64,000 nucleotides of DNA from Effusibacillus dendaii (lineage in GTDB: Bacteria > Bacillota > Bacilli > Tumebacillales > Effusibacillaceae), in contig NZ_AP023366.1 in assembly GCF_015097055.1 (NCBI RefSeq), positions 248,001-312,000 of the forward strand. The letters are read 5' to 3'. The notes below the pieces were generated by a model. The model had not been told where the DNA came from and ran no database searches. It saw only the letters and a program-made list of their open reading frames with translations. Of the stretch, positions 1 through 64,000 are shown piece after piece. The position numbers and the translations under genes were made by a program. Each line of letters opens with the position of its first letter. The first letter of the stretch is position 1.

Positions 1-363
1 GAAGCGTTAAATCAGGCGGCGATTCCTTTCAAGCAATTTATGGCCAAACAGACAAGGGAAAAGGATTTAATGTTGTTTATCGAATACCGAAAAGATCCGG
101 TTCCGAAAACGATTGAAGAAATTCCGTTGACCACGTTGGTGCCTGCTTATGCGATCAGCGAACTGAAGACCGCTTTTCAAATTGGTTTTATGCTCTTTAT
201 ACCGTTTCTGATTATAGACTTGGTTGTATCGACTACATTGATGTCGATGGGGATGATGATGCTTCCCCCTGTAATGATCTCTTTGCCGTTCAAAATTCTA
301 TTGTTCGTAATGGTAGACGGTTGGTATCTGATAGTCAAATCCTTGCTGCAAGGATACCAGTAA
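1..363 (+). CDS. fliP: Flagellar export gate protein FliP, C-terminal part
   Basis: The reading frame is open from the first base, so the gene begins outside the window and only about 120 C-terminal residues are seen. FliP forms, with FliQ and FliR, the helical pore of the flagellar type III export gate in the basal body. The visible part has the conserved segment [15 protein letters not shown] followed by two hydrophobic membrane segments rich in Met, Leu and Pro, and ends in VKSLLQGYQ, as FliP proteins do. fliQ and fliR follow, the standard order. Identification rests on family similarity and context and is firm. Confidence 0.96.
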
Positions 364-389
364 TGTACCCAAAGGGCACAAGTCTCGCC

Positions 390-407
390 TTGGCGCTTAC
401 GCGCTAG
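390..407 (+). other. Small GC-rich hairpin between fliP and fliQ
   Basis: TTGGCGC, a TTAC loop and GCGCTAG can pair into a 7-bp stem with G-U pairs. No T run follows, so it is not a typical terminator. It may adjust fliP/fliQ message levels, or be a very degenerate relative of the hairpin repeats at 18.5, 43.2, 52.8 and 56.3 kb. Both ideas are weak. Confidence 0.25.
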
Positions 408-431
408 GTCTCGCTGTGGAGGTTTTAAAAC

Positions 432-701
432 GTGGGAACCGGTTTTGTCATTCAATTAGGGCAGCAGACGATGTGGACAACCCTTAAAATCGCCGCGCCC
501 ATCCTGATTTTTGGACTGGTGGTCGGGCTGATCGTCAGCATTTTTCAAGCCACCACTCAAATTCAAGAACAGTCGTTGTCTTTTATCCCCAAAATTCTGG
601 CGGTTGTTATCGCTTTGGCTGTTTTTGGTCCCTGGATGCTTTCGGTGATGCTTGATTTTACAAATGGTGTTCTGGGCAATTTGATGCAATTCGTGCGATA
701 G
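432..701 (+). CDS. fliQ: Flagellar export gate protein FliQ
   Basis: An 89-residue protein with two long hydrophobic helices (about residues 15-40 and 50-75) and the conserved IVSIFQATTQIQEQSLSFIPK loop between them, split here only by length limits, typical of FliQ. It packs around FliP/FliR in the export gate. The start is GTG behind GGAGG at about 418-422. The gene is usually 86-90 residues, so it is intact. It is followed 12 bases later by fliR, in an operon. Confidence 0.95.
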   Translation: MGTGFVIQLGQQTMWTTLKIAAPILIFGLVVGLIVSIFQATTQIQEQSLSFIPKILAVVIALAVFGPWMLSVMLDFTNGVLGNLMQFVR

Positions 702-713
702 GCGGAGATATTT

Positions 714-1505
714 GTGAATTACGATCAACTGCTCATGCAAGCGGAAACGTTGTTGCTCATACTGACACGTGTCAGCAGCATGTTTATGGTTGCACCCGTT
801 TTTGGCATGAAAGGCGTGCCTGCCCCATTTAAAATCGGTTTGTCCTTTTTTGTAAGTCTGATTGCTTTCACGGCGGCTCCCGACTTGCAAAACCAAACGG
901 CAGGATTGTCAAGCCCGTTGCTGCTGCTTTTGGCTGTTGTCAAGGAAGCGCTGGTAGGGCTGATGATCGGGTATACGTGTTTGCTTCTTTTCTCGGCCGT
1001 GCAAATGGCGGGGCAGATCATCGACATGCAAATCGGATTTTCGATTGCGAACGTATTTGATCCGCAGACGGGAGCGGCCGTACCGATTCTCGGAAGTTTT
1101 AAAAATCTGCTGGCCATCCTTCTGTTCCTGGGATTGAATGGGCACTATGCCCTGATTACGGCCGTTTTGCAAAGCTTTCAGTTTGTTCAGATTAACCATT
1201 TTGTGATGACAGATGGGTTGATTGAGTTCTTCTTTAAGGCGATGTCCGTTCTTTTCCTGCTGGCTGTTAAAATCGCAATGCCTGCTGTTGCAACGCTATT
1301 CCTGGCCGACGTTGGTTTTGCGGTATTGGCCAGAACCGTACCGCAGATGAATGTTTTTGTGGTCGGAATGCCAGCCAAAATTTTTTTGGGGTTGTTTATG
1401 CTGATTCTTGCAATGCCGGTGTTTGTTTATTTTCTGCAGGATATGTTTCAGCTGATTTTTCGGCAAGTGGACATGCTGCTTCAGTTGCTGGGAGGTTCGC
1501 CATGA
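714..1505 (+). CDS. fliR: Flagellar export gate protein FliR
   Basis: A 263-residue polytopic membrane protein with about six hydrophobic segments. The internal stretch MQIGFSIANVFDPQTGAAVPI is the conserved FliR motif region (quoted in part: GFSIANVFDPQTG). FliR caps the FliPQR export pore. The start is GTG at 714 behind GGCGGAG, and the stop overlaps the flhB start by 4 bases (ATGA), implying coupled translation with FlhB, its direct partner. Length is normal. Confidence 0.95.
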   Translation: MNYDQLLMQAETLLLILTRVSSMFMVAPVFGMKGVPAPFKIGLSFFVSLIAFTAAPDLQNQTAGLSSPLLLLLAVVKEALVGLMIGYTCLLLFSAVQMAGQIIDMQIGFSIANVFDPQTGAAVPILGSFKNLLAILLFLGLNGHYALITAVLQSFQFVQINHFVMTDGLIEFFFKAMSVLFLLAVKIAMPAVATLFLADVGFAVLARTVPQMNVFVVGMPAKIFLGLFMLILAMPVFVYFLQDMFQLIFRQVDMLLQLLGGSP

Positions 1506-2578
1506 TACGGTGGGATTTGCAGCAGTTTGCGGGTGAAAAGACAGAAAAACCCACGCCAAAAAGACTGCAGGATGCCCGTAAAAAAGGACAAATTCCGCGC
1601 AGCCCCGAACTGTCTTCGGCGGTTATTCTGTTAAGCGCCATTTTGCTTTTAAAGATGATGAGCGGTTTCTATATCACGAATCTGACTGATTTTACGAAAA
1701 ACAGTTTGACCACTGATTTGATGATGTGGCTGACAGAGGGAAATACACACCGGCTGTTTTTGAATCTGATGCTGGTAACGGCGAAATTGGTTTTGCCGAT
1801 TTTGGCGGTTGTTTTAATAGTAGGTTTCTTGGCGGTCTATCTTCAGGTCGGCGGCATTTTTACAATCGAGCCGATTACTCCCAAATTTGAAAAAATCAAT
1901 CCGATAGCCGGATTTAAAAGAATATTCTCGGTGCGCACTTTGGCCGAATTGGCCAAATCGCTGATGAAAGTCGTCTTGATTGGGTATGTGGTTTACGATA
2001 CGGTGACGCAGCAAATCAGATCGTTCTCTAATCTGACGCGGCTTGAACCAGGAGGCATTCTGGCGGCGATTGGCGACACGACTTACACGATTATTTGGAA
2101 ATGCGCCTTATTGATGCTGGTGCTGGCTGTGTTTGATTATTTTTTCCAGCGCTATGATCATGAACGCAGTTTGCGGATGAGCAAGGAAGACATCAAAGAA
2201 GAGTTTAAAAAGTCGGAAGGGAATCCGCTGATCAAAGGGAAAATCAAGGAACGGCAACGGGCGATGGCGATGCGGCGGATGATGCAGGATGTGCCGAAAG
2301 CGGATGTGGTAATTACCAACCCGACCCACTTTGCGGTGGCTGTGCAGTATGACGGGGACCGCATGGAAGCGCCGATTGTGCTGGCAAAGGGGATTGATGA
2401 GGTAGCGCAGCGAATCAAGCAAACGGCAAGGGAACACGGAGTGCTGCTGGTGGAAAATCGGCCGCTTGCACAGACGTTGTACCGTACCGTTGACATCGGG
2501 CAACAGATCCCGGAAGACCTGTTCCAGGCGGTTGCAGAAGTGCTGGCTTACGTGTACCGATTGAAACGAAAAGTCTAA
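1502..2578 (+). CDS. flhB: Flagellar export switch protein FlhB
   Basis: 358 residues. The N-terminus has the cytosolic EKTEKPTPKRLQDARKKGQ signature, followed by four membrane segments and a cytosolic C-domain with the self-cleavage site NPTH at residues 273-276 (NPTHFAVAVQYD). Cleavage between Asn and Pro is the known switch from rod/hook to filament export. All key residues are present and the length is standard. It overlaps fliR by 4 bases and precedes flhA. Confidence 0.97.
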   Translation: MIRWDLQQFAGEKTEKPTPKRLQDARKKGQIPRSPELSSAVILLSAILLLKMMSGFYITNLTDFTKNSLTTDLMMWLTEGNTHRLFLNLMLVTAKLVLPILAVVLIVGFLAVYLQVGGIFTIEPITPKFEKINPIAGFKRIFSVRTLAELAKSLMKVVLIGYVVYDTVTQQIRSFSNLTRLEPGGILAAIGDTTYTIIWKCALLMLVLAVFDYFFQRYDHERSLRMSKEDIKEEFKKSEGNPLIKGKIKERQRAMAMRRMMQDVPKADVVITNPTHFAVAVQYDGDRMEAPIVLAKGIDEVAQRIKQTAREHGVLLVENRPLAQTLYRTVDIGQQIPEDLFQAVAEVLAYVYRLKRKV

Positions 2579-2593
2579 AGTGAGGTGAAAACG

Positions 2594-4633
2594 TTGCGCA
2601 TACAAGACGCGGGTGTGATTTTCGGCATTTTGGGGATTGTGGTGATGATGGTCATTCCGTTGCCTACATGGCTGCTGGATTTTTTGCTGATCATCAATTT
2701 CAGTGTTGCCCTCACCATTTTACTTATCGCAATGAATACGAAAGAACCTCTGCAATTCGCCATTTTTCCAGCGCTGCTGTTGATCACCACTCTTTTTCGC
2801 CTTGGACTTAACGTTTCTTCTACCCGTTTGATTCTTGGACAGGGAGAAGCGGGTGAAGTGATTCACACGTTTGGCAGCTTTGTGGTGGGCGGAAACGCGG
2901 TTGTTGGTTTTATTGTATTTCTGATTCTTGTCATTATCCAATTTATTGTAATTACCAGAGGGGCAGAACGTGTGGCGGAAGTGGCAGCCCGCTTTACGCT
3001 GGATGCGATGCCCGGTAAGCAAATGAGCATAGATGCAGATTTGAACGCCGGTCTGATTACGGAAAAAGAAGCGCGTGAGCGCAGACGAAAAATCGAACGG
3101 GAAGCCGATTTTTACGGAGCGATGGACGGGGCCAGCAAGTTTGTCAAGGGAGACGCAATCGCTTCCATTATCATTGTTGTAATCAACATCATTGGCGGAT
3201 TTATTGTCGGTATGACGATGAATAACCAGGGTATGGGTGTCACACAGGTGTTACAGCAATATACATTGCTGTCGATCGGGGACGGTTTGGTTTCCCAAAT
3301 CCCGGCCTTGCTGATTTCGACCGCTACAGGTCTGGTCGTTACACGTGCTGCGTCTGACAGCAATTTGAGCCAAGATGTGCTGCGTCAAATGCTTTCCTAT
3401 CCCAAAATGCTCTATGTGGTGGCCGGCATGCTTCTTTTGCTTGGCGTATTTACCCCCATTGGTATCCTGCGAACAGCTCCTCTCGCGGGATTGTTGGCTG
3501 TTGGAGGCTTTCGAATCCAGCAGACAAAAGCGGAAGAAGCGATTAAACAGCAGGTGCAGGCGGAGCAGGAGGAGCAGGAGGAAGTGCGCAGTCCGGAAAG
3601 CGTTGTTACATTAACGCATGTCGATCCGATCGAATTTGAATTCGGTTATGCGTTAATTCCGCTGGCCGATACGAATCAGGGCGGCGACCTGTTGGATCGC
3701 GTCATCATGATTCGCCGCCAGTTGGCGTTAGAACTTGGAATTGTGATCCCTGTCATTCGAATTCGCGACAATATTCAACTGCGGCCGAATGAATATGTCA
3801 TCAAATTGAAAGGGGTTGAAGTGGCGAGAAGTGAGCTGTTTTTGGATCACTTTATGGCGATGAGCCCCGGTATTGATGATCCACGCGTGGTGGGGATTGA
3901 AACAAAAGAACCTGCATTCGGTTTGCCCGCGTTGTGGATATCGGAGGATATGCGGGATACGGCGGAGATGGCGGGGTATACGGTTGTCGACCCGCCATCG
4001 GTGGTGGCTACTCACTTAACTGAAATTTTGAAACGGCATGCCTATGAATTGTTGGGCAGACAGGAAACGAAGCAACTTGTCGAGTCGATCCGCAATCAGT
4101 ATCCGGCGCTTGTTGAGGAAGTTGTGCCGAATCTTTTTTCAATCGGGGATATTCAGAAAGTGCTGTCCAACCTATTAAGAGAAAAAGTATCGATCCGGGA
4201 TCTGGTCACCATTTTGGAAACAATGGCGGATACCGCTGCCTATACGAAAGACCCGGACATGCTGACCGAATATGTACGAGCCGCGCTGGCGCGGCAAATT
4301 ACCCATCAGTTCCGACCGCCCGGCCAGCCGATGACGGTGATCACGCTGGCGCCAAATGTGGAACAGACGGTGGTCGACAACATCCAACATTCGGAACAAG
4401 GTTCCTATCTGGTTTTGGATCCGGCCATTTCGCAGAAAATCTATCAATCTTTGAACGAGCAAATTCAATCTTTGGCGACAGCGGGCCATTCGCCACTTGT
4501 TCTCACATCCCCCAACATACGGATGCATTTTAGACGGCTGCTGGAACGGATATTACCCGATTTGCCGGTTCTTTCCTATAACGAACTGGATCCGTCGGTG
4601 GAAGTAAAAAGCGGAGGGACGGTGACCATCTGA
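2594..4633 (+). CDS. flhA: Flagellar export gate protein FlhA
   Basis: 679 residues from the TTG at 2594. I prefer this start because GAGGTGA at 2582-2588 is well spaced before it; an in-frame GTG at 2585 lies inside that Shine-Dalgarno site. The N-terminal half (to about residue 310) is eight membrane helices with the FHIPEP-family motif FTLDAMPGKQMSIDADLNAG between them. The C-terminal half is the soluble domain that docks chaperone-substrate complexes. FlhA is the large export-gate ring driven by proton motive force. The stop overlaps flhF by one base. Confidence 0.96.
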   Translation: MRIQDAGVIFGILGIVVMMVIPLPTWLLDFLLIINFSVALTILLIAMNTKEPLQFAIFPALLLITTLFRLGLNVSSTRLILGQGEAGEVIHTFGSFVVGGNAVVGFIVFLILVIIQFIVITRGAERVAEVAARFTLDAMPGKQMSIDADLNAGLITEKEARERRRKIEREADFYGAMDGASKFVKGDAIASIIIVVINIIGGFIVGMTMNNQGMGVTQVLQQYTLLSIGDGLVSQIPALLISTATGLVVTRAASDSNLSQDVLRQMLSYPKMLYVVAGMLLLLGVFTPIGILRTAPLAGLLAVGGFRIQQTKAEEAIKQQVQAEQEEQEEVRSPESVVTLTHVDPIEFEFGYALIPLADTNQGGDLLDRVIMIRRQLALELGIVIPVIRIRDNIQLRPNEYVIKLKGVEVARSELFLDHFMAMSPGIDDPRVVGIETKEPAFGLPALWISEDMRDTAEMAGYTVVDPPSVVATHLTEILKRHAYELLGRQETKQLVESIRNQYPALVEEVVPNLFSIGDIQKVLSNLLREKVSIRDLVTILETMADTAAYTKDPDMLTEYVRAALARQITHQFRPPGQPMTVITLAPNVEQTVVDNIQHSEQGSYLVLDPAISQKIYQSLNEQIQSLATAGHSPLVLTSPNIRMHFRRLLERILPDLPVLSYNELDPSVEVKSGGTVTI

Positions 4634-5931
4634 TGATCGTAAAACGGTATCTTGTCAAAGACATGCCGGAAGCGTTAAACAGGATCAAACAGGATTTAGG
4701 ACATGAGGCAGTAATACTCAGTTCCAAAAAAGTCAAGCAGCGGGGTGTCTTCGGTATGTTTGGCGCGACGCAATTGGAAGTTGTGGCTGCGGTAAACGAC
4801 GGTCCGCCGACTGCCGTAAAAACGCCCGTCTCCGCTGCCGCGAAAGCTTATGGCCAAAACAAAACATCGGTTGGAAAGCAGCAAGCGGTACCGACTAAGC
4901 AGACATCCTCTGCAGGCAGACAGCCATCTGCGGTCCAACGCGCTTCCTTGCCAGCCGATACGCAGTATGATGCGAAACAGGTTGCCGGTTTGATGGCAGC
5001 TGTCGAACGGCAAATCTCTCTGCAGCGACAGACAGCGGAAACCCGCGGTGGAGAATTCGAGGCGGAAATCCTGAAAGAAGTACAAGGGTTGCGTGACGTG
5101 ATCTCCAAGTTTCTGCATACCGGCAGTGATATACTTCCTGCTCCGATTCAAAAAATCCGCTCCGATTTGGAACGGAATGACTTGTCTGACGAACTGATAG
5201 AATCGTTGGTTTTACGGATTTTGAAAGAAAATGAACAAATTCATTCATTAGATGAGCAGGAATTTCGACATATTTTGATAAATTTAATCAGTAAAGAAAT
5301 CAATGATCATATGCTTCCGGCACCGCTCGCTTCGACCTCCAAAGTAGTGGCCTTTGTAGGACCGACTGGTGTCGGAAAAACGACTACCATTGCAAAGATC
5401 GCAGCAGCCGAATTTTTGAAAAACAGAAGGAAAGTCGGTTTTATTACAGCGGACACGTTCCGAATTGCTGCTGTGGAACAGTTGAAAACGTACGGAAATA
5501 TCCTTCAGATGCCGGTGGAAGTGGTTTTTTCATCAGACGAGATCGAACAGGCGATTGAGAAGATGAAAGATCTCGATTTAATTCTGATCGATACGGCCGG
5601 TCGAAACTATGGGGATACCGCATACGTCAGCCAGTTGAACGATTTTTTGGGCGCCTGCAAACCGGATGAAACGTTTCTGGTGCTGTCGCTTACTACCAAA
5701 TCGAATGATCTGGAGCAAATCGTATCGAATTTTGAAGGGGTTCCGATCGACAAGTTCATCTTTACAAAGCTGGATGAAACAACCAGTTACGGTGCGATTT
5801 TTAATCTTAGCTACCGGTTTAAAAAGCCTTCTGCCTATTTTACCACCGGACAAAATGTACCGGATGACATTGAGGTGGCGACCCCCGAAAAGATCGCCAG
5901 TTTGATAGTGGGGGAGAATCATAATGTTTGA
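4633..5931 (+). CDS. flhF: SRP-like GTPase FlhF, flagellar placement
   Basis: 432 residues. A variable basic/Ala/Gln-rich N-terminal region (to about residue 120) precedes the NG GTPase core. The P-loop GPTGVGKT is at 243-250, DTAGR is the G3 motif, and TKLDE the G4 motif. FlhF is a paralogue of Ffh/FtsY that sets where flagella assemble, and its GTPase is stimulated by the FlhG N-terminus. Its immediate overlap (8 bases) with flhG fits that partnership. Length is usual for Bacillales. Confidence 0.95.
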   Translation: MIVKRYLVKDMPEALNRIKQDLGHEAVILSSKKVKQRGVFGMFGATQLEVVAAVNDGPPTAVKTPVSAAAKAYGQNKTSVGKQQAVPTKQTSSAGRQPSAVQRASLPADTQYDAKQVAGLMAAVERQISLQRQTAETRGGEFEAEILKEVQGLRDVISKFLHTGSDILPAPIQKIRSDLERNDLSDELIESLVLRILKENEQIHSLDEQEFRHILINLISKEINDHMLPAPLASTSKVVAFVGPTGVGKTTTIAKIAAAEFLKNRRKVGFITADTFRIAAVEQLKTYGNILQMPVEVVFSSDEIEQAIEKMKDLDLILIDTAGRNYGDTAYVSQLNDFLGACKPDETFLVLSLTTKSNDLEQIVSNFEGVPIDKFIFTKLDETTSYGAIFNLSYRFKKPSAYFTTGQNVPDDIEVATPEKIASLIVGENHNV

Positions 5932-6799
5932 TCAAGCGCAGCGCCTTCGACAAATTGTTCCGGTCGCCACAGATGAAATACGCCCCGCGACACGCGTAAT
6001 TACGATTACAAGCGGTAAAGGCGGCGTGGGCAAATCGAATTTTTCCCTGAATTTCGCACTCGGATTAAGCGCATGCGGTAAAAAGGTGGTGGTCCTGGAC
6101 GCCGATGTCGGTTTTGCAAATATTGACGTTTTGATGGGGCAAACGCCGCGGCGAACGCTTGCCGATCTGGTGCAGAAGAAGGCGACCATATGGGAGATTT
6201 TGGAGCTTGGACCGTATGGAATTCATTATATTGCAGGCGGTTCCGGTTTACGGGATTTTTTGACGCTGCAACCGGACCAGTTCGAATATCTTATGCTGCA
6301 GCTGGGTGAATTGCAGGGATTTGCCGATTTTCTGATCATCGATACAGGGGCTGGAATGAATCAAGGAACGCTTCGATTTATTTTGTCGTCAGACGATGTG
6401 ATTATTGTCAGCACGCCGGAGCCGACTGCGATTACAGACGCGTACGCATTGATCAAACTGATTACCCGGGAAAGCGGGCGTTTGCTCAACATGCAACTGG
6501 TGGTCAATCGGGCAACGTCGATAATGGAGGCCAAACAAGTCGCGGAAAAATTATCGTTGGTCAGTAAGAAATTTCTCAATTTTGATCTGAAATCACTTGG
6601 TTATCTGCTTGATGATCCGAAGGTATCGGAGGCGGTCAAACAACAGGTTCCCTTTTTTGTAAGGTATCCCGACTCGCCAGCCAGTCGTTGCATTGACCAG
6701 TTGGTTAGAAAACAGCTGAAAATGCCAACCGGAGTCCAGTCGATGGATATGGGGATCAAATCATTCCTTTCCCGTATGAGACAAGTGTTTCGCAACTAG
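5924..6799 (+). CDS. flhG: MinD/ParA-type ATPase FlhG (YlxH), flagellar number control
   Basis: 291 residues. A short N-terminal segment FDQAQRLRQIV resembles the FlhF-activating motif (DQAxxLR). It is followed by a deviant Walker A loop SGKGGVGKSN, the VVLDADVGFANIDVLMG Walker A' region and IIDTGAGMN. FlhG cycles between membrane and cytosol and limits flagellar number. The C-terminus has an amphipathic stretch that may serve as membrane anchor. It overlaps flhF and precedes cheB. Confidence 0.94.
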   Translation: MFDQAQRLRQIVPVATDEIRPATRVITITSGKGGVGKSNFSLNFALGLSACGKKVVVLDADVGFANIDVLMGQTPRRTLADLVQKKATIWEILELGPYGIHYIAGGSGLRDFLTLQPDQFEYLMLQLGELQGFADFLIIDTGAGMNQGTLRFILSSDDVIIVSTPEPTAITDAYALIKLITRESGRLLNMQLVVNRATSIMEAKQVAEKLSLVSKKFLNFDLKSLGYLLDDPKVSEAVKQQVPFFVRYPDSPASRCIDQLVRKQLKMPTGVQSMDMGIKSFLSRMRQVFRN

Positions 6800-6821
6800 A
6801 TCTTGACAAGGGGGGGTCGCG

Positions 6822-7901
6822 TTGACTCCGATTCGCGTACTGGTTGTCGATGATTCTGCGTTGATGAGACGACTGATTACAGATATGCTGCAGGCAGATT
6901 CAGACATAGAAGTAGTGGCAGCAGCGAGGAATGGCCAAGAGGCATTGGATCTCTTGAAAAAGCACGATGTAGATGTGGTTACACTCGATATTGAGATGCC
7001 GGTGATGGATGGTTTGCTAACGTTGCCCAAAATTCAAATGGAGCATAGGCTGCCGGTGATCATGCTCAGCAGTTTGACAACAGCGGGCGCTGATCATACA
7101 ATCCGCGCCCTGGAACTGGGAGCGTTTGATTTTATCGCGAAACCGTCCGGCAGTATCTCGCTGGATATCGAAAAGGTAGCGAGTGAATTGATTGCGAAAG
7201 TGAAAGCGGCTAAAAATCGAAAACCACTGATGCGGCCTTCACCACCCACGGGATACGATAGATTTGCCGGTATTTCGAGTCAGAAATCCGCACAATCTGC
7301 AAAATCGGTTCCGTTTGTTGACGGGAAACTGAAGAAACTGGTGGCCATCGGAACATCAACTGGCGGTCCGCGTGCCTTACAGACCGTACTTACTCAGTTG
7401 CCTGCCGATCTGCCGGCGGCGGTTGTGGTAGTCCAGCATATGCCACCCGGATTTACGAAGTCACTTGCCAAACGGTTGGATCAGATTTGTGCGATTCGGG
7501 TTGATGAGGCAACAAACGGTCAGGTGCTTGAAATGGGTCATGTTTATATAGCACCGGGCGATTATCATATGGAAATCAAACAGACAGGCGGCCGATGCGA
7601 AGTTCAGTTGGACCAGTCGCCGCCGGTTGGAGGGCATCGTCCCGCAGTCGACAATCTGTTCTTTTCGGTCGCGAAGTTGCACGGCATTTCTTTGCAGGCG
7701 GTGATTTTGACCGGAATGGGAAGCGACGGTTCCAAAGGGCTTCGGTCCATTAAGCAGGTCGGCGGAAAAACCATCTCGGAAGCAAAAGAAACGTGCATTG
7801 TATATGGAATGCCAAAAGCGGCGTTTGAAACGGGGTGTGTCGATGCGGTGGTTCCGTTGGAAAACGTCGCCCAACAAATCCTGAATTTTTTATCATCCTA
7901 G
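6822..7901 (+). CDS. cheB: Chemotaxis methylesterase/response regulator CheB
   Basis: 359 residues from a TTG start behind AAGGGGGGG. The receiver domain (1-120) has the acidic pair D10-D11 and phosphoacceptor D56 (LDIEMPVMDG). After a linker, the methylesterase domain begins near residue 170 with the catalytic Ser in GTSTGGPRA (about residue 179), the His in VVQHMPPGFT and the Asp in LTGMGSDG. CheB demethylates or deamidates receptors for adaptation. No receptor or cheR gene lies in this window. Confidence 0.96.
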   Translation: MTPIRVLVVDDSALMRRLITDMLQADSDIEVVAAARNGQEALDLLKKHDVDVVTLDIEMPVMDGLLTLPKIQMEHRLPVIMLSSLTTAGADHTIRALELGAFDFIAKPSGSISLDIEKVASELIAKVKAAKNRKPLMRPSPPTGYDRFAGISSQKSAQSAKSVPFVDGKLKKLVAIGTSTGGPRALQTVLTQLPADLPAAVVVVQHMPPGFTKSLAKRLDQICAIRVDEATNGQVLEMGHVYIAPGDYHMEIKQTGGRCEVQLDQSPPVGGHRPAVDNLFFSVAKLHGISLQAVILTGMGSDGSKGLRSIKQVGGKTISEAKETCIVYGMPKAAFETGCVDAVVPLENVAQQILNFLSS

Positions 7902-7915
7902 GGAGGTGACTTGAA

Positions 7916-9961
7916 ATGGACATGAATCAATACATGGAAATGTTCATTGAGGAATCAAAAGAACATCTGCAAGCAATCAACGAAAATCTGTTGGAACTCG
8001 AACAGGCCCCCAGTTCCGAAATCGTCAATGTGGTATTTCGTTCCGCTCATACCTTAAAAGGGATGGCGGCTACCATGGGGTTTGAAAAAATGGCCCATTT
8101 GACGCACGAAATGGAAAACGCTTTGGATTTGATGCGAAATGATAAACTGCCTGTCACCGAAGATGTGATGAATGTACTGTTCCGTTGTGTAGACCTGTTG
8201 GAGACGCAATTGGCTGACATTATCGAAACAGGCGCTGACTCTACCGCGTCGATTGAAGAAGCGGTTCAACAGTTGAATGCCATCGTGCAGGGTAAGCCGT
8301 TGGCGCAAGCAGCTTCGGCTGACAACCCGAAAGATGGTTCGGCAACCGTCGACTGGTCATTCAATCAGTATGAAAAAACGGTGATCAGCGAATCGCTTAA
8401 CAACGGCAAGAATGTTTATGTTGTGGATGTTGTGTTGGATAGCGCCTGTGTACTGCGTGCGGCAAGATCCTATATGGTGTTTAACGCGTACGAGGAAATA
8501 GGCGAAATTATCAAATCAGTTCCGACAGTGGAAGATTTGGAAGAAGAGAAATTTGAAAACGAGTTTCAGATCGTTCTGGTAACGGATGCGGATCCGGAAA
8601 CGGTGAAGAAAACAGGTCTAAATGTTTCGGAGGTTGCCTCAGTTACGGTTCATTCTGCCCAGGAACTGCAACAGGAAGCGGACAAAGCGGAAACGGAAGC
8701 TGCTGCCGCAACACAGGCGTCGGAGGCACCGGCTGCCTCTTTATCCACTGTGAAGAACGGGAAAAACGGCAACAACGGCAAATCTGGCGAAACAAAAAAA
8801 CTGTCTGCCGGCAAATCGGTGCGTGTGGATATTGAGCGGCTTGACGTGTTGATGAATCTGTTTAGCGAATTGGTGATTGATCGCACACGACTGGAACAGA
8901 TTGCACGCGAAATCAACAATCTGGAATTGGTTGAAACGGTTGAGCACATGACCCGGGTCAGCACCGATTTGCAATCGATTGTCATGACCATTCGGATGGT
9001 CCCGGTGGAAACGGTATTTAACCGATTCCCGCGGATGGTTCGCGATTTGGCGAAAGAATTGAACAAAAAGGTTGAGTTTGAAATCTTTGGCGCCGAAACA
9101 GAACTGGATCGTACTGTGATTGACGAAATTGGTGATCCGCTCGTACATATGCTGCGAAACGCTTTGGATCACGGTCTGGAAACACCGGATGAGCGGAAAA
9201 GGGCAGGTAAGAGTGAAACAGGAAAGTTGGTCCTTTACGCCTATCATTCGGGAAATCATGTGTTTATCGAGATTTCAGACGACGGGCGCGGCATCGACCG
9301 CAATAAAATTTTGCAAAAAGCGATTGAACGGGGACTTGTTGACGCAGCACGCGGTGAAAACCTGTCGGATGATCAGGTATTTGACTTTATGTTCCGTTCC
9401 GGTTTCAGCACGGCCGAAAAAATTTCTGACGTATCTGGACGAGGCGTCGGTCTGGATGTGGTAAAAAACAAAATTGAATCGCTTGGCGGTCGCGTGCTGA
9501 TTAACTCGGTGATTGGTGAAGGAACCAAATTCATCATCCAACTGCCGCTTACCCTTTCTATCATTCAGGCGATGCTGGTACAGGTCAATGATGAAAAGTA
9601 CGCCATTCCGCTGACGTCTATTATTGAAACGGCCAATTTAAAACGGTCCGAAATCAAAAGTGTGCATGGCCAGACGGTGATGGATTTCCGTGGCCGAGTC
9701 GTGCCGCTCGTCTCGTTGGAGGAAGTGTTTTCTATCCCGCGTCTGCAGGAAAAAACGGATGACAGCGAAAATGTGGTGATCGTCCGCAAAGGGGAGAAGC
9801 TGGCGGCGTTGGTAGTCGATTCATTTATCGGACAGCATGAAGTGGTGTTAAAGTCGTTAGGCAAATATCTGTCCAGCGGAATTCCGGGTATTTCCGGTTC
9901 TACCATCCTGGGTGACGGACAAGTTGCATTGATTCTGGATTGCAACGCATTGATTCATTAG
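7916..9961 (+). CDS. cheA: Chemotaxis histidine kinase CheA
   Basis: 681 residues, with RBS GGGAGGTGA. P1 phosphotransfer domain: RSAHTLKGMAA, phosphoacceptor His45. P2 response-regulator-binding domain at about 160-255, then a low-complexity Gly/Asn/Lys linker (NGKNGNNGKSGE). P3 dimerisation helices (about 300-370), P4 ATPase with the N box (HMLRNALDHG), DDGRGI and GRGVGLDVV, and a P5 CheW-like domain at the end. All kinase motifs are intact. Followed by cheW, its coupling partner. Confidence 0.97.
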   Translation: MDMNQYMEMFIEESKEHLQAINENLLELEQAPSSEIVNVVFRSAHTLKGMAATMGFEKMAHLTHEMENALDLMRNDKLPVTEDVMNVLFRCVDLLETQLADIIETGADSTASIEEAVQQLNAIVQGKPLAQAASADNPKDGSATVDWSFNQYEKTVISESLNNGKNVYVVDVVLDSACVLRAARSYMVFNAYEEIGEIIKSVPTVEDLEEEKFENEFQIVLVTDADPETVKKTGLNVSEVASVTVHSAQELQQEADKAETEAAAATQASEAPAASLSTVKNGKNGNNGKSGETKKLSAGKSVRVDIERLDVLMNLFSELVIDRTRLEQIAREINNLELVETVEHMTRVSTDLQSIVMTIRMVPVETVFNRFPRMVRDLAKELNKKVEFEIFGAETELDRTVIDEIGDPLVHMLRNALDHGLETPDERKRAGKSETGKLVLYAYHSGNHVFIEISDDGRGIDRNKILQKAIERGLVDAARGENLSDDQVFDFMFRSGFSTAEKISDVSGRGVGLDVVKNKIESLGGRVLINSVIGEGTKFIIQLPLTLSIIQAMLVQVNDEKYAIPLTSIIETANLKRSEIKSVHGQTVMDFRGRVVPLVSLEEVFSIPRLQEKTDDSENVVIVRKGEKLAALVVDSFIGQHEVVLKSLGKYLSSGIPGISGSTILGDGQVALILDCNALIH

Positions 9962-9975
9962 GGAGGAAGGCTATC

Positions 9976-10464
9976 ATGATCGATAAACAGGAATTGGAAC
10001 AAGGAATCAATGACCGCAAGTATATCGTGTTTCGTTTGCTAGAGGAAGAATACGGCGTGGAAGTGAATCAGGTCCGTTCGATTGAGCGAATGCAGCGAAT
10101 TACCCGTGTCCCGAGAACCCCCGCTTTTGTCAAAGGGGTGATGAATTTACGCGGTGTTGTCACCCCGGTCATTGACCTGAAAACAAGGTTTAACCTGGGG
10201 ACTGAGAATTACACGGATTCTACCCGGATTATTATTGTAGCGGTAAACGACATGGAAGTCGGGCTGATTGTTGATGCCGCCAACGATGTGGTGGATATTG
10301 AAACGTCTGCGATTGAACCGCCGCCGGAAGTGGTCGGAGGTTTGCGGGCCGCCTATCTGGACGGGGTTGCCAATCTGGGCCAACGGCTGTTGATTATTCT
10401 AAACCTGGAAAAGGTGCTGAATATAGAGGAACTGCAGCAGTTTAATGAAGTGGAGAGCGAATAA
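9976..10464 (+). CDS. cheW: Chemotaxis coupling protein CheW
   Basis: 162 residues from the ATG at 9976, which has GGAGGAAGG just upstream; an in-frame ATG at 9940 lies inside cheA and is not used. It is a single CheW domain (two SH3-like barrels) with FRLLEEEYGVEVNQVRSIER, RVPRTPAFVKGVMNLRG and GLIVDAANDVVDI. It bridges CheA and receptors. The stop overlaps the cheC start by one base. Confidence 0.95.
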   Translation: MIDKQELEQGINDRKYIVFRLLEEEYGVEVNQVRSIERMQRITRVPRTPAFVKGVMNLRGVVTPVIDLKTRFNLGTENYTDSTRIIIVAVNDMEVGLIVDAANDVVDIETSAIEPPPEVVGGLRAAYLDGVANLGQRLLIILNLEKVLNIEELQQFNEVESE

Positions 10465-11081
10465 TGCAGGATCCTTTCTCTACTATTAACAAGTTTCAAC
10501 TCAGCGTTTTTCAGGAGATAGGGAATATCGGCGCCGGTCATGCCGCTACTGCATTGTCCATCTTGATGCAAAAAGAGGTGGAGATGAGTGTGCCGCGTGT
10601 GCACGTGGCGCCTCTGCAGGAAGTTGACGAAGTAGTCGGAAACTCTGAACAGGAAGTAGTCGGTGTTTTCTTCCGGGTGGACGGAGACATAACGGGCAGT
10701 ATGTTCATGATGCTGCACGTAGAAAGCGCCAAAATGCTGCTTTCTGCATTAATGCCGGGCTCGGAAGTCAATCTGTACAACGAATATGAACTGTCGGCCC
10801 TGATGGAAATTGGCAATATTCTTTGCGGTTCTTATATTTCCGCCTTTTCCGACCTTACCCAATCGAAAATGTACCAATCCGTTCCAGCGATTTCGATTGA
10901 TATGGCAGGAGCACTGCTAAATGTGGCTTTTATGCATGTAGGAATGTCTTGTGATACGGTGCTTGTGGTAGAGACTGAATTTCGGCAGGGCAATGAAAAT
11001 GTGGAAAGCCAGTTCTTCTTTTTACCTGACCCTGCCTCTTTGCAAACGATCTTCAAGAGGTTGGGGGTTGAACACTCTTGA
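10464..11081 (+). CDS. cheC: CheY-P phosphatase CheC
   Basis: 205 residues with the two CheC/FliY-type active-site helices: QEIGNIGAGHAAT near residue 15 and MEIGNILCGSYISA near residue 115, each with the Glu and Asn needed for CheY-P hydrolysis. CheC also binds CheD in the Bacillus adaptation circuit, and cheD follows with a 4-base overlap. In Bacilli, motors also carry the relative FliY, which is not in this window. Confidence 0.95.
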   Translation: MQDPFSTINKFQLSVFQEIGNIGAGHAATALSILMQKEVEMSVPRVHVAPLQEVDEVVGNSEQEVVGVFFRVDGDITGSMFMMLHVESAKMLLSALMPGSEVNLYNEYELSALMEIGNILCGSYISAFSDLTQSKMYQSVPAISIDMAGALLNVAFMHVGMSCDTVLVVETEFRQGNENVESQFFFLPDPASLQTIFKRLGVEHS

Positions 11082-11557
11082 ACATCGTAAAAGTCGGTAT
11101 GGCTGATTTAAACGTAGCGGTTGAACCGGATGTCCTTCGGACGGTTGGATTAGGTTCCTGTGTGGGAGTGGCAATTGTCGACCTGACTGTAAAAGTGGGC
11201 GGTTTGGCGCATGTAATGCTGCCTAACGCTGCGGCGCAAACGGTTGAAAATCCGGCCAAATATGCCGATACAGCGATCCCTTTGCTGGTGAAAAAAATGC
11301 AGGAAAAAGGGGCTGTCGTCAGCAGAATGGTCGCGAAAATTGCAGGCGGCGCTCAAATGTTTTCTACTCTAACCCAGAGCGATTTGATTCGTATTGGACC
11401 GCGCAATGTGGAAGCGGTAAAAGAAGCGCTTACGCTGCTGCGAATCCCGCTCCGATCGGAAGATACGGGTGGCAATTCCGGAAGAACCATTGATTTTTCA
11501 CCTGTGGATGGTATGTTGACGATCCGTACAGTTTCACAAGGGGTCAAAACGATATGA
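11078..11557 (+). CDS. cheD: Receptor glutamine deamidase CheD
   Basis: 159 residues from a TTG start overlapping the cheC stop (TTGA). Catalytic Cys28 lies in GLGSCVGV and His45 in LAHVMLP; KIAGGAQMF and the RNVEAV segment are also conserved. CheD deamidates chemoreceptors and is regulated by CheC. The TTG start is chosen because the conserved N-terminal IVKVGMADL begins right after it. Confidence 0.94.
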   Translation: MNIVKVGMADLNVAVEPDVLRTVGLGSCVGVAIVDLTVKVGGLAHVMLPNAAAQTVENPAKYADTAIPLLVKKMQEKGAVVSRMVAKIAGGAQMFSTLTQSDLIRIGPRNVEAVKEALTLLRIPLRSEDTGGNSGRTIDFSPVDGMLTIRTVSQGVKTI

Positions 11558-11955
11558 AGCCGAAAAAAGAAAACCGTTCCAATTTTATAGGGTGGGCAAG
11601 CGTTGCGGGATTTGCAATCGGTTTTGCCGCAAGTCTGCTGGGAGGGAATTTGTTGTGGACCAGCCTGCAGAGGGGATTGGTTGGATTTGTATTTTTGCTG
11701 TTTCTATCATGGGGAACGCAGTTGTTTTTTTCATTGGGAAAAACGGCGGACGATCCGAAACTGACCGGCGAAACGAATGCAGATTCAGCCCAAACCGCAT
11801 TGGGGCAACAGTTTGATGTATCCTTGCCGCCCGAATCATTTGACACTCCTCCGTCCCCCGCTGATTTCCAACCTTGGGTTGTCCAAAATGTAGATTCGAT
11901 GGATGACGAGATGACGGCGCGGGCGGTGCAGGCTGTACGAACGATGAAGGAGTAA
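11554..11955 (+). CDS. Small two-helix membrane protein of the fla/che operon
   Basis: 133 residues, overlapping cheD by 4 bases. Residues about 10-32 and 38-60 are hydrophobic helices (FIGWASVAGFAIGFAASLLG and GLVGFVFLLFLSWG). The rest is an acidic, Pro/Ser-rich soluble tail ending in DDEMTARAVQAVRTMKE, which may form a helix. I do not recognise a named family. Position between cheD and sigD suggests a motility role by association only. The reading frame and coding texture match the neighbours. Confidence 0.8.
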   Translation: MKPKKENRSNFIGWASVAGFAIGFAASLLGGNLLWTSLQRGLVGFVFLLFLSWGTQLFFSLGKTADDPKLTGETNADSAQTALGQQFDVSLPPESFDTPPSPADFQPWVVQNVDSMDDEMTARAVQAVRTMKE

Positions 11956-11970
11956 CGGAGGTGGACGCAG

Positions 11971-12675
11971 ATGAACGAGTTAATTGAACAATATCTACCG
12001 CTCGTTCAACAGGTCGTCAATCGTCTGTCAAAAGGGTTGCCGTCCCATATTGCAAGAGAAGATTTGGTTAGTATGGGTACACTCGGCTTGATTGGAGCGG
12101 TGGAACGCTATACGCCTGAGCGAGGTGTAAAATTTGAAACTTTTGCCACCTGGAGAATCCGAGGGGCTGTGCTTGACGGTCTGCGTGAAATGGATTGGGT
12201 GCCCCGGCAGGTACGGCTGTGGGCGAAAGAAATTGAACGGTCTTACGCGTTTGTGGAAGCCAACAAGAAGGAATCGGCCACTGATGAAGAAGTCGCCGCT
12301 CATTTGGGAATCAGCCAGGAAGAATTGCAGAAACGATTGACACACATTTCAGCCGGTTCTGTCTATTCTTTGGAAGAATTTATGTATTCGGACGGAGACG
12401 ATACGGTTGGGTATAATGGACTGCCTGATTTTTCAGCAGAAAATCCGGATACGAAACTGTCTCGCGATGAAATTAGAAATATTCTTGTTAAGACGATCGA
12501 CCGTCTGCCGGAGAAGGAAAAGATGGTAGTGGCGTTGTATTATTATGAAGAATTGTCTTTTAAAGAAATTGCGGAAATTATGCAAGTCAGTTCTGCACGG
12601 ATCTCTCAGCTCCATACGAAAGCAATCTGCAGATTGCGCGGCGCACTCAGCCGCAAGAGAAATGACTTGATCTAA
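11971..12675 (+). CDS. sigD: RNA polymerase sigma-28 factor SigD (FliA/WhiG family)
   Basis: 234 residues with RBS GGAGG. Region 2 contains EDLVSMGTLGLIGAVERY and FETFATWRIRGAVLDGLRE (-10 recognition), region 3 the RQVRLWAKEIER helix, and region 4 a helix-turn-helix, FKEIAEIMQVSSARISQLH, for the -35 element. It directs late flagellar and autolysin genes in Bacilli. It sits near the operon's 3' end as in B. subtilis, where distance from the promoter tunes SigD levels. Confidence 0.96.
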   Translation: MNELIEQYLPLVQQVVNRLSKGLPSHIAREDLVSMGTLGLIGAVERYTPERGVKFETFATWRIRGAVLDGLREMDWVPRQVRLWAKEIERSYAFVEANKKESATDEEVAAHLGISQEELQKRLTHISAGSVYSLEEFMYSDGDDTVGYNGLPDFSAENPDTKLSRDEIRNILVKTIDRLPEKEKMVVALYYYEELSFKEIAEIMQVSSARISQLHTKAICRLRGALSRKRNDLI

Positions 12676-12696
12676 ATAATGATACAGGGGGCCGAC

Positions 12697-14115
12697 ATGG
12701 AAGGGATGGAGGAGAAAAGCTGGTGGATCAAAAATTGTAAAGTGTTCCTGGAAGAGCAGGGTCTCTACGGGACATTGCTGATCGAAAAAGAGCCCCCTGC
12801 GGATATACAGCTCACGATCGAGGGATTATTGGATTTTTTAAAAAATGCGGGTATTCTGCTGGGGATCGACATGGCGCTCTGTCAGCAAATTGTGTCGGAT
12901 CCAGCCGCTCACATCCAACAACGTCTGCGTATTGCTGTCGGTAAACCAGCGGAAAAAGGGCAAGACGCAATCATTGAAATCTATATAGAAGAGGACGGTC
13001 AGCGCACTCCGAAAGTTCTCGAAACGGGAAAAGTCGATTATTTCGATATGGGCTCTGTGAATACGGTCAAACAAGGGGCCGTCTTGGCGAAGCGGATTCC
13101 ACCCCAGCCAGGGGTCGATGGGATGGCAGTCAGTGGCCAACCGATTATTGCCAAACAGGGGCGTGATTACCGGCTGCCGCAGGGGAAAAACACGAAAGTC
13201 GACGAAGACGGATGCACCTTGTTGGCTGAAACGGACGGACACGTGGTTTTTATCCAAAGGGAAAACAAGATCAACATATTTAATGAATATGTGGTGCAAA
13301 AAGATGTTGATTTTTCCGTTGGAAATATTGAATTCAGCGGTTCTGTCCGTATTTTGGGAAACGTACAGCCCGGTTTTCGGATTAAAGCGGAAGGCGATGT
13401 GGAGATCCAGGGATACGTGGATGCTGCAACGGTGGAAGCGGACGGCAACGTTACAATTCGTGGCGGCGTACAGGGCAGAAATAAAGGCTTCATACGTTCC
13501 GGCGGCAATTTGCGAACCCCTTTCATCCAAAATGCGAGTATCAGTGTGGAAGGCAGTTGCTATGTAGGAGAAAGTATCATGCATAGCCAAGTCAGCGCCG
13601 GTGCGAAAGTGATCATGGAAGGGCGCAAGGGTGTGATAGTGGGTGGCATCGTGCGGGCCGGTGAAGAAGTCGTTACGAAAGTATTGGGATCGCAGATGGC
13701 CACACCAACTGAACTGGAAGTGGGCGTGCATCCGCATTTGCGTGCTGAATTGGCGTCCATTAACGAAAAAATGAAAGAATTGATTAAAAATGTGGACAAA
13801 ACGCAAAAAGCGGTTGACCTGCTTGAAAATATGAACGCCGGCGGGCACAATCTGCCGCCTGACAAAGCGGCCCTCCTGCAGAAATTGAAATTGACACTGA
13901 ATCATTACAAATTGGAAGGAGAGGAACTGATGTTCCGCCGTTCTGAGATTGAGATGGTTTTGCAGGATTTGAAAAGCGCTCGTGTCAACGTGTTTGATAC
14001 GGTGCATCCGGGTGTCAAAATTATGCTTAGCAATTATATATATTTTGTTCGTGACTCGTTGTCACATGTTTCTTTCGTCATTCGGGATGCAGAGGTTCGA
14101 ACCGTACCTCTGTGA
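12697..14115 (+). CDS. FapA-like DUF342 protein (flagellar assembly A family)
   Basis: 472 residues if the ATG at 12697 is used; an in-frame ATG at 12679 has no good ribosome site. The middle has a repetitive beta-helix texture typical of DUF342: FSGSVRILGNVQPGF, AEGDVEIQGYVDAATVEADGN and so on. A coiled-coil segment (about 355-430) with Lys/Glu/Leu repeats follows. In Vibrio the homologue FapA affects flagellar assembly; its biochemical role is not settled. Downstream of sigD it probably belongs to the motility operon. Confidence 0.85.
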   Translation: MEGMEEKSWWIKNCKVFLEEQGLYGTLLIEKEPPADIQLTIEGLLDFLKNAGILLGIDMALCQQIVSDPAAHIQQRLRIAVGKPAEKGQDAIIEIYIEEDGQRTPKVLETGKVDYFDMGSVNTVKQGAVLAKRIPPQPGVDGMAVSGQPIIAKQGRDYRLPQGKNTKVDEDGCTLLAETDGHVVFIQRENKINIFNEYVVQKDVDFSVGNIEFSGSVRILGNVQPGFRIKAEGDVEIQGYVDAATVEADGNVTIRGGVQGRNKGFIRSGGNLRTPFIQNASISVEGSCYVGESIMHSQVSAGAKVIMEGRKGVIVGGIVRAGEEVVTKVLGSQMATPTELEVGVHPHLRAELASINEKMKELIKNVDKTQKAVDLLENMNAGGHNLPPDKAALLQKLKLTLNHYKLEGEELMFRRSEIEMVLQDLKSARVNVFDTVHPGVKIMLSNYIYFVRDSLSHVSFVIRDAEVRTVPL

Positions 14116-14169
14116 AAATAAAGCGGAAGGTTCGTCTGCTTTGCACTTTGCGATTGGTGGTGATGGCGT

Positions 14170-14475
14170 ATGTCGCAGCGAAACATTGAACTGCAAATTT
14201 CCATTCCAAAAGTTACGGAAGTAGCCAAAATCCAGCAGCAACTGCAGCAGCAACAACTTAACCAACAAGCCGCTTTTGAACAAACGATGCATAAGCAAAT
14301 TGAAAAAGAGATTCACCGTCCTAACCAGGCGGACGAGAACCAGACCGTCTCGAATCAGAATCAACAAACCGGTGATCAATCATCCACTCCAGGGTCAAAA
14401 CGGCGTCGCAAAAAAGCGGAACAGCAGGAAGCCAAACATCCGTATAAAGGAAAACACATTGATCTTCGAGGGTAG
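14170..14475 (+). CDS. Gln-rich small protein with conserved-looking HPYKGKHIDLRG tail
   Basis: 101 residues, very hydrophilic. Residues 15-40 are Gln-rich and likely helical (IQQQLQQQQLNQQAAFEQ); a Lys/Arg cluster follows near 75-85 and the C-terminus is HPYKGKHIDLRG. I do not recognise a family with certainty. The C-terminal motif looks constrained compared with the low-complexity middle. It lies between the fapA-like and swrB-like genes and is probably cotranscribed. A + strand start at 14170 behind GGTGGTGAT is plausible. Confidence 0.6.
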   Translation: MSQRNIELQISIPKVTEVAKIQQQLQQQQLNQQAAFEQTMHKQIEKEIHRPNQADENQTVSNQNQQTGDQSSTPGSKRRRKKAEQQEAKHPYKGKHIDLRG

Positions 14476-14490
14476 CAGAGGAGAGTTATT

Positions 14491-14952
14491 ATGGATCTTA
14501 GCGTTTTTTTGTTCATGTCCCTGTTGGGGATTGGAGTGATCCTGTTTGCCGTTTTGAAAGGAAAGCAGGAATCAGTCCCCCATCTGGTGGACAAGGATCT
14601 GGAAGAAAGTTTGCAAGCGTTCATGGATGAGTTTGAAAAAGAAAACCAGTATCTGCTGCAAACGATTAAACAACTGGAGACGAAACTGCAGCGAGAAACA
14701 GAGGAAAATAGAGAGAAATTGGAAGAGTTGGAAGCGAAGGTTGAGTTTTTGTCAACCCAAGGCAGGGAAACCAAGCGATCCGTCAAGGATTCGGAACCGA
14801 CGCCTGCTATCGTTTTCAACGAGCATTACAGCCGGATTGTAACGATGTGGAATGAGGGGCGGACACCGGAGCAAATAGCGAAACAAACAGGAATTGGAAT
14901 GGGAGAAATTCAGATGATTTTAAGTCTGGTAAAGCAGGGGAACACAGTATGA
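14491..14952 (+). CDS. SwrB-like membrane-anchored coiled-coil protein
   Basis: 153 residues. One N-terminal membrane helix (SVFLFMSLLGIGVILFAVL), a long coiled coil (about 40-95), and a small C-terminal helix-turn-helix-like module (IVTMWNEGRTPEQIAKQTGIGMGEIQMIL) as in SwrB/YlxL-type proteins (DUF6115). In B. subtilis swrB follows sigD and promotes flagellar basal body completion and swarming. The same position here supports the assignment; overall sequence similarity to SwrB is probably low. Confidence 0.7.
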   Translation: MDLSVFLFMSLLGIGVILFAVLKGKQESVPHLVDKDLEESLQAFMDEFEKENQYLLQTIKQLETKLQRETEENREKLEELEAKVEFLSTQGRETKRSVKDSEPTPAIVFNEHYSRIVTMWNEGRTPEQIAKQTGIGMGEIQMILSLVKQGNTV

Positions 14953-15371
14953 TTAAAGATCGCAAATTTTTGTTAGGGTTTGGCAGCGGGTTGCTTGTGG
15001 CTGCGATTGTTTTCGGGCTTTACGGTTTGCTTGCGGCTGGTACAAAGGCTTCTCCCTCTTCCGTCGGAAAAGAGGGATCTTTACAGGCAACCGTACCATC
15101 CGCTCCGACAGGATCTGCTGCCGCACCGCAACCTGCCGACTCACAAGGTCAGAACCAACCAAACTCCGCCACAACGAAAGTACAAGTCGAGATTAAAAAC
15201 GGAATGGTGGCTAGTGAAGTAGCCGATTTGCTTGTCCAGCGCGGGGTGCTCAAAGAATCGCAGGATTTTTTATGGGGGGCGCAGGATAAAAGCAGACATA
15301 TTCGTTCCGGTACGTATGAACTGCCGCTAAACGCAGATCCAAACGAAGTTCTGCGCGTCCTTACACGATAA
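14949..15371 (+). CDS. Truncated MltG/YceG-like protein (membrane anchor plus LysM-like domain)
   Basis: 140 residues, overlapping the previous gene by 4 bases. An N-terminal membrane helix (FLLGFGSGLLVAAIVFGLYG), a Pro/Ser/Ala linker, then a domain with IKNGMVASEVADLLVQRGVLK and SGTYELPLNADPNEVLRVL, which resembles the LysM-like part of the lytic transglycosylase MltG. The catalytic transglycosylase domain is missing, so it should not cut glycan itself. Such short forms occur after sigD in Bacillales; role unknown. Confidence 0.7.
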   Translation: MIKDRKFLLGFGSGLLVAAIVFGLYGLLAAGTKASPSSVGKEGSLQATVPSAPTGSAAAPQPADSQGQNQPNSATTKVQVEIKNGMVASEVADLLVQRGVLKESQDFLWGAQDKSRHIRSGTYELPLNADPNEVLRVLTR

Positions 15372-15396
15372 CCATTGCTGCATGCAATGGTTTTTT
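15370..15396 (+). terminator. Intrinsic terminator ending the fla/che operon
   Basis: A 9-bp perfect stem AACCATTGC / GCAATGGTT with a 5-base loop is followed by TTTT. It starts at the stop codon of the last gene of the motility operon and precedes the rpsB promoter. Confidence 0.9.
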
Positions 15397-15405
15397 GTTA
15401 GGTTC

Positions 15406-15435
15406 TTGCAACCCGTTGTGCGGTTATGGTATAGT
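15406..15435 (+). promoter_or_regulatory. Sigma-A-type promoter for rpsB-tsf
   Basis: TTGCAA at 15406-15411 and TATAGT at 15430-15435, 18 bases apart, just after the terminator. This predicts a 5' leader of about 140 bases before rpsB. Confidence 0.65.
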
Positions 15436-15440
15436 AACAC

Positions 15441-15583
15441 ATGGTGTTAAATACACACGCTGCTGGACCGTTTGAATGGTGCGGTGACAAGCGGAATCGA
15501 TGATTTTTGTTTTCGCATGGTGCCGTGTTCAACGGAATGAAAACAGCGGAGGAAAATCAACCATCAGAAAGGAGGTGGAAGAT
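15441..15583 (+). promoter_or_regulatory. Untranslated leader of rpsB
   Basis: About 140 bases without a convincing ORF between promoter and rpsB. It includes a small hairpin, ACCGT / ATGGT with loop TTGA, near 15467-15480, extended by weaker pairs. Ribosomal protein leaders often bind their own product; binding of S2 here is only a guess. Confidence 0.35.
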
Positions 15584-16297
15584 ATGGCGATCATCTCCAT
15601 GAAGCAATTGCTGGAGGCGGGTGTTCACTTTGGCCATCAAACGCGCCGTTGGAACCCCAAAATGTCTCGCTACATCTTCACCGAACGTAACGGAATTTAT
15701 ATTATTGACCTGCAAAAAACAGTAAAAAAAGTGGAAGAAGCTTACAACTTTGTGCGTGACCTGGCTGCGGAAGGGAAAACCATGCTTTTTGTCGGCACCA
15801 AAAAACAGGCGCAGGACTCTGTTAAAGAAGAAGCAGAACGTTCCGGCATGTACTTTGTGAACCAGCGTTGGCTGGGGGGTACGTTGACCAACTTTGGCAC
15901 AATTCGTAAACGGATTGAACGTCTGCATGAGTTGGAAAAAATGCAGGAAGATGGAACGTTTGACGTTCTGCCCAAAAAAGAAGTCATTCAACTGCGTAAA
16001 GAAATGGACCGACTGGAGAAGTTTCTCGGCGGTATTAAAGGAATGAAAAGTCTGCCGGGTGCTTTGTTCATTATCGATCCTCGGAAAGAGCGAATTGCAG
16101 TTGCAGAAGCACGTAAACTCGGTATTCCGATTGTCGGTATTGTCGACACAAACTGTGATCCGGATGAAATCGATTATGTGATTCCTGGCAACGATGACGC
16201 GATTCGTGCCGTAAAATTGCTGACGGCTAAGATTGCAGATGCAATCTTGGAAGGCACGCAGGGCGGCAGTGACGACGACGACGAACAAACTGCGTAA
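15584..16297 (+). CDS. rpsB: 30S ribosomal protein S2
   Basis: 237 residues from the ATG at 15584, preceded by AAAGGAGGTGG; an in-frame ATG at 15500 has no ribosome site and would add 28 residues not found in S2. Conserved blocks: [38 protein letters not shown], and [21 protein letters not shown] (cited by parts). It has an acidic C-terminal tail. S2 joins the small subunit late and is needed for mRNA binding. tsf follows after an attenuator-like hairpin, the usual bacterial pair. Confidence 0.98.
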
Positions 16298-16307
16298 TGA
16301 CTGAGGA

Positions 16308-16346
16308 GGGGTGCGTCAGGGTGGGAGGACCCTTGCATCCCTTTTT
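16308..16346 (+). terminator. Two-part hairpin with T run between rpsB and tsf (attenuator)
   Basis: Outer stem GGGGTGC / GCATCCC and inner stem AGGGT / ACCCT with loop GGGAGG, followed by TTTTT. Because tsf lies just downstream without a clear new promoter, this probably lets only part of transcription through, giving less EF-Ts than S2. Confidence 0.75.
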
Positions 16347-16391
16347 ATATGCTTGTCAATTCGTGCGCAACTACATAAGGAGGATTTAGAT

Positions 16392-17042
16392 ATGAGCGTT
16401 TCAGCGAATGATGTAAAAGTGCTTCGCGAAAGAACGGGCGCCGGTATGATGGACTGTAAGAAAGCTCTGCAGGACGCGAACGGCGACATGGAAAAAGCGG
16501 TGGAAATTCTCCGTGAGAAAGGTCTTGCGGCGGCAGCCAAAAAAGCAGGCCGTATTGCAGCGGAGGGTGTTGTCGAATCTTACATCCACATGGGCGGTAA
16601 AATCGGTGTTCTCGTCGAAGTCAACTGCGAGACGGACTTTGTTGCCAAAACGGAAGAATTCCGTTCCTTCGTAAAAGATGTGGCGATGCACATTGCAGCC
16701 GCTAAGCCGCAGTACGTAAGGCGGGAAGAGGTGCCTGGCGATGTGGTGGAAAAAGAAAAAGAAATCTTGCGGGCACAGACTCTAAATGAAGGCAAACCGG
16801 CCAACATTGTGGATAAGATTGTAGAAGGCCGGATCGACAAGTTCTTTAAAGATACCTGCCTGCTGGAACAGGAATTTGTAAAGAACCCGGATCAAACGAT
16901 ACAGGAACTGTTGAATGAACAGATTTCCAAAATCGGTGAAAATATTTCGATCCGCCGCTTTGCTCGTTTTGAAATGGGCGAAGGATTGGAAAAGAAACAA
17001 GACAATTTTGCGGAAGAAGTAATGTCGCAAGCGAAAATCTAG
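16392..17042 (+). CDS. tsf: Translation elongation factor Ts
   Basis: 216 residues from the ATG at 16392 behind AAGGAGG; an upstream in-frame start at 16311 overlaps the attenuator and is rejected. The N-terminal UBA-like domain has [16 protein letters not shown]; the core has [11 protein letters not shown], the EF-Tu-contacting signature. The protein is the short Gram-positive form with one full core repeat. It exchanges GDP for GTP on EF-Tu. Confidence 0.97.
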
Positions 17043-17054
17043 CAAGCTGTATAT

Positions 17055-17082
17055 GGGAACACAGACGGTGTTCCCTTTTTTT
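17055..17082 (+). terminator. Intrinsic terminator after tsf
   Basis: Perfect 8-bp stem GGGAACAC / GTGTTCCC with a 5-base loop followed by seven T. A weaker hairpin (GCTTCT / AGAAGC, then TTTT) lies near 17101-17134. The pyrH group therefore likely has its own promoter in 17083-17203. Confidence 0.9.
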
Positions 17083-17200
17083 CAAACAGTGAATGAACGA
17101 CGCTTCTGCCATCGTGTTCCGATAGAAGCTTTTGAATCCGGTGCAGGAGAACGGGGCTGTTTGTAGAAAATATTTTTCTTAAAGTGGAAGTGGAGGGTGA

Positions 17201-18486
<1,286 letters not shown>

Positions 18487-18494
18487 GTGTAGCT

Positions 18495-18540
18495 GAGGCA
18501 TTCACAAGTCCAAGGACTTGGCGAATGCCAAGTTTTCTTA
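18495..18540 (+). repeat. Dispersed hairpin repeat, copy R3
   Basis: Nested inverted repeat GGCATTC...AAGTCC AA GGACTT...GAATGCC followed by AAGTTTTCTT. Its last 13 bases, GCCAAGTTTTCTT (18527-18539), are identical to the end of the repeat at 43156 and, inverted, to 56271. It lies between frr and uppS and could also terminate part of transcription. Confidence 0.65.
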
Positions 18541-18562
18541 ATATTCCGGGGGACTGACAAGC

Positions 18563-19318
18563 ATGAACTGGAGAAAACTTTGGAAACGAAGAACGGAGCG
18601 CCCATCTTTGTCCGAGGAAGGAATTCCGTACCATGTGGCTATCATCATGGACGGAAACGGACGATGGGCTAAACGACGTGGCTTGCCCCGGATTGCCGGT
18701 CATCGGGCCGGCATGGAAAGCGTCAAACGGGTTACGGAATCGGCCAGCGAAATAGGCGTACGAATTTTGACTCTGTATGCGTTTTCGACAGAAAACTGGA
18801 AACGTCCTGAGCAAGAGGTTGATTATCTGATGCGGTTGCCGCAGGAGTTCCTGATTTTGGAACTGGAATCGTTAATCAAAAACAACATCCGGGTCTGCAT
18901 GTTGGGTGACCTGGAGGCGTTGCCGCTGTGGACACGCGAGTCAGTTTTGGAAGCGGTTGAAAAAACCAAGTCCAACACGGGTATGATGTTAAATATTGCG
19001 TTAAATTATGGAAGCCGATCCGAAATTGTAGAAGCGGTCAAGAAAATTTCGGACCAGGTGAAAGCGGGAACGCTGCAACCGGAAGACATCAATGAACAGA
19101 CCCTCTCAGCTTGCCTCCTGACAAACGGCATTCCGGATCCGGACTTGCTGATCCGGACCAGCGGCGAACTGCGCCTCAGCAACTTTCTGCTATGGCAGTG
19201 CGCTTATACCGAATTGTGGTTTACCGATGTGTATTGGCCAGACTTCCGGAAAGAGCATTTTTACGAAGCGATTCATGCGTATCAAAAAAGAGGCCGACGC
19301 TTCGGAGGGCTGAAATAG
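18563..19318 (+). CDS. uppS: Undecaprenyl diphosphate synthase (cis-prenyltransferase)
   Basis: 251 residues. The catalytic Asp30 is in IIMDGNGRWAKRRG; further family motifs are GHRAGMESVKR, TLYAFSTENWKRP and DLLIRTSGELRLSNFLLWQ with the pyrophosphate-binding Arg residues. It makes the C55 lipid carrier for peptidoglycan and teichoic acids. RBS is weak-to-moderate GGGGGA. cdsA and dxr downstream make a lipid/isoprenoid group: dxr feeds the precursor pathway. Confidence 0.96.
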   Translation: MNWRKLWKRRTERPSLSEEGIPYHVAIIMDGNGRWAKRRGLPRIAGHRAGMESVKRVTESASEIGVRILTLYAFSTENWKRPEQEVDYLMRLPQEFLILELESLIKNNIRVCMLGDLEALPLWTRESVLEAVEKTKSNTGMMLNIALNYGSRSEIVEAVKKISDQVKAGTLQPEDINEQTLSACLLTNGIPDPDLLIRTSGELRLSNFLLWQCAYTELWFTDVYWPDFRKEHFYEAIHAYQKRGRRFGGLK

Positions 19319-19330
19319 GAGTGAGCGGAC

Positions 19331-20119
19331 TTGCTATACCAAAGGGTCTTAACGGGCGTCATTGGTGGAATCATATTTTTAACTATTATGTACATTGGTG
19401 ATTATTTGTTTGCCGGCCTTATTTCCCTCTTGGGATTGGTTGCTTTTACCGAACTGCTCCGTATGAAGCAATACCGTTTTTTTGAACTTCCCGCTTTGAC
19501 TGGTTTTCTGATGACTCTTTTATGGATTCATTTTGGAACGGGGTGGCTGCTGCAACAGCCTGCCATGCTGCTTTGGATTGTATATGGTTTCCTGTTTCTG
19601 ACCGTGGCCATGAAAAACAGATATACGTTTCGCGATATGTCCTATATTTTGGTGGGAACGATCTATATTGGATTGTCCTTTCATTATGTATTGCGGTTGA
19701 GAGAATTGCCGGAGGGGCTGTTGTTGCTCCAGTTTGTCCTGTTTACCACTTGGGCGACCGATATAGGGGCTTACTTTGTAGGCCGCGCGCTCAAAGGCCC
19801 CAAAATTTGGTCTTCCATCTCGCCGAACAAAACTGTTTCCGGAACGATTGGCGGTCTGCTGGCGGCTGGACTGATTGGCGTGTTGTTTTCTTTTGTATTG
19901 CATAGCGATGTGTCGCTCTTGAACTGGGTGATTGTGGCGTTAATCGTTTCTGTTGCCGGACAGGCGGGGGATTTTGTCGAATCGGGATTGAAACGGTCGA
20001 TGGATGTAAAAGATTCGGGAACGATTCTGCCCGGCCACGGTGGTATGTTGGACCGTTTTGACAGCTTGTTGTTTGCGGCGCCGATCGCGTATCATTTGCT
20101 TGTATCGTTTCGGTTTTGA
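19331..20119 (+). CDS. cdsA: Phosphatidate cytidylyltransferase
   Basis: 262 residues from a TTG start with GGAG upstream. About eight membrane helices and the C-terminal CDS signature SGLKRSMDVKDSGTILPGHGG...DRFDS are seen. It makes CDP-diacylglycerol from phosphatidate and CTP, the branch point to anionic phospholipids. Twelve bases after uppS, ten before dxr. Confidence 0.95.
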   Translation: MLYQRVLTGVIGGIIFLTIMYIGDYLFAGLISLLGLVAFTELLRMKQYRFFELPALTGFLMTLLWIHFGTGWLLQQPAMLLWIVYGFLFLTVAMKNRYTFRDMSYILVGTIYIGLSFHYVLRLRELPEGLLLLQFVLFTTWATDIGAYFVGRALKGPKIWSSISPNKTVSGTIGGLLAAGLIGVLFSFVLHSDVSLLNWVIVALIVSVAGQAGDFVESGLKRSMDVKDSGTILPGHGGMLDRFDSLLFAAPIAYHLLVSFRF

Positions 20120-20128
20120 GGTGAAAGA

Positions 20129-21280
20129 ATGGCCAAGAAGCTTTCTATATTAGGATCTACCGGCTCTATTGGGAAACAGACGTTGGATGTTGTGGCGGCC
20201 CACCCGGAACAGTTTCAGGTAACGGCGCTGGCCGCCGGTTCACAAATCGAGGTTCTGTCGAAGCAGATTGAAAAATTTCGTCCGTCCCTGGTTTCGGTTG
20301 CAACGGCGGAATTGGCAAAGGAAGTGCAAGCGAGATTCGGACATGCGCTGCAGGTGGAATATGGAGAAAGCGGACTGCAGCAGGTGGCTTCTGCTGCTGA
20401 TGCGGAACTGGTTGTCACAGCGGTTGTGGGCACCCTCGGTTTGCGCCCGACGATGGCGGCGGTCCTCGCGGGCAAAGAAATCGCTCTGGCAAACAAGGAA
20501 ACATTGGTGGCGGCTGGTCACTTGATCACCGATTTGGCCCGGCGCAAAGGGGTTCGAATTCTGCCGGTCGACAGCGAGCATTCGGCGATTTTTCAATGTA
20601 TACACGGCGAGTCGTGCAAGCAGGTGGCGCGTATTCTTTTGACAGCAAGTGGCGGCGCATTCCGTGATAAAACCAGGGATGAAATGCAGCAGGCCAGTCT
20701 GGCCGATGCGTTGGCGCACCCCAACTGGTCTATGGGGGCGAAAATTACGATCGATTCAGCCACTTTGATGAACAAAGGGCTGGAAGTGATTGAAGCGCAC
20801 TGGTTGTTTGATCTGCCATACGAGCAAATTGAAGTGTTAATTCATCCGCAAAGCATTGTGCATTCGCTGGTCGAGTTTCAGGACCGGTCGGTATTGGCGC
20901 AATTGGGGACGCCCGATATGCGAATTCCCATTCAATATGCGTTGGCATACCCGGAACGGCTCGAAGCGAACTGGCCTCGGCTGGATTTATTGTCTGTCGG
21001 GACGCTAACGTTCAATAAGCCGGACCTGACCCGTTTCCCTATTTTGGGTTTGGCCTTTCAGGCGGGCAAAGCGGGAGGCAGCGTGCCCGCCGTTTTGAAT
21101 GCGGCGAACGAGATGGCAGTGAGTCTGTTTTTGGATGGGAAAATTGGCTTTTTGGATATCGAACGGACACTTGTATCCGTGTTGGAACAGCATGCACCCG
21201 TCAGCCATCCGTCGTTGGATGAAATTTTGGCGCTTGATCAATGGGCGCGTGAAACAGCGAAACGAGAGATTGCTGGATAA
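20129..21280 (+). CDS. dxr: 1-deoxy-D-xylulose 5-phosphate reductoisomerase
   Basis: 383 residues. NADPH loop GSTGSIGKQTLDV at residues about 8-20; metal/substrate residues in PVDSEHSAIFQ and the SGGAFRD, MNKGLEVIEAHWLF and IHPQSIVHSLVEF blocks. It makes 2-C-methylerythritol 4-phosphate, committed step of the MEP isoprenoid pathway. RBS GAGGTGA. In Bacilli rseP (rasP) normally follows; here proS follows instead. Confidence 0.97.
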   Translation: MAKKLSILGSTGSIGKQTLDVVAAHPEQFQVTALAAGSQIEVLSKQIEKFRPSLVSVATAELAKEVQARFGHALQVEYGESGLQQVASAADAELVVTAVVGTLGLRPTMAAVLAGKEIALANKETLVAAGHLITDLARRKGVRILPVDSEHSAIFQCIHGESCKQVARILLTASGGAFRDKTRDEMQQASLADALAHPNWSMGAKITIDSATLMNKGLEVIEAHWLFDLPYEQIEVLIHPQSIVHSLVEFQDRSVLAQLGTPDMRIPIQYALAYPERLEANWPRLDLLSVGTLTFNKPDLTRFPILGLAFQAGKAGGSVPAVLNAANEMAVSLFLDGKIGFLDIERTLVSVLEQHAPVSHPSLDEILALDQWARETAKREIAG

Positions 21281-21330
21281 CTGGCCAGATCAGGCGGAAT
21301 GGGATTCTAAAAATAGCAGGAGGAAAGAAA

Positions 21331-23043
21331 ATGCGTCAGTCTACATATTTGCTGCCTACATTGCGGGAAGCGCCGACGGAAGCGGAAACGGTCAGCCATC
21401 GTCTGATGGTGCGGGCCGGGTTTATTCGCCAGTTGGCGGCCGGCATTTATACGTACCTGCCGATGGGATGGCGGGTGCTTCGGAAAGTGGAGGAAATTGT
21501 CCGGCAGGAGATGGATCGGGCGGGCGCCCAGGAAATTTTGATGCCTGCCATGCAGCCGGCGGAGTTGTGGCAGGAGTCGGGCCGTTATGAAGTATACGGT
21601 CCCGAATTGATTCGTTTGCGAGACCGGCATGATCGGGAATTTGCGTTAGGACCGACACACGAAGAAGTGGTCACCACATTGATGCGCAACGAGGTGCGGT
21701 CGTATCGCAAACTGCCGATGAATCTGTATCAGATCCAAACGAAATTCCGCGACGAGCGGCGGCCTCGTTTCGGGCTTTTGCGGGGACGGGAATTTTTGAT
21801 GAAAGACGCCTACTCGTTTGATGCCGATTGGGAAGGGCTGAACAAATCATACTGGGCGATGTATGAGGCATATAACCGGATTTTTACAAGATGCGGATTG
21901 AATTTCCGGGCGGTGGAAGCAGATGCAGGCGCGATTGGCGGCGAAGGCGGTACACATGAATTTATGGCGCTTGCTGACATAGGAGAAGACACGATTGCTG
22001 TCTGTTCACACTGTGATTATGCGGCCAACCTGGAAAAGGCGGAAGCGGGCGAAGGGAATGAGCAGTACCGGAAAGTGGCGGCCGGTGCGCATGAGAAATT
22101 TCATACACCGGGACTTCGGACGATTGATCAGTTGACCACGTCGCTCGGACTTGATGCAAAACAGTTCGCCAAAACGCTGATCTACCTGGCGGATGGTCAA
22201 CCGGTTGCCGTTGTGGTGCGCGGCGATCATGAAGCAAACGAAATAAAGATCAAGAACTTTTTGAACGCCATACAGGTAGAATTGGCAGATACAGAAACGA
22301 CGGAACGCGTGACGGGAGCTCCTGTCGGCTATGCAGGACCGGTCGGGCTTTCGATTCCGATTCTGGTCGACAGGGCGGTAGCGGCGATGCCAACAGTTGT
22401 GACTGGCGCGAATGAAAAAGAACATCATCTGCGAAATGTGCAGCCAGGCGTTCATTTTACACTGGATCGCACGGGCGATTTCCGCAATGTGATCGAGGGA
22501 GATCAATGTCCCCGTTGTGCCGGAACGCTGCAGTTTTACCGCGGGATAGAGGTCGGCCATGTGTTTAAGCTGGGAACGAAATACAGTGAAAAACTGGGCG
22601 CTGTTTATCTGGATCAAACAGGCAGTGAACAGTTAATGGTGATGGGCTGTTACGGGATTGGCGTTTCGCGCGTGCTGTCGGCTATTATTGAACAGAGCAG
22701 TGATGAACACGGAATGCGCTGGCCGCTCGCGATTGCGCCTTTCCATGTTCATCTGATTCCGGTTTCGGTTAAGGACGAAACGCAGATGGCGCTGGCTGAC
22801 CAACTGTATGAGCGATTGCAAAGCGCCGGTGTGGAAGTGCTGATGGATGACCGTGACGAACGGCCAGGTGTGAAGTTTAAGGATTCGGATCTGGTCGGAA
22901 TTCCGATTCGCATTACAGTCGGCAAAGGAGCGGCTGACGGGGTTGTCGAATATAAAGAACGGGATGCTGCGGACAAATCCGATTTGAGCGTGGAAGAAGC
23001 GGTTGCTCGGATTATGGAAAAAGTGCGGGCAATCGGTCGATAA
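21331..23043 (+). CDS. proS: Prolyl-tRNA synthetase, bacterial type with editing domain
   Basis: 570 residues, class II aminoacyl-tRNA synthetase. Motif 2 FRDERRPRFGLLRGREF, motif 3 CYGIGVSRVLSA, and a C-terminal anticodon-binding domain (PFHVHLIPV, MDDRDERPGVKFKDSDL). Between motifs 2 and 3 an INS/YbaK-like domain (about 225-385, with DHEANEIKIKNF and AGPVGL) removes mischarged alanine. RBS AGGAGGAA. No T-box is seen in the short upstream gap, so regulation is probably from the operon promoter. Confidence 0.97.
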   Translation: MRQSTYLLPTLREAPTEAETVSHRLMVRAGFIRQLAAGIYTYLPMGWRVLRKVEEIVRQEMDRAGAQEILMPAMQPAELWQESGRYEVYGPELIRLRDRHDREFALGPTHEEVVTTLMRNEVRSYRKLPMNLYQIQTKFRDERRPRFGLLRGREFLMKDAYSFDADWEGLNKSYWAMYEAYNRIFTRCGLNFRAVEADAGAIGGEGGTHEFMALADIGEDTIAVCSHCDYAANLEKAEAGEGNEQYRKVAAGAHEKFHTPGLRTIDQLTTSLGLDAKQFAKTLIYLADGQPVAVVVRGDHEANEIKIKNFLNAIQVELADTETTERVTGAPVGYAGPVGLSIPILVDRAVAAMPTVVTGANEKEHHLRNVQPGVHFTLDRTGDFRNVIEGDQCPRCAGTLQFYRGIEVGHVFKLGTKYSEKLGAVYLDQTGSEQLMVMGCYGIGVSRVLSAIIEQSSDEHGMRWPLAIAPFHVHLIPVSVKDETQMALADQLYERLQSAGVEVLMDDRDERPGVKFKDSDLVGIPIRITVGKGAADGVVEYKERDAADKSDLSVEEAVARIMEKVRAIGR

Positions 23044-23116
23044 GAAGTCAGGTAAACGGTTTTGCTGGACAAGCGGGGAGAGGAGCCGGGAACTTCTTTT
23101 GGTGGAGGTTTCAACG

Positions 23117-23743
23117 TTGAATACCTTGATTATACCCGCCTATAATGAATCATCCAATATTGGCCGCGTACTGCAGGTTGTAATCGGCATGCGCGATGAT
23201 TTTCAGGAAGTGGTGGTGGTGGATGACGGTTCCACCGACCAAACGTCGGATGTCTCGTTGCAATACGGCGCGAGGGTGATCCGTTTGGAAACGAATCAGG
23301 GAAAAGGAGGGGCCATTGCTGCCGGTTTACGGGCATGCGGGACCCCTTTTCTCACCTTGTTGGATGCCGATTTGATCGGATTGCGTCCTGATCATTTGAG
23401 ATTGCTTGCGGCACCTGTGCTGCAGGGAGAAGCGGCAATGTCGATGGGGATTTTTTCGGCTGGTCGGAAACGGACCGATTGGGCGCAAAAAGTGGCTCCG
23501 TCAATTACCGGACAACGCGTGCTGCGGCGCGAATTGTTGGAAACTATGCCCGGTTTGGCGAACGCCCGCTATGGGGTCGATTATGCGTTGACCGCTCATG
23601 CCAAACGGATGAAACTTCCGGTAGCGGAAGTGATCCTGCATGATCTGACACAGATTATGAAAGAAGAGAAGCTGGGGCTTACGAAAGGATTTGCCGCCCG
23701 CTTGAAAATGTACTGGGAGATTTTTCGGGTGATGGGGAAGTAG
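23117..23743 (+). CDS. Family 2 glycosyltransferase
   Basis: 208 residues from the TTG at 23117, which has GGAGG eight bases upstream; a longer frame from 23003 would overlap proS and lacks a ribosome site. GT-A fold: IIPAYNESSNIGRVL, VVVVDDGSTDQTS, NQGKGGAIAAGL and the metal-binding LLDADLIGL (DxD variant). There is no membrane anchor, so it is a small soluble enzyme, perhaps acting on a prenyl-linked or lipid acceptor. It sits between proS and polC, where B. subtilis has no gene. Confidence 0.85.
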   Translation: MNTLIIPAYNESSNIGRVLQVVIGMRDDFQEVVVVDDGSTDQTSDVSLQYGARVIRLETNQGKGGAIAAGLRACGTPFLTLLDADLIGLRPDHLRLLAAPVLQGEAAMSMGIFSAGRKRTDWAQKVAPSITGQRVLRRELLETMPGLANARYGVDYALTAHAKRMKLPVAEVILHDLTQIMKEEKLGLTKGFAARLKMYWEIFRVMGK

Positions 23744-23761
23744 TTTAAGGAGGAACTGGTC

Positions 23762-26700
23762 TTGAATTTGGTGGAGACAAACGGGAAACGGTTGGCCGAT
23801 TTTCGCGGACTGCTGAATCTGAATGAAGCGGAAATCATGCTGTATAGCGAGCAAATTGTGATTGAAAGAGTGATTGTATCCCGTTCCAAGCGGCAAATCA
23901 AACTTTATTTGGCCTGTTTGCACCGCCTTCCGTCTGCTGTCTATCAGCAAATCAAACAGGCATTGCAAGGCAGTTTTCCGCTCGCAGCAGATGTTCAAAT
24001 CCATTTCCGTTACCCGGCAGATGAGGAGAATTTGACACAGTGGGTGACTGATTACTGGCCGATTGCAGTGGAATCGGTTTGCGGCCAAGATCCGGTTTCT
24101 TCCGCCACACTGCGCCAATCGGAAATGGTTGTGGAAGACAGGCTTGTATCGGTCTCGATTTTAAATCGTTTGACAATGGAGCATCTGCAGAAGAAAGGAT
24201 TTTCCTCCGCATTGGAAAAATGGTTCCGCGACGAACTGGGACTGGCTGTTCAAGTGAAGCTGCAGTTGGACGAGCAGGCGCAGGAAAAAGAGGAGCACAT
24301 CCGCCAAAAAAATCGGGAGGCCGAACAGACGCTGGTCGAGCAGATGCGGCAGGCGATTTTGGCGGAAGAAGAGAAGGAGAAAACGGAGTCGGATGCGGAA
24401 TCGGCAGTTCCGGAGCGGATTGCGATCGGTCGTGCGATTGAAGATCCTGTCATCGAAGTTCGAATGATTGGCGATGAGATGCGAAAAGCGGTCATCAAAG
24501 GGGAAATTTTCGATTTGGAAACGAGAGAGCTGGCCAGCGGCCGGACGCTTTTTCAATTTCATATCACCGATTTTACCGATTCGATCCTCTGTAAACTGTT
24601 CGCCAAAGACAACAAAATGGCCGATATGTTGAAACAGCTTTCTGAAGGGAAATGGCTTCAGGTCAGAGGTTCTGTTCAATTTGATACATTTGCCAAGGAA
24701 CTGGTTTTGATTGCGCAGGATCTGTTTGAAGTGGATCCGCCAAAGCGGACGGATACGGCGGAAGTCAAACGGGTAGAACTGCACCTGCACACCCAGATGA
24801 GCACGCTGGATGGCGTGACGGCTGTCAAAGATCTTGTGTCGCAAGCCGCCAAATGGGGTCATCCGGCGATTGCCATTACGGATCATGGTGTGGTGCAGTC
24901 GTTTCCTGACGCTTACAGCGCCGCCAAAAAGGCGGGAATTAAATGTATTTTGGGGTTGGAAGCCTATCTGGTGGATGACGGCGTGCCGATCGTTTACCAG
25001 TTGACGGACAGCAACAATTTTGCGATTGACGAGGAAACGTCCTATATCGTATTCGATACGGAAACGACCGGTTTGAATGCGGCAGAAAACACATTAATCG
25101 AGATTGCAGCCGTGAAAATGAAAGGAATGGAGATCCTCGAAGAGTGGACTACGCTGATTGATCCGGAAACGGAAATCACGCCGAAGATCACCGAACTGAC
25201 CGGCATCACCAACGAGATGGTGAAGGGGCAGCCGAAGCTGGCGGAAGCGCTGCCGAAATTCCGTGAATTTGTCGGCGAAGCGGTATTGGTCGCGCATAAT
25301 GCGGAGTTCGACCTCGGATTTATTTCGGCATGTGCGGCGCGAATCGGCATGCAGCCCTGGACCAATCCGGTGCTTGATACGTTGCCGCTGGCCCGTAAGC
25401 TCTATCCAAGCGAAAAGAACTACCGCTTAAAAACATTGACGCAAAAATTCGGCGTTGAGTTGGTGAATCACCACCGGGCACTGGATGATACAGTGGCGAC
25501 CGCAAAAGTGTTCCAGCACATGCTGAAAGATGTGAAACAACGGGGAATGACCCGTCTGTCGCAGCTGAATGAAAACGACGGTACGGTCGATTATTCCCGG
25601 ATGCGTCCGATCCACACCACGGTTCTGGTGCAAAACAAGACCGGTTTGAAGAACCTCTACAAACTGGTGTCCGAATCACATGTGAAATATTTTTACCGTT
25701 ATCCGCGTATTCCGAGAAGCCTGTTGGCAAAGCACCGGGAAGGCTTGCTGATTGGCACCGCCTGTCAGCAGGGGGAGCTGATGCAGGCCATTTTGCGAGG
25801 CAAAAGCCAACAGGATTTGGTTGATATAGCTGGCTTCTACGATTATTTGGAAATTCAGCCGCTTTCACATTATAAACCGCTTCTCAAAAACGAATCGGTC
25901 TCGTCGCTCGATTCTGTAAAAGAGTATCATAGACAGATAGTGGAAATCGGTCGTCAATTGGACAAACCGGTTGTCGCGACAGGCGATGTTCATTTTCTGA
26001 ATCCGGAAGATGAAGTATACCGCGATGTGTTTCTCCAGTCGTTGAACGATTCAATGGCCGGTGACCAGCCGCCGCTTTATTTTATGACAACAAATGAAAT
26101 GTTGGACGCATTTTCCTATCTGGGAGAAGAGTTGGCACATCAAGTGGTGGTTGAGAATTCGCGACTGATCGCGGACCGGATTGAAGAGGTCAGCCCAATC
26201 CCCGATCGTTTGTACACACCGGTGATCGAAGGCGCCGAGGATGAGTTGAAAAAAATGTGTTACGAAACAGCCAAACGGCTGTACGGGGATCCGTTGCCGG
26301 AAATTGTCGAAAAGCGCCTGGAAAAAGAGTTGAATTCGATTATCACGAATGGATTTGCCGTGATTTACCTGATTTCTTCCCGTTTGGTGAAAAAATCGCT
26401 GTCTGACGGCTATTTGGTCGGCTCACGCGGTTCGGTCGGTTCTTCGCTGGTGGCGACTTTTTCAGACATTACGGAAGTCAATCCGCTGCCGCCCCATTAT
26501 TTGTGTCCGCAATGCAAGTACAGTGAGTTTATTGCGGACGGTTCGGTCGGTTCCGGTTTTGATTTGCCCAACAAAGACTGTCCGAAATGCGGTCACAAAC
26601 TGAAAAAAGACGGACAGGACATCCCGTTTGAAACATTTCTTGGTTTCAAAGGCGACAAAGTGCCTGATATTGACCTTAACTTTTCTGGCGAATACCAACC

Positions 26701-28084
26701 GCGCGCCCATAAATATACACAGGAGCTGTTCGGCGTCGACTATGTGTATCGTGCCGGTACGATTGCGACGGTGGCGGAAAAGACAGCTTTTGGATATGTC
26801 AAAAAATACGGGGAAGAGAGAGGGAAGACCTACCGAAATGCGGAAGTGGCCCGTCTGGTGAAAGGCTGTACAGGCATCAAACGGACAACCGGACAGCATC
26901 CGGGCGGTATTATCGTAGTGCCGGATTATATGGACATATACGATTTTTGTCCGATTCAGTTCCCGGCGGATGACAACAGTTCCGAATGGCGGACTACGCA
27001 TTTTGACTTCCATTCCATCCATGACAATCTGTTGAAACTGGACATTCTGGGTCACGACGATCCAACCGTCATCCGTATGCTGCAGGATTTGACCGAACTT
27101 GATCCGAAAACGATCCCGACAGACGATCCGTTGGTGATGTCGCTGTTTAGCAGCACGGAGGCGCTCGGCGTCAAACCGGAACAGATCCGATCCAATACGG
27201 GAACATACGGAATTCCCGAATTCGGAACAAAATTTGTTCGTCAGATGCTGGAAGACACAAAACCCAGCACATTTGCGGAATTGGTGCAGATTTCCGGTCT
27301 GTCGCACGGCACGGACGTGTGGCTGAATAACGCACAGGAATTGATACGCAAAGGGATCTGTAAACTGGCGGATGTGATCGGCTGCCGTGACGACATCATG
27401 GTGTACTTGATCTATCAAGGGTTGGAGCCGGGGCGTGCGTTCAAGATCATGGAATCGGTGCGGAAGGGGAAAGGAGTTTCTCCGGACGACGAGGAATACA
27501 TGAAATCGTTTGGTGTGCCTGATTGGTACATCTGGTCCTGTAAGCAGATCAAATACATGTTCCCGAAGGCGCACGCGTCCGCTTACGTTTTGATGGCTGT
27601 CCGCATCGCCTGGTTCAAAGTGTATCGGCCTTTGCAGTTTTACGCGACCTATTTTTCGGTGCGGGCGGATGATTTTGATCTGCAGTTGATGTGCCAGGGG
27701 TATCAGGCCATCTGGAAAAAGATTGAGGAAATCGAGGCAAAAGGGATGCAAGCCTCTCCCAAGGAGAAATCGTTGCTGACAGTGCTGGAAATGGCGCTTG
27801 AGATGACGGCAAGAGGATTCAAATTCTATCCGCTTGATCTGTACAAATCGGACGCCACCCGCTTTCAGGTGCTGGAAGACGGTTTGCTGCCGCCGTTTGG
27901 CGCATTGGCAGGTGTTGGTGAATCGGCTGCCAAAGGCATTGTGGCGGCAAGAGAACAGGGCGAGTTTCTGTCGGTGGAAGATTTGCAGCAGCGTTCCCGC
28001 GCTTCCAAAACGGTGATTGAACTGCTGCAGGGGTTTGGCTGTCTGCAGGGTCTGCCGGAGACAAATCAGTTGAGTTTGTTTTAG
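23762..28084 (+). CDS. polC: DNA polymerase III alpha subunit, PolC type
   Basis: 1440 residues from a TTG start behind AAGGAGGA, close to the B. subtilis length. Order: N-terminal domain, charged linker (about 165-215), OB fold (about 235-330), PHP domain (HLHTQMSTLDG), a proofreading exonuclease inserted in PHP with VFDTETTGL near residue 425, the second half of PHP, then the polymerase core with SRGSVGSSL, the zinc-binding CPQCKYSEF...CPKCGHK and PDIDLNFSGEYQ, and a C-terminal fingers/tau-binding region. It is the main replicase of low-GC Gram-positives. All key motifs are intact. Confidence 0.98.
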   Translation: MNLVETNGKRLADFRGLLNLNEAEIMLYSEQIVIERVIVSRSKRQIKLYLACLHRLPSAVYQQIKQALQGSFPLAADVQIHFRYPADEENLTQWVTDYWPIAVESVCGQDPVSSATLRQSEMVVEDRLVSVSILNRLTMEHLQKKGFSSALEKWFRDELGLAVQVKLQLDEQAQEKEEHIRQKNREAEQTLVEQMRQAILAEEEKEKTESDAESAVPERIAIGRAIEDPVIEVRMIGDEMRKAVIKGEIFDLETRELASGRTLFQFHITDFTDSILCKLFAKDNKMADMLKQLSEGKWLQVRGSVQFDTFAKELVLIAQDLFEVDPPKRTDTAEVKRVELHLHTQMSTLDGVTAVKDLVSQAAKWGHPAIAITDHGVVQSFPDAYSAAKKAGIKCILGLEAYLVDDGVPIVYQLTDSNNFAIDEETSYIVFDTETTGLNAAENTLIEIAAVKMKGMEILEEWTTLIDPETEITPKITELTGITNEMVKGQPKLAEALPKFREFVGEAVLVAHNAEFDLGFISACAARIGMQPWTNPVLDTLPLARKLYPSEKNYRLKTLTQKFGVELVNHHRALDDTVATAKVFQHMLKDVKQRGMTRLSQLNENDGTVDYSRMRPIHTTVLVQNKTGLKNLYKLVSESHVKYFYRYPRIPRSLLAKHREGLLIGTACQQGELMQAILRGKSQQDLVDIAGFYDYLEIQPLSHYKPLLKNESVSSLDSVKEYHRQIVEIGRQLDKPVVATGDVHFLNPEDEVYRDVFLQSLNDSMAGDQPPLYFMTTNEMLDAFSYLGEELAHQVVVENSRLIADRIEEVSPIPDRLYTPVIEGAEDELKKMCYETAKRLYGDPLPEIVEKRLEKELNSIITNGFAVIYLISSRLVKKSLSDGYLVGSRGSVGSSLVATFSDITEVNPLPPHYLCPQCKYSEFIADGSVGSGFDLPNKDCPKCGHKLKKDGQDIPFETFLGFKGDKVPDIDLNFSGEYQPRAHKYTQELFGVDYVYRAGTIATVAEKTAFGYVKKYGEERGKTYRNAEVARLVKGCTGIKRTTGQHPGGIIVVPDYMDIYDFCPIQFPADDNSSEWRTTHFDFHSIHDNLLKLDILGHDDPTVIRMLQDLTELDPKTIPTDDPLVMSLFSSTEALGVKPEQIRSNTGTYGIPEFGTKFVRQMLEDTKPSTFAELVQISGLSHGTDVWLNNAQELIRKGICKLADVIGCRDDIMVYLIYQGLEPGRAFKIMESVRKGKGVSPDDEEYMKSFGVPDWYIWSCKQIKYMFPKAHASAYVLMAVRIAWFKVYRPLQFYATYFSVRADDFDLQLMCQGYQAIWKKIEEIEAKGMQASPKEKSLLTVLEMALEMTARGFKFYPLDLYKSDATRFQVLEDGLLPPFGALAGVGESAAKGIVAAREQGEFLSVEDLQQRSRASKTVIELLQGFGCLQGLPETNQLSLF

Positions 28085-28095
28085 GCAAGGAAATC

Positions 28096-28124
28096 TTGCA
28101 GGTTCCTTTACTGCGTGTTATAAT
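28096..28124 (+). promoter_or_regulatory. Sigma-A-type promoter for rimP-nusA-infB operon
   Basis: TTGCAG at 28096-28101 and a perfect TATAAT at 28119-28124 with a 17-base spacer, just after polC. It leads into a hairpin-containing leader before rimP. Confidence 0.8.
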
Positions 28125-28160
28125 TATCTGGGTATTTTAGAATTTACTTCCGTTTAATGA

Positions 28161-28185
28161 AGAGTGGGGCAACCCACTCTTTCAA
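28161..28185 (+). terminator. Leader hairpin before rimP (attenuator candidate)
   Basis: Perfect 8-bp stem AGAGTGGG / CCCACTCT closed by a GCAA tetraloop, followed by TTTC. The T run is short, so it may be a regulatory or stabilising leader hairpin. NusA, encoded here, is known to act on such hairpins, so autoregulation is possible. Confidence 0.55.
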
Positions 28186-28220
28186 TATTCTATAAGGGGT
28201 CGTTCCCCAGGAGGGAAAGG

Positions 28221-28694
28221 ATGTCTAAAGCCAGAGTCGTCGATATTGTGGAAGAATTGGTGACGCCGATTATCAGTCAGGAAGGTCTTGAATTGGTCGA
28301 TGTCGAGTACGCCAAAGAAGGGGCAAATTGGTTCCTGCGGGTCTTTATTGATAAGCCGGGCGGAGTGGATATTGAAGACTGCGGCCGGGTAAGTGAAGCA
28401 CTATCCAACAAACTGGATGAAGTCGACCCGATTCCAAACAGCTACTTTCTGGAAGTCTCCTCTCCCGGCGCGGAACGGTCGTTGAAGAAACCGTCCGATT
28501 TTGTCAGGTCGATTGGTGAGCAGATCTATCTGAAAACGTTTGAACCGGTGGAAGGCAAAAAAGAGTTCGTTGGCGAACTGGTATCTTACGATGATGAATG
28601 GCTCGTGATCAATGAATTACAGAAAACGATCCGTAAACAGTATCAGATTCCGGTTGCCAAGATTGCCAACGCCCGTTTGTCTGTCACGTTTTGA
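28221..28694 (+). CDS. rimP: Ribosome maturation factor RimP
   Basis: 157 residues from the ATG at 28221 behind CAGGAGGG; the longer frame from 28164 would start inside the leader hairpin. Conserved: ELVDVEYAKEGANWFLRVFIDKPGGV (by parts), CGRVSEALSNKLD, YFLEVSSPGAERSLK. It helps 30S maturation. First gene of the conserved rimP-nusA-rnpM-ylxQ-infB operon. Confidence 0.96.
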   Translation: MSKARVVDIVEELVTPIISQEGLELVDVEYAKEGANWFLRVFIDKPGGVDIEDCGRVSEALSNKLDEVDPIPNSYFLEVSSPGAERSLKKPSDFVRSIGEQIYLKTFEPVEGKKEFVGELVSYDDEWLVINELQKTIRKQYQIPVAKIANARLSVTF

Positions 28695-28724
28695 AAGATG
28701 CTGTAAAGGAGGGACTGCAGTTCC

Positions 28725-29840
28725 ATGAATGTGGATTTTATGGATGCGTTAGAACAGCTTGAAAAAGAAAAAGGAATCAAGAAAGATGTATTGATTGAGG
28801 CGATTGAAGCTGCTTTGATTTCCGGCTACAAACGGAATTTCAATTCAGCGGCCAATGTGCGTGTGGACGTCAACAAACAAACCGGAACGGTAAAAGTATA
28901 TGCGCGCAAACAAGTGGTTGAGGAACCGGATGATACAAGGCTGGAAATCTCGTTGGATGCGGCAGAAGAGATTGATCCGGGTATACAGATCGGTGACATT
29001 GTGGAAATCGAAGTGACGCCGAAAGATTTCGGTCGGATTGCCGCACAAACGGCAAAACAGGTTGTCACGCAGCGTATTCGGGAAGCCGAGCGCGGATTGA
29101 TTTACACCGAATTTATCGATCGGGAAGACGATATTGTAACAGGTCTTGTTCAGCGGCAGGATGGGCGGAATTATTACGTGGATCTGGGCAAGATCGAAGC
29201 GGTGCTGCCCTTTACGGAAGTAATTCCGGGCGAAAAGTTCAAACACAATGACCGAGTAAAAACGTATATTACCAAAGTCGAAAAAACAACCAAAGGTCCG
29301 CAGGTGATGATCTCGCGAACGCATCCAGGGCTTTTGAAACGGCTGTTTGAATTGGAAGTGCCGGAAATTTACGATGGAGTTGTCGAAATTAAATCGGTAT
29401 CACGGGAAGCGGGCCAACGTTCGAAAATCGCGGTCCACACGAAAAATCCGGACGTTGACCCGGTCGGGGCTTGTGTCGGTCCGCGCGGTACAAGAGTGCA
29501 AACCATCGTGACCGAACTGAAAGGCGAAAAAATTGACATTGTTCGCTGGAGCGATGATTTGGCTGAATTTGTGGCGAACGCACTGTCTCCGGCAAAAGTG
29601 GTAAGCGTGCATGTAGCGGCAGATGAAAAAGTGGCGCATGTGGTCGTGCCCGATTATCAACTGTCCCTGGCAATTGGCAAGGAGGGGCAAAACGCCAGAC
29701 TGGCCGCCAAACTGACCGGGTGTAAAATCGATATTAAAAGCGAGTCCCAACTGGGAGGCTCTGCTAATCAGTCAGATGTGCATGCAGAGGGACAACCTGC
29801 TGAATTATCAGACGCTGATCTCGAAGGTGCAGAACAGTAA
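28725..29840 (+). CDS. nusA: Transcription elongation/termination factor NusA
   Basis: 371 residues: N-terminal RNA-polymerase-binding domain (1-130), S1 domain (about 135-200, [18 protein letters not shown]), then two KH domains ([14 protein letters not shown] and [18 protein letters not shown]). It lacks the C-terminal acidic repeats of E. coli NusA, as normal in Firmicutes. It stimulates pausing and intrinsic termination. Confidence 0.97.
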
Positions 29841-29854
29841 AGGCGGGGATTTGC

Positions 29855-30133
29855 ATGGTGCAAAAAAAGACTCCTCTCAGGAAATGTGTTGGATGCCAAG
29901 AAATGAAACCGAAAAAAGAATTGATCCGGGTCGTGCACAGTCCCGACAACCAAGTGTTTCTTGACCCAACCGGCAAAAAATCCGGACGAGGTTCTTATAT
30001 ATGCAAAACGGAAGCCTGTTTCCAAATGGCCAAAAAGAAAAAATCGCTTGACCGTTCTCTCAAAATCAACGTATCGGATGAAATATACGAGCAGTTGGAA
30101 AGAGAATTGTCTCTTGTGAAGTCGGATGAATAA
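29855..30133 (+). CDS. rnpM: YlxR/RnpM-family RNA-binding protein
   Basis: 92 residues. YlxR signature RKCVGCQEMKPKKELIRVV near the N-terminus, GRGSYIC in the middle, and a basic KKKKSLDRSLK tract. In B. subtilis this protein binds and modulates RNase P; that function is taken from the family. It overlaps the next gene by 8 bases. Confidence 0.92.
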   Translation: MVQKKTPLRKCVGCQEMKPKKELIRVVHSPDNQVFLDPTGKKSGRGSYICKTEACFQMAKKKKSLDRSLKINVSDEIYEQLERELSLVKSDE

Positions 30134-30452
30134 TCAGATTCTCCAATTGTTGGGGATGGCGATGCGAGCGGGCGCTGTTGCAACGGGCGATGAAACCTGC
30201 CTGGCGAAAGTTCGCTCCGGCCAAGCGCTTGTAACTTTTTTGGCGAACGATGCGGGACATAATACACAGAAAAAGTACCGGGACAAATGTGCCACTTATC
30301 GTGTTCCGTTAATCGAGTCGTTTTCAAAAACGGAACTCGGCGTATCGCTTGGGAAAATCGAACGGGTCGTGGCGGTTGTGACACACAATGGGTTTGCAGA
30401 TCGGATTCTGCAGTTGTCAAAGGAACAAATCGGGGGTGAAAGATGTGAGTAA
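30126..30452 (+). CDS. ylxQ: L7Ae-family ribosomal protein YlxQ
   Basis: 108 residues with the L7Ae/L30e fold: [25 protein letters not shown] at the start (by parts), [14 protein letters not shown], and a C-terminal hydrophobic strand region. Members bind kink-turn RNAs. It overlaps both the gene before and infB after by 8 bases each, so expression is tightly coupled to IF2. Confidence 0.92.
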
Positions 30453-32844
30453 GTTGCGCGTTTACGAATATGCGAAACAAATGAATATGTCAAGTAAAGA
30501 GATTATCACGATATTGAATCGGTTGAACATACAAGTCGCCAACCATATGAGCGTCATGGATTCGGAAATGGTGTCAGCCGTAGAGAACTTTATGGCCGAC
30601 CTGAAAAGTCGGGCCGCGCAGAATGAACAGTGGAAACAACCGGCGGAACCCGCCGCCGAACGTCCTGCTGCTCAAGAACGTACGCAGGGTAATACAGAGA
30701 ACCGTACATCTGCGAATCAGACGCCCCAGAATCAGACGAAAGACGGGAGCGGCCAACAGACGCAAAATCGGCCACAAGGACAAGTCCAGGGCCAGTTACA
30801 AGGACAGGGCAATCGTCCATCAGGCGGTGGTCAGCCGAAAGGGAATCGTCCCGGTCAATTACAGGCTGGTCAAAGACCGCTGCATGCGCAACAAGCCAGT
30901 GCCATCGTGGAAGACGTGTTGGATGACGAACGGACAGTCAACCGAGACAAGATTGTGAAGAAACCAAAACAAAATCCACAGGCTACGAAAGACAACCGGA
31001 GACCATTTAACAACCAGAACCAACGTAATCAAAAAGGCGGCAAAGGGAATCAACCGCGCCAGCAACAGTCCAATCTGCCTAAACAGCCGGAAGGACCGAA
31101 GAAGATCGAGATTGAAGGTGCCGTTACCGTCGGTGAATTGGCGAAATTGATCAAACGGGAACCGTCCGAAATTATCAAAAAGCTGCTGTTTCTTGGAATC
31201 ATGGCCACGATTAACCAGGAGATTGACACAGATGCAATCGAACTGGTTGCGTCAGATTTTGGCGTTGAGGTGGTAGTGAAAGAGCCGGTCGACGAAGAGG
31301 CGCTTGATATGCTGATTGAAGAGGCGGATCCGGCAAAACTGCAGGAACGGCCGCCGATTGTAACCATTATGGGACATGTCGACCACGGAAAGACCACCCT
31401 GCTGGACGCGATTCGGGAGACGAATGTGACCGCTCAGGAAGCGGGGGGGATTACGCAGCATATTGGGGCGTATCAAGTGGAGGTCAGCGGAAAGAAAATC
31501 ACTTTTCTGGATACGCCAGGTCATGAAGCGTTCACGACGATGCGGGCCCGTGGCGCACAGGTCACAGACATCACCGTCCTGGTTGTGGCGGCTGACGATG
31601 GGGTAATGCCGCAAACGGTGGAAGCGATCAACCATGCGAAAGCGGCAAACGTTCCCATTATTGTAGCGGTCAACAAAATGGATAAACCGGACGCAAATCC
31701 GGACCGTGTACGTCAGGAACTGAGTGAATATGGGCTGATTTCGGAGGAGTGGGGAGGCGATACGATTTTTGTGCCGCTTTCCGCAAAACAAAGAACAGGG
31801 TTGGATCAACTGCTGGAAATGATTTTGCTGGTTGCGGAGATGGCGGAACTGAAGGCGGATCCAACAGCAAGACCGCGCGGCACTGTGATTGAAGCGGAGT
31901 TGGACAAGGGACGCGGACCTGTAGCCACCGTACTGGTTCAGAACGGAACCATGAGAGTCGGTGACATTGTGGTTGCTGGTACGACATTCGGTCGCGTGCG
32001 GGCAATGGTGAATGATAAAGGCCGTCGTGTGAAAGAGGCAGGTCCTTCCTATCCGGTCGAGATTCTTGGTTTGAATGACGTGCCGAGTGCCGGCGATTTG
32101 TTTGTTGTGTATGATGATGAACGAAAGGCGAGAAGCTTGGCGGAAAAACGGATCGCAAAACACCGTCAGGAACAGCTTGGCGTTCAGAGCCGGGTTACAC
32201 TGGAGGATCTCTACAAACAGATTCAGGAAGGTGACGTCAAAGAACTGAACGTAATTATTAAAGCGGACGTGCAGGGTTCGGTCGAAGCATTGACGGGTTC
32301 ACTTGAAAAAATTGATATTGCGGGCGTTCGTGTGAAAGTCATTCACAAAGGCGTTGGCGCCATTACCGAATCGGATATTCTGTTGGCGAGCGCCTCCAAT
32401 GCGATCGTGATTGGATTTAATGTAAGGCCGGAACCGAATGCAGGGCGGGTCGCTGAATCGGAAAAAGTGGACGTTCGCCTCTACCGCGTGATTTACAATG
32501 TGATCGAAGAGCTGGAAGCGGCCATGAAAGGGATGCTGGATCCCGAATATAAAGAAGTTATCCAAGGCCGAGCGGAAATCAGACAGACGTTTAAAGTGTC
32601 GAAAGTGGGCACGATTGCCGGCTGCTATGTGACAGAGGGGAAAGTTACCCGCAACTCGGAAGTCCGCGTAATTCGCGACGGCATTGTCATTTATGAAGGC
32701 AAATTGGATACGTTAAAGCGGTTCAAGGACGATGCGCGTGAAGTGGCATCCGGGTATGAATGCGGTATAACACTGGAAAACTTTAACGATATCAAAGAGG
32801 GAGATATCATTGAAGCATTCGTTATGGAAGCTGTAAAAGTGTAA
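30445..32844 (+). CDS. infB: Translation initiation factor IF-2
   Basis: 799 residues from the GTG at 30445 behind [29 protein letters not shown] is the expected N-terminus. First IF2N domain (1-50), a long low-complexity linker rich in Gln, Asn, Gly and Pro (about 55-215), second IF2N domain ([13 protein letters not shown]), GTPase with [20 protein letters not shown] and NKMDKP, then domains II, III and C-terminal fMet-tRNA-binding domain IV. An upstream frame from 30388 lies inside ylxQ and is rejected. ylxP, often next in Bacilli, is not here. Confidence 0.97.
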
Positions 32845-32862
32845 TCGAATGATGGCATCCTG

Positions 32863-32905
32863 CCCGGTTTTGTCTGTTTCTGACAAATCCGGGTTTCGCC
32901 TTTTC
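32863..32905 (+). terminator. Hairpin with interrupted T tract after infB
   Basis: CCCGGTTTTGTC pairs with GACAAATCCGGG (11 of 12 pairs), loop TGTTTCT, followed by TTTCGCCTTTT. The T tract is interrupted, so read-through into rbfA is likely. Confidence 0.6.
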
Positions 32906-32927
32906 TAAAATCATGGGGGGAATCGAT

Positions 32928-33281
32928 ATGGCGAAAATTCGCGTCAGTCGTGTGGCTGAGCAGTTGAAAAAGGAAATCTCCGAAATTATTCGCCAAGAGG
33001 TCAAGGATCCGCGCGTCGGTTTTGTTACGGTCACCGATGTGGAAGTAAGCGGTGATTTACAGATTGCGAAAGTGTTTGTGTCCGTGCTAGGCAACCAGGA
33101 TCAAAAGGATGAGACGTTGAAAGCATTGAGAAAAGCGAGCGGCTTTATACGCAACGAAGTGGGGCAGCGCATCCGCTTGCGTCTGACGCCGGAAATATCC
33201 TTCGAAATTGACACATCGCTTGATTATAGTACAAAGATTCAAGAAACGTTGCGGGAGATCAATTCCGAAAGGACTGAATAA
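32928..33281 (+). CDS. rbfA: Ribosome-binding factor A
   Basis: 117 residues from the ATG at 32928 behind GGGGGGAA. KH-like fold: [22 protein letters not shown] (by parts), [20 protein letters not shown] and [18 protein letters not shown]. It matures 16S rRNA near helix 1. nrnA follows after two bases. Confidence 0.96.
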
Positions 33282-33283
33282 AA

Positions 33284-34258
33284 ATGGAAAAAAATCGGAT
33301 GTTGCAGGAAGCAGCCGATTTTATCCGGCAAAATGACCGTTTTCTGTTGGTGACGCATGTGCAGCCGGATGGGGATGCATTCGGATCGACACTTGGCTTT
33401 GCCCATTTGCTGGAAGCGTTGGGCAAACAGGTTGTAATCGCAGCGGAAGAACCGGTGCCGGGAAAGTTTCAATTTCTGCCGGGCAGCAACAAGATCCAGA
33501 TCTGTTCATCCATCTCGGAAAAGTTTTCAACGGTCGTGGCACTTGACTGCGGTGATTTTCGCCGGTTGGGATCCTGTGCCGATTTGCTTTTGCCGGATGC
33601 GGCAGTTCTAAATATTGACCATCATAAAACGAACGATTTGTTTGGAAAGGCCAATTTGGTCGATTTGGATGCGGCTGCTACTTCGCAAATCGTTTATGAC
33701 CTGGCCGGATTTTTGCGTGTTTCGGTTGGTTTGCCGATGGCCATTTGCCTATATACCGGGATTATGACCGATACAGGTGGATTCCGATACAGCAACACGA
33801 CGGTGGCCGTACATCGGATTGTGGGAGATCTTCTGGAGATTGGGGTCGCCCCGTACGAGATTGCGGACCGTCTTCTGGAGACGCTGACCTGGGCGCAGGC
33901 GCAGTTGATTCGTGAAGCGCTGGGGACTTTGCAGCGTGACTCATCCGGTCAGGTGGCTTGGATAGCAGTGAAAAGAGATCTGCTTGATCGCCTTGGAGCT
34001 CGTGATGAGGACGTGGAGGGTCTTGTCAGTTATGCACGCAACATTCAGGGGGTCGAGGTGGGGATCCTGTTTCGGGAGAAAGAAGACGGATCTGTTAAAG
34101 TCAGTCTCCGTTCCAAATATCGGGTGGACGTTGGCCAAATTGCGCTTTTTTATGGGGGCGGAGGACATGCCCGGGCGGCCGGCTGTTCGCTGCATTCCAG
34201 CATTGAACAGGCGCAGACAGATGTTCTTGCGAAAGTAAGTGAGTGGCTGGCCACATGA
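33284..34258 (+). CDS. nrnA: DHH-family bifunctional oligoribonuclease/pAp phosphatase NrnA
   Basis: 324 residues. DHH domain with HVQPDGDAFGSTLG, VALDCGDFRRLG, and the defining NIDHHKTND; MTDTGGFRYSNTT; then DHHA1 domain ending in YGGGGHARAAGC. NrnA degrades nanoRNAs and pAp. In B. subtilis it sits elsewhere (next to dnaE) but in many other Firmicutes it lies between rbfA and truB as here. Overlaps truB by 4 bases. Confidence 0.95.
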   Translation: MEKNRMLQEAADFIRQNDRFLLVTHVQPDGDAFGSTLGFAHLLEALGKQVVIAAEEPVPGKFQFLPGSNKIQICSSISEKFSTVVALDCGDFRRLGSCADLLLPDAAVLNIDHHKTNDLFGKANLVDLDAAATSQIVYDLAGFLRVSVGLPMAICLYTGIMTDTGGFRYSNTTVAVHRIVGDLLEIGVAPYEIADRLLETLTWAQAQLIREALGTLQRDSSGQVAWIAVKRDLLDRLGARDEDVEGLVSYARNIQGVEVGILFREKEDGSVKVSLRSKYRVDVGQIALFYGGGGHARAAGCSLHSSIEQAQTDVLAKVSEWLAT

Positions 34259-35169
34259 ACGGAATTCTGGTCATCAACAAGCCGAAAGGAATGACGTCAC
34301 AGCAGGTGGTGGGTCGCTTGCGGCGGCTGCTTTGCATCAAAAAAATTGGCCATACAGGCACACTGGATCCTGATGTAGACGGGGTTTTGCCGATTTGTAT
34401 CGGACATGCCACCCGAATCGCCGAATACATGCTGGATCAAGACAAGGCCTACCGGGGAGAGCTTACCTTTGGATTTGCCACCGACACACAGGATGCATCC
34501 GGTCAGGTGATCGAATCGGTGGACTCGGTGTCTTTAACGGAAGAACAGATCCGTTCTGTGTTCAATCGCTTCCAAGGGGTAATCGAGCAAATCCCGCCCG
34601 CCTATTCCGCAGTGAAAGTGGATGGCAAACGTGCGTATGACCTGGCCCGGCAAGGAAAGCAGGTCGATCTTCCAGTCCGTCAAGTCACCATTTATTCTAT
34701 ACATATCGAAAGTATTACGCTAAATCTTCCCTATCCAAAAGTATGTTTTGAAGTAGAATGTTCAAAAGGGACCTACATACGAACGCTTTGTCATGATATA
34801 GGCAAAATGGCAGGGGTTCCCGCCCATATGTCTGCGCTTACCCGCATTCGGTCCGGGCCGTTTCGGATTGAATCGGCCCATACGCTGGAAACGATTGAAG
34901 AAGCGGTCCAGGCAGGGGAGATCGACAAATATCTGCTTTCTCCCACGGCGGCGATCTCCCATTTTCCGATTGTACGGATTACAGGGGAGCAGCTAAACCG
35001 GGTATGTAACGGCAGGCCGATGGCGATCCCTATGCAAAATCGACGCTGGCAGACGGGTGATCGAATCTGTCTGGAAACCGAGGACAACAGGCTTGTGGCC
35101 ATCTACCGGATCGAACGGACGAATCGGGATGTATGCAACATAAAGCCTGAGAAAGTGTTTAAGCAATAG
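34255..35169 (+). CDS. truB: tRNA pseudouridine-55 synthase TruB
   Basis: 304 residues from the ATG at 34255 (ATGA overlap with nrnA). Starts NGILVINKPKGMTS; the catalytic Asp38 is in GHTGTLDPDVDGVLP. The KVDGKRAYDLARQG and GTYIRTLCHDIG motifs and a C-terminal PUA-like domain are present. It makes psi55 in the T loop of tRNAs. Confidence 0.96.
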   Translation: MNGILVINKPKGMTSQQVVGRLRRLLCIKKIGHTGTLDPDVDGVLPICIGHATRIAEYMLDQDKAYRGELTFGFATDTQDASGQVIESVDSVSLTEEQIRSVFNRFQGVIEQIPPAYSAVKVDGKRAYDLARQGKQVDLPVRQVTIYSIHIESITLNLPYPKVCFEVECSKGTYIRTLCHDIGKMAGVPAHMSALTRIRSGPFRIESAHTLETIEEAVQAGEIDKYLLSPTAAISHFPIVRITGEQLNRVCNGRPMAIPMQNRRWQTGDRICLETEDNRLVAIYRIERTNRDVCNIKPEKVFKQ

Positions 35170-35180
35170 GAGGCACCGGG

Positions 35181-36131
35181 ATGAAAACAGTACGAATCGA
35201 TCATACCGCGAGCGAATGGCCTTTGGAACCGAGTGTGCTGGCGTTGGGAAATTTTGATGGCGTCCATAAGGGGCACCGTCAGATTATTGAGGATGCAAGA
35301 CAGCTGGCACTTGCCCGGGGCTTGAAACTTGCCGTGATGACATTCGACCCGCATCCCCGTCAGGTATTGGGAGCGGGAGCCAATTACGACCAACAGTTGA
35401 CCCCATTGCCTGTGAAACTGAAGATTTTTCAGGAATTAGAGGTAGACATCTGTTATGTGGTTCATTTTAATAAAGAGTTTTCCTGCGTATCGGCCCAATC
35501 GTTTGTGGACGAATATTTGCTGCGCTCTCAGGCGGAAGTTGTGGTGGCCGGTTTCGATTACCGGTTTGGCAAGGGCGGCAGCGCCGATGTCACACGTTTA
35601 AAAGCTTTGATGGAACGGGCGGGCCGGCAGGTGCATGTGGTGTCTGCCGTCAACCTCTACGGGGAAAAGGTTTCGTCATCTTTTATACGGGAAAAGCTGC
35701 TGCTGGGGGAAGTGAAGTTGGCGGCTGATTTGCTCGGAAAGTATTATGAAGTAACCGGGACCGTCGTGCACGGGGAAGCAAGAGGCCGATTGCTCGGGTT
35801 TCCGACTGCGAATGTGGAGCCTTCCTACAAATTTGTGCTGCCCCGTGCAGGCGTTTATCTGGTGCGGGTTCATTTGACCGACAGCCATCAGGTGTATGAC
35901 GCGGTCATGAATATCGGCATGAAACCTACTTTTCAGGACGATGAGAAAAAAATCAGCCTGGAGGCGCATCTGCTTGACTGGTCCGGGGATTTGTATAACC
36001 AGAACGTTAAAATTGAGTTTCTTGATTTTATCCGCTCAGAGAGAAAATTCTCTTCGGCTGAGGAACTTGTTCAACAGATCCGGTCCGATGTTCAAGAGGC
36101 CAAACGGCGATTGGTGCGTATGAAGTCATAG
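35181..36131 (+). CDS. ribF: Bifunctional riboflavin kinase/FMN adenylyltransferase
   Basis: 316 residues. N-terminal nucleotidyltransferase with ALGNFDGVHKGHRQII and MTFDPHPRQVL, and C-terminal riboflavin kinase with GRLLGFPTANV and VMNIGMKPTF. It makes FMN and FAD. RBS AGGAGG. No FMN riboswitch precedes it. A weak 6-bp hairpin (AACCGA / TCGGTT, 36177-36194) follows the gene. Confidence 0.97.
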   Translation: MKTVRIDHTASEWPLEPSVLALGNFDGVHKGHRQIIEDARQLALARGLKLAVMTFDPHPRQVLGAGANYDQQLTPLPVKLKIFQELEVDICYVVHFNKEFSCVSAQSFVDEYLLRSQAEVVVAGFDYRFGKGGSADVTRLKALMERAGRQVHVVSAVNLYGEKVSSSFIREKLLLGEVKLAADLLGKYYEVTGTVVHGEARGRLLGFPTANVEPSYKFVLPRAGVYLVRVHLTDSHQVYDAVMNIGMKPTFQDDEKKISLEAHLLDWSGDLYNQNVKIEFLDFIRSERKFSSAEELVQQIRSDVQEAKRRLVRMKS

Positions 36132-36192
36132 TCTGAAACGGTTATAGGACAACGGACAGGACGCATAAATTTAAACAACCGAGTGCTGTCGG

Positions 36193-36221
36193 TTTACTCG
36201 TCGACCAATCTATGCTATACT
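36193..36221 (+). promoter_or_regulatory. Promoter candidate for the small gene pair before rpsO
   Basis: TTTACT (36193-36198) and TATACT (36216-36221) with a 17-base spacer, in the gap after ribF. Confidence 0.55.
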
Positions 36222-36282
36222 TCATTCTGGTATGAACGGGCTTGATGCCGCAGCACATCATGGCTGTGAGGGGAAATGCGCC

Positions 36283-36519
36283 GTGAAATACCCATCCGTT
36301 GACTCACGTGATGCGAATCTGATTCAATTGTGCAGGGAAGTTGCCCGCATCTGTATCAGCGAAGAATTTCAGCGGTTAAATCGCGAAATGATTCGGCTGT
36401 ACAGAAAAAGCGGGATCACCGACCCTTACCTTGCGGCGTTTCAGGATGCGCTATTTTCGCTGTTTGTCGAGACCGATGCAGATTATCACGTGAAGGGTTC
36501 CGCTGAACCTTTTTCCTGA
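36283..36519 (+). CDS. Small helical protein of unknown function
   Basis: 78 residues from the GTG at 36283 (GAGGGGAA upstream); an in-frame ATG at 36232 has no ribosome site and would add 17 residues. Predicted all-helical: NLIQLCREVARICISEEF and REMIRLYRKSGITDPYLAAF. The second part loosely follows the helical hairpin spacing of Spo0E-type phosphatases (EMIxLYxKxGxTDP), but the diagnostic SQELD motif is absent, so I leave it unassigned. It ends one base before the next gene; the two look cotranscribed. Confidence 0.65.
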   Translation: MKYPSVDSRDANLIQLCREVARICISEEFQRLNREMIRLYRKSGITDPYLAAFQDALFSLFVETDADYHVKGSAEPFS

Positions 36520-36520
36520 T

Positions 36521-36742
36521 ATGAAGATCATTGTCACCATGCATGCGAAACAGAGGCTGTATGAGGAACGGCAACGAGGGATCCGGGTCGATGACATTGT
36601 CCGGGCTGCCAGCCAGATTCCCGGCCATGTTCCGGTAGCGACCCGATTCCGCAGTTTCTTGTCACAAAGCGGACGCACTTTTGATATCGTGGCAAAGGAC
36701 ATTGCTCAGGGCAGATTAGTGATCACTGTCATCGGCAAATGA
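36521..36742 (+). CDS. DUF4258-like small protein
   Basis: 73 residues. The N-terminus [19 protein letters not shown] and VDDIVRAA fits the pattern HAxxRxxERGIxxxDV of DUF4258 proteins; the rest ([20 protein letters not shown]) predicts beta strands. Such folds resemble small RNase toxins, but there is no obvious antitoxin apart from the preceding 78-residue gene, one base upstream. Function unknown; the domain call is tentative. Confidence 0.65.
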
Positions 36743-36815
36743 ACCTCAGCGTGGATTTCGGGTACCTCGCCGACATCTGGGCTGTGGGGATAATTTGAAA
36801 AAGGAGGTGTGCAGT

Positions 36816-37085
36816 ATGTCGTTATCTATGGAACAAAAACAGGAATTGATCTCTCAATTTAAAGTGCATGAAAGCGATACCGGTTCTCCGGAAGTTCAAA
36901 TTGCTATTTTGACAAACAAAATTAACTATTTGAACGATCATCTGCGCGTACACAAGAAAGATCACCATTCCCGCCGCGGTCTTCTGAAAATGGTCGGACA
37001 CCGCCGTAACCTGTTGAACTATCTTCGCAAGAAGGATGTCAACCGGTACCGGAATGTGGTTGAAAAATTGGGCCTGCGCAAATAA
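36816..37085 (+). CDS. rpsO: 30S ribosomal protein S15
   Basis: 89 residues from the ATG at 36816 behind AAAGGAGGTG; an in-frame start at 36795 overlaps this ribosome site. Family motifs: [35 protein letters not shown] and [13 protein letters not shown]15 binds the central domain of 16S rRNA. A terminator-like hairpin separates it from pnp, as in many bacteria. Confidence 0.98.
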
Positions 37086-37092
37086 TCATCAG

Positions 37093-37122
37093 GAAGCGGG
37101 GACTTACCCGCTTCTTGTTTTT
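37093..37122 (+). terminator. Intrinsic terminator between rpsO and pnp
   Basis: Perfect 8-bp stem GAAGCGGG / CCCGCTTC, loop GACTTA, followed by TTGTTTTTT. pnp may depend on read-through or on a separate promoter in 37123-37200. Confidence 0.85.
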
Positions 37123-37223
37123 TGTTTGGGAAAGAAGGAAATACTGACCGTATGCCGAAGATAATAAGGTTGATACATATTTTTATTTTTCGTGCAGCGT
37201 TGAAGGGAGGATACTGGCCGATT

Positions 37224-39494
37224 ATGATCGAAGGCGACATACATCGTGTGTTTGAAACCGAATTGGCCGGACGGAAATTAAGTTTTGAAACGGGGAAATT
37301 TGCCAAACAGGCAAATGCCGGCGTTATGGTTCGTTATGGAGAAACGGCCGTTCTGGCTACTGTGACGGCTTCCAAGGAACCGAAAGATCTCGACTTTTTT
37401 CCGTTGACAGTCAATTATGAAGAACGTTTGTATGCGGTGGGCAAAATCCCGGGCGGCTTTATTAAACGGGAAGGTCGACCGAGCGAAAAAGCGATTTTGG
37501 CGAGCCGATTGATCGACCGCCCAATCCGCCCGCTATTTCCGGAAGGTTTTCGGAATGATGTGCAGATTGTGGATATTGTGATGTCGGTGGACCAGGATTG
37601 TGCACCGGAGATTGCCGCTATGCTGGGGACCTCAGTGGCGTTGATGATTTCTGATGTTCCGTTCGACGGTCCCATTGCGGGCGTCATTGTGGGGCGCATT
37701 GACGGGCAGTTTGTAATAAACCCGTCAGTGGCGCAGGAACCGTTAAGTGACATGCATCTGACGGTGGCAGGTACGAAAGATGCCATTGTGATGGTAGAAG
37801 CGGGCGCCAAGGAAGTGCCGGAAGACGTCATGCTGGAAGCTATCATGTTTGGCCACGAAGAAATCAAACGCCTGGTTGCTTTTCAAGAAGAGATTCAAAA
37901 GGCAGTCGGCAAACCAAAAATGGAAGTTGTATTACATACTGTTGACGAAGCGATCGATCGGCAGGTTCGTGAATTTGCCACTGAGAAACTCAAGGCGGCG
38001 ATTCGCATCCCAGAGAAGCAAGCCCGGCAAGACGCGATTGATGCGGTCAACCACGCTACGCTGGAGCGTTTTGAGGCTCTCAACCCGGAACAATTTGCGG
38101 AGCAGAAGGCAGACATAGAAGAAACGCTCTATAATATTGTCAAGGAAGAAGTTCGCAGAGCGATTATATTTGAAAAAATACGTCCGGACGGACGGGCCCT
38201 GGACGAAGTGCGGCCGATTACGAGCGAAGTGGGTGTACTGCCGCGGGCGCACGGTTCCGGTCTGTTTACGCGCGGGCAAACGCAGGCGCTTTCCGTTTGT
38301 ACACTCGGCGCGCTTGGCGATGTCCAGATTTTGGACGGGTTGGATTTGGAAGAGACGAAACGGTTCATGCACCATTACAATTTTCCTCCTTTCTCGGTGG
38401 GGGAAGCGCGCCCGCTGCGGCCGCCGGGGCGTCGGGAAATTGGTCACGGAGCGTTGGGTGAGCGTGCGCTGGAACCGATCATACCGTCTGAAGAAGAGTT
38501 TCCGTATACGATTCGTCTGGTATCCGAGGTGCTTGAATCGAACGGCTCCACTTCGCAAGCCAGCATCTGCGGTTCTTGTCTGGCGATGATGGACGCTGGA
38601 GTACCGATCAAGGCGCCAGTTGCCGGTGTGGCGATGGGCCTTGTGGCAGAAGGGGAAGGATATGCGGTACTGACCGATATCCAAGGCATGGAAGACCACC
38701 TGGGCGATATGGACTTTAAAGTTGCCGGTACGGAAAAAGGCGTAACGGCCTTGCAGATGGATATCAAAATCAAAGGGTTGAATCGCCAGATTTTAAAAGA
38801 GGCATTGGAACAGGCGCATCGTGGACGAATGCACATTCTTGGCAAAATGATGGAAGCGATCTCCAAGCCTCGTGCAGAACTGTCCAAATACGCGCCGCGT
38901 ATTATCACCATGCGGATTCATCCAGATAAAATCCGGGAAGTGATTGGGCCTGGCGGTCGTGTGATCAATAAAATCATCGAAGAAACAGGCGTTAAAATTG
39001 ACATTGAACAGGATGGCCGCGTGTTTATTGCTACCTCAGATTTTGAGGCAGGCGAAAAGGCACGTCTTATAATCGAGGGCATCGTAAAAGAAGTGGAAGT
39101 CGGTGAAATCTACAATGGCCGCGTAACCCGCGTCGAAAAATACGGCGCATTTGTAGAGGTGCTGCCCGGTAAAGAAGGACTTGTCCATATTTCCCACCTG
39201 GCGGAAGAACGGGTCGAGAAAACGGAAGATATAGTCAAAGTCGGAGACGAGATTCCGGTCAAAGTGACAGAGATCGATCCGCAAGGCCGTATCAATTTGT
39301 CCCGCCGCGCCGCATTGCGCCAATTGCGTGGAGAACCGCCAGAAGATCCTGCATCCCCCCGTCGGGAAAGGGATAACCGTGATCGGGACAACCGCCCGCC
39401 GCGTGGCGACAGGGACAATCATCCACCGCGCAGTGATCGGGACCGACCACGCGGGGATCGGGAAAACTCCCCTACCGAACAACCAAAAAGTTGA
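37224..39494 (+). CDS. pnp: Polyribonucleotide nucleotidyltransferase (PNPase)
   Basis: 756 residues from the ATG at 37224; GGGAGG lies 13 bases upstream, a rather long spacing, and an ATT at 37221 is a less likely alternative. Two RNase PH cores (first with [22 protein letters not shown] by parts, second with [14 protein letters not shown]), KH domain ([15 protein letters not shown]) and S1 domain ([20 protein letters not shown]). The C-terminal 50 residues are Arg/Asp/Pro/Asn-rich with repeated RDN/RGD-type units, probably disordered and RNA-binding. It degrades RNA by phosphorolysis. Confidence 0.97.
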
Positions 39495-39499
39495 TTGAA

Positions 39500-39525
39500 A
39501 AGAGTCTGAGATGACTCTTTTTTTT
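39500..39525 (+). terminator. Intrinsic terminator after pnp
   Basis: Stem AAGAGTC / GACTCTT with loop TGAGAT and at least six T. It separates pnp from the palindrome that follows. Confidence 0.9.
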
Positions 39526-39533
39526 GTGTATAA

Positions 39534-39777
39534 ACAGTCCTCCTTTCCGAAAAGCCTTGCGCTTGGGAGACAGGGTTGCCGTCTGCACGGCACATGCATA
39601 AGAGGCTCTCTTGCCGTGTGACCGAAACCGGACCCGGAACGAGGTATCACATACGCCGTGAATCACTTGTTTCGAAACGGTCCGTTTTCGATCTAAACGG
39701 TACGAGAGCCATGCATGCGAGCCGTTCGATGGCAACCCTGTCTCCTTCGCGGCTAGCTTTTACGCAGGCAGGACTGT
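39534..39777. repeat. 244-bp imperfect palindrome filling the pnp-deacetylase gap
   Basis: Position 39534 pairs with 39777 around a centre near 39655.5. The arms are about 115 bp and roughly 70 percent complementary, with a perfect 15-bp block GGAGACAGGGTTGCC (39566-39580) / GGCAACCCTGTCTCC (39731-39745), matched ends ACAGTCC / GGACTGT, and other blocks such as GGCTCTC / GAGAGCC and GGACC / GGTCC. The unpaired centre is about 10 bases. It holds no believable gene; ORFs of 74-103 codons on both strands come from the symmetry. No target duplication or transposase is visible. The remaining gap to 39883 holds only the T-rich leader of the next gene. Confidence 0.85.
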
Positions 39778-39883
39778 CTTGCAGGTTGAGAGAACGCGGA
39801 TGTTTCTTACTAACGCCTGTACGGCCGCCGACTTTTTTCTTCTTTTTTGCGCAAACTAACGAAAACTGCAAAGGAGCATCATC

Positions 39884-40810
39884 ATGAAGCTTTTTTCCTT
39901 AACCGTTTCCACGATCCTGGCTGCTGCTGTATGCACCTCGGTACCGCTAAAAGAGCCCGCTTACGCTTTCCAAACGGCAGAAGCACTGACTTATAATCAA
40001 TTGAAAGAAATCGCAACCCAAAAGAAACTTTTACCGGTAAATGCAAAAATCAGCCGCGCGGGGAAAGCGAATGTGATTCCGGAACTGAATGGGCTCGAAA
40101 TCGATGTAGAAGAGACGTGGAACCGCTTGCAGCAAAATTCCGGATACCCGATTCCCTATGCATACAAACAGATTCCTCCGCAAATAACCATCAAAGATTT
40201 GCCACTTCTCCCCATTTACCAAGGAAACTCGGCTAAAAAAGAAATGGCTCTGATGATCAACGTGGCGTGGGGCACCGAATACATACCAGCCATCCTTGAG
40301 GAATTAAAACGTCATGCGGCAAAAGCCACATTTTTCTTGGACGGTTCCTGGCTTTTAAAAAATCCGGACGTTGCTCGCCAGATTGTAACCGCCGGACACG
40401 AAATCGGCAATCATGCATTCTCGCATCCGGATATGGCACGTTTATCGGCTGCCAGGCAGCTTGAACAGATTGAAAAAACGCAAACGGCGATTAAAAATAC
40501 GCTTGCTGTTTCAAGCAAATGGTTTGCTCCTCCGAGCGGTTCCTACAATGACGAAACGGTACGTTTGGCCAAACAAAGTGGTATGACAACCGTGCTTTGG
40601 ACTTTGGACACAGTCGATTGGCGGCGGCCGCCATCCCAGCAAATTATCAACCGAATTGTTCCGAAAGCGGTGAACGGGGCCATGGTATTAATGCATCCGA
40701 CAGCTCCAACAGCAGAGGCGTTGAAAACAATGATTCCCGCTTTGCAGCAGAAAGGATTTCGATTGGTAACAGTCAGCGACTTATTGTCACCTGTAAGGCA
40801 GCCGGAATAA
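39884..40810 (+). CDS. Polysaccharide deacetylase-family protein, YlxY-like
   Basis: 308 residues. Signal peptide at the N-terminus (hydrophobic core LTVSTILAAAVC, cleavage near AYA-F), so exported. NodB-homology domain from about residue 120: motif 2 IGNHAFSHPDM has both metal His residues, and APPSGSYND and VLMHP are conserved. The first motif, normally TFDD, is INVAWG, so the catalytic/metal Asp is missing, as I recall for YlxY of B. subtilis. It may bind glycan without deacetylating it. Position between pnp and mlpA is that of ylxY. Confidence 0.9.
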   Translation: MKLFSLTVSTILAAAVCTSVPLKEPAYAFQTAEALTYNQLKEIATQKKLLPVNAKISRAGKANVIPELNGLEIDVEETWNRLQQNSGYPIPYAYKQIPPQITIKDLPLLPIYQGNSAKKEMALMINVAWGTEYIPAILEELKRHAAKATFFLDGSWLLKNPDVARQIVTAGHEIGNHAFSHPDMARLSAARQLEQIEKTQTAIKNTLAVSSKWFAPPSGSYNDETVRLAKQSGMTTVLWTLDTVDWRRPPSQQIINRIVPKAVNGAMVLMHPTAPTAEALKTMIPALQQKGFRLVTVSDLLSPVRQPE

Positions 40811-40965
40811 TTATATTGTAGGATGTACCTTTCCTCTGCTATATTTGTGTGGAGGCAAGGATGGCATGAACCTGCAGCCGGGTAACCGGTTGGCTCTTGG
40901 CACCAAAGATACAAAGTCGTACTATGGCGCGCCGCAGGCGCCGAGTCACGCTGAGGAGGATAGGT

Positions 40966-42204
40966 TTGTTCTATAAACGGACTTTGACAAACGGAATGAG
41001 ATTGGTAGTAGAAGAGATTCCTTCTGTGCGTTCCGTCTCGCTCGGGGTATGGATTCACACCGGTTCACGGGACGAAAGCCAATCGACGAATGGGATCTCT
41101 CATTTTCTCGAACATATGATGTTTAAGGGGACGGAAAAACGCTCCGCCCGTCAAATCGCCGAACTGTTCGACGGAATCGGCGGTCATGTAAATGCGTTCA
41201 CATCCAAGGAATACACCTGTTATTACGCAAAAGTATTGGACGAACATTTTTCCATCGCGTTGGAAACGATTGCGGATATGTTGCTGAATTCGAAGTTTGA
41301 TTCGGAGGAACTGGCAAAAGAACGCAAGGTAATCATTGAGGAAATCAAGATGTATGAAGACACGCCAGACGATCAGGTGCATGATTTGATGGCAGCGACG
41401 ATTTATCCCGATCATACACTAGGATACACGATTCTCGGACCGGAAGCCAATCTGTTGTCTTTTACGAGAGACGATATTGTCAACTACGTGAAAGCCCGTT
41501 ACACGCCGGACAACATGGTGTTGGCAGTGGCTGGCAATGTACAAATTGATGAAGTGCATCAGGCGGCGGAACAGTTTTTCTCGGGTCTATCCGGAAAATG
41601 TCAACAAATCGACCATCGGCCGCCCGTGTTTCATGCAAATCGGCAGGTTCGACAAAAAGCAACCGAACAGGCGCATATCTGCCTGTCCACAACCGGCTTT
41701 GCGTTTGACGCTCCGGAAGTATATCCGTTAATTTTATTGAACAATATTGTGGGAGGCAGCTCCAGTTCACGATTGTTTCAGGAAATCCGGGAAGAACGGG
41801 GAATGGCGTATTCCGTATACAGCTACTACGCCTCCTACCGGGATGGCGGAACATTTGGCGTATATGCCGGTACGTCTCCCGATCAGGCGCAACAGGTTGT
41901 CGATCTCACCTATCAAATCCTTGCGGCTGTTGCGGACAAAGGTGTGACAGAGGAAGAACTTCGCAAAGCGAAAGAACAGGTAAAAGGATCCCTGATGCTT
42001 TCCCTGGAAAGCACAGTCTCTCGAATGAACCGTGTCGGCAAAAATGAACTGTTGCTGAATAAACAGGTTACGCTGGATGAGACAATCAACCGGATCAACG
42101 AGGTATCTATTGATCGGCTCAAGCAAATTGCCGGGCAAATTTGCGGCGGGCCTTGGGCGATGGCGGCGATTGGCCCGTTTAACGAATTGAATCTGCCCGA
42201 GTAA
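40966..42204 (+). CDS. mlpA: M16-family zinc protease (MlpA/YmxG)
   Basis: 412 residues from the TTG at 40966 with GAGGAGG upstream; a longer frame from 40897 adds a basic tract not found in the family. The inverted zinc motif HFLEH is at residues 46-50 (GISHFLEHMMFKGT), followed by KEYTCYYAKVLDEH and IEEIKMYEDTPDDQVHD. The second half is the inactive M16 domain (SRLFQEIREERGMAYSVYSYYAS by parts). In B. subtilis MlpA affects protease gene expression. The upstream gap has GC-rich hairpins (e.g. GCCGG-GTAA-CCGGT). Confidence 0.95.
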   Translation: MFYKRTLTNGMRLVVEEIPSVRSVSLGVWIHTGSRDESQSTNGISHFLEHMMFKGTEKRSARQIAELFDGIGGHVNAFTSKEYTCYYAKVLDEHFSIALETIADMLLNSKFDSEELAKERKVIIEEIKMYEDTPDDQVHDLMAATIYPDHTLGYTILGPEANLLSFTRDDIVNYVKARYTPDNMVLAVAGNVQIDEVHQAAEQFFSGLSGKCQQIDHRPPVFHANRQVRQKATEQAHICLSTTGFAFDAPEVYPLILLNNIVGGSSSSRLFQEIREERGMAYSVYSYYASYRDGGTFGVYAGTSPDQAQQVVDLTYQILAAVADKGVTEEELRKAKEQVKGSLMLSLESTVSRMNRVGKNELLLNKQVTLDETINRINEVSIDRLKQIAGQICGGPWAMAAIGPFNELNLPE

Positions 42205-42242
42205 GCAATCGACTAAGGTGTTCCCGATTTTGAGGTGTTCGT

Positions 42243-42707
42243 ATGTCAGAAAACCGTATCACTCTCTCCATCAAAAAAATGTCTCCGCTCATCGGCGAAA
42301 CGGTTCCAGTTCCGTTTTACGCCACTGCTGGGGCGGCAGGAATGGATTTGGCCGCATGCATTGAGGAGCCAGTTACAATTCCAGCAAAGGGGAGACGAAA
42401 AATCCCGACCGGAATTGCGATCGAACTTCCTTCTCCGCAGTTTGTGGGGCTCGTTTTTCCGCGCAGCGGAATTTCAACCAAACACGGCATTAATCTGGCC
42501 AACTCTGTGGGGGTAATCGACAGCGATTACAGGGGAGAAATCCAATGTGTACTGGTCAACCAGGAAGATACAGATTATACCATTCAACCGGGCGAACGGA
42601 TTGCCCAACTGGTACTGATGCCTGTTGTACAGGCTGATGTGCAGATTGTTGAGGAATTAAATCCAACAGATCGCGGCAGTTCCGGTTTTGGTTCTACAGG
42701 AAGCTGA
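42243..42707 (+). CDS. dut: Deoxyuridine 5'-triphosphate nucleotidohydrolase (dUTPase)
   Basis: 154 residues, trimeric type. The five family motifs are visible: AGMDLAA; PRSGIS; GVIDSDYRGEI; ERIAQLV; and the C-terminal RGSSGFGSTG that closes over the active site. It removes dUTP to prevent uracil incorporation into DNA. It sits between mlpA and ymxH, where B. subtilis 168 has no dut. A terminator follows. Confidence 0.96.
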   Translation: MSENRITLSIKKMSPLIGETVPVPFYATAGAAGMDLAACIEEPVTIPAKGRRKIPTGIAIELPSPQFVGLVFPRSGISTKHGINLANSVGVIDSDYRGEIQCVLVNQEDTDYTIQPGERIAQLVLMPVVQADVQIVEELNPTDRGSSGFGSTGS

Positions 42708-42711
42708 TACG

Positions 42712-42773
42712 AAAAAGGCTTCCTCTATTAGACGCAGGTTCTGAATGAATATGCTTCGGTAGAAGCCTTTTTT
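42712..42773 (+). terminator. Terminator after dut
   Basis: AAAAAGGCTTC (42712-42722) pairs with GAAGCCTTTTTT (42762-42773) across a 39-base loop, giving a U-rich 3' side. The long loop is unusual but the stem is perfect. Confidence 0.65.
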
Positions 42774-42838
42774 ATTGGACTTTTTAGTGCTGTCCAAACA
42801 TAGAACATACCAAAAGCCAAATGAGGGGGATTTGCGTC

Positions 42839-43096
42839 ATGCTCTTAAGCGAGCTTATGGATCGAGTTCTGGTCGACATGCAGACAGGGGAAAAAATTGG
42901 ACAATTGAACCGCGCAGATCTATCCATTGATCCACAAACCGGGAAAATCGGCGATATGTGGCTGCCGCAGGAACAGGGGATTTTACGAAAAGGGAAACGG
43001 GAAACGGACCGCCGAATCGCTTGGGATGCCATTCGAACAGTCGGCACAGACATGATTTTACTGGATCTCGGAAACACCGGAGGAGAGGGCGAATAA
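42839..43096 (+). CDS. ymxH: PRC-barrel sporulation protein, YlmC/YmxH family
   Basis: 85 residues from the ATG at 42839 (GAGGGGGA upstream); an in-frame ATG at 42821 overlaps this ribosome site. PRC-barrel features: LLSELMDRVLVDMQTGEKIG and LSIDPQTGKIGDMWLP. The family is conserved in spore formers next to dpaAB; the exact role is unknown. Confidence 0.88.
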   Translation: MLLSELMDRVLVDMQTGEKIGQLNRADLSIDPQTGKIGDMWLPQEQGILRKGKRETDRRIAWDAIRTVGTDMILLDLGNTGGEGE

Positions 43097-43155
43097 AACT
43101 CGCTCTCTCTTCATTTTGTACTGGGAACCGGCACAAGGGCAACCGGACCCCACTA

Positions 43156-43231
43156 AAGTGCTTGTCAGTTTGGTGGGTGTAACTTTGGCTTTCGCCTTCA
43201 CCAAAGGCTCGGCGTAAGCCAAGTTTTCTTT
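43156..43231 (+). repeat. Dispersed hairpin repeat, copy R1
   Basis: Begins AAGTGCTTGTCAGTTTGG and ends GGCGTAAGCCAAGTTTTCTT. Internal inverted repeat: AACTTTGGC...CGCC with GGCG...GCCAAGTT. Its first 30 bases match the copy at 52827 with few changes, and its last 13 bases are identical to those at 18527 and, inverted, 56271. It lies in the 280-base gap between ymxH and dpaA, otherwise without a gene. Confidence 0.75.
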
Positions 43232-43327
43232 GTAACCGCCTACTGGGTATTCGCATAGAATGCAGCACGTGCATCATCCGAGGCCTTGGAGCAGGTCAGG
43301 TGCGTTTTTTTACAAATCAAAATTGCC

Positions 43328-43355
43328 TTGAATTTTGAATGGTTTCGCGTACAAT
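43328..43355 (+). promoter_or_regulatory. Promoter candidate for dpaAB-asd-dapG-dapA
   Basis: TTGAAT (43328-43333) and TACAAT (43350-43355), 16 bases apart, 22 bases before the dpaA start. In B. subtilis spoVF is transcribed by mother-cell sigma-K; I see no clear sigma-K site, so this vegetative-looking promoter might mainly serve the asd-dap genes. Confidence 0.45.
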
Positions 43356-43376
43356 GAGGTGAAAGGAGTACGTATC

Positions 43377-44255
43377 ATGTTAACAGGTATCAAGATGGCG
43401 TTTCTGGGCGGGGATGCGCGAATTAATGAGGTGATTCAGCAGGCTCTGGATCTGGACGCGTCCGTATACCTGGTCGGTTTTGACAATCTGCATTTGGAAA
43501 TGCTGGATACGTTAAAAACGCAGATAACGACAGAAGTGATAAGCGATTTGGATGCCATCATCCTGCCGCTTACGGGAATGAGCGATGATTGGACGATTCA
43601 ATCCCAATATTCGGAGCAACCGATCACGCTGACAGATGAACACTTTTCTGCGCTGCCCAAGAAATGCAAAATTTTTACCGGAATTGCTCAAAAATTATTG
43701 ATCGATGTTTGCCGCAGGCATGGATTGCATCTGGTCAAGTTAATGGAATTGGACGAGGTGGCCATTTTAAACTCGATTCCTTCCGCCGAAGGAGCCATCA
43801 AGATGGCGATGGAAAATACGGATATTACATTACACGGTTCCAATACGGCCGTATTGGGGTTCGGCCGTTGTGGTGTAACCATCGCCCGCATGTGCAAAGG
43901 AATCGGCGCGAATGTCATGGTGGGGGTCCGTAAAGAAGCGGACCTTGCCCGAATATTCGAAATGGGATGCACCGCCTTTCCCTTAGTGCAGCTCCCGCAT
44001 GCGTTACAGGAGGCAGACATCGTATTTAATACGATTCCGGCTCAGGTTATTACGTCAGAAGTATTGTCCCGTATGAAAAGAAGCTGTGTGATCATTGACA
44101 TTGCCTCACGTCCCGGTGGAACCGATTTTCGGTTTGCGGAAAAAAGAGGGATAAAAGCGCTGCTTGCTCCAAGTTTGCCAGGGATCGTTGCGCCAAAAAC
44201 GGCTGGACAGATTCTCGCCAAATCGATCTTCCGACTTGTTTTGGATCACGCATAA
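43377..44255 (+). CDS. dpaA: Dipicolinate synthase subunit A (SpoVFA)
   Basis: 292 residues from the ATG at 43377 with AAAGGAG upstream. N-terminal domain IKMAFLGGDARINEVI; C-terminal NAD(P)-binding Rossmann domain with AVLGFGRCGVTIARMCKGIG and IIDIASRPGGTDF. With DpaB it oxidises dihydrodipicolinate to dipicolinic acid in the mother cell, for spore core dehydration. Clear evidence that the organism forms endospores. Confidence 0.96.
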   Translation: MLTGIKMAFLGGDARINEVIQQALDLDASVYLVGFDNLHLEMLDTLKTQITTEVISDLDAIILPLTGMSDDWTIQSQYSEQPITLTDEHFSALPKKCKIFTGIAQKLLIDVCRRHGLHLVKLMELDEVAILNSIPSAEGAIKMAMENTDITLHGSNTAVLGFGRCGVTIARMCKGIGANVMVGVRKEADLARIFEMGCTAFPLVQLPHALQEADIVFNTIPAQVITSEVLSRMKRSCVIIDIASRPGGTDFRFAEKRGIKALLAPSLPGIVAPKTAGQILAKSIFRLVLDHA

Positions 44256-44271
44256 TCCTGGAGGTAACTTT

Positions 44272-44865
44272 ATGGATCTTAAAGGAAAAACAATTGGATT
44301 TGCCATTACCGGCTCGCATTGCACCTATGACGAAGTTCGCCCGGTTATGAGAAATCTGGTGGATATGGGGGCTGTAGTGGTTCCGATCCTTTCCCATACC
44401 GTTCAAACCACGAATACCCGATTTGCCGAAGCGGATGCATGGATGACTGAAATTGAGCAGGTAACAGGGCAAAGGGCGATTAAAACGATTGTGGAAGCAG
44501 AACCGCTGGGTCCGAGCAAAAAATTGGATGCGCTGTTGATTGCTCCCTGCACCGGCAGTACCATTTCCCGTTTGGCAAATGCAATGACCGATTCTCCCGT
44601 TCTCATGGCGGCAAAATCGACGATGCGGAACGACCGGCCGGTTGTTCTTGCGATTTCCACCAATGACGGTTTGGGTCTCAACATGTCGAACATTGCAAAA
44701 TTGATGTCCGCAAAGAATATTTTTATGGTACCATTTGGTCAGGACGATCCGTTTAACAAAATGAATTCCCTTGTGGCGAAGATGGATCTTGTATATGATA
44801 CTTTAAAAGCGGCATTGGATAAGAAACAATTGCAGCCTGTTTTAATTGAGCGATACACAAAATAA
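44272..44865 (+). CDS. dpaB: Dipicolinate synthase subunit B (SpoVFB)
   Basis: 197 residues from the ATG at 44272 behind GGAGG. Flavoprotein fold (HFCD-like): KTIGFAITGSHCTYDEV, LIAPCTGSTISRLANAMTD and VLAISTNDGLG. It partners DpaA. An upstream in-frame start at 44164 lies inside dpaA and is rejected. Confidence 0.96.
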   Translation: MDLKGKTIGFAITGSHCTYDEVRPVMRNLVDMGAVVVPILSHTVQTTNTRFAEADAWMTEIEQVTGQRAIKTIVEAEPLGPSKKLDALLIAPCTGSTISRLANAMTDSPVLMAAKSTMRNDRPVVLAISTNDGLGLNMSNIAKLMSAKNIFMVPFGQDDPFNKMNSLVAKMDLVYDTLKAALDKKQLQPVLIERYTK

Positions 44866-44905
44866 GTCCGTCAGATAGAATGACAGTTGTAAGGAGTTGC
44901 TACGA

Positions 44906-45943
44906 ATGGAAAACAAAAAGCTTTATAATGTGGCAGTTGTTGGAGTAACGGGAGCCGTTGGCCAGAAAATGCTGGAGACTCTCGAACGGAGGGATTTTCC
45001 GGTAGGCGAGTTGCGCCCTTTGGCGTCAGCCCGTTCCGCTGGCCAGCAGATCACCTTTAAGGGAAAAGCTTATACCGTTCAGGAAGCGACTCCGGAAGCG
45101 TTTGAAGGTATAGATTTTGCTCTGTTTTCAGCAGGAGGTTCGATTTCGGAAAAATTGGCGCCTGCCGCTGTGGAGCGAGGGGCCGTTGTAATTGACAACA
45201 CCAGTGCATTTCGGATGCTTCCGGAGGTCCCGCTTGTCGTACCGGAAGTCAATGCGCACATGATCTCACAACATCGAGGGATTATTGCCAATCCGAATTG
45301 TTCTACCATTCAAATGGTGGTAGCGTTAAAACCGATTCACGATGCGTACGGAATTGAGCGGATTATCGTTTCCACATACCAAGCCGTTTCGGGGTCCGGT
45401 CAGGCGGCAATTGACGAACTGCGGGAACAAACCCGTGCGGTTCTGGATGGTAAGCCGGCGGAACCAAAAGTTCTTCCGGTCAAATCGTTGCCTAAACATC
45501 ATCAAATTGCATTCAATGCGATCCCGCAAATTGATGTATTTGAAGAGAACGGATTTACCAAGGAAGAAATGAAAATGGTAAACGAGACCCGTAAAATTTT
45601 CGGCACCGATGAAATTCAGGTTACTCCAACTTGCGTACGGGTGCCGGTTTTCTTCGGTCATTCCGAGTCGGTATTCATCGAGACCAAAAAACCGTTTGAC
45701 CTGGCTGAGGTGCGCTCGCTTCTGGAATCAGCGCCTGGTGTAACGGTGGTGGATGATCTGCCGGAACAGGCGTATCCGATGGCGATTGACTCGGCTGGTC
45801 ACTTTGACACCTATGTGGGACGGATTCGCCGCGATTTGTTCCATCCTCGCGGATTAAACATGTGGATTGTATCTGACAACGTGTTAAAAGGCGCTGCACT
45901 CAATGCGGTGCAAATTGCAGAACACATGGTGAGATCAAAGTAA
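44906..45943 (+). CDS. asd: Aspartate-semialdehyde dehydrogenase
   Basis: 345 residues from the ATG at 44906 (AAGGAG upstream). NADP loop VVGVTGAVGQKMLE; catalytic Cys132 in NPNCSTIQMV; GSGQAAIDEL and the His-containing VPVFFGHSESVFIET. It reduces aspartyl phosphate to the semialdehyde, precursor of lysine, DAP, threonine and methionine. It feeds dapA in the same operon. Confidence 0.97.
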   Translation: MENKKLYNVAVVGVTGAVGQKMLETLERRDFPVGELRPLASARSAGQQITFKGKAYTVQEATPEAFEGIDFALFSAGGSISEKLAPAAVERGAVVIDNTSAFRMLPEVPLVVPEVNAHMISQHRGIIANPNCSTIQMVVALKPIHDAYGIERIIVSTYQAVSGSGQAAIDELREQTRAVLDGKPAEPKVLPVKSLPKHHQIAFNAIPQIDVFEENGFTKEEMKMVNETRKIFGTDEIQVTPTCVRVPVFFGHSESVFIETKKPFDLAEVRSLLESAPGVTVVDDLPEQAYPMAIDSAGHFDTYVGRIRRDLFHPRGLNMWIVSDNVLKGAALNAVQIAEHMVRSK

Positions 45944-45959
45944 AAAGGAGTTCCGGGGG

Positions 45960-47171
45960 ATGCGCAAACTGGTACAAAAGTTCGGGGGGACTTCGGTTGC
46001 AACAAAAGAGAACCGTGAACTGGCGATTGGACATATAGCAGACGCCGTTGCGGCCGGTTTTCATGTAGTGGTTGTAGTTTCCGCAATGGGGCGCAAAGGG
46101 GAACCGTACGCCACCGATACGTTGTTGAGTCTTATTGATTCGACAGGGATAGCGAAGCGGGAACGGGACCTGCTGATGTCATGCGGGGAATTGATTTCTG
46201 CTGTCGTGTTATCTTCCGCGTTAGCGGAAAAGGGGTATGAGAACTGTGTCATGACGGGAGCCCAAGCGGGAATCAAAACCAATAATGTGTTCTCGGACGC
46301 AAAAATTATTTCGATCGACCCTGGTCGAATTCTGGATGAGCTGGATTCCGGCAAGATCGTAATTGTGACAGGGTTCCAGGGAATGACAGAAAACGGTGAT
46401 ATCACCACACTTGGCCGAGGCGGCAGCGATACGACGGCAACCGCCTTGGGGGTTGCCTTGAACGCGGAGCGGGTCGATATTTTTACCGATGTGGATGGTA
46501 TCATGACGGCCGACCCCCGTATCGTAGACAATGCAAAGAAACTGCGAACGGTTACCTATGGGGAAATCTGCAATTTGGCCTATCAAGGAGCAAAAGTCAT
46601 TCACCCTCGTGCGGTCGAAATCGCCATGCAAAAAAATATACCCGTTCGAGTGCGTTCCACTTTATCGAAAGACGAAGGAACACTGATTGTCAGTCAGACC
46701 GATTTGGACCGGTTGGAACCCCTTGCTGTGCAGGATCGTATCATTACCGGAATTACCTATACGGCTCCTGTCGCGCAAGTTCATATCACATGCCCACAAA
46801 AGGAAAAGCAACAGTTGAAGATCTTTGAAACTCTGAAGGAACAGCAAGTTTCCGTGGATTTTATCTCGGTTCGACCGGAAGATGTTACGTTTACCGTTGC
46901 GGATGCAGACCGGATGAAGGTTGAGTCAACCCTTCAGGAGCTTGGGGTTGAATATAAGCTGCTGCCTGATTGCGCAAAAGTATCAGCAGTGGGAGCTGGC
47001 ATTGCGGGAGTTCCGGGAGTGATGGCGGCCATTATGGAGGCGCTTGCGGAGGAGTCGGTGGAAGTGCTGCAATCGGCTGATTCCCATACAACCATTTGGT
47101 GTCTGGTTCGCGCAGATGATTTGGTAAAATCGGTTCGCGCTCTCCATACGAAATTTGATTTGCACTTGTAA
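45960..47171 (+). CDS. dapG: Aspartokinase (DapG type)
   Basis: 403 residues. Catalytic domain with KFGGTSVA, GRGGSDTTA and FTDVDGIMTADPRIV; C-terminal ACT domains from about residue 260 bind the inhibitor. Position in asd-dapG-dapA matches aspartokinase I of B. subtilis, which is controlled by meso-diaminopimelate; the effector is inferred. No lysine riboswitch precedes it. Confidence 0.95.
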   Translation: MRKLVQKFGGTSVATKENRELAIGHIADAVAAGFHVVVVVSAMGRKGEPYATDTLLSLIDSTGIAKRERDLLMSCGELISAVVLSSALAEKGYENCVMTGAQAGIKTNNVFSDAKIISIDPGRILDELDSGKIVIVTGFQGMTENGDITTLGRGGSDTTATALGVALNAERVDIFTDVDGIMTADPRIVDNAKKLRTVTYGEICNLAYQGAKVIHPRAVEIAMQKNIPVRVRSTLSKDEGTLIVSQTDLDRLEPLAVQDRIITGITYTAPVAQVHITCPQKEKQQLKIFETLKEQQVSVDFISVRPEDVTFTVADADRMKVESTLQELGVEYKLLPDCAKVSAVGAGIAGVPGVMAAIMEALAEESVEVLQSADSHTTIWCLVRADDLVKSVRALHTKFDLHL

Positions 47172-47206
47172 AGCAGTCTTGCAGAACAAATAGGTGGTGT
47201 GTAGAC

Positions 47207-48088
47207 TTGGATTTTGGAAGAATTGTAACAGCCATGGTAACCCCTTTTGATGAAAACCTGAAAATCGACTACAACCGTTTGCAAAAGGTGGTTGACCATC
47301 TGTTAAAAACGGGGACCGAATCGATTGTTGTGACTGGAACGACCGGTGAATCACCGACACTGTCGCACCAGGAAAAACTGGATCTGTTCAAAAAAGTGGT
47401 TGAATTTGCAAATGGGCGGGCGAAGGTGATTGCCGGAACCAGCACCAACGATACCGCAGCGTCTGTTGAGTTTTCAAAAGAGGCCGAACAGTGCGGCGTA
47501 GATGGATTGCTGTTGGTGTCTCCTTATTACAATCGGCCTTCGCAGGAAGGGCTTTATCGGCATTTTCGAGCGATAGCCGAAGCAACACCGCTTCCCAACA
47601 TCATTTACAACATTCCGGGCAGAACAGGTGTCCATGTTGATTTGGAGACCATGCTGCGTTTGGCCGAAATACCGAACGTAGTGGCGACCAAGGAATCGCC
47701 GGTCGATTTCAACCAGGTGCTTAAGCTGATGGCCAATAAACCGGAAAAATTCACCGTTTATTCTGGCGACGACAAATTGCTGCTGCCATTTCTGGCTCTT
47801 GGCGGGTACGGTATCGTGTCTGTCGCATCGCACGTAGTGGGACTTCAGATCAAAGAACTGATCGACGCTTTTTTAGCCGGGCAAACCGAACGGGCAGTCG
47901 GGCTGCATAACAAACTGATGCCGATTTTTGAAGGATTGTTCTTGCAACCAAGCCCGTCCCCGGTCAAAGCGGCATTAAACCTGATCGATGTTCCGGTTGG
48001 CGGTGTGCGCTTGCCGTTAGTCGAATCAGATGAGAAGTTTATAAGGTATTTGCGTTCGATCCTGAAACCTTTTTATCCGAATTTGTAA
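47207..48088 (+). CDS. dapA: 4-hydroxy-tetrahydrodipicolinate synthase
   Basis: 293 residues from a TTG start with AGGTGGTG upstream. TIM barrel: VVTGTTGESPTL (phosphate/Thr-Thr dyad), YNIPGRTGV, and Schiff-base Lys162 in ATKESP. It condenses pyruvate with aspartate semialdehyde. The product is drawn both to lysine/peptidoglycan and, through DpaAB upstream, to dipicolinate. Confidence 0.97.
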   Translation: MDFGRIVTAMVTPFDENLKIDYNRLQKVVDHLLKTGTESIVVTGTTGESPTLSHQEKLDLFKKVVEFANGRAKVIAGTSTNDTAASVEFSKEAEQCGVDGLLLVSPYYNRPSQEGLYRHFRAIAEATPLPNIIYNIPGRTGVHVDLETMLRLAEIPNVVATKESPVDFNQVLKLMANKPEKFTVYSGDDKLLLPFLALGGYGIVSVASHVVGLQIKELIDAFLAGQTERAVGLHNKLMPIFEGLFLQPSPSPVKAALNLIDVPVGGVRLPLVESDEKFIRYLRSILKPFYPNL

Positions 48089-48112
48089 AAAGGCCCGAAA
48101 GGGCTTTTTTTT
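48087..48112 (+). terminator. Intrinsic terminator after dapA
   Basis: AAGGCCC-GAAA-GGGCTT hairpin (one bulged G) with a GAAA tetraloop and six or more T. It ends the dpa-asd-dap operon. Confidence 0.85.
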
Positions 48113-48136
48113 GTATATACTAATGCGGAAGGAACC

Positions 48137-48166
48137 TTGTTTCGAATGTCGGGGTTCATGTATAAT
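48137..48166 (+). promoter_or_regulatory. Sigma-A-type promoter for rnj
   Basis: TTGTTT (48137-48142) and a perfect TATAAT (48161-48166), 18-base spacer, with a leader of about 85 bases to rnj. Confidence 0.7.
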
Positions 48167-48257
48167 GTTTGCAAGTGACTGGTGCGGGTTATCGTGAACA
48201 CGAACTGGGGCGATCATTGAGGAATTGGACGCAGAATCGAACATGGAGGTGCAGTTT

Positions 48258-49925
48258 TTGAGCAAGTCAAACAACAAATTGTCGATCATTCCCTTGGGCG
48301 GAGTCGGTGAGATCGGCAAAAATATGACCGCTTACGTATATGGGAACGACATTATCGTCGTCGATGCCGGTCTGAAATTTCCGGAAGAAGAGATGCTTGG
48401 CATCGATATTGTAATCCCCGATATAACGTTTTTAATTGAAAATCGCACAAAAGTGCGGGGGGTTCTGATCACACACGGACATGAAGACCATATCGGGGGG
48501 CTTCCTTATTTCTTAAAACTTTTAAATGTACCGGTTTATGGGACAAGATTGACACTGGGTCTGATCGAAGGCAAATTGCGCGAACATGGATTGCTTGATC
48601 TGGTAAAGCTGAATGTGATCACCAATAAGAGCGTCATCAAATTGGGTGAGTTTACGGTCAGTGTATTCAACAATAATCACAGTATTCCGGATACGGTCGG
48701 ATTCGCGATCGATACGCCGGAAGGTGTGATTGTCCATACGGGCGATTTTAAATTTGACTACACCCCGGTTGATGGAAGACCGGCCGACTTTTTCAAATTG
48801 GCGGAACTAGGTGAAAAAGGGGTTCTCGCGCTGTTGTCTGACAGCACCAATGCGGAACGTCCCGGTTATACCATGTCGGAACGGGTAGTCGGTCAAACGA
48901 TCAACGACTGTTTTGCGTCAGCGGAAAGACGAATTATTATTGCCACGTTTGCGTCCAATTTGCACCGGATTCAGCAAATCATTGATGCTACGGAAAAGTT
49001 TGGGAAAAAGCTGGCTGTGGTAGGCCGCAGTATGGTGAATAATATCACGATTGCCCACGAACTCGGATATATTCGCATGAATCCGGGGACTCTGATCGAT
49101 CCTGACGAAGTAAATAAGTTGCCTGCAGAGCAGGTGGTTGTCCTTTCAACCGGAAGTCAAGGGGAGCCAATGTCCGCGCTTACGCGGATGGCCAGGGCGA
49201 CACATCGGAAAGTGGAAGTCATGCCGGGAGACACGGTGATTATTGCATCATCTCCGATACCCGGCAATGAAAAGTTTATCTCTCGTACCATTGACCAGTT
49301 GTTCCGAATTGGTGCGGATGTTATTTACCAAGCGGTTTCCGGTGTTCATGTTTCGGGGCACGGCAGTCAAGAAGAACTGAAACTGATGCTCAATTTGGTT
49401 CGTCCGAAATACTTTATACCGGTTCACGGGGAATACCGCATGTTAAAACGGCATTCCGAGCTGGCAGTTTCGACGGGAGTCGATCCGGACAACATTTTTA
49501 TTGTCGACATCGGGGATTCAATCGAATTTCAAGGAGGAAAAGGCCGACTCGGTCCAAAATACACGGCTGGCAATGTACTGATTGACGGTCTGGGTGTAGG
49601 GGATGTCGGAAATATCGTACTGCGTGATCGGAAGCTGCTCTCGCAGGATGGGATTCTTGTAGTGGTGGTAACGCTTTCCAAACAGGACGGCGCGATTTTG
49701 TCCGGGCCAGACATTATTTCACGCGGGTTCGTTTATGTGCGGGAATCGGAAGAACTGCTGGAAGAAGCGAATAAAATCGTAACGCAAACGCTCGGAAAAC
49801 TGGTTTCCGAAAACGTGAACGAGTGGTCCTCGATCAAAAACGGTGTACGGGATGCATTGGGACGGTATTTGTACGAACAAACCCGCCGTCGTCCGATGAT
49901 CTTGCCGATCATTATGGAAGTCTAA
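48258..49925 (+). CDS. rnj: Ribonuclease J
   Basis: 555 residues from the TTG at 48258, which has GGAGGT seven bases upstream; this gives the standard RNase J length. Metallo-beta-lactamase motif THGHEDHIGG, NNNHSIPDTVGF, HTGDFKFD and the beta-CASP DSTNAERPGYT region. The C-terminal domain holds SGHGSQEELK and FIPVHGEYRM. 5'-3' exonuclease and endonuclease. By position after dapA it corresponds to B. subtilis RNase J2, but catalytic residues look complete; which paralogue it is cannot be settled here. Its last codons seed a tandem repeat. Confidence 0.95.
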   Translation: MSKSNNKLSIIPLGGVGEIGKNMTAYVYGNDIIVVDAGLKFPEEEMLGIDIVIPDITFLIENRTKVRGVLITHGHEDHIGGLPYFLKLLNVPVYGTRLTLGLIEGKLREHGLLDLVKLNVITNKSVIKLGEFTVSVFNNNHSIPDTVGFAIDTPEGVIVHTGDFKFDYTPVDGRPADFFKLAELGEKGVLALLSDSTNAERPGYTMSERVVGQTINDCFASAERRIIIATFASNLHRIQQIIDATEKFGKKLAVVGRSMVNNITIAHELGYIRMNPGTLIDPDEVNKLPAEQVVVLSTGSQGEPMSALTRMARATHRKVEVMPGDTVIIASSPIPGNEKFISRTIDQLFRIGADVIYQAVSGVHVSGHGSQEELKLMLNLVRPKYFIPVHGEYRMLKRHSELAVSTGVDPDNIFIVDIGDSIEFQGGKGRLGPKYTAGNVLIDGLGVGDVGNIVLRDRKLLSQDGILVVVVTLSKQDGAILSGPDIISRGFVYVRESEELLEEANKIVTQTLGKLVSENVNEWSSIKNGVRDALGRYLYEQTRRRPMILPIIMEV

Positions 49926-49999
49926 ATCATTATAGAAGTCTAGATCCTTTATAGAAGTCTAGATCCTTTATAGAAGTCTAGATCCTTTATAGAAGTCTA
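49907..49999 (+). repeat. Tandem repeat (five 18-19 bp units) derived from the rnj 3' end
   Basis: Unit 1 (49907-49924) is the last codons of rnj; unit 2 (49925-49942) differs by two bases; units 3-5 (49943-49999) are identical 19-mers GATCCTTTATAGAAGTCTA. Each unit contains the inverted repeat TAGA-AG-TCTA. The gap 49926-50162 otherwise holds a terminator and AT-rich sequence before the hydrolase pseudogene. Confidence 0.9.
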
Positions 50000-50019
50000 A
50001 GAGTACACACGGAAGCCTG

Positions 50020-50045
50020 AGCCTGACGATATGTCAGGCTTTTTT
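50020..50045 (+). terminator. Intrinsic terminator of rnj
   Basis: Perfect 8-bp stem AGCCTGAC / GTCAGGCT, loop GATAT, followed by TTTTT. It lies just beyond the tandem repeat. Confidence 0.9.
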
Positions 50046-50162
50046 GTCACATTTTAAATTGGATTAAATAATACATATTATTCAAAATATTTCATCAATT
50101 TGAGGTGGCAGCAGCGCATTAGTCGCATGTTTCAGCGGGTAGAAAAAAGGGAGGGATAAATT

Positions 50163-51586
50163 ATGCGGAAAAGAATCTGGTCTGTAGTCTTATCCTTTGC
50201 ATGGGTCCTGTCAACGATCACGGCTTTGATTTTGTTGCCTGCTCAGACGTCGGCAGCAACCGGGTCATCAGTGGCCCCTGATCTTTACCAATACGAAGTG
50301 CTCTCGAACGTAATGGCAGATATGAGGGATGGAATTAAACTGGAAACGGATGTCTATTTGCCAAAAGATAAGACAGAAGCGGAAAAAGAAAAAGGTTTCC
50401 CGACTTTGGTCATGAGAACACCCTACGGCAAAGAAAGTTATGGAAAAGCGGAAAGCCCTTTTTTCGCGCAAAGAGGATATGCAGTGGTGGTTCAGGATAC
50501 AACAGGTAACGCCTCTAAACGAAGTGGCGGGCTGATGGCAGGAGTAATAATTATATTGAGATTCCAAAGAGGGGCCAAAAGAGCGGAAACTCGAAGCGTT
50601 AGATAAAAACGTCAATATCCGAAAAAGCCAGAAACTTATGATTGGACCCTGGACCCACGGGTATCCGACCAGCAAGGTAGGTCCGTTTACTTTCCCGAAA
50701 GCGGATCTAAGCGATACTTCTCGGGAGCAAATGGTGCGGAAAATTGGAGATACGAACAGCTTCGATGGTTTGACTACTGGTTGAAGGGCATCAATAACGG
50801 CGTTATGGATGAACCACCTGTTAAGTTGCATGTAATGGGAGGGGCAAACCAGGGACATTGGCGCTGGGAAAACGAATGGCCCCTGGCACGTACCCGCTAC
50901 ACAGAATATTACCTGCATGACGGCAAATCCGGTACCGTCCCGTCTTTAAACGATGGAACTCTGAACACACAAAAGCAAAAAAAAGAGGAACAACCTGATG
51001 CTTACCTGCATGACCCGAAGCATCCCACCTCAACTATCGGCGGTAATTTGACGCGAACAACTCCGGTTGACAAACGGGGGCCGTTGACCAGCAATCGATT
51101 GAGAAGGGCGTGCTGACGTATACAACCGATTCGCTGAAAAAGGATACAGAAGTGACCGGGCCGATGGAAGCAGAGCTTTGGGCGTCTTCTTCTGCGCAAG
51201 ATACCGATTTTGCGGTTAAATTGACGGATGTTTACCCTGATGGGCGGTCGATTATTATCCAAGACAACATTCTTCGTGCCAGATACCACGAATCCCGGGA
51301 AAAAGAGACTCTTTTAACTCCCGGCGAAATCTATGAATTTACGATCGATCTTGGCCCTGCCAGCAATATCTTCAAAGCAGGTCATCGAATTCGGGCCGAC
51401 GTTGCGAGCAGCAACTATCTGCGATTTGACAACACCCCCAATACTGGACACAAGTGGGGTGAGGATGCGGAAACAGTGGTAGCCAAAAATACGATTCATC
51501 ATGATGCGGAACATCCTTCGCATATCATCTTGCCGATCATACCGGGCGACGACCGGCCGGACGAGGATAAGCCGAATAAGGAGTAG
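50163..51586 (+). pseudogene. Decayed CocE/NonD-family (S15) secreted hydrolase
   Basis: Three pieces of one protein lie in different frames. Piece 1 (50163-50606) has a signal peptide (hydrophobic core then TSAA), LSNVMADMRDGIKLETDVYLP, RTPYGKESYG and YAVVVQDTTGN. It then breaks where the catalytic Ser motif (GxSYxG) should be. Another frame resumes at about 50567 with KLMIGPWTHGYP, the conserved His motif, then shifts near 50740-50781 to WFDYWLKGINNGV, and again near 51090-51110 to the C-terminal jelly-roll (GPMEAELWASSSAQDTDFAVKL by parts). An internal deletion removed the nucleophile region, so it is inactive. RBS GGGAGGG and start remain. It lies between rnj and tepA, where B. subtilis has no such gene. 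Confidence 0.88.
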
Positions 51587-51598
51587 TCATGAAATAAG

Positions 51599-51627
51599 AA
51601 ACTGCCGACTAAGGCTGGCAGTTTTTT
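51599..51627 (+). terminator. Intrinsic terminator after the hydrolase pseudogene
   Basis: AACTGCC / GGCAGTT stem with an 11-base loop and TTTT; the A-rich 5' side may let it work on both strands. Confidence 0.8.
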
Positions 51628-51693
51628 GCATTGTTTTGCGTTGCATGAACCATACTAGAGGCGAATCGGATAATGAGGAGTGAAAGGCCATAT

Positions 51694-52464
51694 ATGAATA
51701 ACTTCAATTTTGCACCGCAGATGAATGAACCGAATCCACCGCAGATGCCTGCTGCCCCGCAAACGCAGCCGGTCGTTGACAAGGGCAATCCACTGCTGGA
51801 AAATATTGAAAGCCTTGGACAAACGCGAGTTGCCGGCAGTGATGAATCAAACATTTACTGCATCAGCGTGATCGGTCAGATTGAAGGACATATTGTGCTT
51901 CCGCCGCAAAACAAAACGACCAAATATGAGCATATTATTCCGCAGCTTGTGGCTGCTGAACAAAACGATAAAATTGAAGGCGTACTGATTATTTTGAATA
52001 CGGTAGGAGGTGACGTGGAAGCAGGTTTGGCAATTGCGGAGATGATCGCTTCCCTGTCAAAGCCGACCGTTACACTGGTGTTAGGCGGTGGCCATTCGAT
52101 CGGCGTGCCGATTGCCGTGGCATCCAATTATTCTTTTATCAGTGAAACGGCGACCATGACAATCCATCCCATTCGATTGACCGGCCTTGTGATCGGGGTT
52201 CCCCAGTCTTTTGAATACCTGGAGAAGATGCAGGAACGAGTGATTCGTTTCGTGACGAAGCATTCCCGTGTCACGGAACCCAAATTCCGTGAATTGATGC
52301 TCAAAACGGGCGAATTGGCGCGTGATATCGGAACCACCGTGGTTGGCAGGGACGCTGTAGAATATGGTCTCATCGATGAAATGGGAGGTCTTGGCGAAGC
52401 GTTACGGCACCTGAATCAACTGATCGAACAGAAAAAACTTCAAAAATCGGGGGGTGTCCAATAA
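51694..52464 (+). CDS. tepA: ClpP-like translocation-enhancing protein TepA
   Basis: 256 residues from the ATG at 51694 (an ATG at 51673 is also possible). Pro/Gln-rich N-terminus, then a ClpP/crotonase fold: [19 protein letters not shown], catalytic Ser135 in [13 protein letters not shown], His158 in TIHPIR. TepA of B. subtilis aids protein translocation/spore germination protein handling; details are from the family. One-base overlap with ylzJ and the spoIIIE neighbour match B. subtilis. Confidence 0.94.
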
Positions 52465-52691
52465 TGACAATGCTCTATTGGGCAGCTATCCCGCTTGAAA
52501 CCGTTTTTGAAGGATTTGATTCCACCTCCTACAATTGGCTTGAGACCGATTATCAAAGAGTCAAAATGATCGTGGAACCTTGTGGCAACGGCTGGGGTAA
52601 AATCGTCCGCCTGCTGTCTGCCAACCCTTATGACTACATGGACCCCCGTTTATCACCCGGGTCCTTGGTTCCGATTGCATCGCTTACCTAG
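52464..52691 (+). CDS. ylzJ: YlzJ-family small protein
   Basis: 75 residues with LYWAAIPLETVFEGFD, MIVEPCGNGWGKIVRLLS and DYMDPRLSPGSLV, which fit the YlzJ family found between tepA and spoIIIE in Bacilli. Function unknown. Start overlaps the tepA stop by one base. Confidence 0.88.
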   Translation: MTMLYWAAIPLETVFEGFDSTSYNWLETDYQRVKMIVEPCGNGWGKIVRLLSANPYDYMDPRLSPGSLVPIASLT

Positions 52692-52768
52692 CCGATTCTG
52701 GAAAATCCGGTTGCAGCGGCAGGAATATGCAGGTCACTGAAGAAACAATAACTATAACAATTACGCTG

Positions 52769-52792
52769 GCACCCGTCGGGTGCTCTTTCTTT
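52769..52792 (+). terminator. Terminator candidate after ylzJ
   Basis: GCACCC-GTC-GGGTGC stem with a tight 3-base loop, followed by TCTTTCTTT. It suggests that spoIIIE has its own promoter in 52790-52900, the stretch holding repeat R2. Confidence 0.65.
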
Positions 52793-52826
52793 GGTCGAGT
52801 TGAATGTGCATTCGTACTCGTGAGTG

Positions 52827-52896
52827 AAGTGCTTGTCACTTAGTTGGGTGTAATTTGGGGCTCGCCTACGCCAGATGTTTGGATGAGCCAAGTTTA
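52827..52896 (+). repeat. Dispersed hairpin repeat, copy R2
   Basis: Begins AAGTGCTTGTCACTTAG, shares TGGGTGTAA with R1 and ends GAGCCAAGTTTATTT. Most of the first 30 bases agree with the copy at 43156; the middle is diverged. It ends 22 bases before the ftsK/spoIIIE start, so it makes up most of that leader. Confidence 0.7.
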
Positions 52897-52918
52897 TTTT
52901 AAATTGGGTGAGAATGGA

Positions 52919-55279
52919 ATGGCCAAAAGAAAAAAAAGCACGGGAAAAACAAAACAGTTTATCAAATACGAGATCCTAGGCTTGCTCTTATTGGCGGTCG
53001 CTATCCTTTCGTTTGCCGGAATGGGGCCAGCAGGCCGAATTTTGATGCGTGTGTCGATGTATACAGCAGGTATTTCCTACTGGATGATTAGCGGTTATCT
53101 GATATATTTGGCTGTTTATTTTATGGTCAAACAACAAACCCCTCGTTTGACCTCCCGGCACTTAGGAATTCTTCTTGCCATTTTAACAATGGCCGTCCTC
53201 CACCATTACAATTTATATTTGGAAATTTTAAGCCCCGGCCATAAATCGGATCTCTGGTTGGTCACGAATGAAAGAATCAAGACATTATACGATTCCCATA
53301 CCGTTGCATCTTCGGACCGGCCAATTGGAAATATCGAATTCGGCGGTGGAATTATAGGGTTCCTGGGATTTAGTTTACTGCATACGCTGTTTGATACAGC
53401 GGGTACGCTTTTTGTCATGATGATCATGGGGGTTATCTCCTTGATTTTGATTTCCGGCAAATCCCTTACCGCTGGCTTGCGCAAAGGCCGCCAGCTTGCG
53501 GCGGGATGGCTGCGGAAATGGGCAAAAGAAGTAAAGGAAGCGTGGCACGTATTAAAATCATCACCCCCGAAGGAAACCGCTAAGAATAAGAACGTCAAAC
53601 GACCGGCTGAAACGCGAACGCAAACGGCCGCCGCTGTAGCGGAGCCTGTTTTTGATGATGAACAACCTTTAAAGATCAGGGATTTTGCCGATCAAGTGGA
53701 ATCGCCGTCCAAACACCTGCAGGTTCTGCCGGGCGGTAAACAAAATGGGCAGATCACTATAAAATATAAAGAACGTCAAACCGGCAAAGCCGTTAAAAGC
53801 GAAGTTCCGAATTACGAAGAAACAGATCCATTGGTTCTCCAGATGCAGACCGCAGACAATACGTACGAATTGCCGCCGCTGGATCTTTTGGAGGCTCCTT
53901 ATGGTCCGCGAACGGGTGGAGACCATAAAGATTTGGAATCAAACGCGTTAAAATTGCAGGAAACGTTGGCCAGTTTTGGTGTACAGGTGAAAGTTACCGA
54001 GGCGCATCGGGGACCGACCGTAACCCGCTATGAAGTACAGCCTGCAATCGGAGTTAAAGTATCACGAATCGTAAATCTGGCTGATGATTTGGCATTGGCA
54101 TTGGCAGCCAAGGATATCCGGATTGAAGCTCCCATTCCTGGCAAATCAGCGGTTGGTATTGAAGTTCCAAACCGCGAAGTGGCGATTGTCACGCTGAGGG
54201 AAGTGATTGAATCGAATGAATTCCTCACTTCACCATCGAAGCTGTCTACCGTGTTGGGAAGGGATATCAGCGGAGAACCGATTGTCGGAAGTTTGGCGAA
54301 AATGCCGCATCTGTTGGTAGCGGGAGCGACAGGTGCCGGGAAGTCGGTTTGTATCAACGGTATTATCGCGTCGATTTTGTATAAAGCAAAACCAAGTGAA
54401 GTTAAATTTATAATGATTGATCCGAAAATGGTAGAATTGAACGTTTATAACGGAATTCCTCATCTGTTGGCTCCTGTGGTTACAGATCCGCGACGGGCTG
54501 CCTACGCACTGAAAAAAGTCGTGCAGGAAATGGAGCATCGATACGAATTGTTCGCCGCAGAAGGCACACGCAACATGGAAAGCTACAACTCTATCATGCA
54601 ACAGGCGAACAAAAGCCCACTGCCGTATATAGTTGTCATCATTGACGAGTTGGCCGATTTGATGATGGTTGCCCCAACCGATGTGGAAGAGGCGATCATC
54701 CGATTGGCGCAAATGGCCCGCGCTGCGGGAATTCATTTGATTTTGGCTACACAGCGGCCTTCTGTTGATGTCATTACAGGTGTTATTAAAGCAAACATAC
54801 CGTCCCGCATTGCATTTGCGGTTTCCTCGCAGATGGATTCGCGAACCATTTTGGATATGGGCGGGGCAGAGAAATTATTAGGCCGGGGGGATATGCTTTA
54901 TCTGCCGGTCGGGGAATCAAAACCGGTCCGTGTGCAGGGGGCATTTGTATCTGAAGCGGAAGTGGAACGGTTGGTTTCCTATGTGAAAGAACAGCAAGGA
55001 GCAGCTTACCATCTTGATTTGAGCGAGATGAAAGAGGAGTCCACGCCGGAGGAAGGAGAATTGGATTCATTGTTTTGGGAAGCAGTAAAGCTGGTTGTTG
55101 AGTCCGAGCAAGCTTCTGTTTCGATGCTCCAAAGACGTTTGAAAGTCGGGTATTCGCGGGCGGCGCGATTGGTTGATCAAATGGAAGAGCGTGGAATTGT
55201 AGGCCGATTTGAAGGCTCGAAACCGCGTGAAGTGTTGTTGAGTAAAGAACAATGGTCGCAAATGCAAAATGGATTGTAA
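52919..55279 (+). CDS. spoIIIE: DNA translocase FtsK/SpoIIIE
   Basis: 786 residues from the ATG at 52919 (GGGTGAG upstream); an upstream in-frame ATG at 52844 lies in the repeat and is rejected. Four membrane helices (about 25-185), an acidic/Pro linker, then the motor: [20 protein letters not shown], Walker A GATGAGKS from residue 469, Walker [27 protein letters not shown], and a C-terminal gamma winged-helix that reads orientation sequences ([20 protein letters not shown]). Position after tepA-ylzJ matches SpoIIIE, which pumps the chromosome into the forespore. Confidence 0.95.
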
Positions 55280-55303
55280 TTCACCGTGAGTGGAGGTGGT
55301 TCT

Positions 55304-55885
55304 ATGTTTGCCCAACTGTTTCCCGATACACTGTCAGAAGTTTTGCTACGGTTGTTTTTGGCGTTTTTGGCGGGCGGCATCATGGGATTTGAACGAGAAC
55401 GTTATTTTCGGGAGGTGAATGAACAACGGGGGGCCGGTTTTCGTACTTATACGTTAACCTGTTTCGGGTCTTGCCTGTTTGGGCTCGCCTCCATATACGG
55501 ATTCCCCGCTATCGGAAGCATGATGCACGACACTGGACGGGTCGCGGCGCAAGTGGTGGCGGGAGTGGGATTCCTGGGAGCCGGGTCGATCCTCAAAAAC
55601 GGATCACAGATCAAAGGCTTGACAACGGCGGCCGGGATGTGGACAGCCAGCGCGATTGGTTTGATGTTGTCAGCAGGAATGTATTTACCCGCCTTGATAG
55701 CCTCGCTCTTTGCCTATATTGTGCTCGATTTTCCACAGCTTTTTCCGAAAGCATTCACCTGGCGGATAAGAAGCAGAATCGGGCAACAGCAGAGCGATTA
55801 TGCTCTCCCACGCATTTCCCGGCGTACCCGAAGTTTGGGGCGACCCGCTCAGAGAATTTTACGAAGAACGACCGGTCAGCGGTGA
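55304..55885 (+). CDS. MgtC/SapB-family membrane protein
   Basis: 193 residues from the ATG at 55304 behind GGAGGTGG. MgtC core: RLFLAFLAGGIMGFERER, RTYTLTCFGSCLF, DTGRVAAQVVAGVGFLGAG and GLTTAAGMWTASAIGL, with about five helices. The last 40 residues turn Arg-rich (RISRRTRSLGRPAQRILRR) and look unlike a selected sequence; another open frame there (55800-55955) looks more protein-like. A recent frameshift or readthrough tail is possible. Family members relate to Mg2+ or acid stress; role here unknown. Confidence 0.85.
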   Translation: MFAQLFPDTLSEVLLRLFLAFLAGGIMGFERERYFREVNEQRGAGFRTYTLTCFGSCLFGLASIYGFPAIGSMMHDTGRVAAQVVAGVGFLGAGSILKNGSQIKGLTTAAGMWTASAIGLMLSAGMYLPALIASLFAYIVLDFPQLFPKAFTWRIRSRIGQQQSDYALPRISRRTRSLGRPAQRILRRTTGQR

Positions 55886-55955
55886 CAGACAACCAAATCC
55901 AATATGTATGGCAACAGCTTTGACAGGTAAAACTATCGAAAAAGAGAAGGGGTGA
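55800..55955 (+). CDS. Tiny ORF overlapping the mgtC-like 3' end
   Basis: 51 residues, in a different frame from the mgtC-like gene (86-base overlap). It reads HAFPGVPEVWGDPLREFYEE and ends GKTIEKEKG, with mixed composition and Trp, Gly and Pro in places typical of folded proteins. There is no good ribosome site. It ends 4 bases before the next tiny ORF. It may be a real gene or the original C-terminus of something now frameshifted. Confidence 0.35.
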   Translation: MLSHAFPGVPEVWGDPLREFYEERPVSGDRQPNPICMATALTGKTIEKEKG

Positions 55956-55959
55956 CCCT

Positions 55960-56142
55960 GTGAGGTCGGAAAGTTCACGCGTCATCCATCTTTATGATGT
56001 GCCGGAATCGACTATTAAGCACGTTCTCGATGTTCTTAAAAATGACTTAAAAGAGTATGAATCGTTGGACGCAGATTTCGGTGAAGGAACAGAGAATTCT
56101 CTGAAATCTTTTATTGCCGAATTGTCCAGGCATTTTTCGTAG
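55960..56142 (+). CDS. Small acidic protein, unknown function
   Basis: 60 residues from a GTG start behind AGAAGGGGTGA. It reads VIHLYDVPESTIKHVLDVL then acidic YESLDADFGEGTEN and a final helix SFIAELSRHFS. I do not recognise it. Coding texture fits the neighbours. It is followed 15 bases later by a 37-codon ORF. Confidence 0.55.
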   Translation: MRSESSRVIHLYDVPESTIKHVLDVLKNDLKEYESLDADFGEGTENSLKSFIAELSRHFS

Positions 56143-56157
56143 ATAAGGAGGGTGTTT

Positions 56158-56271
56158 ATGCATCCGGCTTGGGTGGCATGGGGAAATTGGATTTGGTACG
56201 GTACTATTGTTCTGGCGGTCACTCTGGTACTCTACTTGGCTACATACAGACGACGCAGGCAAAAACGATAA
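56158..56271 (+). CDS. Single-helix Trp-rich microprotein
   Basis: 37 residues, start ATG behind a strong AAGGAGGGTG site. N-terminus HPAWVAWGNWIWYG, one membrane helix TIVLAVTLVLYLATY, and a basic RRRRQKR tail, so predicted to sit with its tail in the cytosol (N-out). Its strong ribosome site and clean membrane topology argue that it is real. No family recognised. Repeat R4 begins at its last base. Confidence 0.65.
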   Translation: MHPAWVAWGNWIWYGTIVLAVTLVLYLATYRRRRQKR

Positions 56272-56320
56272 AGAAAACTTGGCTTCGCCAAGCCAAAGGC
56301 TGGCGAACCTTAGTTGCCCT
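56271..56320 (-). repeat. Dispersed hairpin repeat, copy R4 (inverted orientation)
   Basis: Begins AAGAAAACTTGGC, the exact reverse complement of the GCCAAGTTTTCTT end of R1 and R3. Read on the - strand it continues GGCGAAGCC...TTCGCC...AACT, aligning with R1 throughout. Inverted arms AACTTGGCTTCGCCA / TGGCGAACCTTAGTT form a hairpin. Confidence 0.75.
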
Positions 56321-56323
56321 TAT

Positions 56324-56357
56324 GTCGATAGGACAAAATTTATAAATTCCTATCGAC
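56324..56357. repeat. 10-bp inverted repeat around an AT-rich centre
   Basis: GTCGATAGGA and TCCTATCGAC are perfect inverted arms with a 14-base spacer containing ATTTATAAAT. No T run follows. It could be a protein-binding site or hairpin; it lies between repeat R4 and a bidirectional terminator. Confidence 0.6.
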
Positions 56358-56362
56358 TAAAC

Positions 56363-56409
56363 AAAAAACCTGTTTGCTTCCGAATCAGTCGGATGCAAAC
56401 AGGTTTTTT
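56363..56409. terminator. Bidirectional terminator
   Basis: A6-CCTGTTTGC pairs with GCAAACAGG-T6, and an inner stem TCCGA / TCGGA continues it with an ATCAG loop. Symmetry gives a T run on both strands. It serves the - strand gene (whose stop codon touches it) and + strand transcripts from the ftsK side. Confidence 0.92.
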
Positions 56410-56747
56410 CATTCGTGTGCGATGCCAATCACATAGGCGTGGGAGTAACCGATTTCCAATTGATGGGCAATCCGTAACAGTGCGTAAATCATTGGTTTGT
56501 AGCCGTTTTCGGTCAATGTCTCGGCAATGGAATAGACCGTATACGGCTCAGTCAAAATATCCTGACGGTTCGGATCATCCAACAACAGATCGATCCATTG
56601 GTCGTTGTAATATTTTCCAAGTCGTTTCTTATACGCCAAACGGTAGACGTCTTTGACGTTATATGGCAACTCTAAAGCTTCCAGGTAAGTATTTAATTGA
56701 AGTAATGCTTTCGCCACATTTTTTTCATTTTCGGAACCTGACATCAT
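56409..56747 (-). CDS. Orphan helical protein of unknown function
   Basis: 112 residues; the ATG whose first base is 56747 is preceded by GAGGTG, which overlaps a possible GTG at 56756. Probably all-helical: NVAKALLQLNTYLEALELPY, VYRLAYKKRLGKYYN, IAETLTENGYKPMIYALLRI. Cytosolic, acidic/neutral, no motif recognised. It is one of only two - strand genes, with its own promoter candidate and terminator, so it is an independent unit. Confidence 0.75.
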   Translation of the reverse strand: MMSGSENEKNVAKALLQLNTYLEALELPYNVKDVYRLAYKKRLGKYYNDQWIDLLLDDPNRQDILTEPYTVYSIAETLTENGYKPMIYALLRIAHQLEIGYSHAYVIGIAHE

Positions 56748-56765
56748 TTCAAACACCTCTTCTGT

Positions 56766-56818
56766 ATTATGTGTCTGTCAGTTTCCGAGTGCAACTGAAC
56801 AAAGAGTCAAAATGACTC
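56766..56818 (-). promoter_or_regulatory. Promoter and possible operator of the - strand orphan gene
   Basis: On the - strand: TTGCAC (56789-56794) and CATAAT (56766-56771), 17-base spacer. Upstream of it is a perfect inverted repeat GAGTCA-AAA-TGACTC (56804-56818) that could bind a dimeric regulator. Confidence 0.4.
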
Positions 56819-56917
56819 ATATTCCATGATATGCTCCTTGAATAGAAATATACCTCCTGAATTCCCTTTCTAAGAAATTCCGGTTGTTACCATTTACTTC
56901 CCTAATCAATCTTTATA

Positions 56918-56946
56918 TTGTGTTATAATACGTTATGTTGTATAGT
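56918..56946 (+). promoter_or_regulatory. Promoter candidate for the riboswitch-gltB transcript
   Basis: TTGTGT (56918-56923) and TATAGT (56941-56946), 17-base spacer, so transcription would begin just before the aptamer. A TATAAT at 56924-56929 is an alternative -10 but lacks a good -35. Confidence 0.5.
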
Positions 56947-56954
56947 CTTACTTA

Positions 56955-57048
56955 AGTGGAAGTGCCCCTAGGGATCCGGCCTTATGGACAGGACCAAGCG
57001 GGGCAGGCCAATGGCTACACCGGAGGTTTAAAAGACCTGACGGACAGG
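56955..57048 (+). ncRNA. ykkC-family riboswitch, subtype 2 (probably ppGpp)
   Basis: The order of conserved blocks matches ykkC RNAs: CCTAGGGATCCGG, then GGACCAAG, then ACACCGGAGG with a TTTAAAAG loop and ACCT. P1 pairs TGCCCC (56963-56968) with GGGGCA (57000-57005). A GGCC/GGCT hairpin and a GGT/ACC P3 hairpin follow. CCAAG and ACACCGG are the forms seen in subtype 2 (ppGpp or PRPP), not the guanidine type (CCGAGAG, ACACGG). Glutamate synthase downstream favours ppGpp, as ppGpp-class RNAs are known to be linked to branched-chain amino acid and glutamate genes; PRPP types go with purine genes. Ligand remains inferred. Confidence 0.85.
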
Positions 57049-57050
57049 TT

Positions 57051-57078
57051 CCCTGCTCAATTGGCTGGGTTCTTTTTT
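57051..57078 (+). terminator. Riboswitch-controlled terminator before gltB
   Basis: CCCTGC...GCTGGG hairpin (one mismatch) followed by TTCTTTTTT. A competing hairpin ACCTG / CAGGT (57035-57049) lies just upstream and joins the aptamer 3' side, so ligand-dependent readthrough is plausible. Confidence 0.65.
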
Positions 57079-57103
57079 GTTTATTCAACTGGGGGTGCTG
57101 CAG

Positions 57104-60100
57104 ATGTGGAAGAATCGCAAAGTAAAAGAGGAACATGACGCATGTGGTATCGTCTCGGTGATTGAAAAGAACGGGACTCCGACTCATGACAACATACAAA
57201 AAACGTTTGATGCACTGATCAAAATGTCGCATCGGGCCGGTTTTGTTGACGGTGAAGGGGATGGATGCGGAATCCAGATCGACATTCCCCGTAAACTATG
57301 GGCCAAAAACCTGATGCGAAACAACCTGCCTGCTACGCTATCGGAGCAGCCAGGTTTTGCTGTCGGTCATTTTTTTCTATTGAAAGAAGAGAAAGCGCAA
57401 AAAGAAAACTGGTTGCCTAAATTGCGAGAATTTTTCCAACAGGCCGGTTTTTCGGTTTTGGTATCAACGGAGGCTAACGTAAACTCGGATGTGCTTGGAC
57501 CGCAAGGGCGGCATGATGAACCGCTGTTTGTGCAGCTCGCGCTCCATCATGACAAATTGCAGGGACAGGAATTGGAAAAACAACTGTTCCAGTTGCAATG
57601 TCAAATCGAAGCGGAGATGCCGTTCCACGTGGTGTCTTTAAGTTCGCACATTGCCATTTACAAAGTACGGGGTTCAGCCAATATTCTTCCCCTTTATTAT
57701 CCCGATCTGCAGAGTAAAGATTGCCGATCGGTGATTAGTCTGGGTCACAACCGTTATTCCACAAACACCACTACTGTTTTTGAACGGGTTCAACCGTTCT
57801 CGGTGCTTGGGCATAACGGGGAAATCAATACGATTCAGAAGCTGCGCGAAGAAGCGCAGATGCTTGGCATTCAATTGGTTCATGGCGGCAGTGACTCGCA
57901 GGACATGAACCGTACCATCGAGGGCATGATCCATCTCTATGGGATCAGCTTCTTTGAAGCGATGGAAATGATTTTCCCGCCTATTATTAATGAAATCAAA
58001 CAATTCTCAAATGAATTGCAGGATATGTATATGTTCTTCCGCTCCGGTTGGGGACCGTTCGCACAAGGACCGGCTGGGATTGTTTCCCGTTACGGGGACC
58101 AGTGCCTCTATTCGGTTGATGCGCTGGGGCTGCGTCCAGTGTGGTTGGTTGAGACGGACACATCCTATTATTTCTCGTCCGAACAGGGTGTCGTACCTGT
58201 AACGGAAATGGTAAACGACCCGAAAGCAATCGCACCCGGTGAGAAAGTGGCGGTACAGATTGACCGCAACGCCCATTCCGCAACGATTGTTCCGTATAGC
58301 GAAATGCAACAACAGGTGTTACATTCTGCAAAACAACGCTATCGGTTTAAGGGTTTTCGGAAGACGATCGGGTTTGGAACCCCATCGCTGGAAGGTGAAT
58401 TCTTCCTGCCAACAGCAGACCCTGCATCGGATGCTGAAACGAGAGACCGTCTGCTTGCTGCTTTTGGTTGGGATACGGCTGATTTGGATTTGGTTGAACA
58501 GCAAGCGAATACGGGACTGGAACCGGTTCGTTCGCTCGGGTTTGACGGGCCGCTGGCTGCGTTGTCGAGAGAACGGCAAAATATTGCCGACTTTTTTAAG
58601 GAAACGGTTGCGGTGGTTACCAATCCGGCAATTGACCGTGAACGGGAAATCGAGCATTTCTCCACACGTGTGGTGTTGGGGCCGCGTCCTTCTCTGCAAG
58701 GTCACCATCAACACGTTTTGCGTCGATTGGAAATTCATACACCGCTGCTGGTTGGCGGACATCGAAATGGTTCACCGCTTTCGATCGATGAGTACCGTCC
58801 TATGGCGCATGAATTAGGTACTTATCTGTTTGAAGATCTGATCCGTGAATTTAATGCGGGCCCGCATTCGATTATCGCAATTGATGCGGTTCGGAAAGCG
58901 GAAGAAACGGTAAAGGATGCCGTTCACAGAATTGAAAGGAATGCAGTCGAGGCGGTTGTGGCCGGAGCTCATCTTTTAGTGATCGATGATCGGCATGTAT
59001 TCCGTTACGATAACGGATATGTCGATCCGATGCTGGTTGTTTCTGCAGTGCATCACGCGCTGAAGGAATATCCGACAGCGTCCGGTGCTGAAAACTTACG
59101 TCGTCGCACATCGATTGTCTTGCGTTCCGGAGCGCTACGCAATTTGCATGACATCTCCGTGGCGATCGGTCTTGGCGCTGATGCGGTCAATCCGTATATG
59201 ATGTGGGAAACGGCAGGACTGGTGGAACCGCAGGAAAGCATTAAAAAACTGTATCAGGCATTGCACAAAGGTTTAGAAAAAGTGATTTCTACCTTGGGTA
59301 TCCATGAGTTGCGCGGTTACGATCGTCTGTTTTCGTCGATCGGTTTGAAACCGGAAGTTCAAAAGGTTCTCCAAACTGTTAACTTTTACGGCTCAGAGCA
59401 AGCGGGATTCGGCTGGGATCAATTGCAGTCTGATTCGGAAGAACGGTCCAGAATCGCTTCCGGAGAAGAAACGAAAAAGATGGCGAAAACGTTCCATTAT
59501 TTCCCGCGTATCTGGAAGTTGGCCGGTGATGTGGCTGCAGGCAACAAGCCTTTCTCCGATTTGGCTGACAAAATGGTTGAGATGGAAACGAACAATCCAA
59601 TTTCGCTCCGCCATGTGTTGGATCTAAAAAACGATCCCACTTCCAAAGTGGAGCCGAAAGATACGGATATCTCAATCGGTGAGCACAGCTTACCATTCTT
59701 GATCTCGTCCATGTCATTTGGTTCGCAGAACGAAACCGCATATCGTGCTTATGCGGAAGCGGCTTATCGGTTGAACATGATTTCGCTGAATGGAGAAGGC
59801 GGCGAAATTAAAGATTTGATCGGAAAATATCCGAATCACAGAGGTATGCAGATTGCATCCGGACGATTTGGCGTCAATATTGAATTGACCAATTCGTCGA
59901 ACCTGTTGGAAATTAAAATTGGACAGGGAGCAAAACCAGGCGAAGGCGGCCATCTTCCAAGTTCGAAAGTGACTGCGAAAATCGCTGCCGCCCGGAACGC
60001 ACAGCCGGGAACCGATTTGATTTCTCCTTCCAACAATCATGATATCTACTCGATTGAAGATTTGGCGCAGATGATTGACGAGTTGAAAACAGCCAATCCG

Positions 60101-61666
60101 AAAGCTCGTGTGTCTGTGAAAGTGCCGGTTGTGCCAAATATCGGCACCATTGCAGTCGGGATTGCCAAAGCGGGAGCGGATATCATTACATTGAGCGGTT
60201 ATGATGGAGGAACCGGTGCTGCCCGTGCTCATGCTCTTAAATACGTGGGTCTTCCGGTCGAAATCGGTGTGAAACTCGCTCATCGTGAACTGGTTGAGTC
60301 CGGCTTGCGCAACAAAGTTGAAATTTGGGCAGACGGTGGCGTGAAAACAGGCTTTGACGTAATGAAACTGATACTACTGGGTGCAAACCGCGTTGGTTTT
60401 GGAACCATGGCGATGGTTGCTATCGGCTGTATCAGCTGTCGAGCTTGTCATAAGGACACCTGTCCGGTAGGAATCGCAACCCAGATGGAATCGATCGAAG
60501 AAGCAAAAGAAAAAGGATTAAAGATGTTCAAGCCGCGTGAATTCGATCTGGCGGTTGAACACCTGATGGGATATTTTAAGGGAGTAGGCGAACATGTACG
60601 TCAACTTACTGCAAAATTGGGAGTTGCCCGTTTGCAGGATCTGGTAGGACAGTCCGATTTGTTGGAGCAAACACGTGAGCTGGATCGGTTGGATCTGTCT
60701 GACTTATTGGCGCCGGTGCAGTCGCAGGCACCAATTCGCGGCGCCGTTCCAGAATTGCGCGTATCGTCAGTTGGCGTGAATTCCTTGACTGAACGGCTTG
60801 CCATGGAAACGGTGATGGAAGTAGCCGCCGGGTCTGATACGGTAACTCGTCAAGCAGGGACTACATTGGCGAGTGATCGGGTAATCGGCAGCTACTTGTC
60901 CGGTTCTGTGACACGCGGCAAGAAGCAGGGTGAAATCAGTTCTTTCAACAAAGCGAAAGTGAATTTTGACAATGGTTCGGTTGGCGGAAACGGTTTTGCT
61001 GCCTATAACACAACCGGGGTTCATATCCGTATCCAGGGCGGTGCTCAGGATGGTGTCGGCAAAACATCGCTTGGCGGTAAAGTGATTGTTCTGAAAGGGA
61101 AAAACAAATATGGTAAATTTGTAGACGGCTCGGTCGGAAAAGGTCTGGCTTACGGTGCGCAAAGAGGTTTGTTCATCGTCCAGGGCAATGCCGATTCACG
61201 CGCTGGAATCCGGCTGTCTGGAGCAGATATTGTGATTGGCGGTCAGCTGCAAGCACCGGTGGAAGATTCCCGCGGTATGATTGGGTCTCGGGCAAATATT
61301 AAAGGATTTGCTTTTGAATATATGACAAACGGTCGGGCAGTTGTATTGGGAGACCCCGGTCCCTGGATCTGTTCCGGTATGACGGGCGGTGTTATTTACC
61401 TGCGGGTACAACCGGAAATGGGGTTGGACGAAAATGCGCTGCGCAGACGGATTGCGAAAGGCGCGAAAGTGGCGCTGTCGAAATTGGACCCGCAAGGCAA
61501 ACGTGATCTGGAAGAACTGATCGGCAATTATGTCAAAGAGTTGCGACGGAGCGGCCAAGAAGAAGAAGCAAACCAAGTGGAAGCGCTGCTGGCTCATCCG
61601 GAACAACATTTCATGATGGTTAAACCGGCTTCTGCACAAACCGATCAGGATATTGCAACTGAATAA
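57104..61666 (+). CDS. gltB: Glutamate synthase large subunit (GltB-type)
   Basis: 1520 residues from the ATG at 57104 (GGGGGTG upstream). Residues 1-13 form a propeptide; Cys14 (HDACGIVS) becomes the N-terminal nucleophile of the class II amidotransferase domain (to about 430). Central domain, then the FMN/2-oxoglutarate synthase domain (GGEGGEIKDLIG, HLPSSKVTAKIAAARN by parts) with the 3Fe-4S Cys triad C1109, C1115, C1120 (CISCRACHKDTC), then the GXGXG beta-helix domain. It makes two glutamates from glutamine and 2-oxoglutarate. No gltD lies next to it, so the electron donor (ferredoxin or a distant GltD) is unknown. Confidence 0.95.
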   Translation: MWKNRKVKEEHDACGIVSVIEKNGTPTHDNIQKTFDALIKMSHRAGFVDGEGDGCGIQIDIPRKLWAKNLMRNNLPATLSEQPGFAVGHFFLLKEEKAQKENWLPKLREFFQQAGFSVLVSTEANVNSDVLGPQGRHDEPLFVQLALHHDKLQGQELEKQLFQLQCQIEAEMPFHVVSLSSHIAIYKVRGSANILPLYYPDLQSKDCRSVISLGHNRYSTNTTTVFERVQPFSVLGHNGEINTIQKLREEAQMLGIQLVHGGSDSQDMNRTIEGMIHLYGISFFEAMEMIFPPIINEIKQFSNELQDMYMFFRSGWGPFAQGPAGIVSRYGDQCLYSVDALGLRPVWLVETDTSYYFSSEQGVVPVTEMVNDPKAIAPGEKVAVQIDRNAHSATIVPYSEMQQQVLHSAKQRYRFKGFRKTIGFGTPSLEGEFFLPTADPASDAETRDRLLAAFGWDTADLDLVEQQANTGLEPVRSLGFDGPLAALSRERQNIADFFKETVAVVTNPAIDREREIEHFSTRVVLGPRPSLQGHHQHVLRRLEIHTPLLVGGHRNGSPLSIDEYRPMAHELGTYLFEDLIREFNAGPHSIIAIDAVRKAEETVKDAVHRIERNAVEAVVAGAHLLVIDDRHVFRYDNGYVDPMLVVSAVHHALKEYPTASGAENLRRRTSIVLRSGALRNLHDISVAIGLGADAVNPYMMWETAGLVEPQESIKKLYQALHKGLEKVISTLGIHELRGYDRLFSSIGLKPEVQKVLQTVNFYGSEQAGFGWDQLQSDSEERSRIASGEETKKMAKTFHYFPRIWKLAGDVAAGNKPFSDLADKMVEMETNNPISLRHVLDLKNDPTSKVEPKDTDISIGEHSLPFLISSMSFGSQNETAYRAYAEAAYRLNMISLNGEGGEIKDLIGKYPNHRGMQIASGRFGVNIELTNSSNLLEIKIGQGAKPGEGGHLPSSKVTAKIAAARNAQPGTDLISPSNNHDIYSIEDLAQMIDELKTANPKARVSVKVPVVPNIGTIAVGIAKAGADIITLSGYDGGTGAARAHALKYVGLPVEIGVKLAHRELVESGLRNKVEIWADGGVKTGFDVMKLILLGANRVGFGTMAMVAIGCISCRACHKDTCPVGIATQMESIEEAKEKGLKMFKPREFDLAVEHLMGYFKGVGEHVRQLTAKLGVARLQDLVGQSDLLEQTRELDRLDLSDLLAPVQSQAPIRGAVPELRVSSVGVNSLTERLAMETVMEVAAGSDTVTRQAGTTLASDRVIGSYLSGSVTRGKKQGEISSFNKAKVNFDNGSVGGNGFAAYNTTGVHIRIQGGAQDGVGKTSLGGKVIVLKGKNKYGKFVDGSVGKGLAYGAQRGLFIVQGNADSRAGIRLSGADIVIGGQLQAPVEDSRGMIGSRANIKGFAFEYMTNGRAVVLGDPGPWICSGMTGGVIYLRVQPEMGLDENALRRRIAKGAKVALSKLDPQGKRDLEELIGNYVKELRRSGQEEEANQVEALLAHPEQHFMMVKPASAQTDQDIATE

Positions 61667-61679
61667 TGGATTAAAGCAG

Positions 61680-61703
61680 GACGGCGATTTCGCCGTCTTT
61701 TTT
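61680..61703 (+). terminator. Intrinsic terminator after gltB
   Basis: Perfect 7-bp stem GACGGCG / CGCCGTC, loop ATTT, six T. Confidence 0.9.
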
Positions 61704-61793
61704 CTGCCTTGAATTAGTCAGGCATTAAAATTGAAATCACAATGGGATTGAAATGAAATTGACACGAAGAAATGTTTTGGGCAAACTGAAAAT

Positions 61794-62459
61794 ATGAAAA
61801 AAAGTGAAATTCCTATTCTATTGAGTCATCTCGAACAGTTGTATCCGGATGCAAGCTGCGAACTGGTCCACCGCAACGCATTTGAACTATTGATTGCGGT
61901 AATCCTGTCCGCTCAATGTACTGACAAGTTGGTAAATCAAGTAACCCCTGGTTTGTTTGCCAAATATCCGAAACCGGAAGATTTTTTAAGTTTGTCGCAG
62001 GAGGAGTTAGAGAACGAAATTCGTAAAATCGGCTTATTCAGGTCGAAAGCAAAGCATATTTTGGAAACTTGCCAAATTCTTGTCAGCGAGCATAACGGAG
62101 AAGTGCCAAACGATTATGATGCATTGGTGAATTTGCCGGGGGTTGGCAGGAAAACGGCCAATGTTGTAATGAGTAACGCATTCGGTGTTCCCGCAATTGC
62201 GGTTGATACCCATGTGAATCGGCTGTCCCACAGGCTGGGATTGACAAAAGCAAACAATGTGTTGGGGACAGAACGGGATTTGATGAGAAAATTGCCAAAG
62301 GAAAAGTGGACATTTGCTCATCATGCGTTGATTTTGCATGGCAGACGGGTTTGTTTTGCCCGTAGTCCGAAATGCGAAATTTGTCCTATGCAAGAGATTT
62401 GCGCTTATTTTAAAGCAGAACAAAAGAACGCGGAAAAGACACGGTCAGGCAGGCGCTAA
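61794..62459 (+). CDS. nth: Endonuclease III
   Basis: 221 residues. Helix-hairpin-helix LPGVGRKTANVV with the catalytic Lys, catalytic Asp in AVDTHVNRLSHRLG, and the 4Fe-4S loop C-X6-C-X2-C-X5-C (CFARSPKCEICPMQEIC). It removes oxidised pyrimidines and cuts AP sites. The ribosome site is weak. Its 3' end overlaps the convergent methyltransferase gene by 15 bases. In B. subtilis nth sits near dnaD, so this is a different location. Confidence 0.95.
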   Translation: MKKSEIPILLSHLEQLYPDASCELVHRNAFELLIAVILSAQCTDKLVNQVTPGLFAKYPKPEDFLSLSQEELENEIRKIGLFRSKAKHILETCQILVSEHNGEVPNDYDALVNLPGVGRKTANVVMSNAFGVPAIAVDTHVNRLSHRLGLTKANNVLGTERDLMRKLPKEKWTFAHHALILHGRRVCFARSPKCEICPMQEICAYFKAEQKNAEKTRSGRR

Positions 62460-62966
62460 CGGTTTTCTGAATACAGCCAGATATTGGTGCGGATGCAGAT
62501 GAAACGGGAGGGAGTCATCAGCCGCCTGTCCGATGAGTCTGGCTAACTGAAACTGAGCAGCCATGAATCGGTGAACAAGCCGAAATCCGTTCGGAACAAT
62601 TTTGCCGTTTCGGCGGCTGTCGCTGGCAACAAACATGCAGTTTCCGCCCGGCTGCAATACACGCATGATGTGGTACAAAAGATTCGACTGCTGAATCGTA
62701 TCATCTGAAAGAAATTCCGATGGGTCAAACAGAATCAGATGAAAACAGTGATCAGGAACCCGCGTAAGAAAAGATTCCAATCCTGTGCGGGATGCATACG
62801 TTTCTGGATGGCGAAGCGCCTGTTTGGCAATTCTCAGAATAGACGGGGAGGCGTGCAATCCGTTTAACAGAACGGTATCAAATGGTTGAGAGTACCGTTC
62901 CAACACATAGCGCGCAATGGAATGATGGTGATTTGCCGTTTGGTGTCGATCGGCGACGAGCAACAT
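62445..62966 (-). CDS. Class I SAM-dependent methyltransferase-like protein
   Basis: 173 residues from the ATG whose first base is 62966 (AAGGAG upstream; a TTG at 62975 is too close to that site). The fold pattern includes FDTVLLNGLHASPSIL, FHLILFDPSEFL and an MRVLQPGGNCMFVA strand, typical of class I methyltransferases of the motif IV-VI region. The glycine-rich motif I (GxGxG) is poor (LNGLHAS), so it may be divergent. Its promoter abuts a LexA-type box. Substrate unknown. Confidence 0.65.
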   Translation of the reverse strand: MLLVADRHQTANHHHSIARYVLERYSQPFDTVLLNGLHASPSILRIAKQALRHPETYASRTGLESFLTRVPDHCFHLILFDPSEFLSDDTIQQSNLLYHIMRVLQPGGNCMFVASDSRRNGKIVPNGFRLVHRFMAAQFQLARLIGQAADDSLPFHLHPHQYLAVFRKPLAPA

Positions 62967-63023
62967 AGGATCCAACTCCTTATCGTTTGAAAGTCAAAGT
63001 TGTTGAAATCTTGTTGTAGGTTG

Positions 63024-63064
63024 ATTGTAAAAAAACAGAAGACGTTTGTCAAGAACGTACGTTC
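63024..63064 (-). promoter_or_regulatory. Promoter with abutting LexA (SOS) box
   Basis: On the - strand TTGACA (63047-63052) and TACAAT (63024-63029), 17-base spacer, drive the methyltransferase gene. GAACGTACGTTC (63053-63064) lies directly upstream of the -35. It is a perfect match to the LexA core GAACRNRYGTTC of Bacillus. The box also lies 21 bases before the + strand Lin0512 gene, so it could control both sides. Confidence 0.8.
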
Positions 63065-63084
63065 GTATTTTAGGGGGTCTTACG

Positions 63085-63459
63085 ATGAAAGTGATGTTTA
63101 TTGAAATCGGAATGGGGATTGACCTGCATGGACAGGACATTACCGTGGCGTCTATGAGGGCGGTGCGGAATGCGATTCAGCACAATTCGATGCCAGGTCT
63201 TCGCTCTTTATTGCCAGGGCAAGATCTGAACAATATGCGGGTAAGAGTAAAGCTCGGGGTTCCCGCTGACCTTGACAAAATTGACCTGGAGCAGGTGAAA
63301 TCGGTATTTCCGTACGGACAGGTAACTATCGAAGCGGTTGCCGGCGGGCTGTTGTGTTCCAGCGGTGTGGTACTGGCCGATAAAGGGGATAAGAACGACC
63401 TGGTTTACATTGTGAACGCGGCTGTTGAGGTCGGTTACGAAGAGGATGGAACCGAATGA
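63085..63459 (+). CDS. Lin0512-family protein
   Basis: 124 residues from the ATG at 63085 behind TAGGGGGT. Conserved Lin0512 features: FIEIGMGIDLHGQDITVASMRAVRNAI (by parts), VRVKLGVP, and GGLLCSSGVVLADKGD. Function unknown for the family; some predictions relate it to small-molecule or metal binding. It overlaps the following SDR gene by 4 bases. A LexA-type box lies just upstream. A longer frame from 63047 would start inside that box and is rejected. Confidence 0.88.
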   Translation: MKVMFIEIGMGIDLHGQDITVASMRAVRNAIQHNSMPGLRSLLPGQDLNNMRVRVKLGVPADLDKIDLEQVKSVFPYGQVTIEAVAGGLLCSSGVVLADKGDKNDLVYIVNAAVEVGYEEDGTE

Positions 63460-64000
63460 ACCTAAAAGGCCGGGTGGCATTGATAACAGGAGCATCTAGC
63501 GGAATTGGGTGGCAGACAGCTCTGGCGTTTGCCGAAAAAGGGGCACGCCTGGCTGTCACAGCTCGATCTGCAGACAAACTGCATGAGCTGGCTGATCTAA
63601 TTAGAAAGAAAGGCGGCGAATGTTTCGTTGCGCCCGCGGATGTAACCGATGCGGATTCTGTTCGGCAAGCGGCCGAACTTGTAGGGAATCACTATGCCCG
63701 AATCGATATTTTGGTCAACAATGCCGGATTCGGCGTATTCAAACCGGTTCTTGAAATGGACATGCAGACTGTCGAAGAGATGATGAATGTAAATTATTTC
63801 GGCATGGTTCGTTTTATCCAAGCCGTTGTTCCGATTATGATTAGGCAAAATTTTGGCCATGTCGTAAATGTTGCTTCATTGGCCGGATTTATGGCCGCCC
63901 CGACTCATGGTGCCTATGCCGCAACAAAATTTGCCGTGATCGGGCTGTCCGAGGCGCTGCGAGAGGAAGTCCGCCCGCAAGGGATTCTGGTATCAACCGT
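63456..64000 (+). CDS. Short-chain dehydrogenase/reductase, 3' end outside the window
   Basis: About 181 codons visible. Cofactor loop TGASSGIG, NNAGFG, catalytic Ser in NVASLAG and YAATK (Tyr-x-x-x-Lys). Arg in TARSADKL suggests NADPH preference. Classical SDR length is about 250, so roughly 70 residues are cut off. Start overlaps the Lin0512 stop (ATGA), so the pair is cotranscribed. Substrate cannot be inferred. Confidence 0.95.
   Translation, partial: MNLKGRVALITGASSGIGWQTALAFAEKGARLAVTARSADKLHELADLIRKKGGECFVAPADVTDADSVRQAAELVGNHYARIDILVNNAGFGVFKPVLEMDMQTVEEMMNVNYFGMVRFIQAVVPIMIRQNFGHVVNVASLAGFMAAPTHGAYAATKFAVIGLSEALREEVRPQGILVST

Follow-up and report, generated by a model that had tools for sequence, protein, structure and literature searches.

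RNAs of the ykkC family that precede branched-chain genes, glutamate synthases and natA were grouped together as subtype 2a, for which a response to ppGpp has been demonstrated (Sherlock et al., PMC5912903). A later review counts glutamate among the ppGpp targets as well (PMC7266159). As a grouping, the association of ykkC RNA with glutamate synthase and ppGpp is therefore in print already and is not new. Subtype 2 is separated from guanidine-I at position 49, which is a pyrimidine in the former and A in the latter, and the PRPP and ppGpp aptamers carry an add-on helix, P0 (PMC6031431). At position 96, G is found in over 97% of PRPP aptamers, whereas ppGpp aptamers have A, C, U or nothing, and a G96A change shifted the preference of a PRPP aptamer about 40,000-fold, making it a ppGpp aptamer (PMC6031431). 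The partner of C75 is the guanine of the ligand (ppGpp) or G96 (PRPP), and G104 and G105 touch the ligand phosphates (PMC6031431). Competition between a terminator and P0 or the ligand site has been described for both PRPP and ppGpp switches (PMC6031431, PMC10687018). A literature search that did not cover the primary ppGpp paper found no discussion of G96 in the RNAs that precede gltB and no binding measurements on any of these RNAs.

The locus considered here lies in a 64 kb stretch of DNA (the window), for which a preliminary description had proposed a ykkC riboswitch in front of gltB. The conserved blocks it quoted, CCTAGGGATCC, GGACCAAG and ACACCGGAGG, were all found on the + strand by sequence inspection, together with the P1 blocks TGCCCC (56963-56968) and GGGGCA (57000-57005). 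A default Rfam scan of the whole window at gathering score was empty. With thresholds open, the sole relevant Rfam match was to RF00442 (Guanidine-I) at 56957-57044, with 39.2 bits and an E value of 1e-5 in a 401-base search; the default scan was silent because this falls below the 63-bit gathering score. Two covariance models that contain no gltB sequence were then compared with the window. Model R2, derived from ppGpp-gene RNAs (those upstream of ilv, liv, natA and GNAT genes), matched the gltB leader at 67.2 bits (E 1.4e-17), with the next match at 12.1 bits, and model R3, derived from purine-gene (PRPP) RNAs, matched it at 83.1 bits (E 3.8e-23) as its sole match. The anticipated covariance-model support is thus strong from R2 and R3, but does not extend to the Rfam family at its own threshold.

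The RNA shows the general ykkC features, namely the P1-P2-P3 fold and the CUAGGG, CC(A/G)AG, ACAC and UAAAAG blocks. Eight gltB-type RNAs could be aligned unambiguously, and in this alignment the P0-P1-P2-P3 structure leaves 95.8% of cells paired; P1 and two positions of P3 show compensatory changes. The segment 56956-57052 (+) is therefore a ykkC-family riboswitch aptamer, as the preliminary description held. That the resemblance arose by chance, or that the element is a decayed, non-functional relic, would fit the missed Rfam gathering score and the free-energy z-score of the leader (-0.07, uninformative as a test), but E values of 1e-17 to 1e-23 from independent models, the compensatory changes, a conserved promoter and terminator, and the presence of gltB downstream of all 18 parsed RNAs make it extremely improbable. 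For the ykkC RNA as such, chance is excluded.

All aptamer elements lie on the + strand. The P0 5′ strand GGA (56958-56960) pairs with UCC at 57050-57052 and is invariant in the eight gltB RNAs, and A5 and G6 (56961 and 56962) come just after it in the sequence. P1 and its inner helices occupy 56963-57005, with 56963-56968 paired to 57000-57005, all cells paired and one compensatory A-U to C-G change. C49 is at 56999. The structural alignment of the eight RNAs places the P2 hairpin GGCC-AAU-GGCU at 57006-57016, and alignment to the T. mathranii numbering (PMC6031431) puts C75 at 57018. P3 (57020-57043) pairs 57020-57022 with 57041-57043 and 57024-57027 with 57035-57038 around the loop UUAAAAG, and shows A-U/G-C swaps at alignment columns 90-104 and 91-103. 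Position 96, a G of the PRPP type, is at 57039, and A103-G104-G105 (57046-57048; PMC6031431 and local fold) also form the foot of the terminator stem. The counterparts of the ligand-contact residues mapped from PMC6031431 (A5, G6, G48, C49, C75, A76, C77, G104 and G105) are all kept. A hand alignment that left the window RNA without a position 96 was rejected, as the covariation in P3 fixes the register with G96.

Assignment to subtype 2, with guanidine excluded, stands on C49, the GGA/UCC P0 helix, the ACACCG block and the model scores. Guanidine-I RNAs (RF00442) resemble the gltB RNA in their overall P1-P2-P3 fold and their loop AUAAAAG; unlike them, the gltB RNA has C rather than A at position 49, possesses P0 and reaches only 39 of the required 63 bits. 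The CCAAG block had also been taken as a subtype marker, and this we do not retain: CCAAG and CCGAG each occur in both PRPP and ppGpp RNAs. Residues 49 and 96 are the informative ones.

The conserved gltB promoter has a -35 element TTGTGT at 56918-56923 (+), aligned with TTGCAT or TTGTGT in relatives, and, after a 17-nt spacer, a -10 element TATAGT at 56941-56946 (+), which reads TATAGT, TATACT or TATATT across the 18 gltB leaders whose upstream sequence could be read. Transcription is predicted to start at about 56953, a few bases 5′ of P0. In some relatives (L136, at about 1460-1480, and also L169, L137 and L141) an inverted repeat TTGCAT-N4-ATGCAA lies over the -35 element, where it may be a protein operator besides the riboswitch.

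At the other end of the leader, an imperfect hairpin followed by a U tract (57073-57078) forms an intrinsic terminator at 57046-57078 (+; local hairpin -9.3 kcal/mol by RNAfold). A strict terminator-pattern scan of the + strand gave none, missing this element because its stem is imperfect. The hairpin begins at A103 (57046), overlaps the 3′ strand of P0 and ends 5′ of the ribosome-binding site GGGGG (57091-57095, +), itself 8 nt 5′ of the ATG at 57104. The extent first given for the riboswitch, 56955-57078, does contain the aptamer, but its end takes in the terminator. The 5′ arm of the terminator overlaps the 3′ end of the aptamer in the window RNA and in its sister L133, as it does in most of the other gltB relatives. 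The terminator core starts from A103/G104 in the window RNA and L133, and most relatives have a stronger terminator from position 96, inside the aptamer (the scan was without result for three Kyrpidia-type leaders and L171). As the terminator shares a P0 strand and ligand-contact bases, it competes with both. At full length, the fold of minimum energy (-42.9 kcal/mol) does not preserve the aptamer; enforcing the aptamer pairs gives -34.8 kcal/mol, and these calculated energies fit a ligand-stabilised alternative structure.

From this competition between terminator and fold, and by analogy with the riboswitch class, we infer that ligand binding leads to read-through. Transcription would begin at about 56953 and the nascent RNA would fold P1, P2 and P3, after which a ribose ligand rich in phosphate would occupy the P0/P3 pocket and lock P0 (56958-56960 with 57050-57052). 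Without ligand, 57046-57053 would instead pair downstream, and the terminator and its U tract (57046-57078) would stop the RNA before gltB. The bound state would thus be ON, with gltB controlled by transcription attenuation, and if the ligand is ppGpp then amino-acid starvation would give more glutamate synthase. The analysis demonstrates the fold, the promoter, the terminator-P0 overlap and the recurrence of the RNA before gltB. We are highly confident of the anatomy alone; the joint reading of this anatomy with ppGpp as ligand has about an even chance of being correct. That gltB is the controlled gene, as proposed at the outset, is upheld by position, promoter, terminator and the 18/18 parsed RNAs that precede it.

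The gltB gene (57104-61666, +) encodes a glutamate synthase large subunit with no adjacent gltD. It is a full large subunit by Pfam (Glu_synthase, Glu_syn_central, GATase_2 and GXGXG), but scores 743 bits against NCBIfam PRK11750, below the 1047 cut-off. A second gltB in the genome scores 1792 bits and is followed by gltD (C1:2437989; L173 745-6850, +), and no ykkC RNA was found near this pair. The switch therefore controls the divergent, stand-alone gltB and not the canonical gltB-gltD. On the other side of the leader, a 115-aa ORF at 56409-56756 (-) runs divergently and has no Pfam or NCBIfam match.

Similar leaders were sought with model R1, built from eight of the high-scoring gltB RNAs, which match it by construction. 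Across about 800 genomes, complete gltB leaders score 90-119 bits and everything else 81.5 bits or less. The high-scoring leaders belong to three Bacilli families (that of the window, that of Kyrpidia and the one holding Ferroacidibacillus), and gltB lies downstream of all 18 parsed RNAs in this group. Of 13 GltB-bearing genomes examined beyond this Bacilli group, none had a ykkC RNA near gltB, and no Clostridia gltB RNA was found. The window's genome has three ykkC matches in all: the gltB RNA, a guanidine-I RNA at C1:181599 (79.9 bits) and a 50.6-bit RNA before purK at C1:2053901. The last of these (L033 2490-2650, -; G000:C1:2053889-2054049) is of PRPP type and lies directly 3′ of the guanine-aptamer end GGACTACGAG, in the known guanine-PRPP tandem arrangement. 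One cell thus holds three RNAs on the same scaffold; the two others fit their own subtypes cleanly, whereas the gltB RNA does not.

To place the gltB RNAs between the two ligand classes, P3 was parsed in 109 rows and three gene groups were compared: purine (n=52), BCAA-type (n=20) and gltB (n=18). Position 96 is G in 52/52 purine RNAs and in 17/18 gltB RNAs, the window RNA included, but in only 2/20 of the BCAA-type, both of which have a 2-nt bulge in the P3 parse; the remaining BCAA-type RNAs carry U, C or A, or lack the base. Among gltB RNAs G96 is spread over three families, with a single exception (L142, A96), and L140, outside the script parse, has G96 by eye. The segment 96-102 is likewise PRPP-like, being 7 nt long in all 18 gltB RNAs and in 50/52 purine RNAs. 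Other positions point the opposite way. A Watson-Crick 81-95 pair is present in 1/52 purine, 19/20 BCAA-type and 16/18 gltB RNAs, A92 in 0/52, 10/20 and 18/18, respectively, and U80 and the short P0 of the gltB RNAs are mostly ppGpp-like.

The window RNA itself has an A81-U95 pair, A92 and UUC (not UUUC) in P0. It shares with 2a ppGpp riboswitches (ilvE, ilvB, ilvC, liv, natA and glutamate synthase) C49, P0, Watson-Crick 81-95, the A92 found in half of 2a, 2a-like P0 and P3 residues, terminator control and an amino-acid gene target, gltB being on the 2a list (PMC5912903); it departs from the published 2a definition, which is without G96, in having G at 57039 within a 7-nt segment. With 2b PRPP riboswitches (pur genes, often in tandem with a guanine aptamer) it shares C49, P0, G96, the 7-nt segment and A101, and its covariance score is higher with the PRPP model. 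It differs from them in its A92 rather than C, its shorter P0, the lack of a guanine aptamer, its gltB target, with no purine gene near the RNA, and its Watson-Crick 81-95 in place of A.A or A.G, 81-95 being non-Watson-Crick beside G96 in 51/52 purine RNAs. In short, the gltB group mixes 2a and 2b diagnostics. With the diagnostic base of one class on the scaffold of the other, it offers a natural test of one-nucleotide ligand choice. Retention of G96 may owe something to its place at the start of the terminator stem in most relatives, although in the window RNA and L133, where the core starts at A103/G104, it is not readily explained by terminator pairing.

Scoring with models gave divided results. 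A naive-Bayes score that omits position 96, with 0/72 leave-one-out errors, places 18/18 gltB RNAs on the ppGpp side, from +5.7 (that of Kyrpidia, the weakest) to +32, with the window RNA at +13.4. The difference R2 minus R3, by contrast, puts the window RNA on the PRPP side at -15.9 bits (67.2 vs 83.1), within the range of held-out purine controls (n=15, -13 to -46) and beyond that of held-out BCAA-type controls (n=10, +12 to +43); R3 contains P2 pairs that R2 lacks, so a bias of a few bits towards R3 is likely. The gltB group as a whole straddles zero, from the window RNA to L142 at +21.1.

The proposal of ppGpp as ligand is therefore supported only in part and is not established. It agrees with the listing of glutamate synthases under 2a (PMC5912903, PMC7266159), but G96 (PMC6031431) and the higher score with R3 oppose it, and we state it more weakly than the preliminary description did because the deciding base belongs to the other class. 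We slightly favour ppGpp over PRPP, at roughly even confidence. The same switch could instead sense PRPP, with G96 pairing to C75 and the pocket taking PRPP; since PRPP would accumulate at glutamine shortage, as PurF stalls, it would act as a nitrogen-shortage signal for glutamate synthase. G96 across three families, the 7-nt segment and the R3 score argue for this, as does the coexistence of Watson-Crick 81-95 with G96 in two purE-purB RNAs (see below). The ppGpp-like residues at 81-95, A92, U80 and P0 in most gltB RNAs, the A96 of L142, the absence of a nearby purine gene and the P2 advantage of R3 argue against it, and we regard it as a tenable but lesser possibility.

A third ligand on this scaffold (a pyrophosphorylated nucleotide, e.g. 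pGpp, or an NDP) would explain the mixed 2a/2b marks, the intermediate position of the group in the R2-R3 comparison (-16 to +21 bits) is compatible with it, and the ykkC scaffold has changed ligand several times (PMC7266159). We consider it unlikely, as the contact residues common to PRPP and ppGpp aptamers are all kept, C75 predicts pairing with guanine or G96, and there is no positive evidence for any other ligand. That the Bacilli gltB RNAs, filed as ppGpp sensors, instead combine a ppGpp-type scaffold with PRPP sensing or with a third specificity has a probability somewhat short of even. In that case nature would offer a counterpart to the laboratory G96A switch, and glutamate synthase would be linked to PRPP. 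L141 or L143 (G96) and L142 (A96) form a nearly matched ortholog pair for ligand comparison.

Several further ykkC RNAs vary at the same positions. L162 and L165, before purE-purB, combine a Watson-Crick U81-A95 pair with G96, which sets them apart from almost every other PRPP-type RNA in this comparison; that pair therefore does not exclude the purine type. L175, L176, L177 and L178 are ykkC RNAs on a ppGpp scaffold with G before G97, at the 96 position; none of their readable downstream genes is branched-chain, and by eye those of L176 and L177 look like psuG and trmK. In the ilvC-associated L187, L192, L193, L196, L197, L199, L200 and L201 the 96-102 segment lacks position 96, being only 5 nt long (GUGGC or GCGGC). 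Finally, L091, L095, L096 and L098 are acidimicrobial (Ilumatobacter-type) ykkC-like RNAs with GCAUC replacing ACACC and a long P0 (CCGAUC/GAUCGG), located before an EamA-like transporter; they perhaps represent the orphan subtype 2d.
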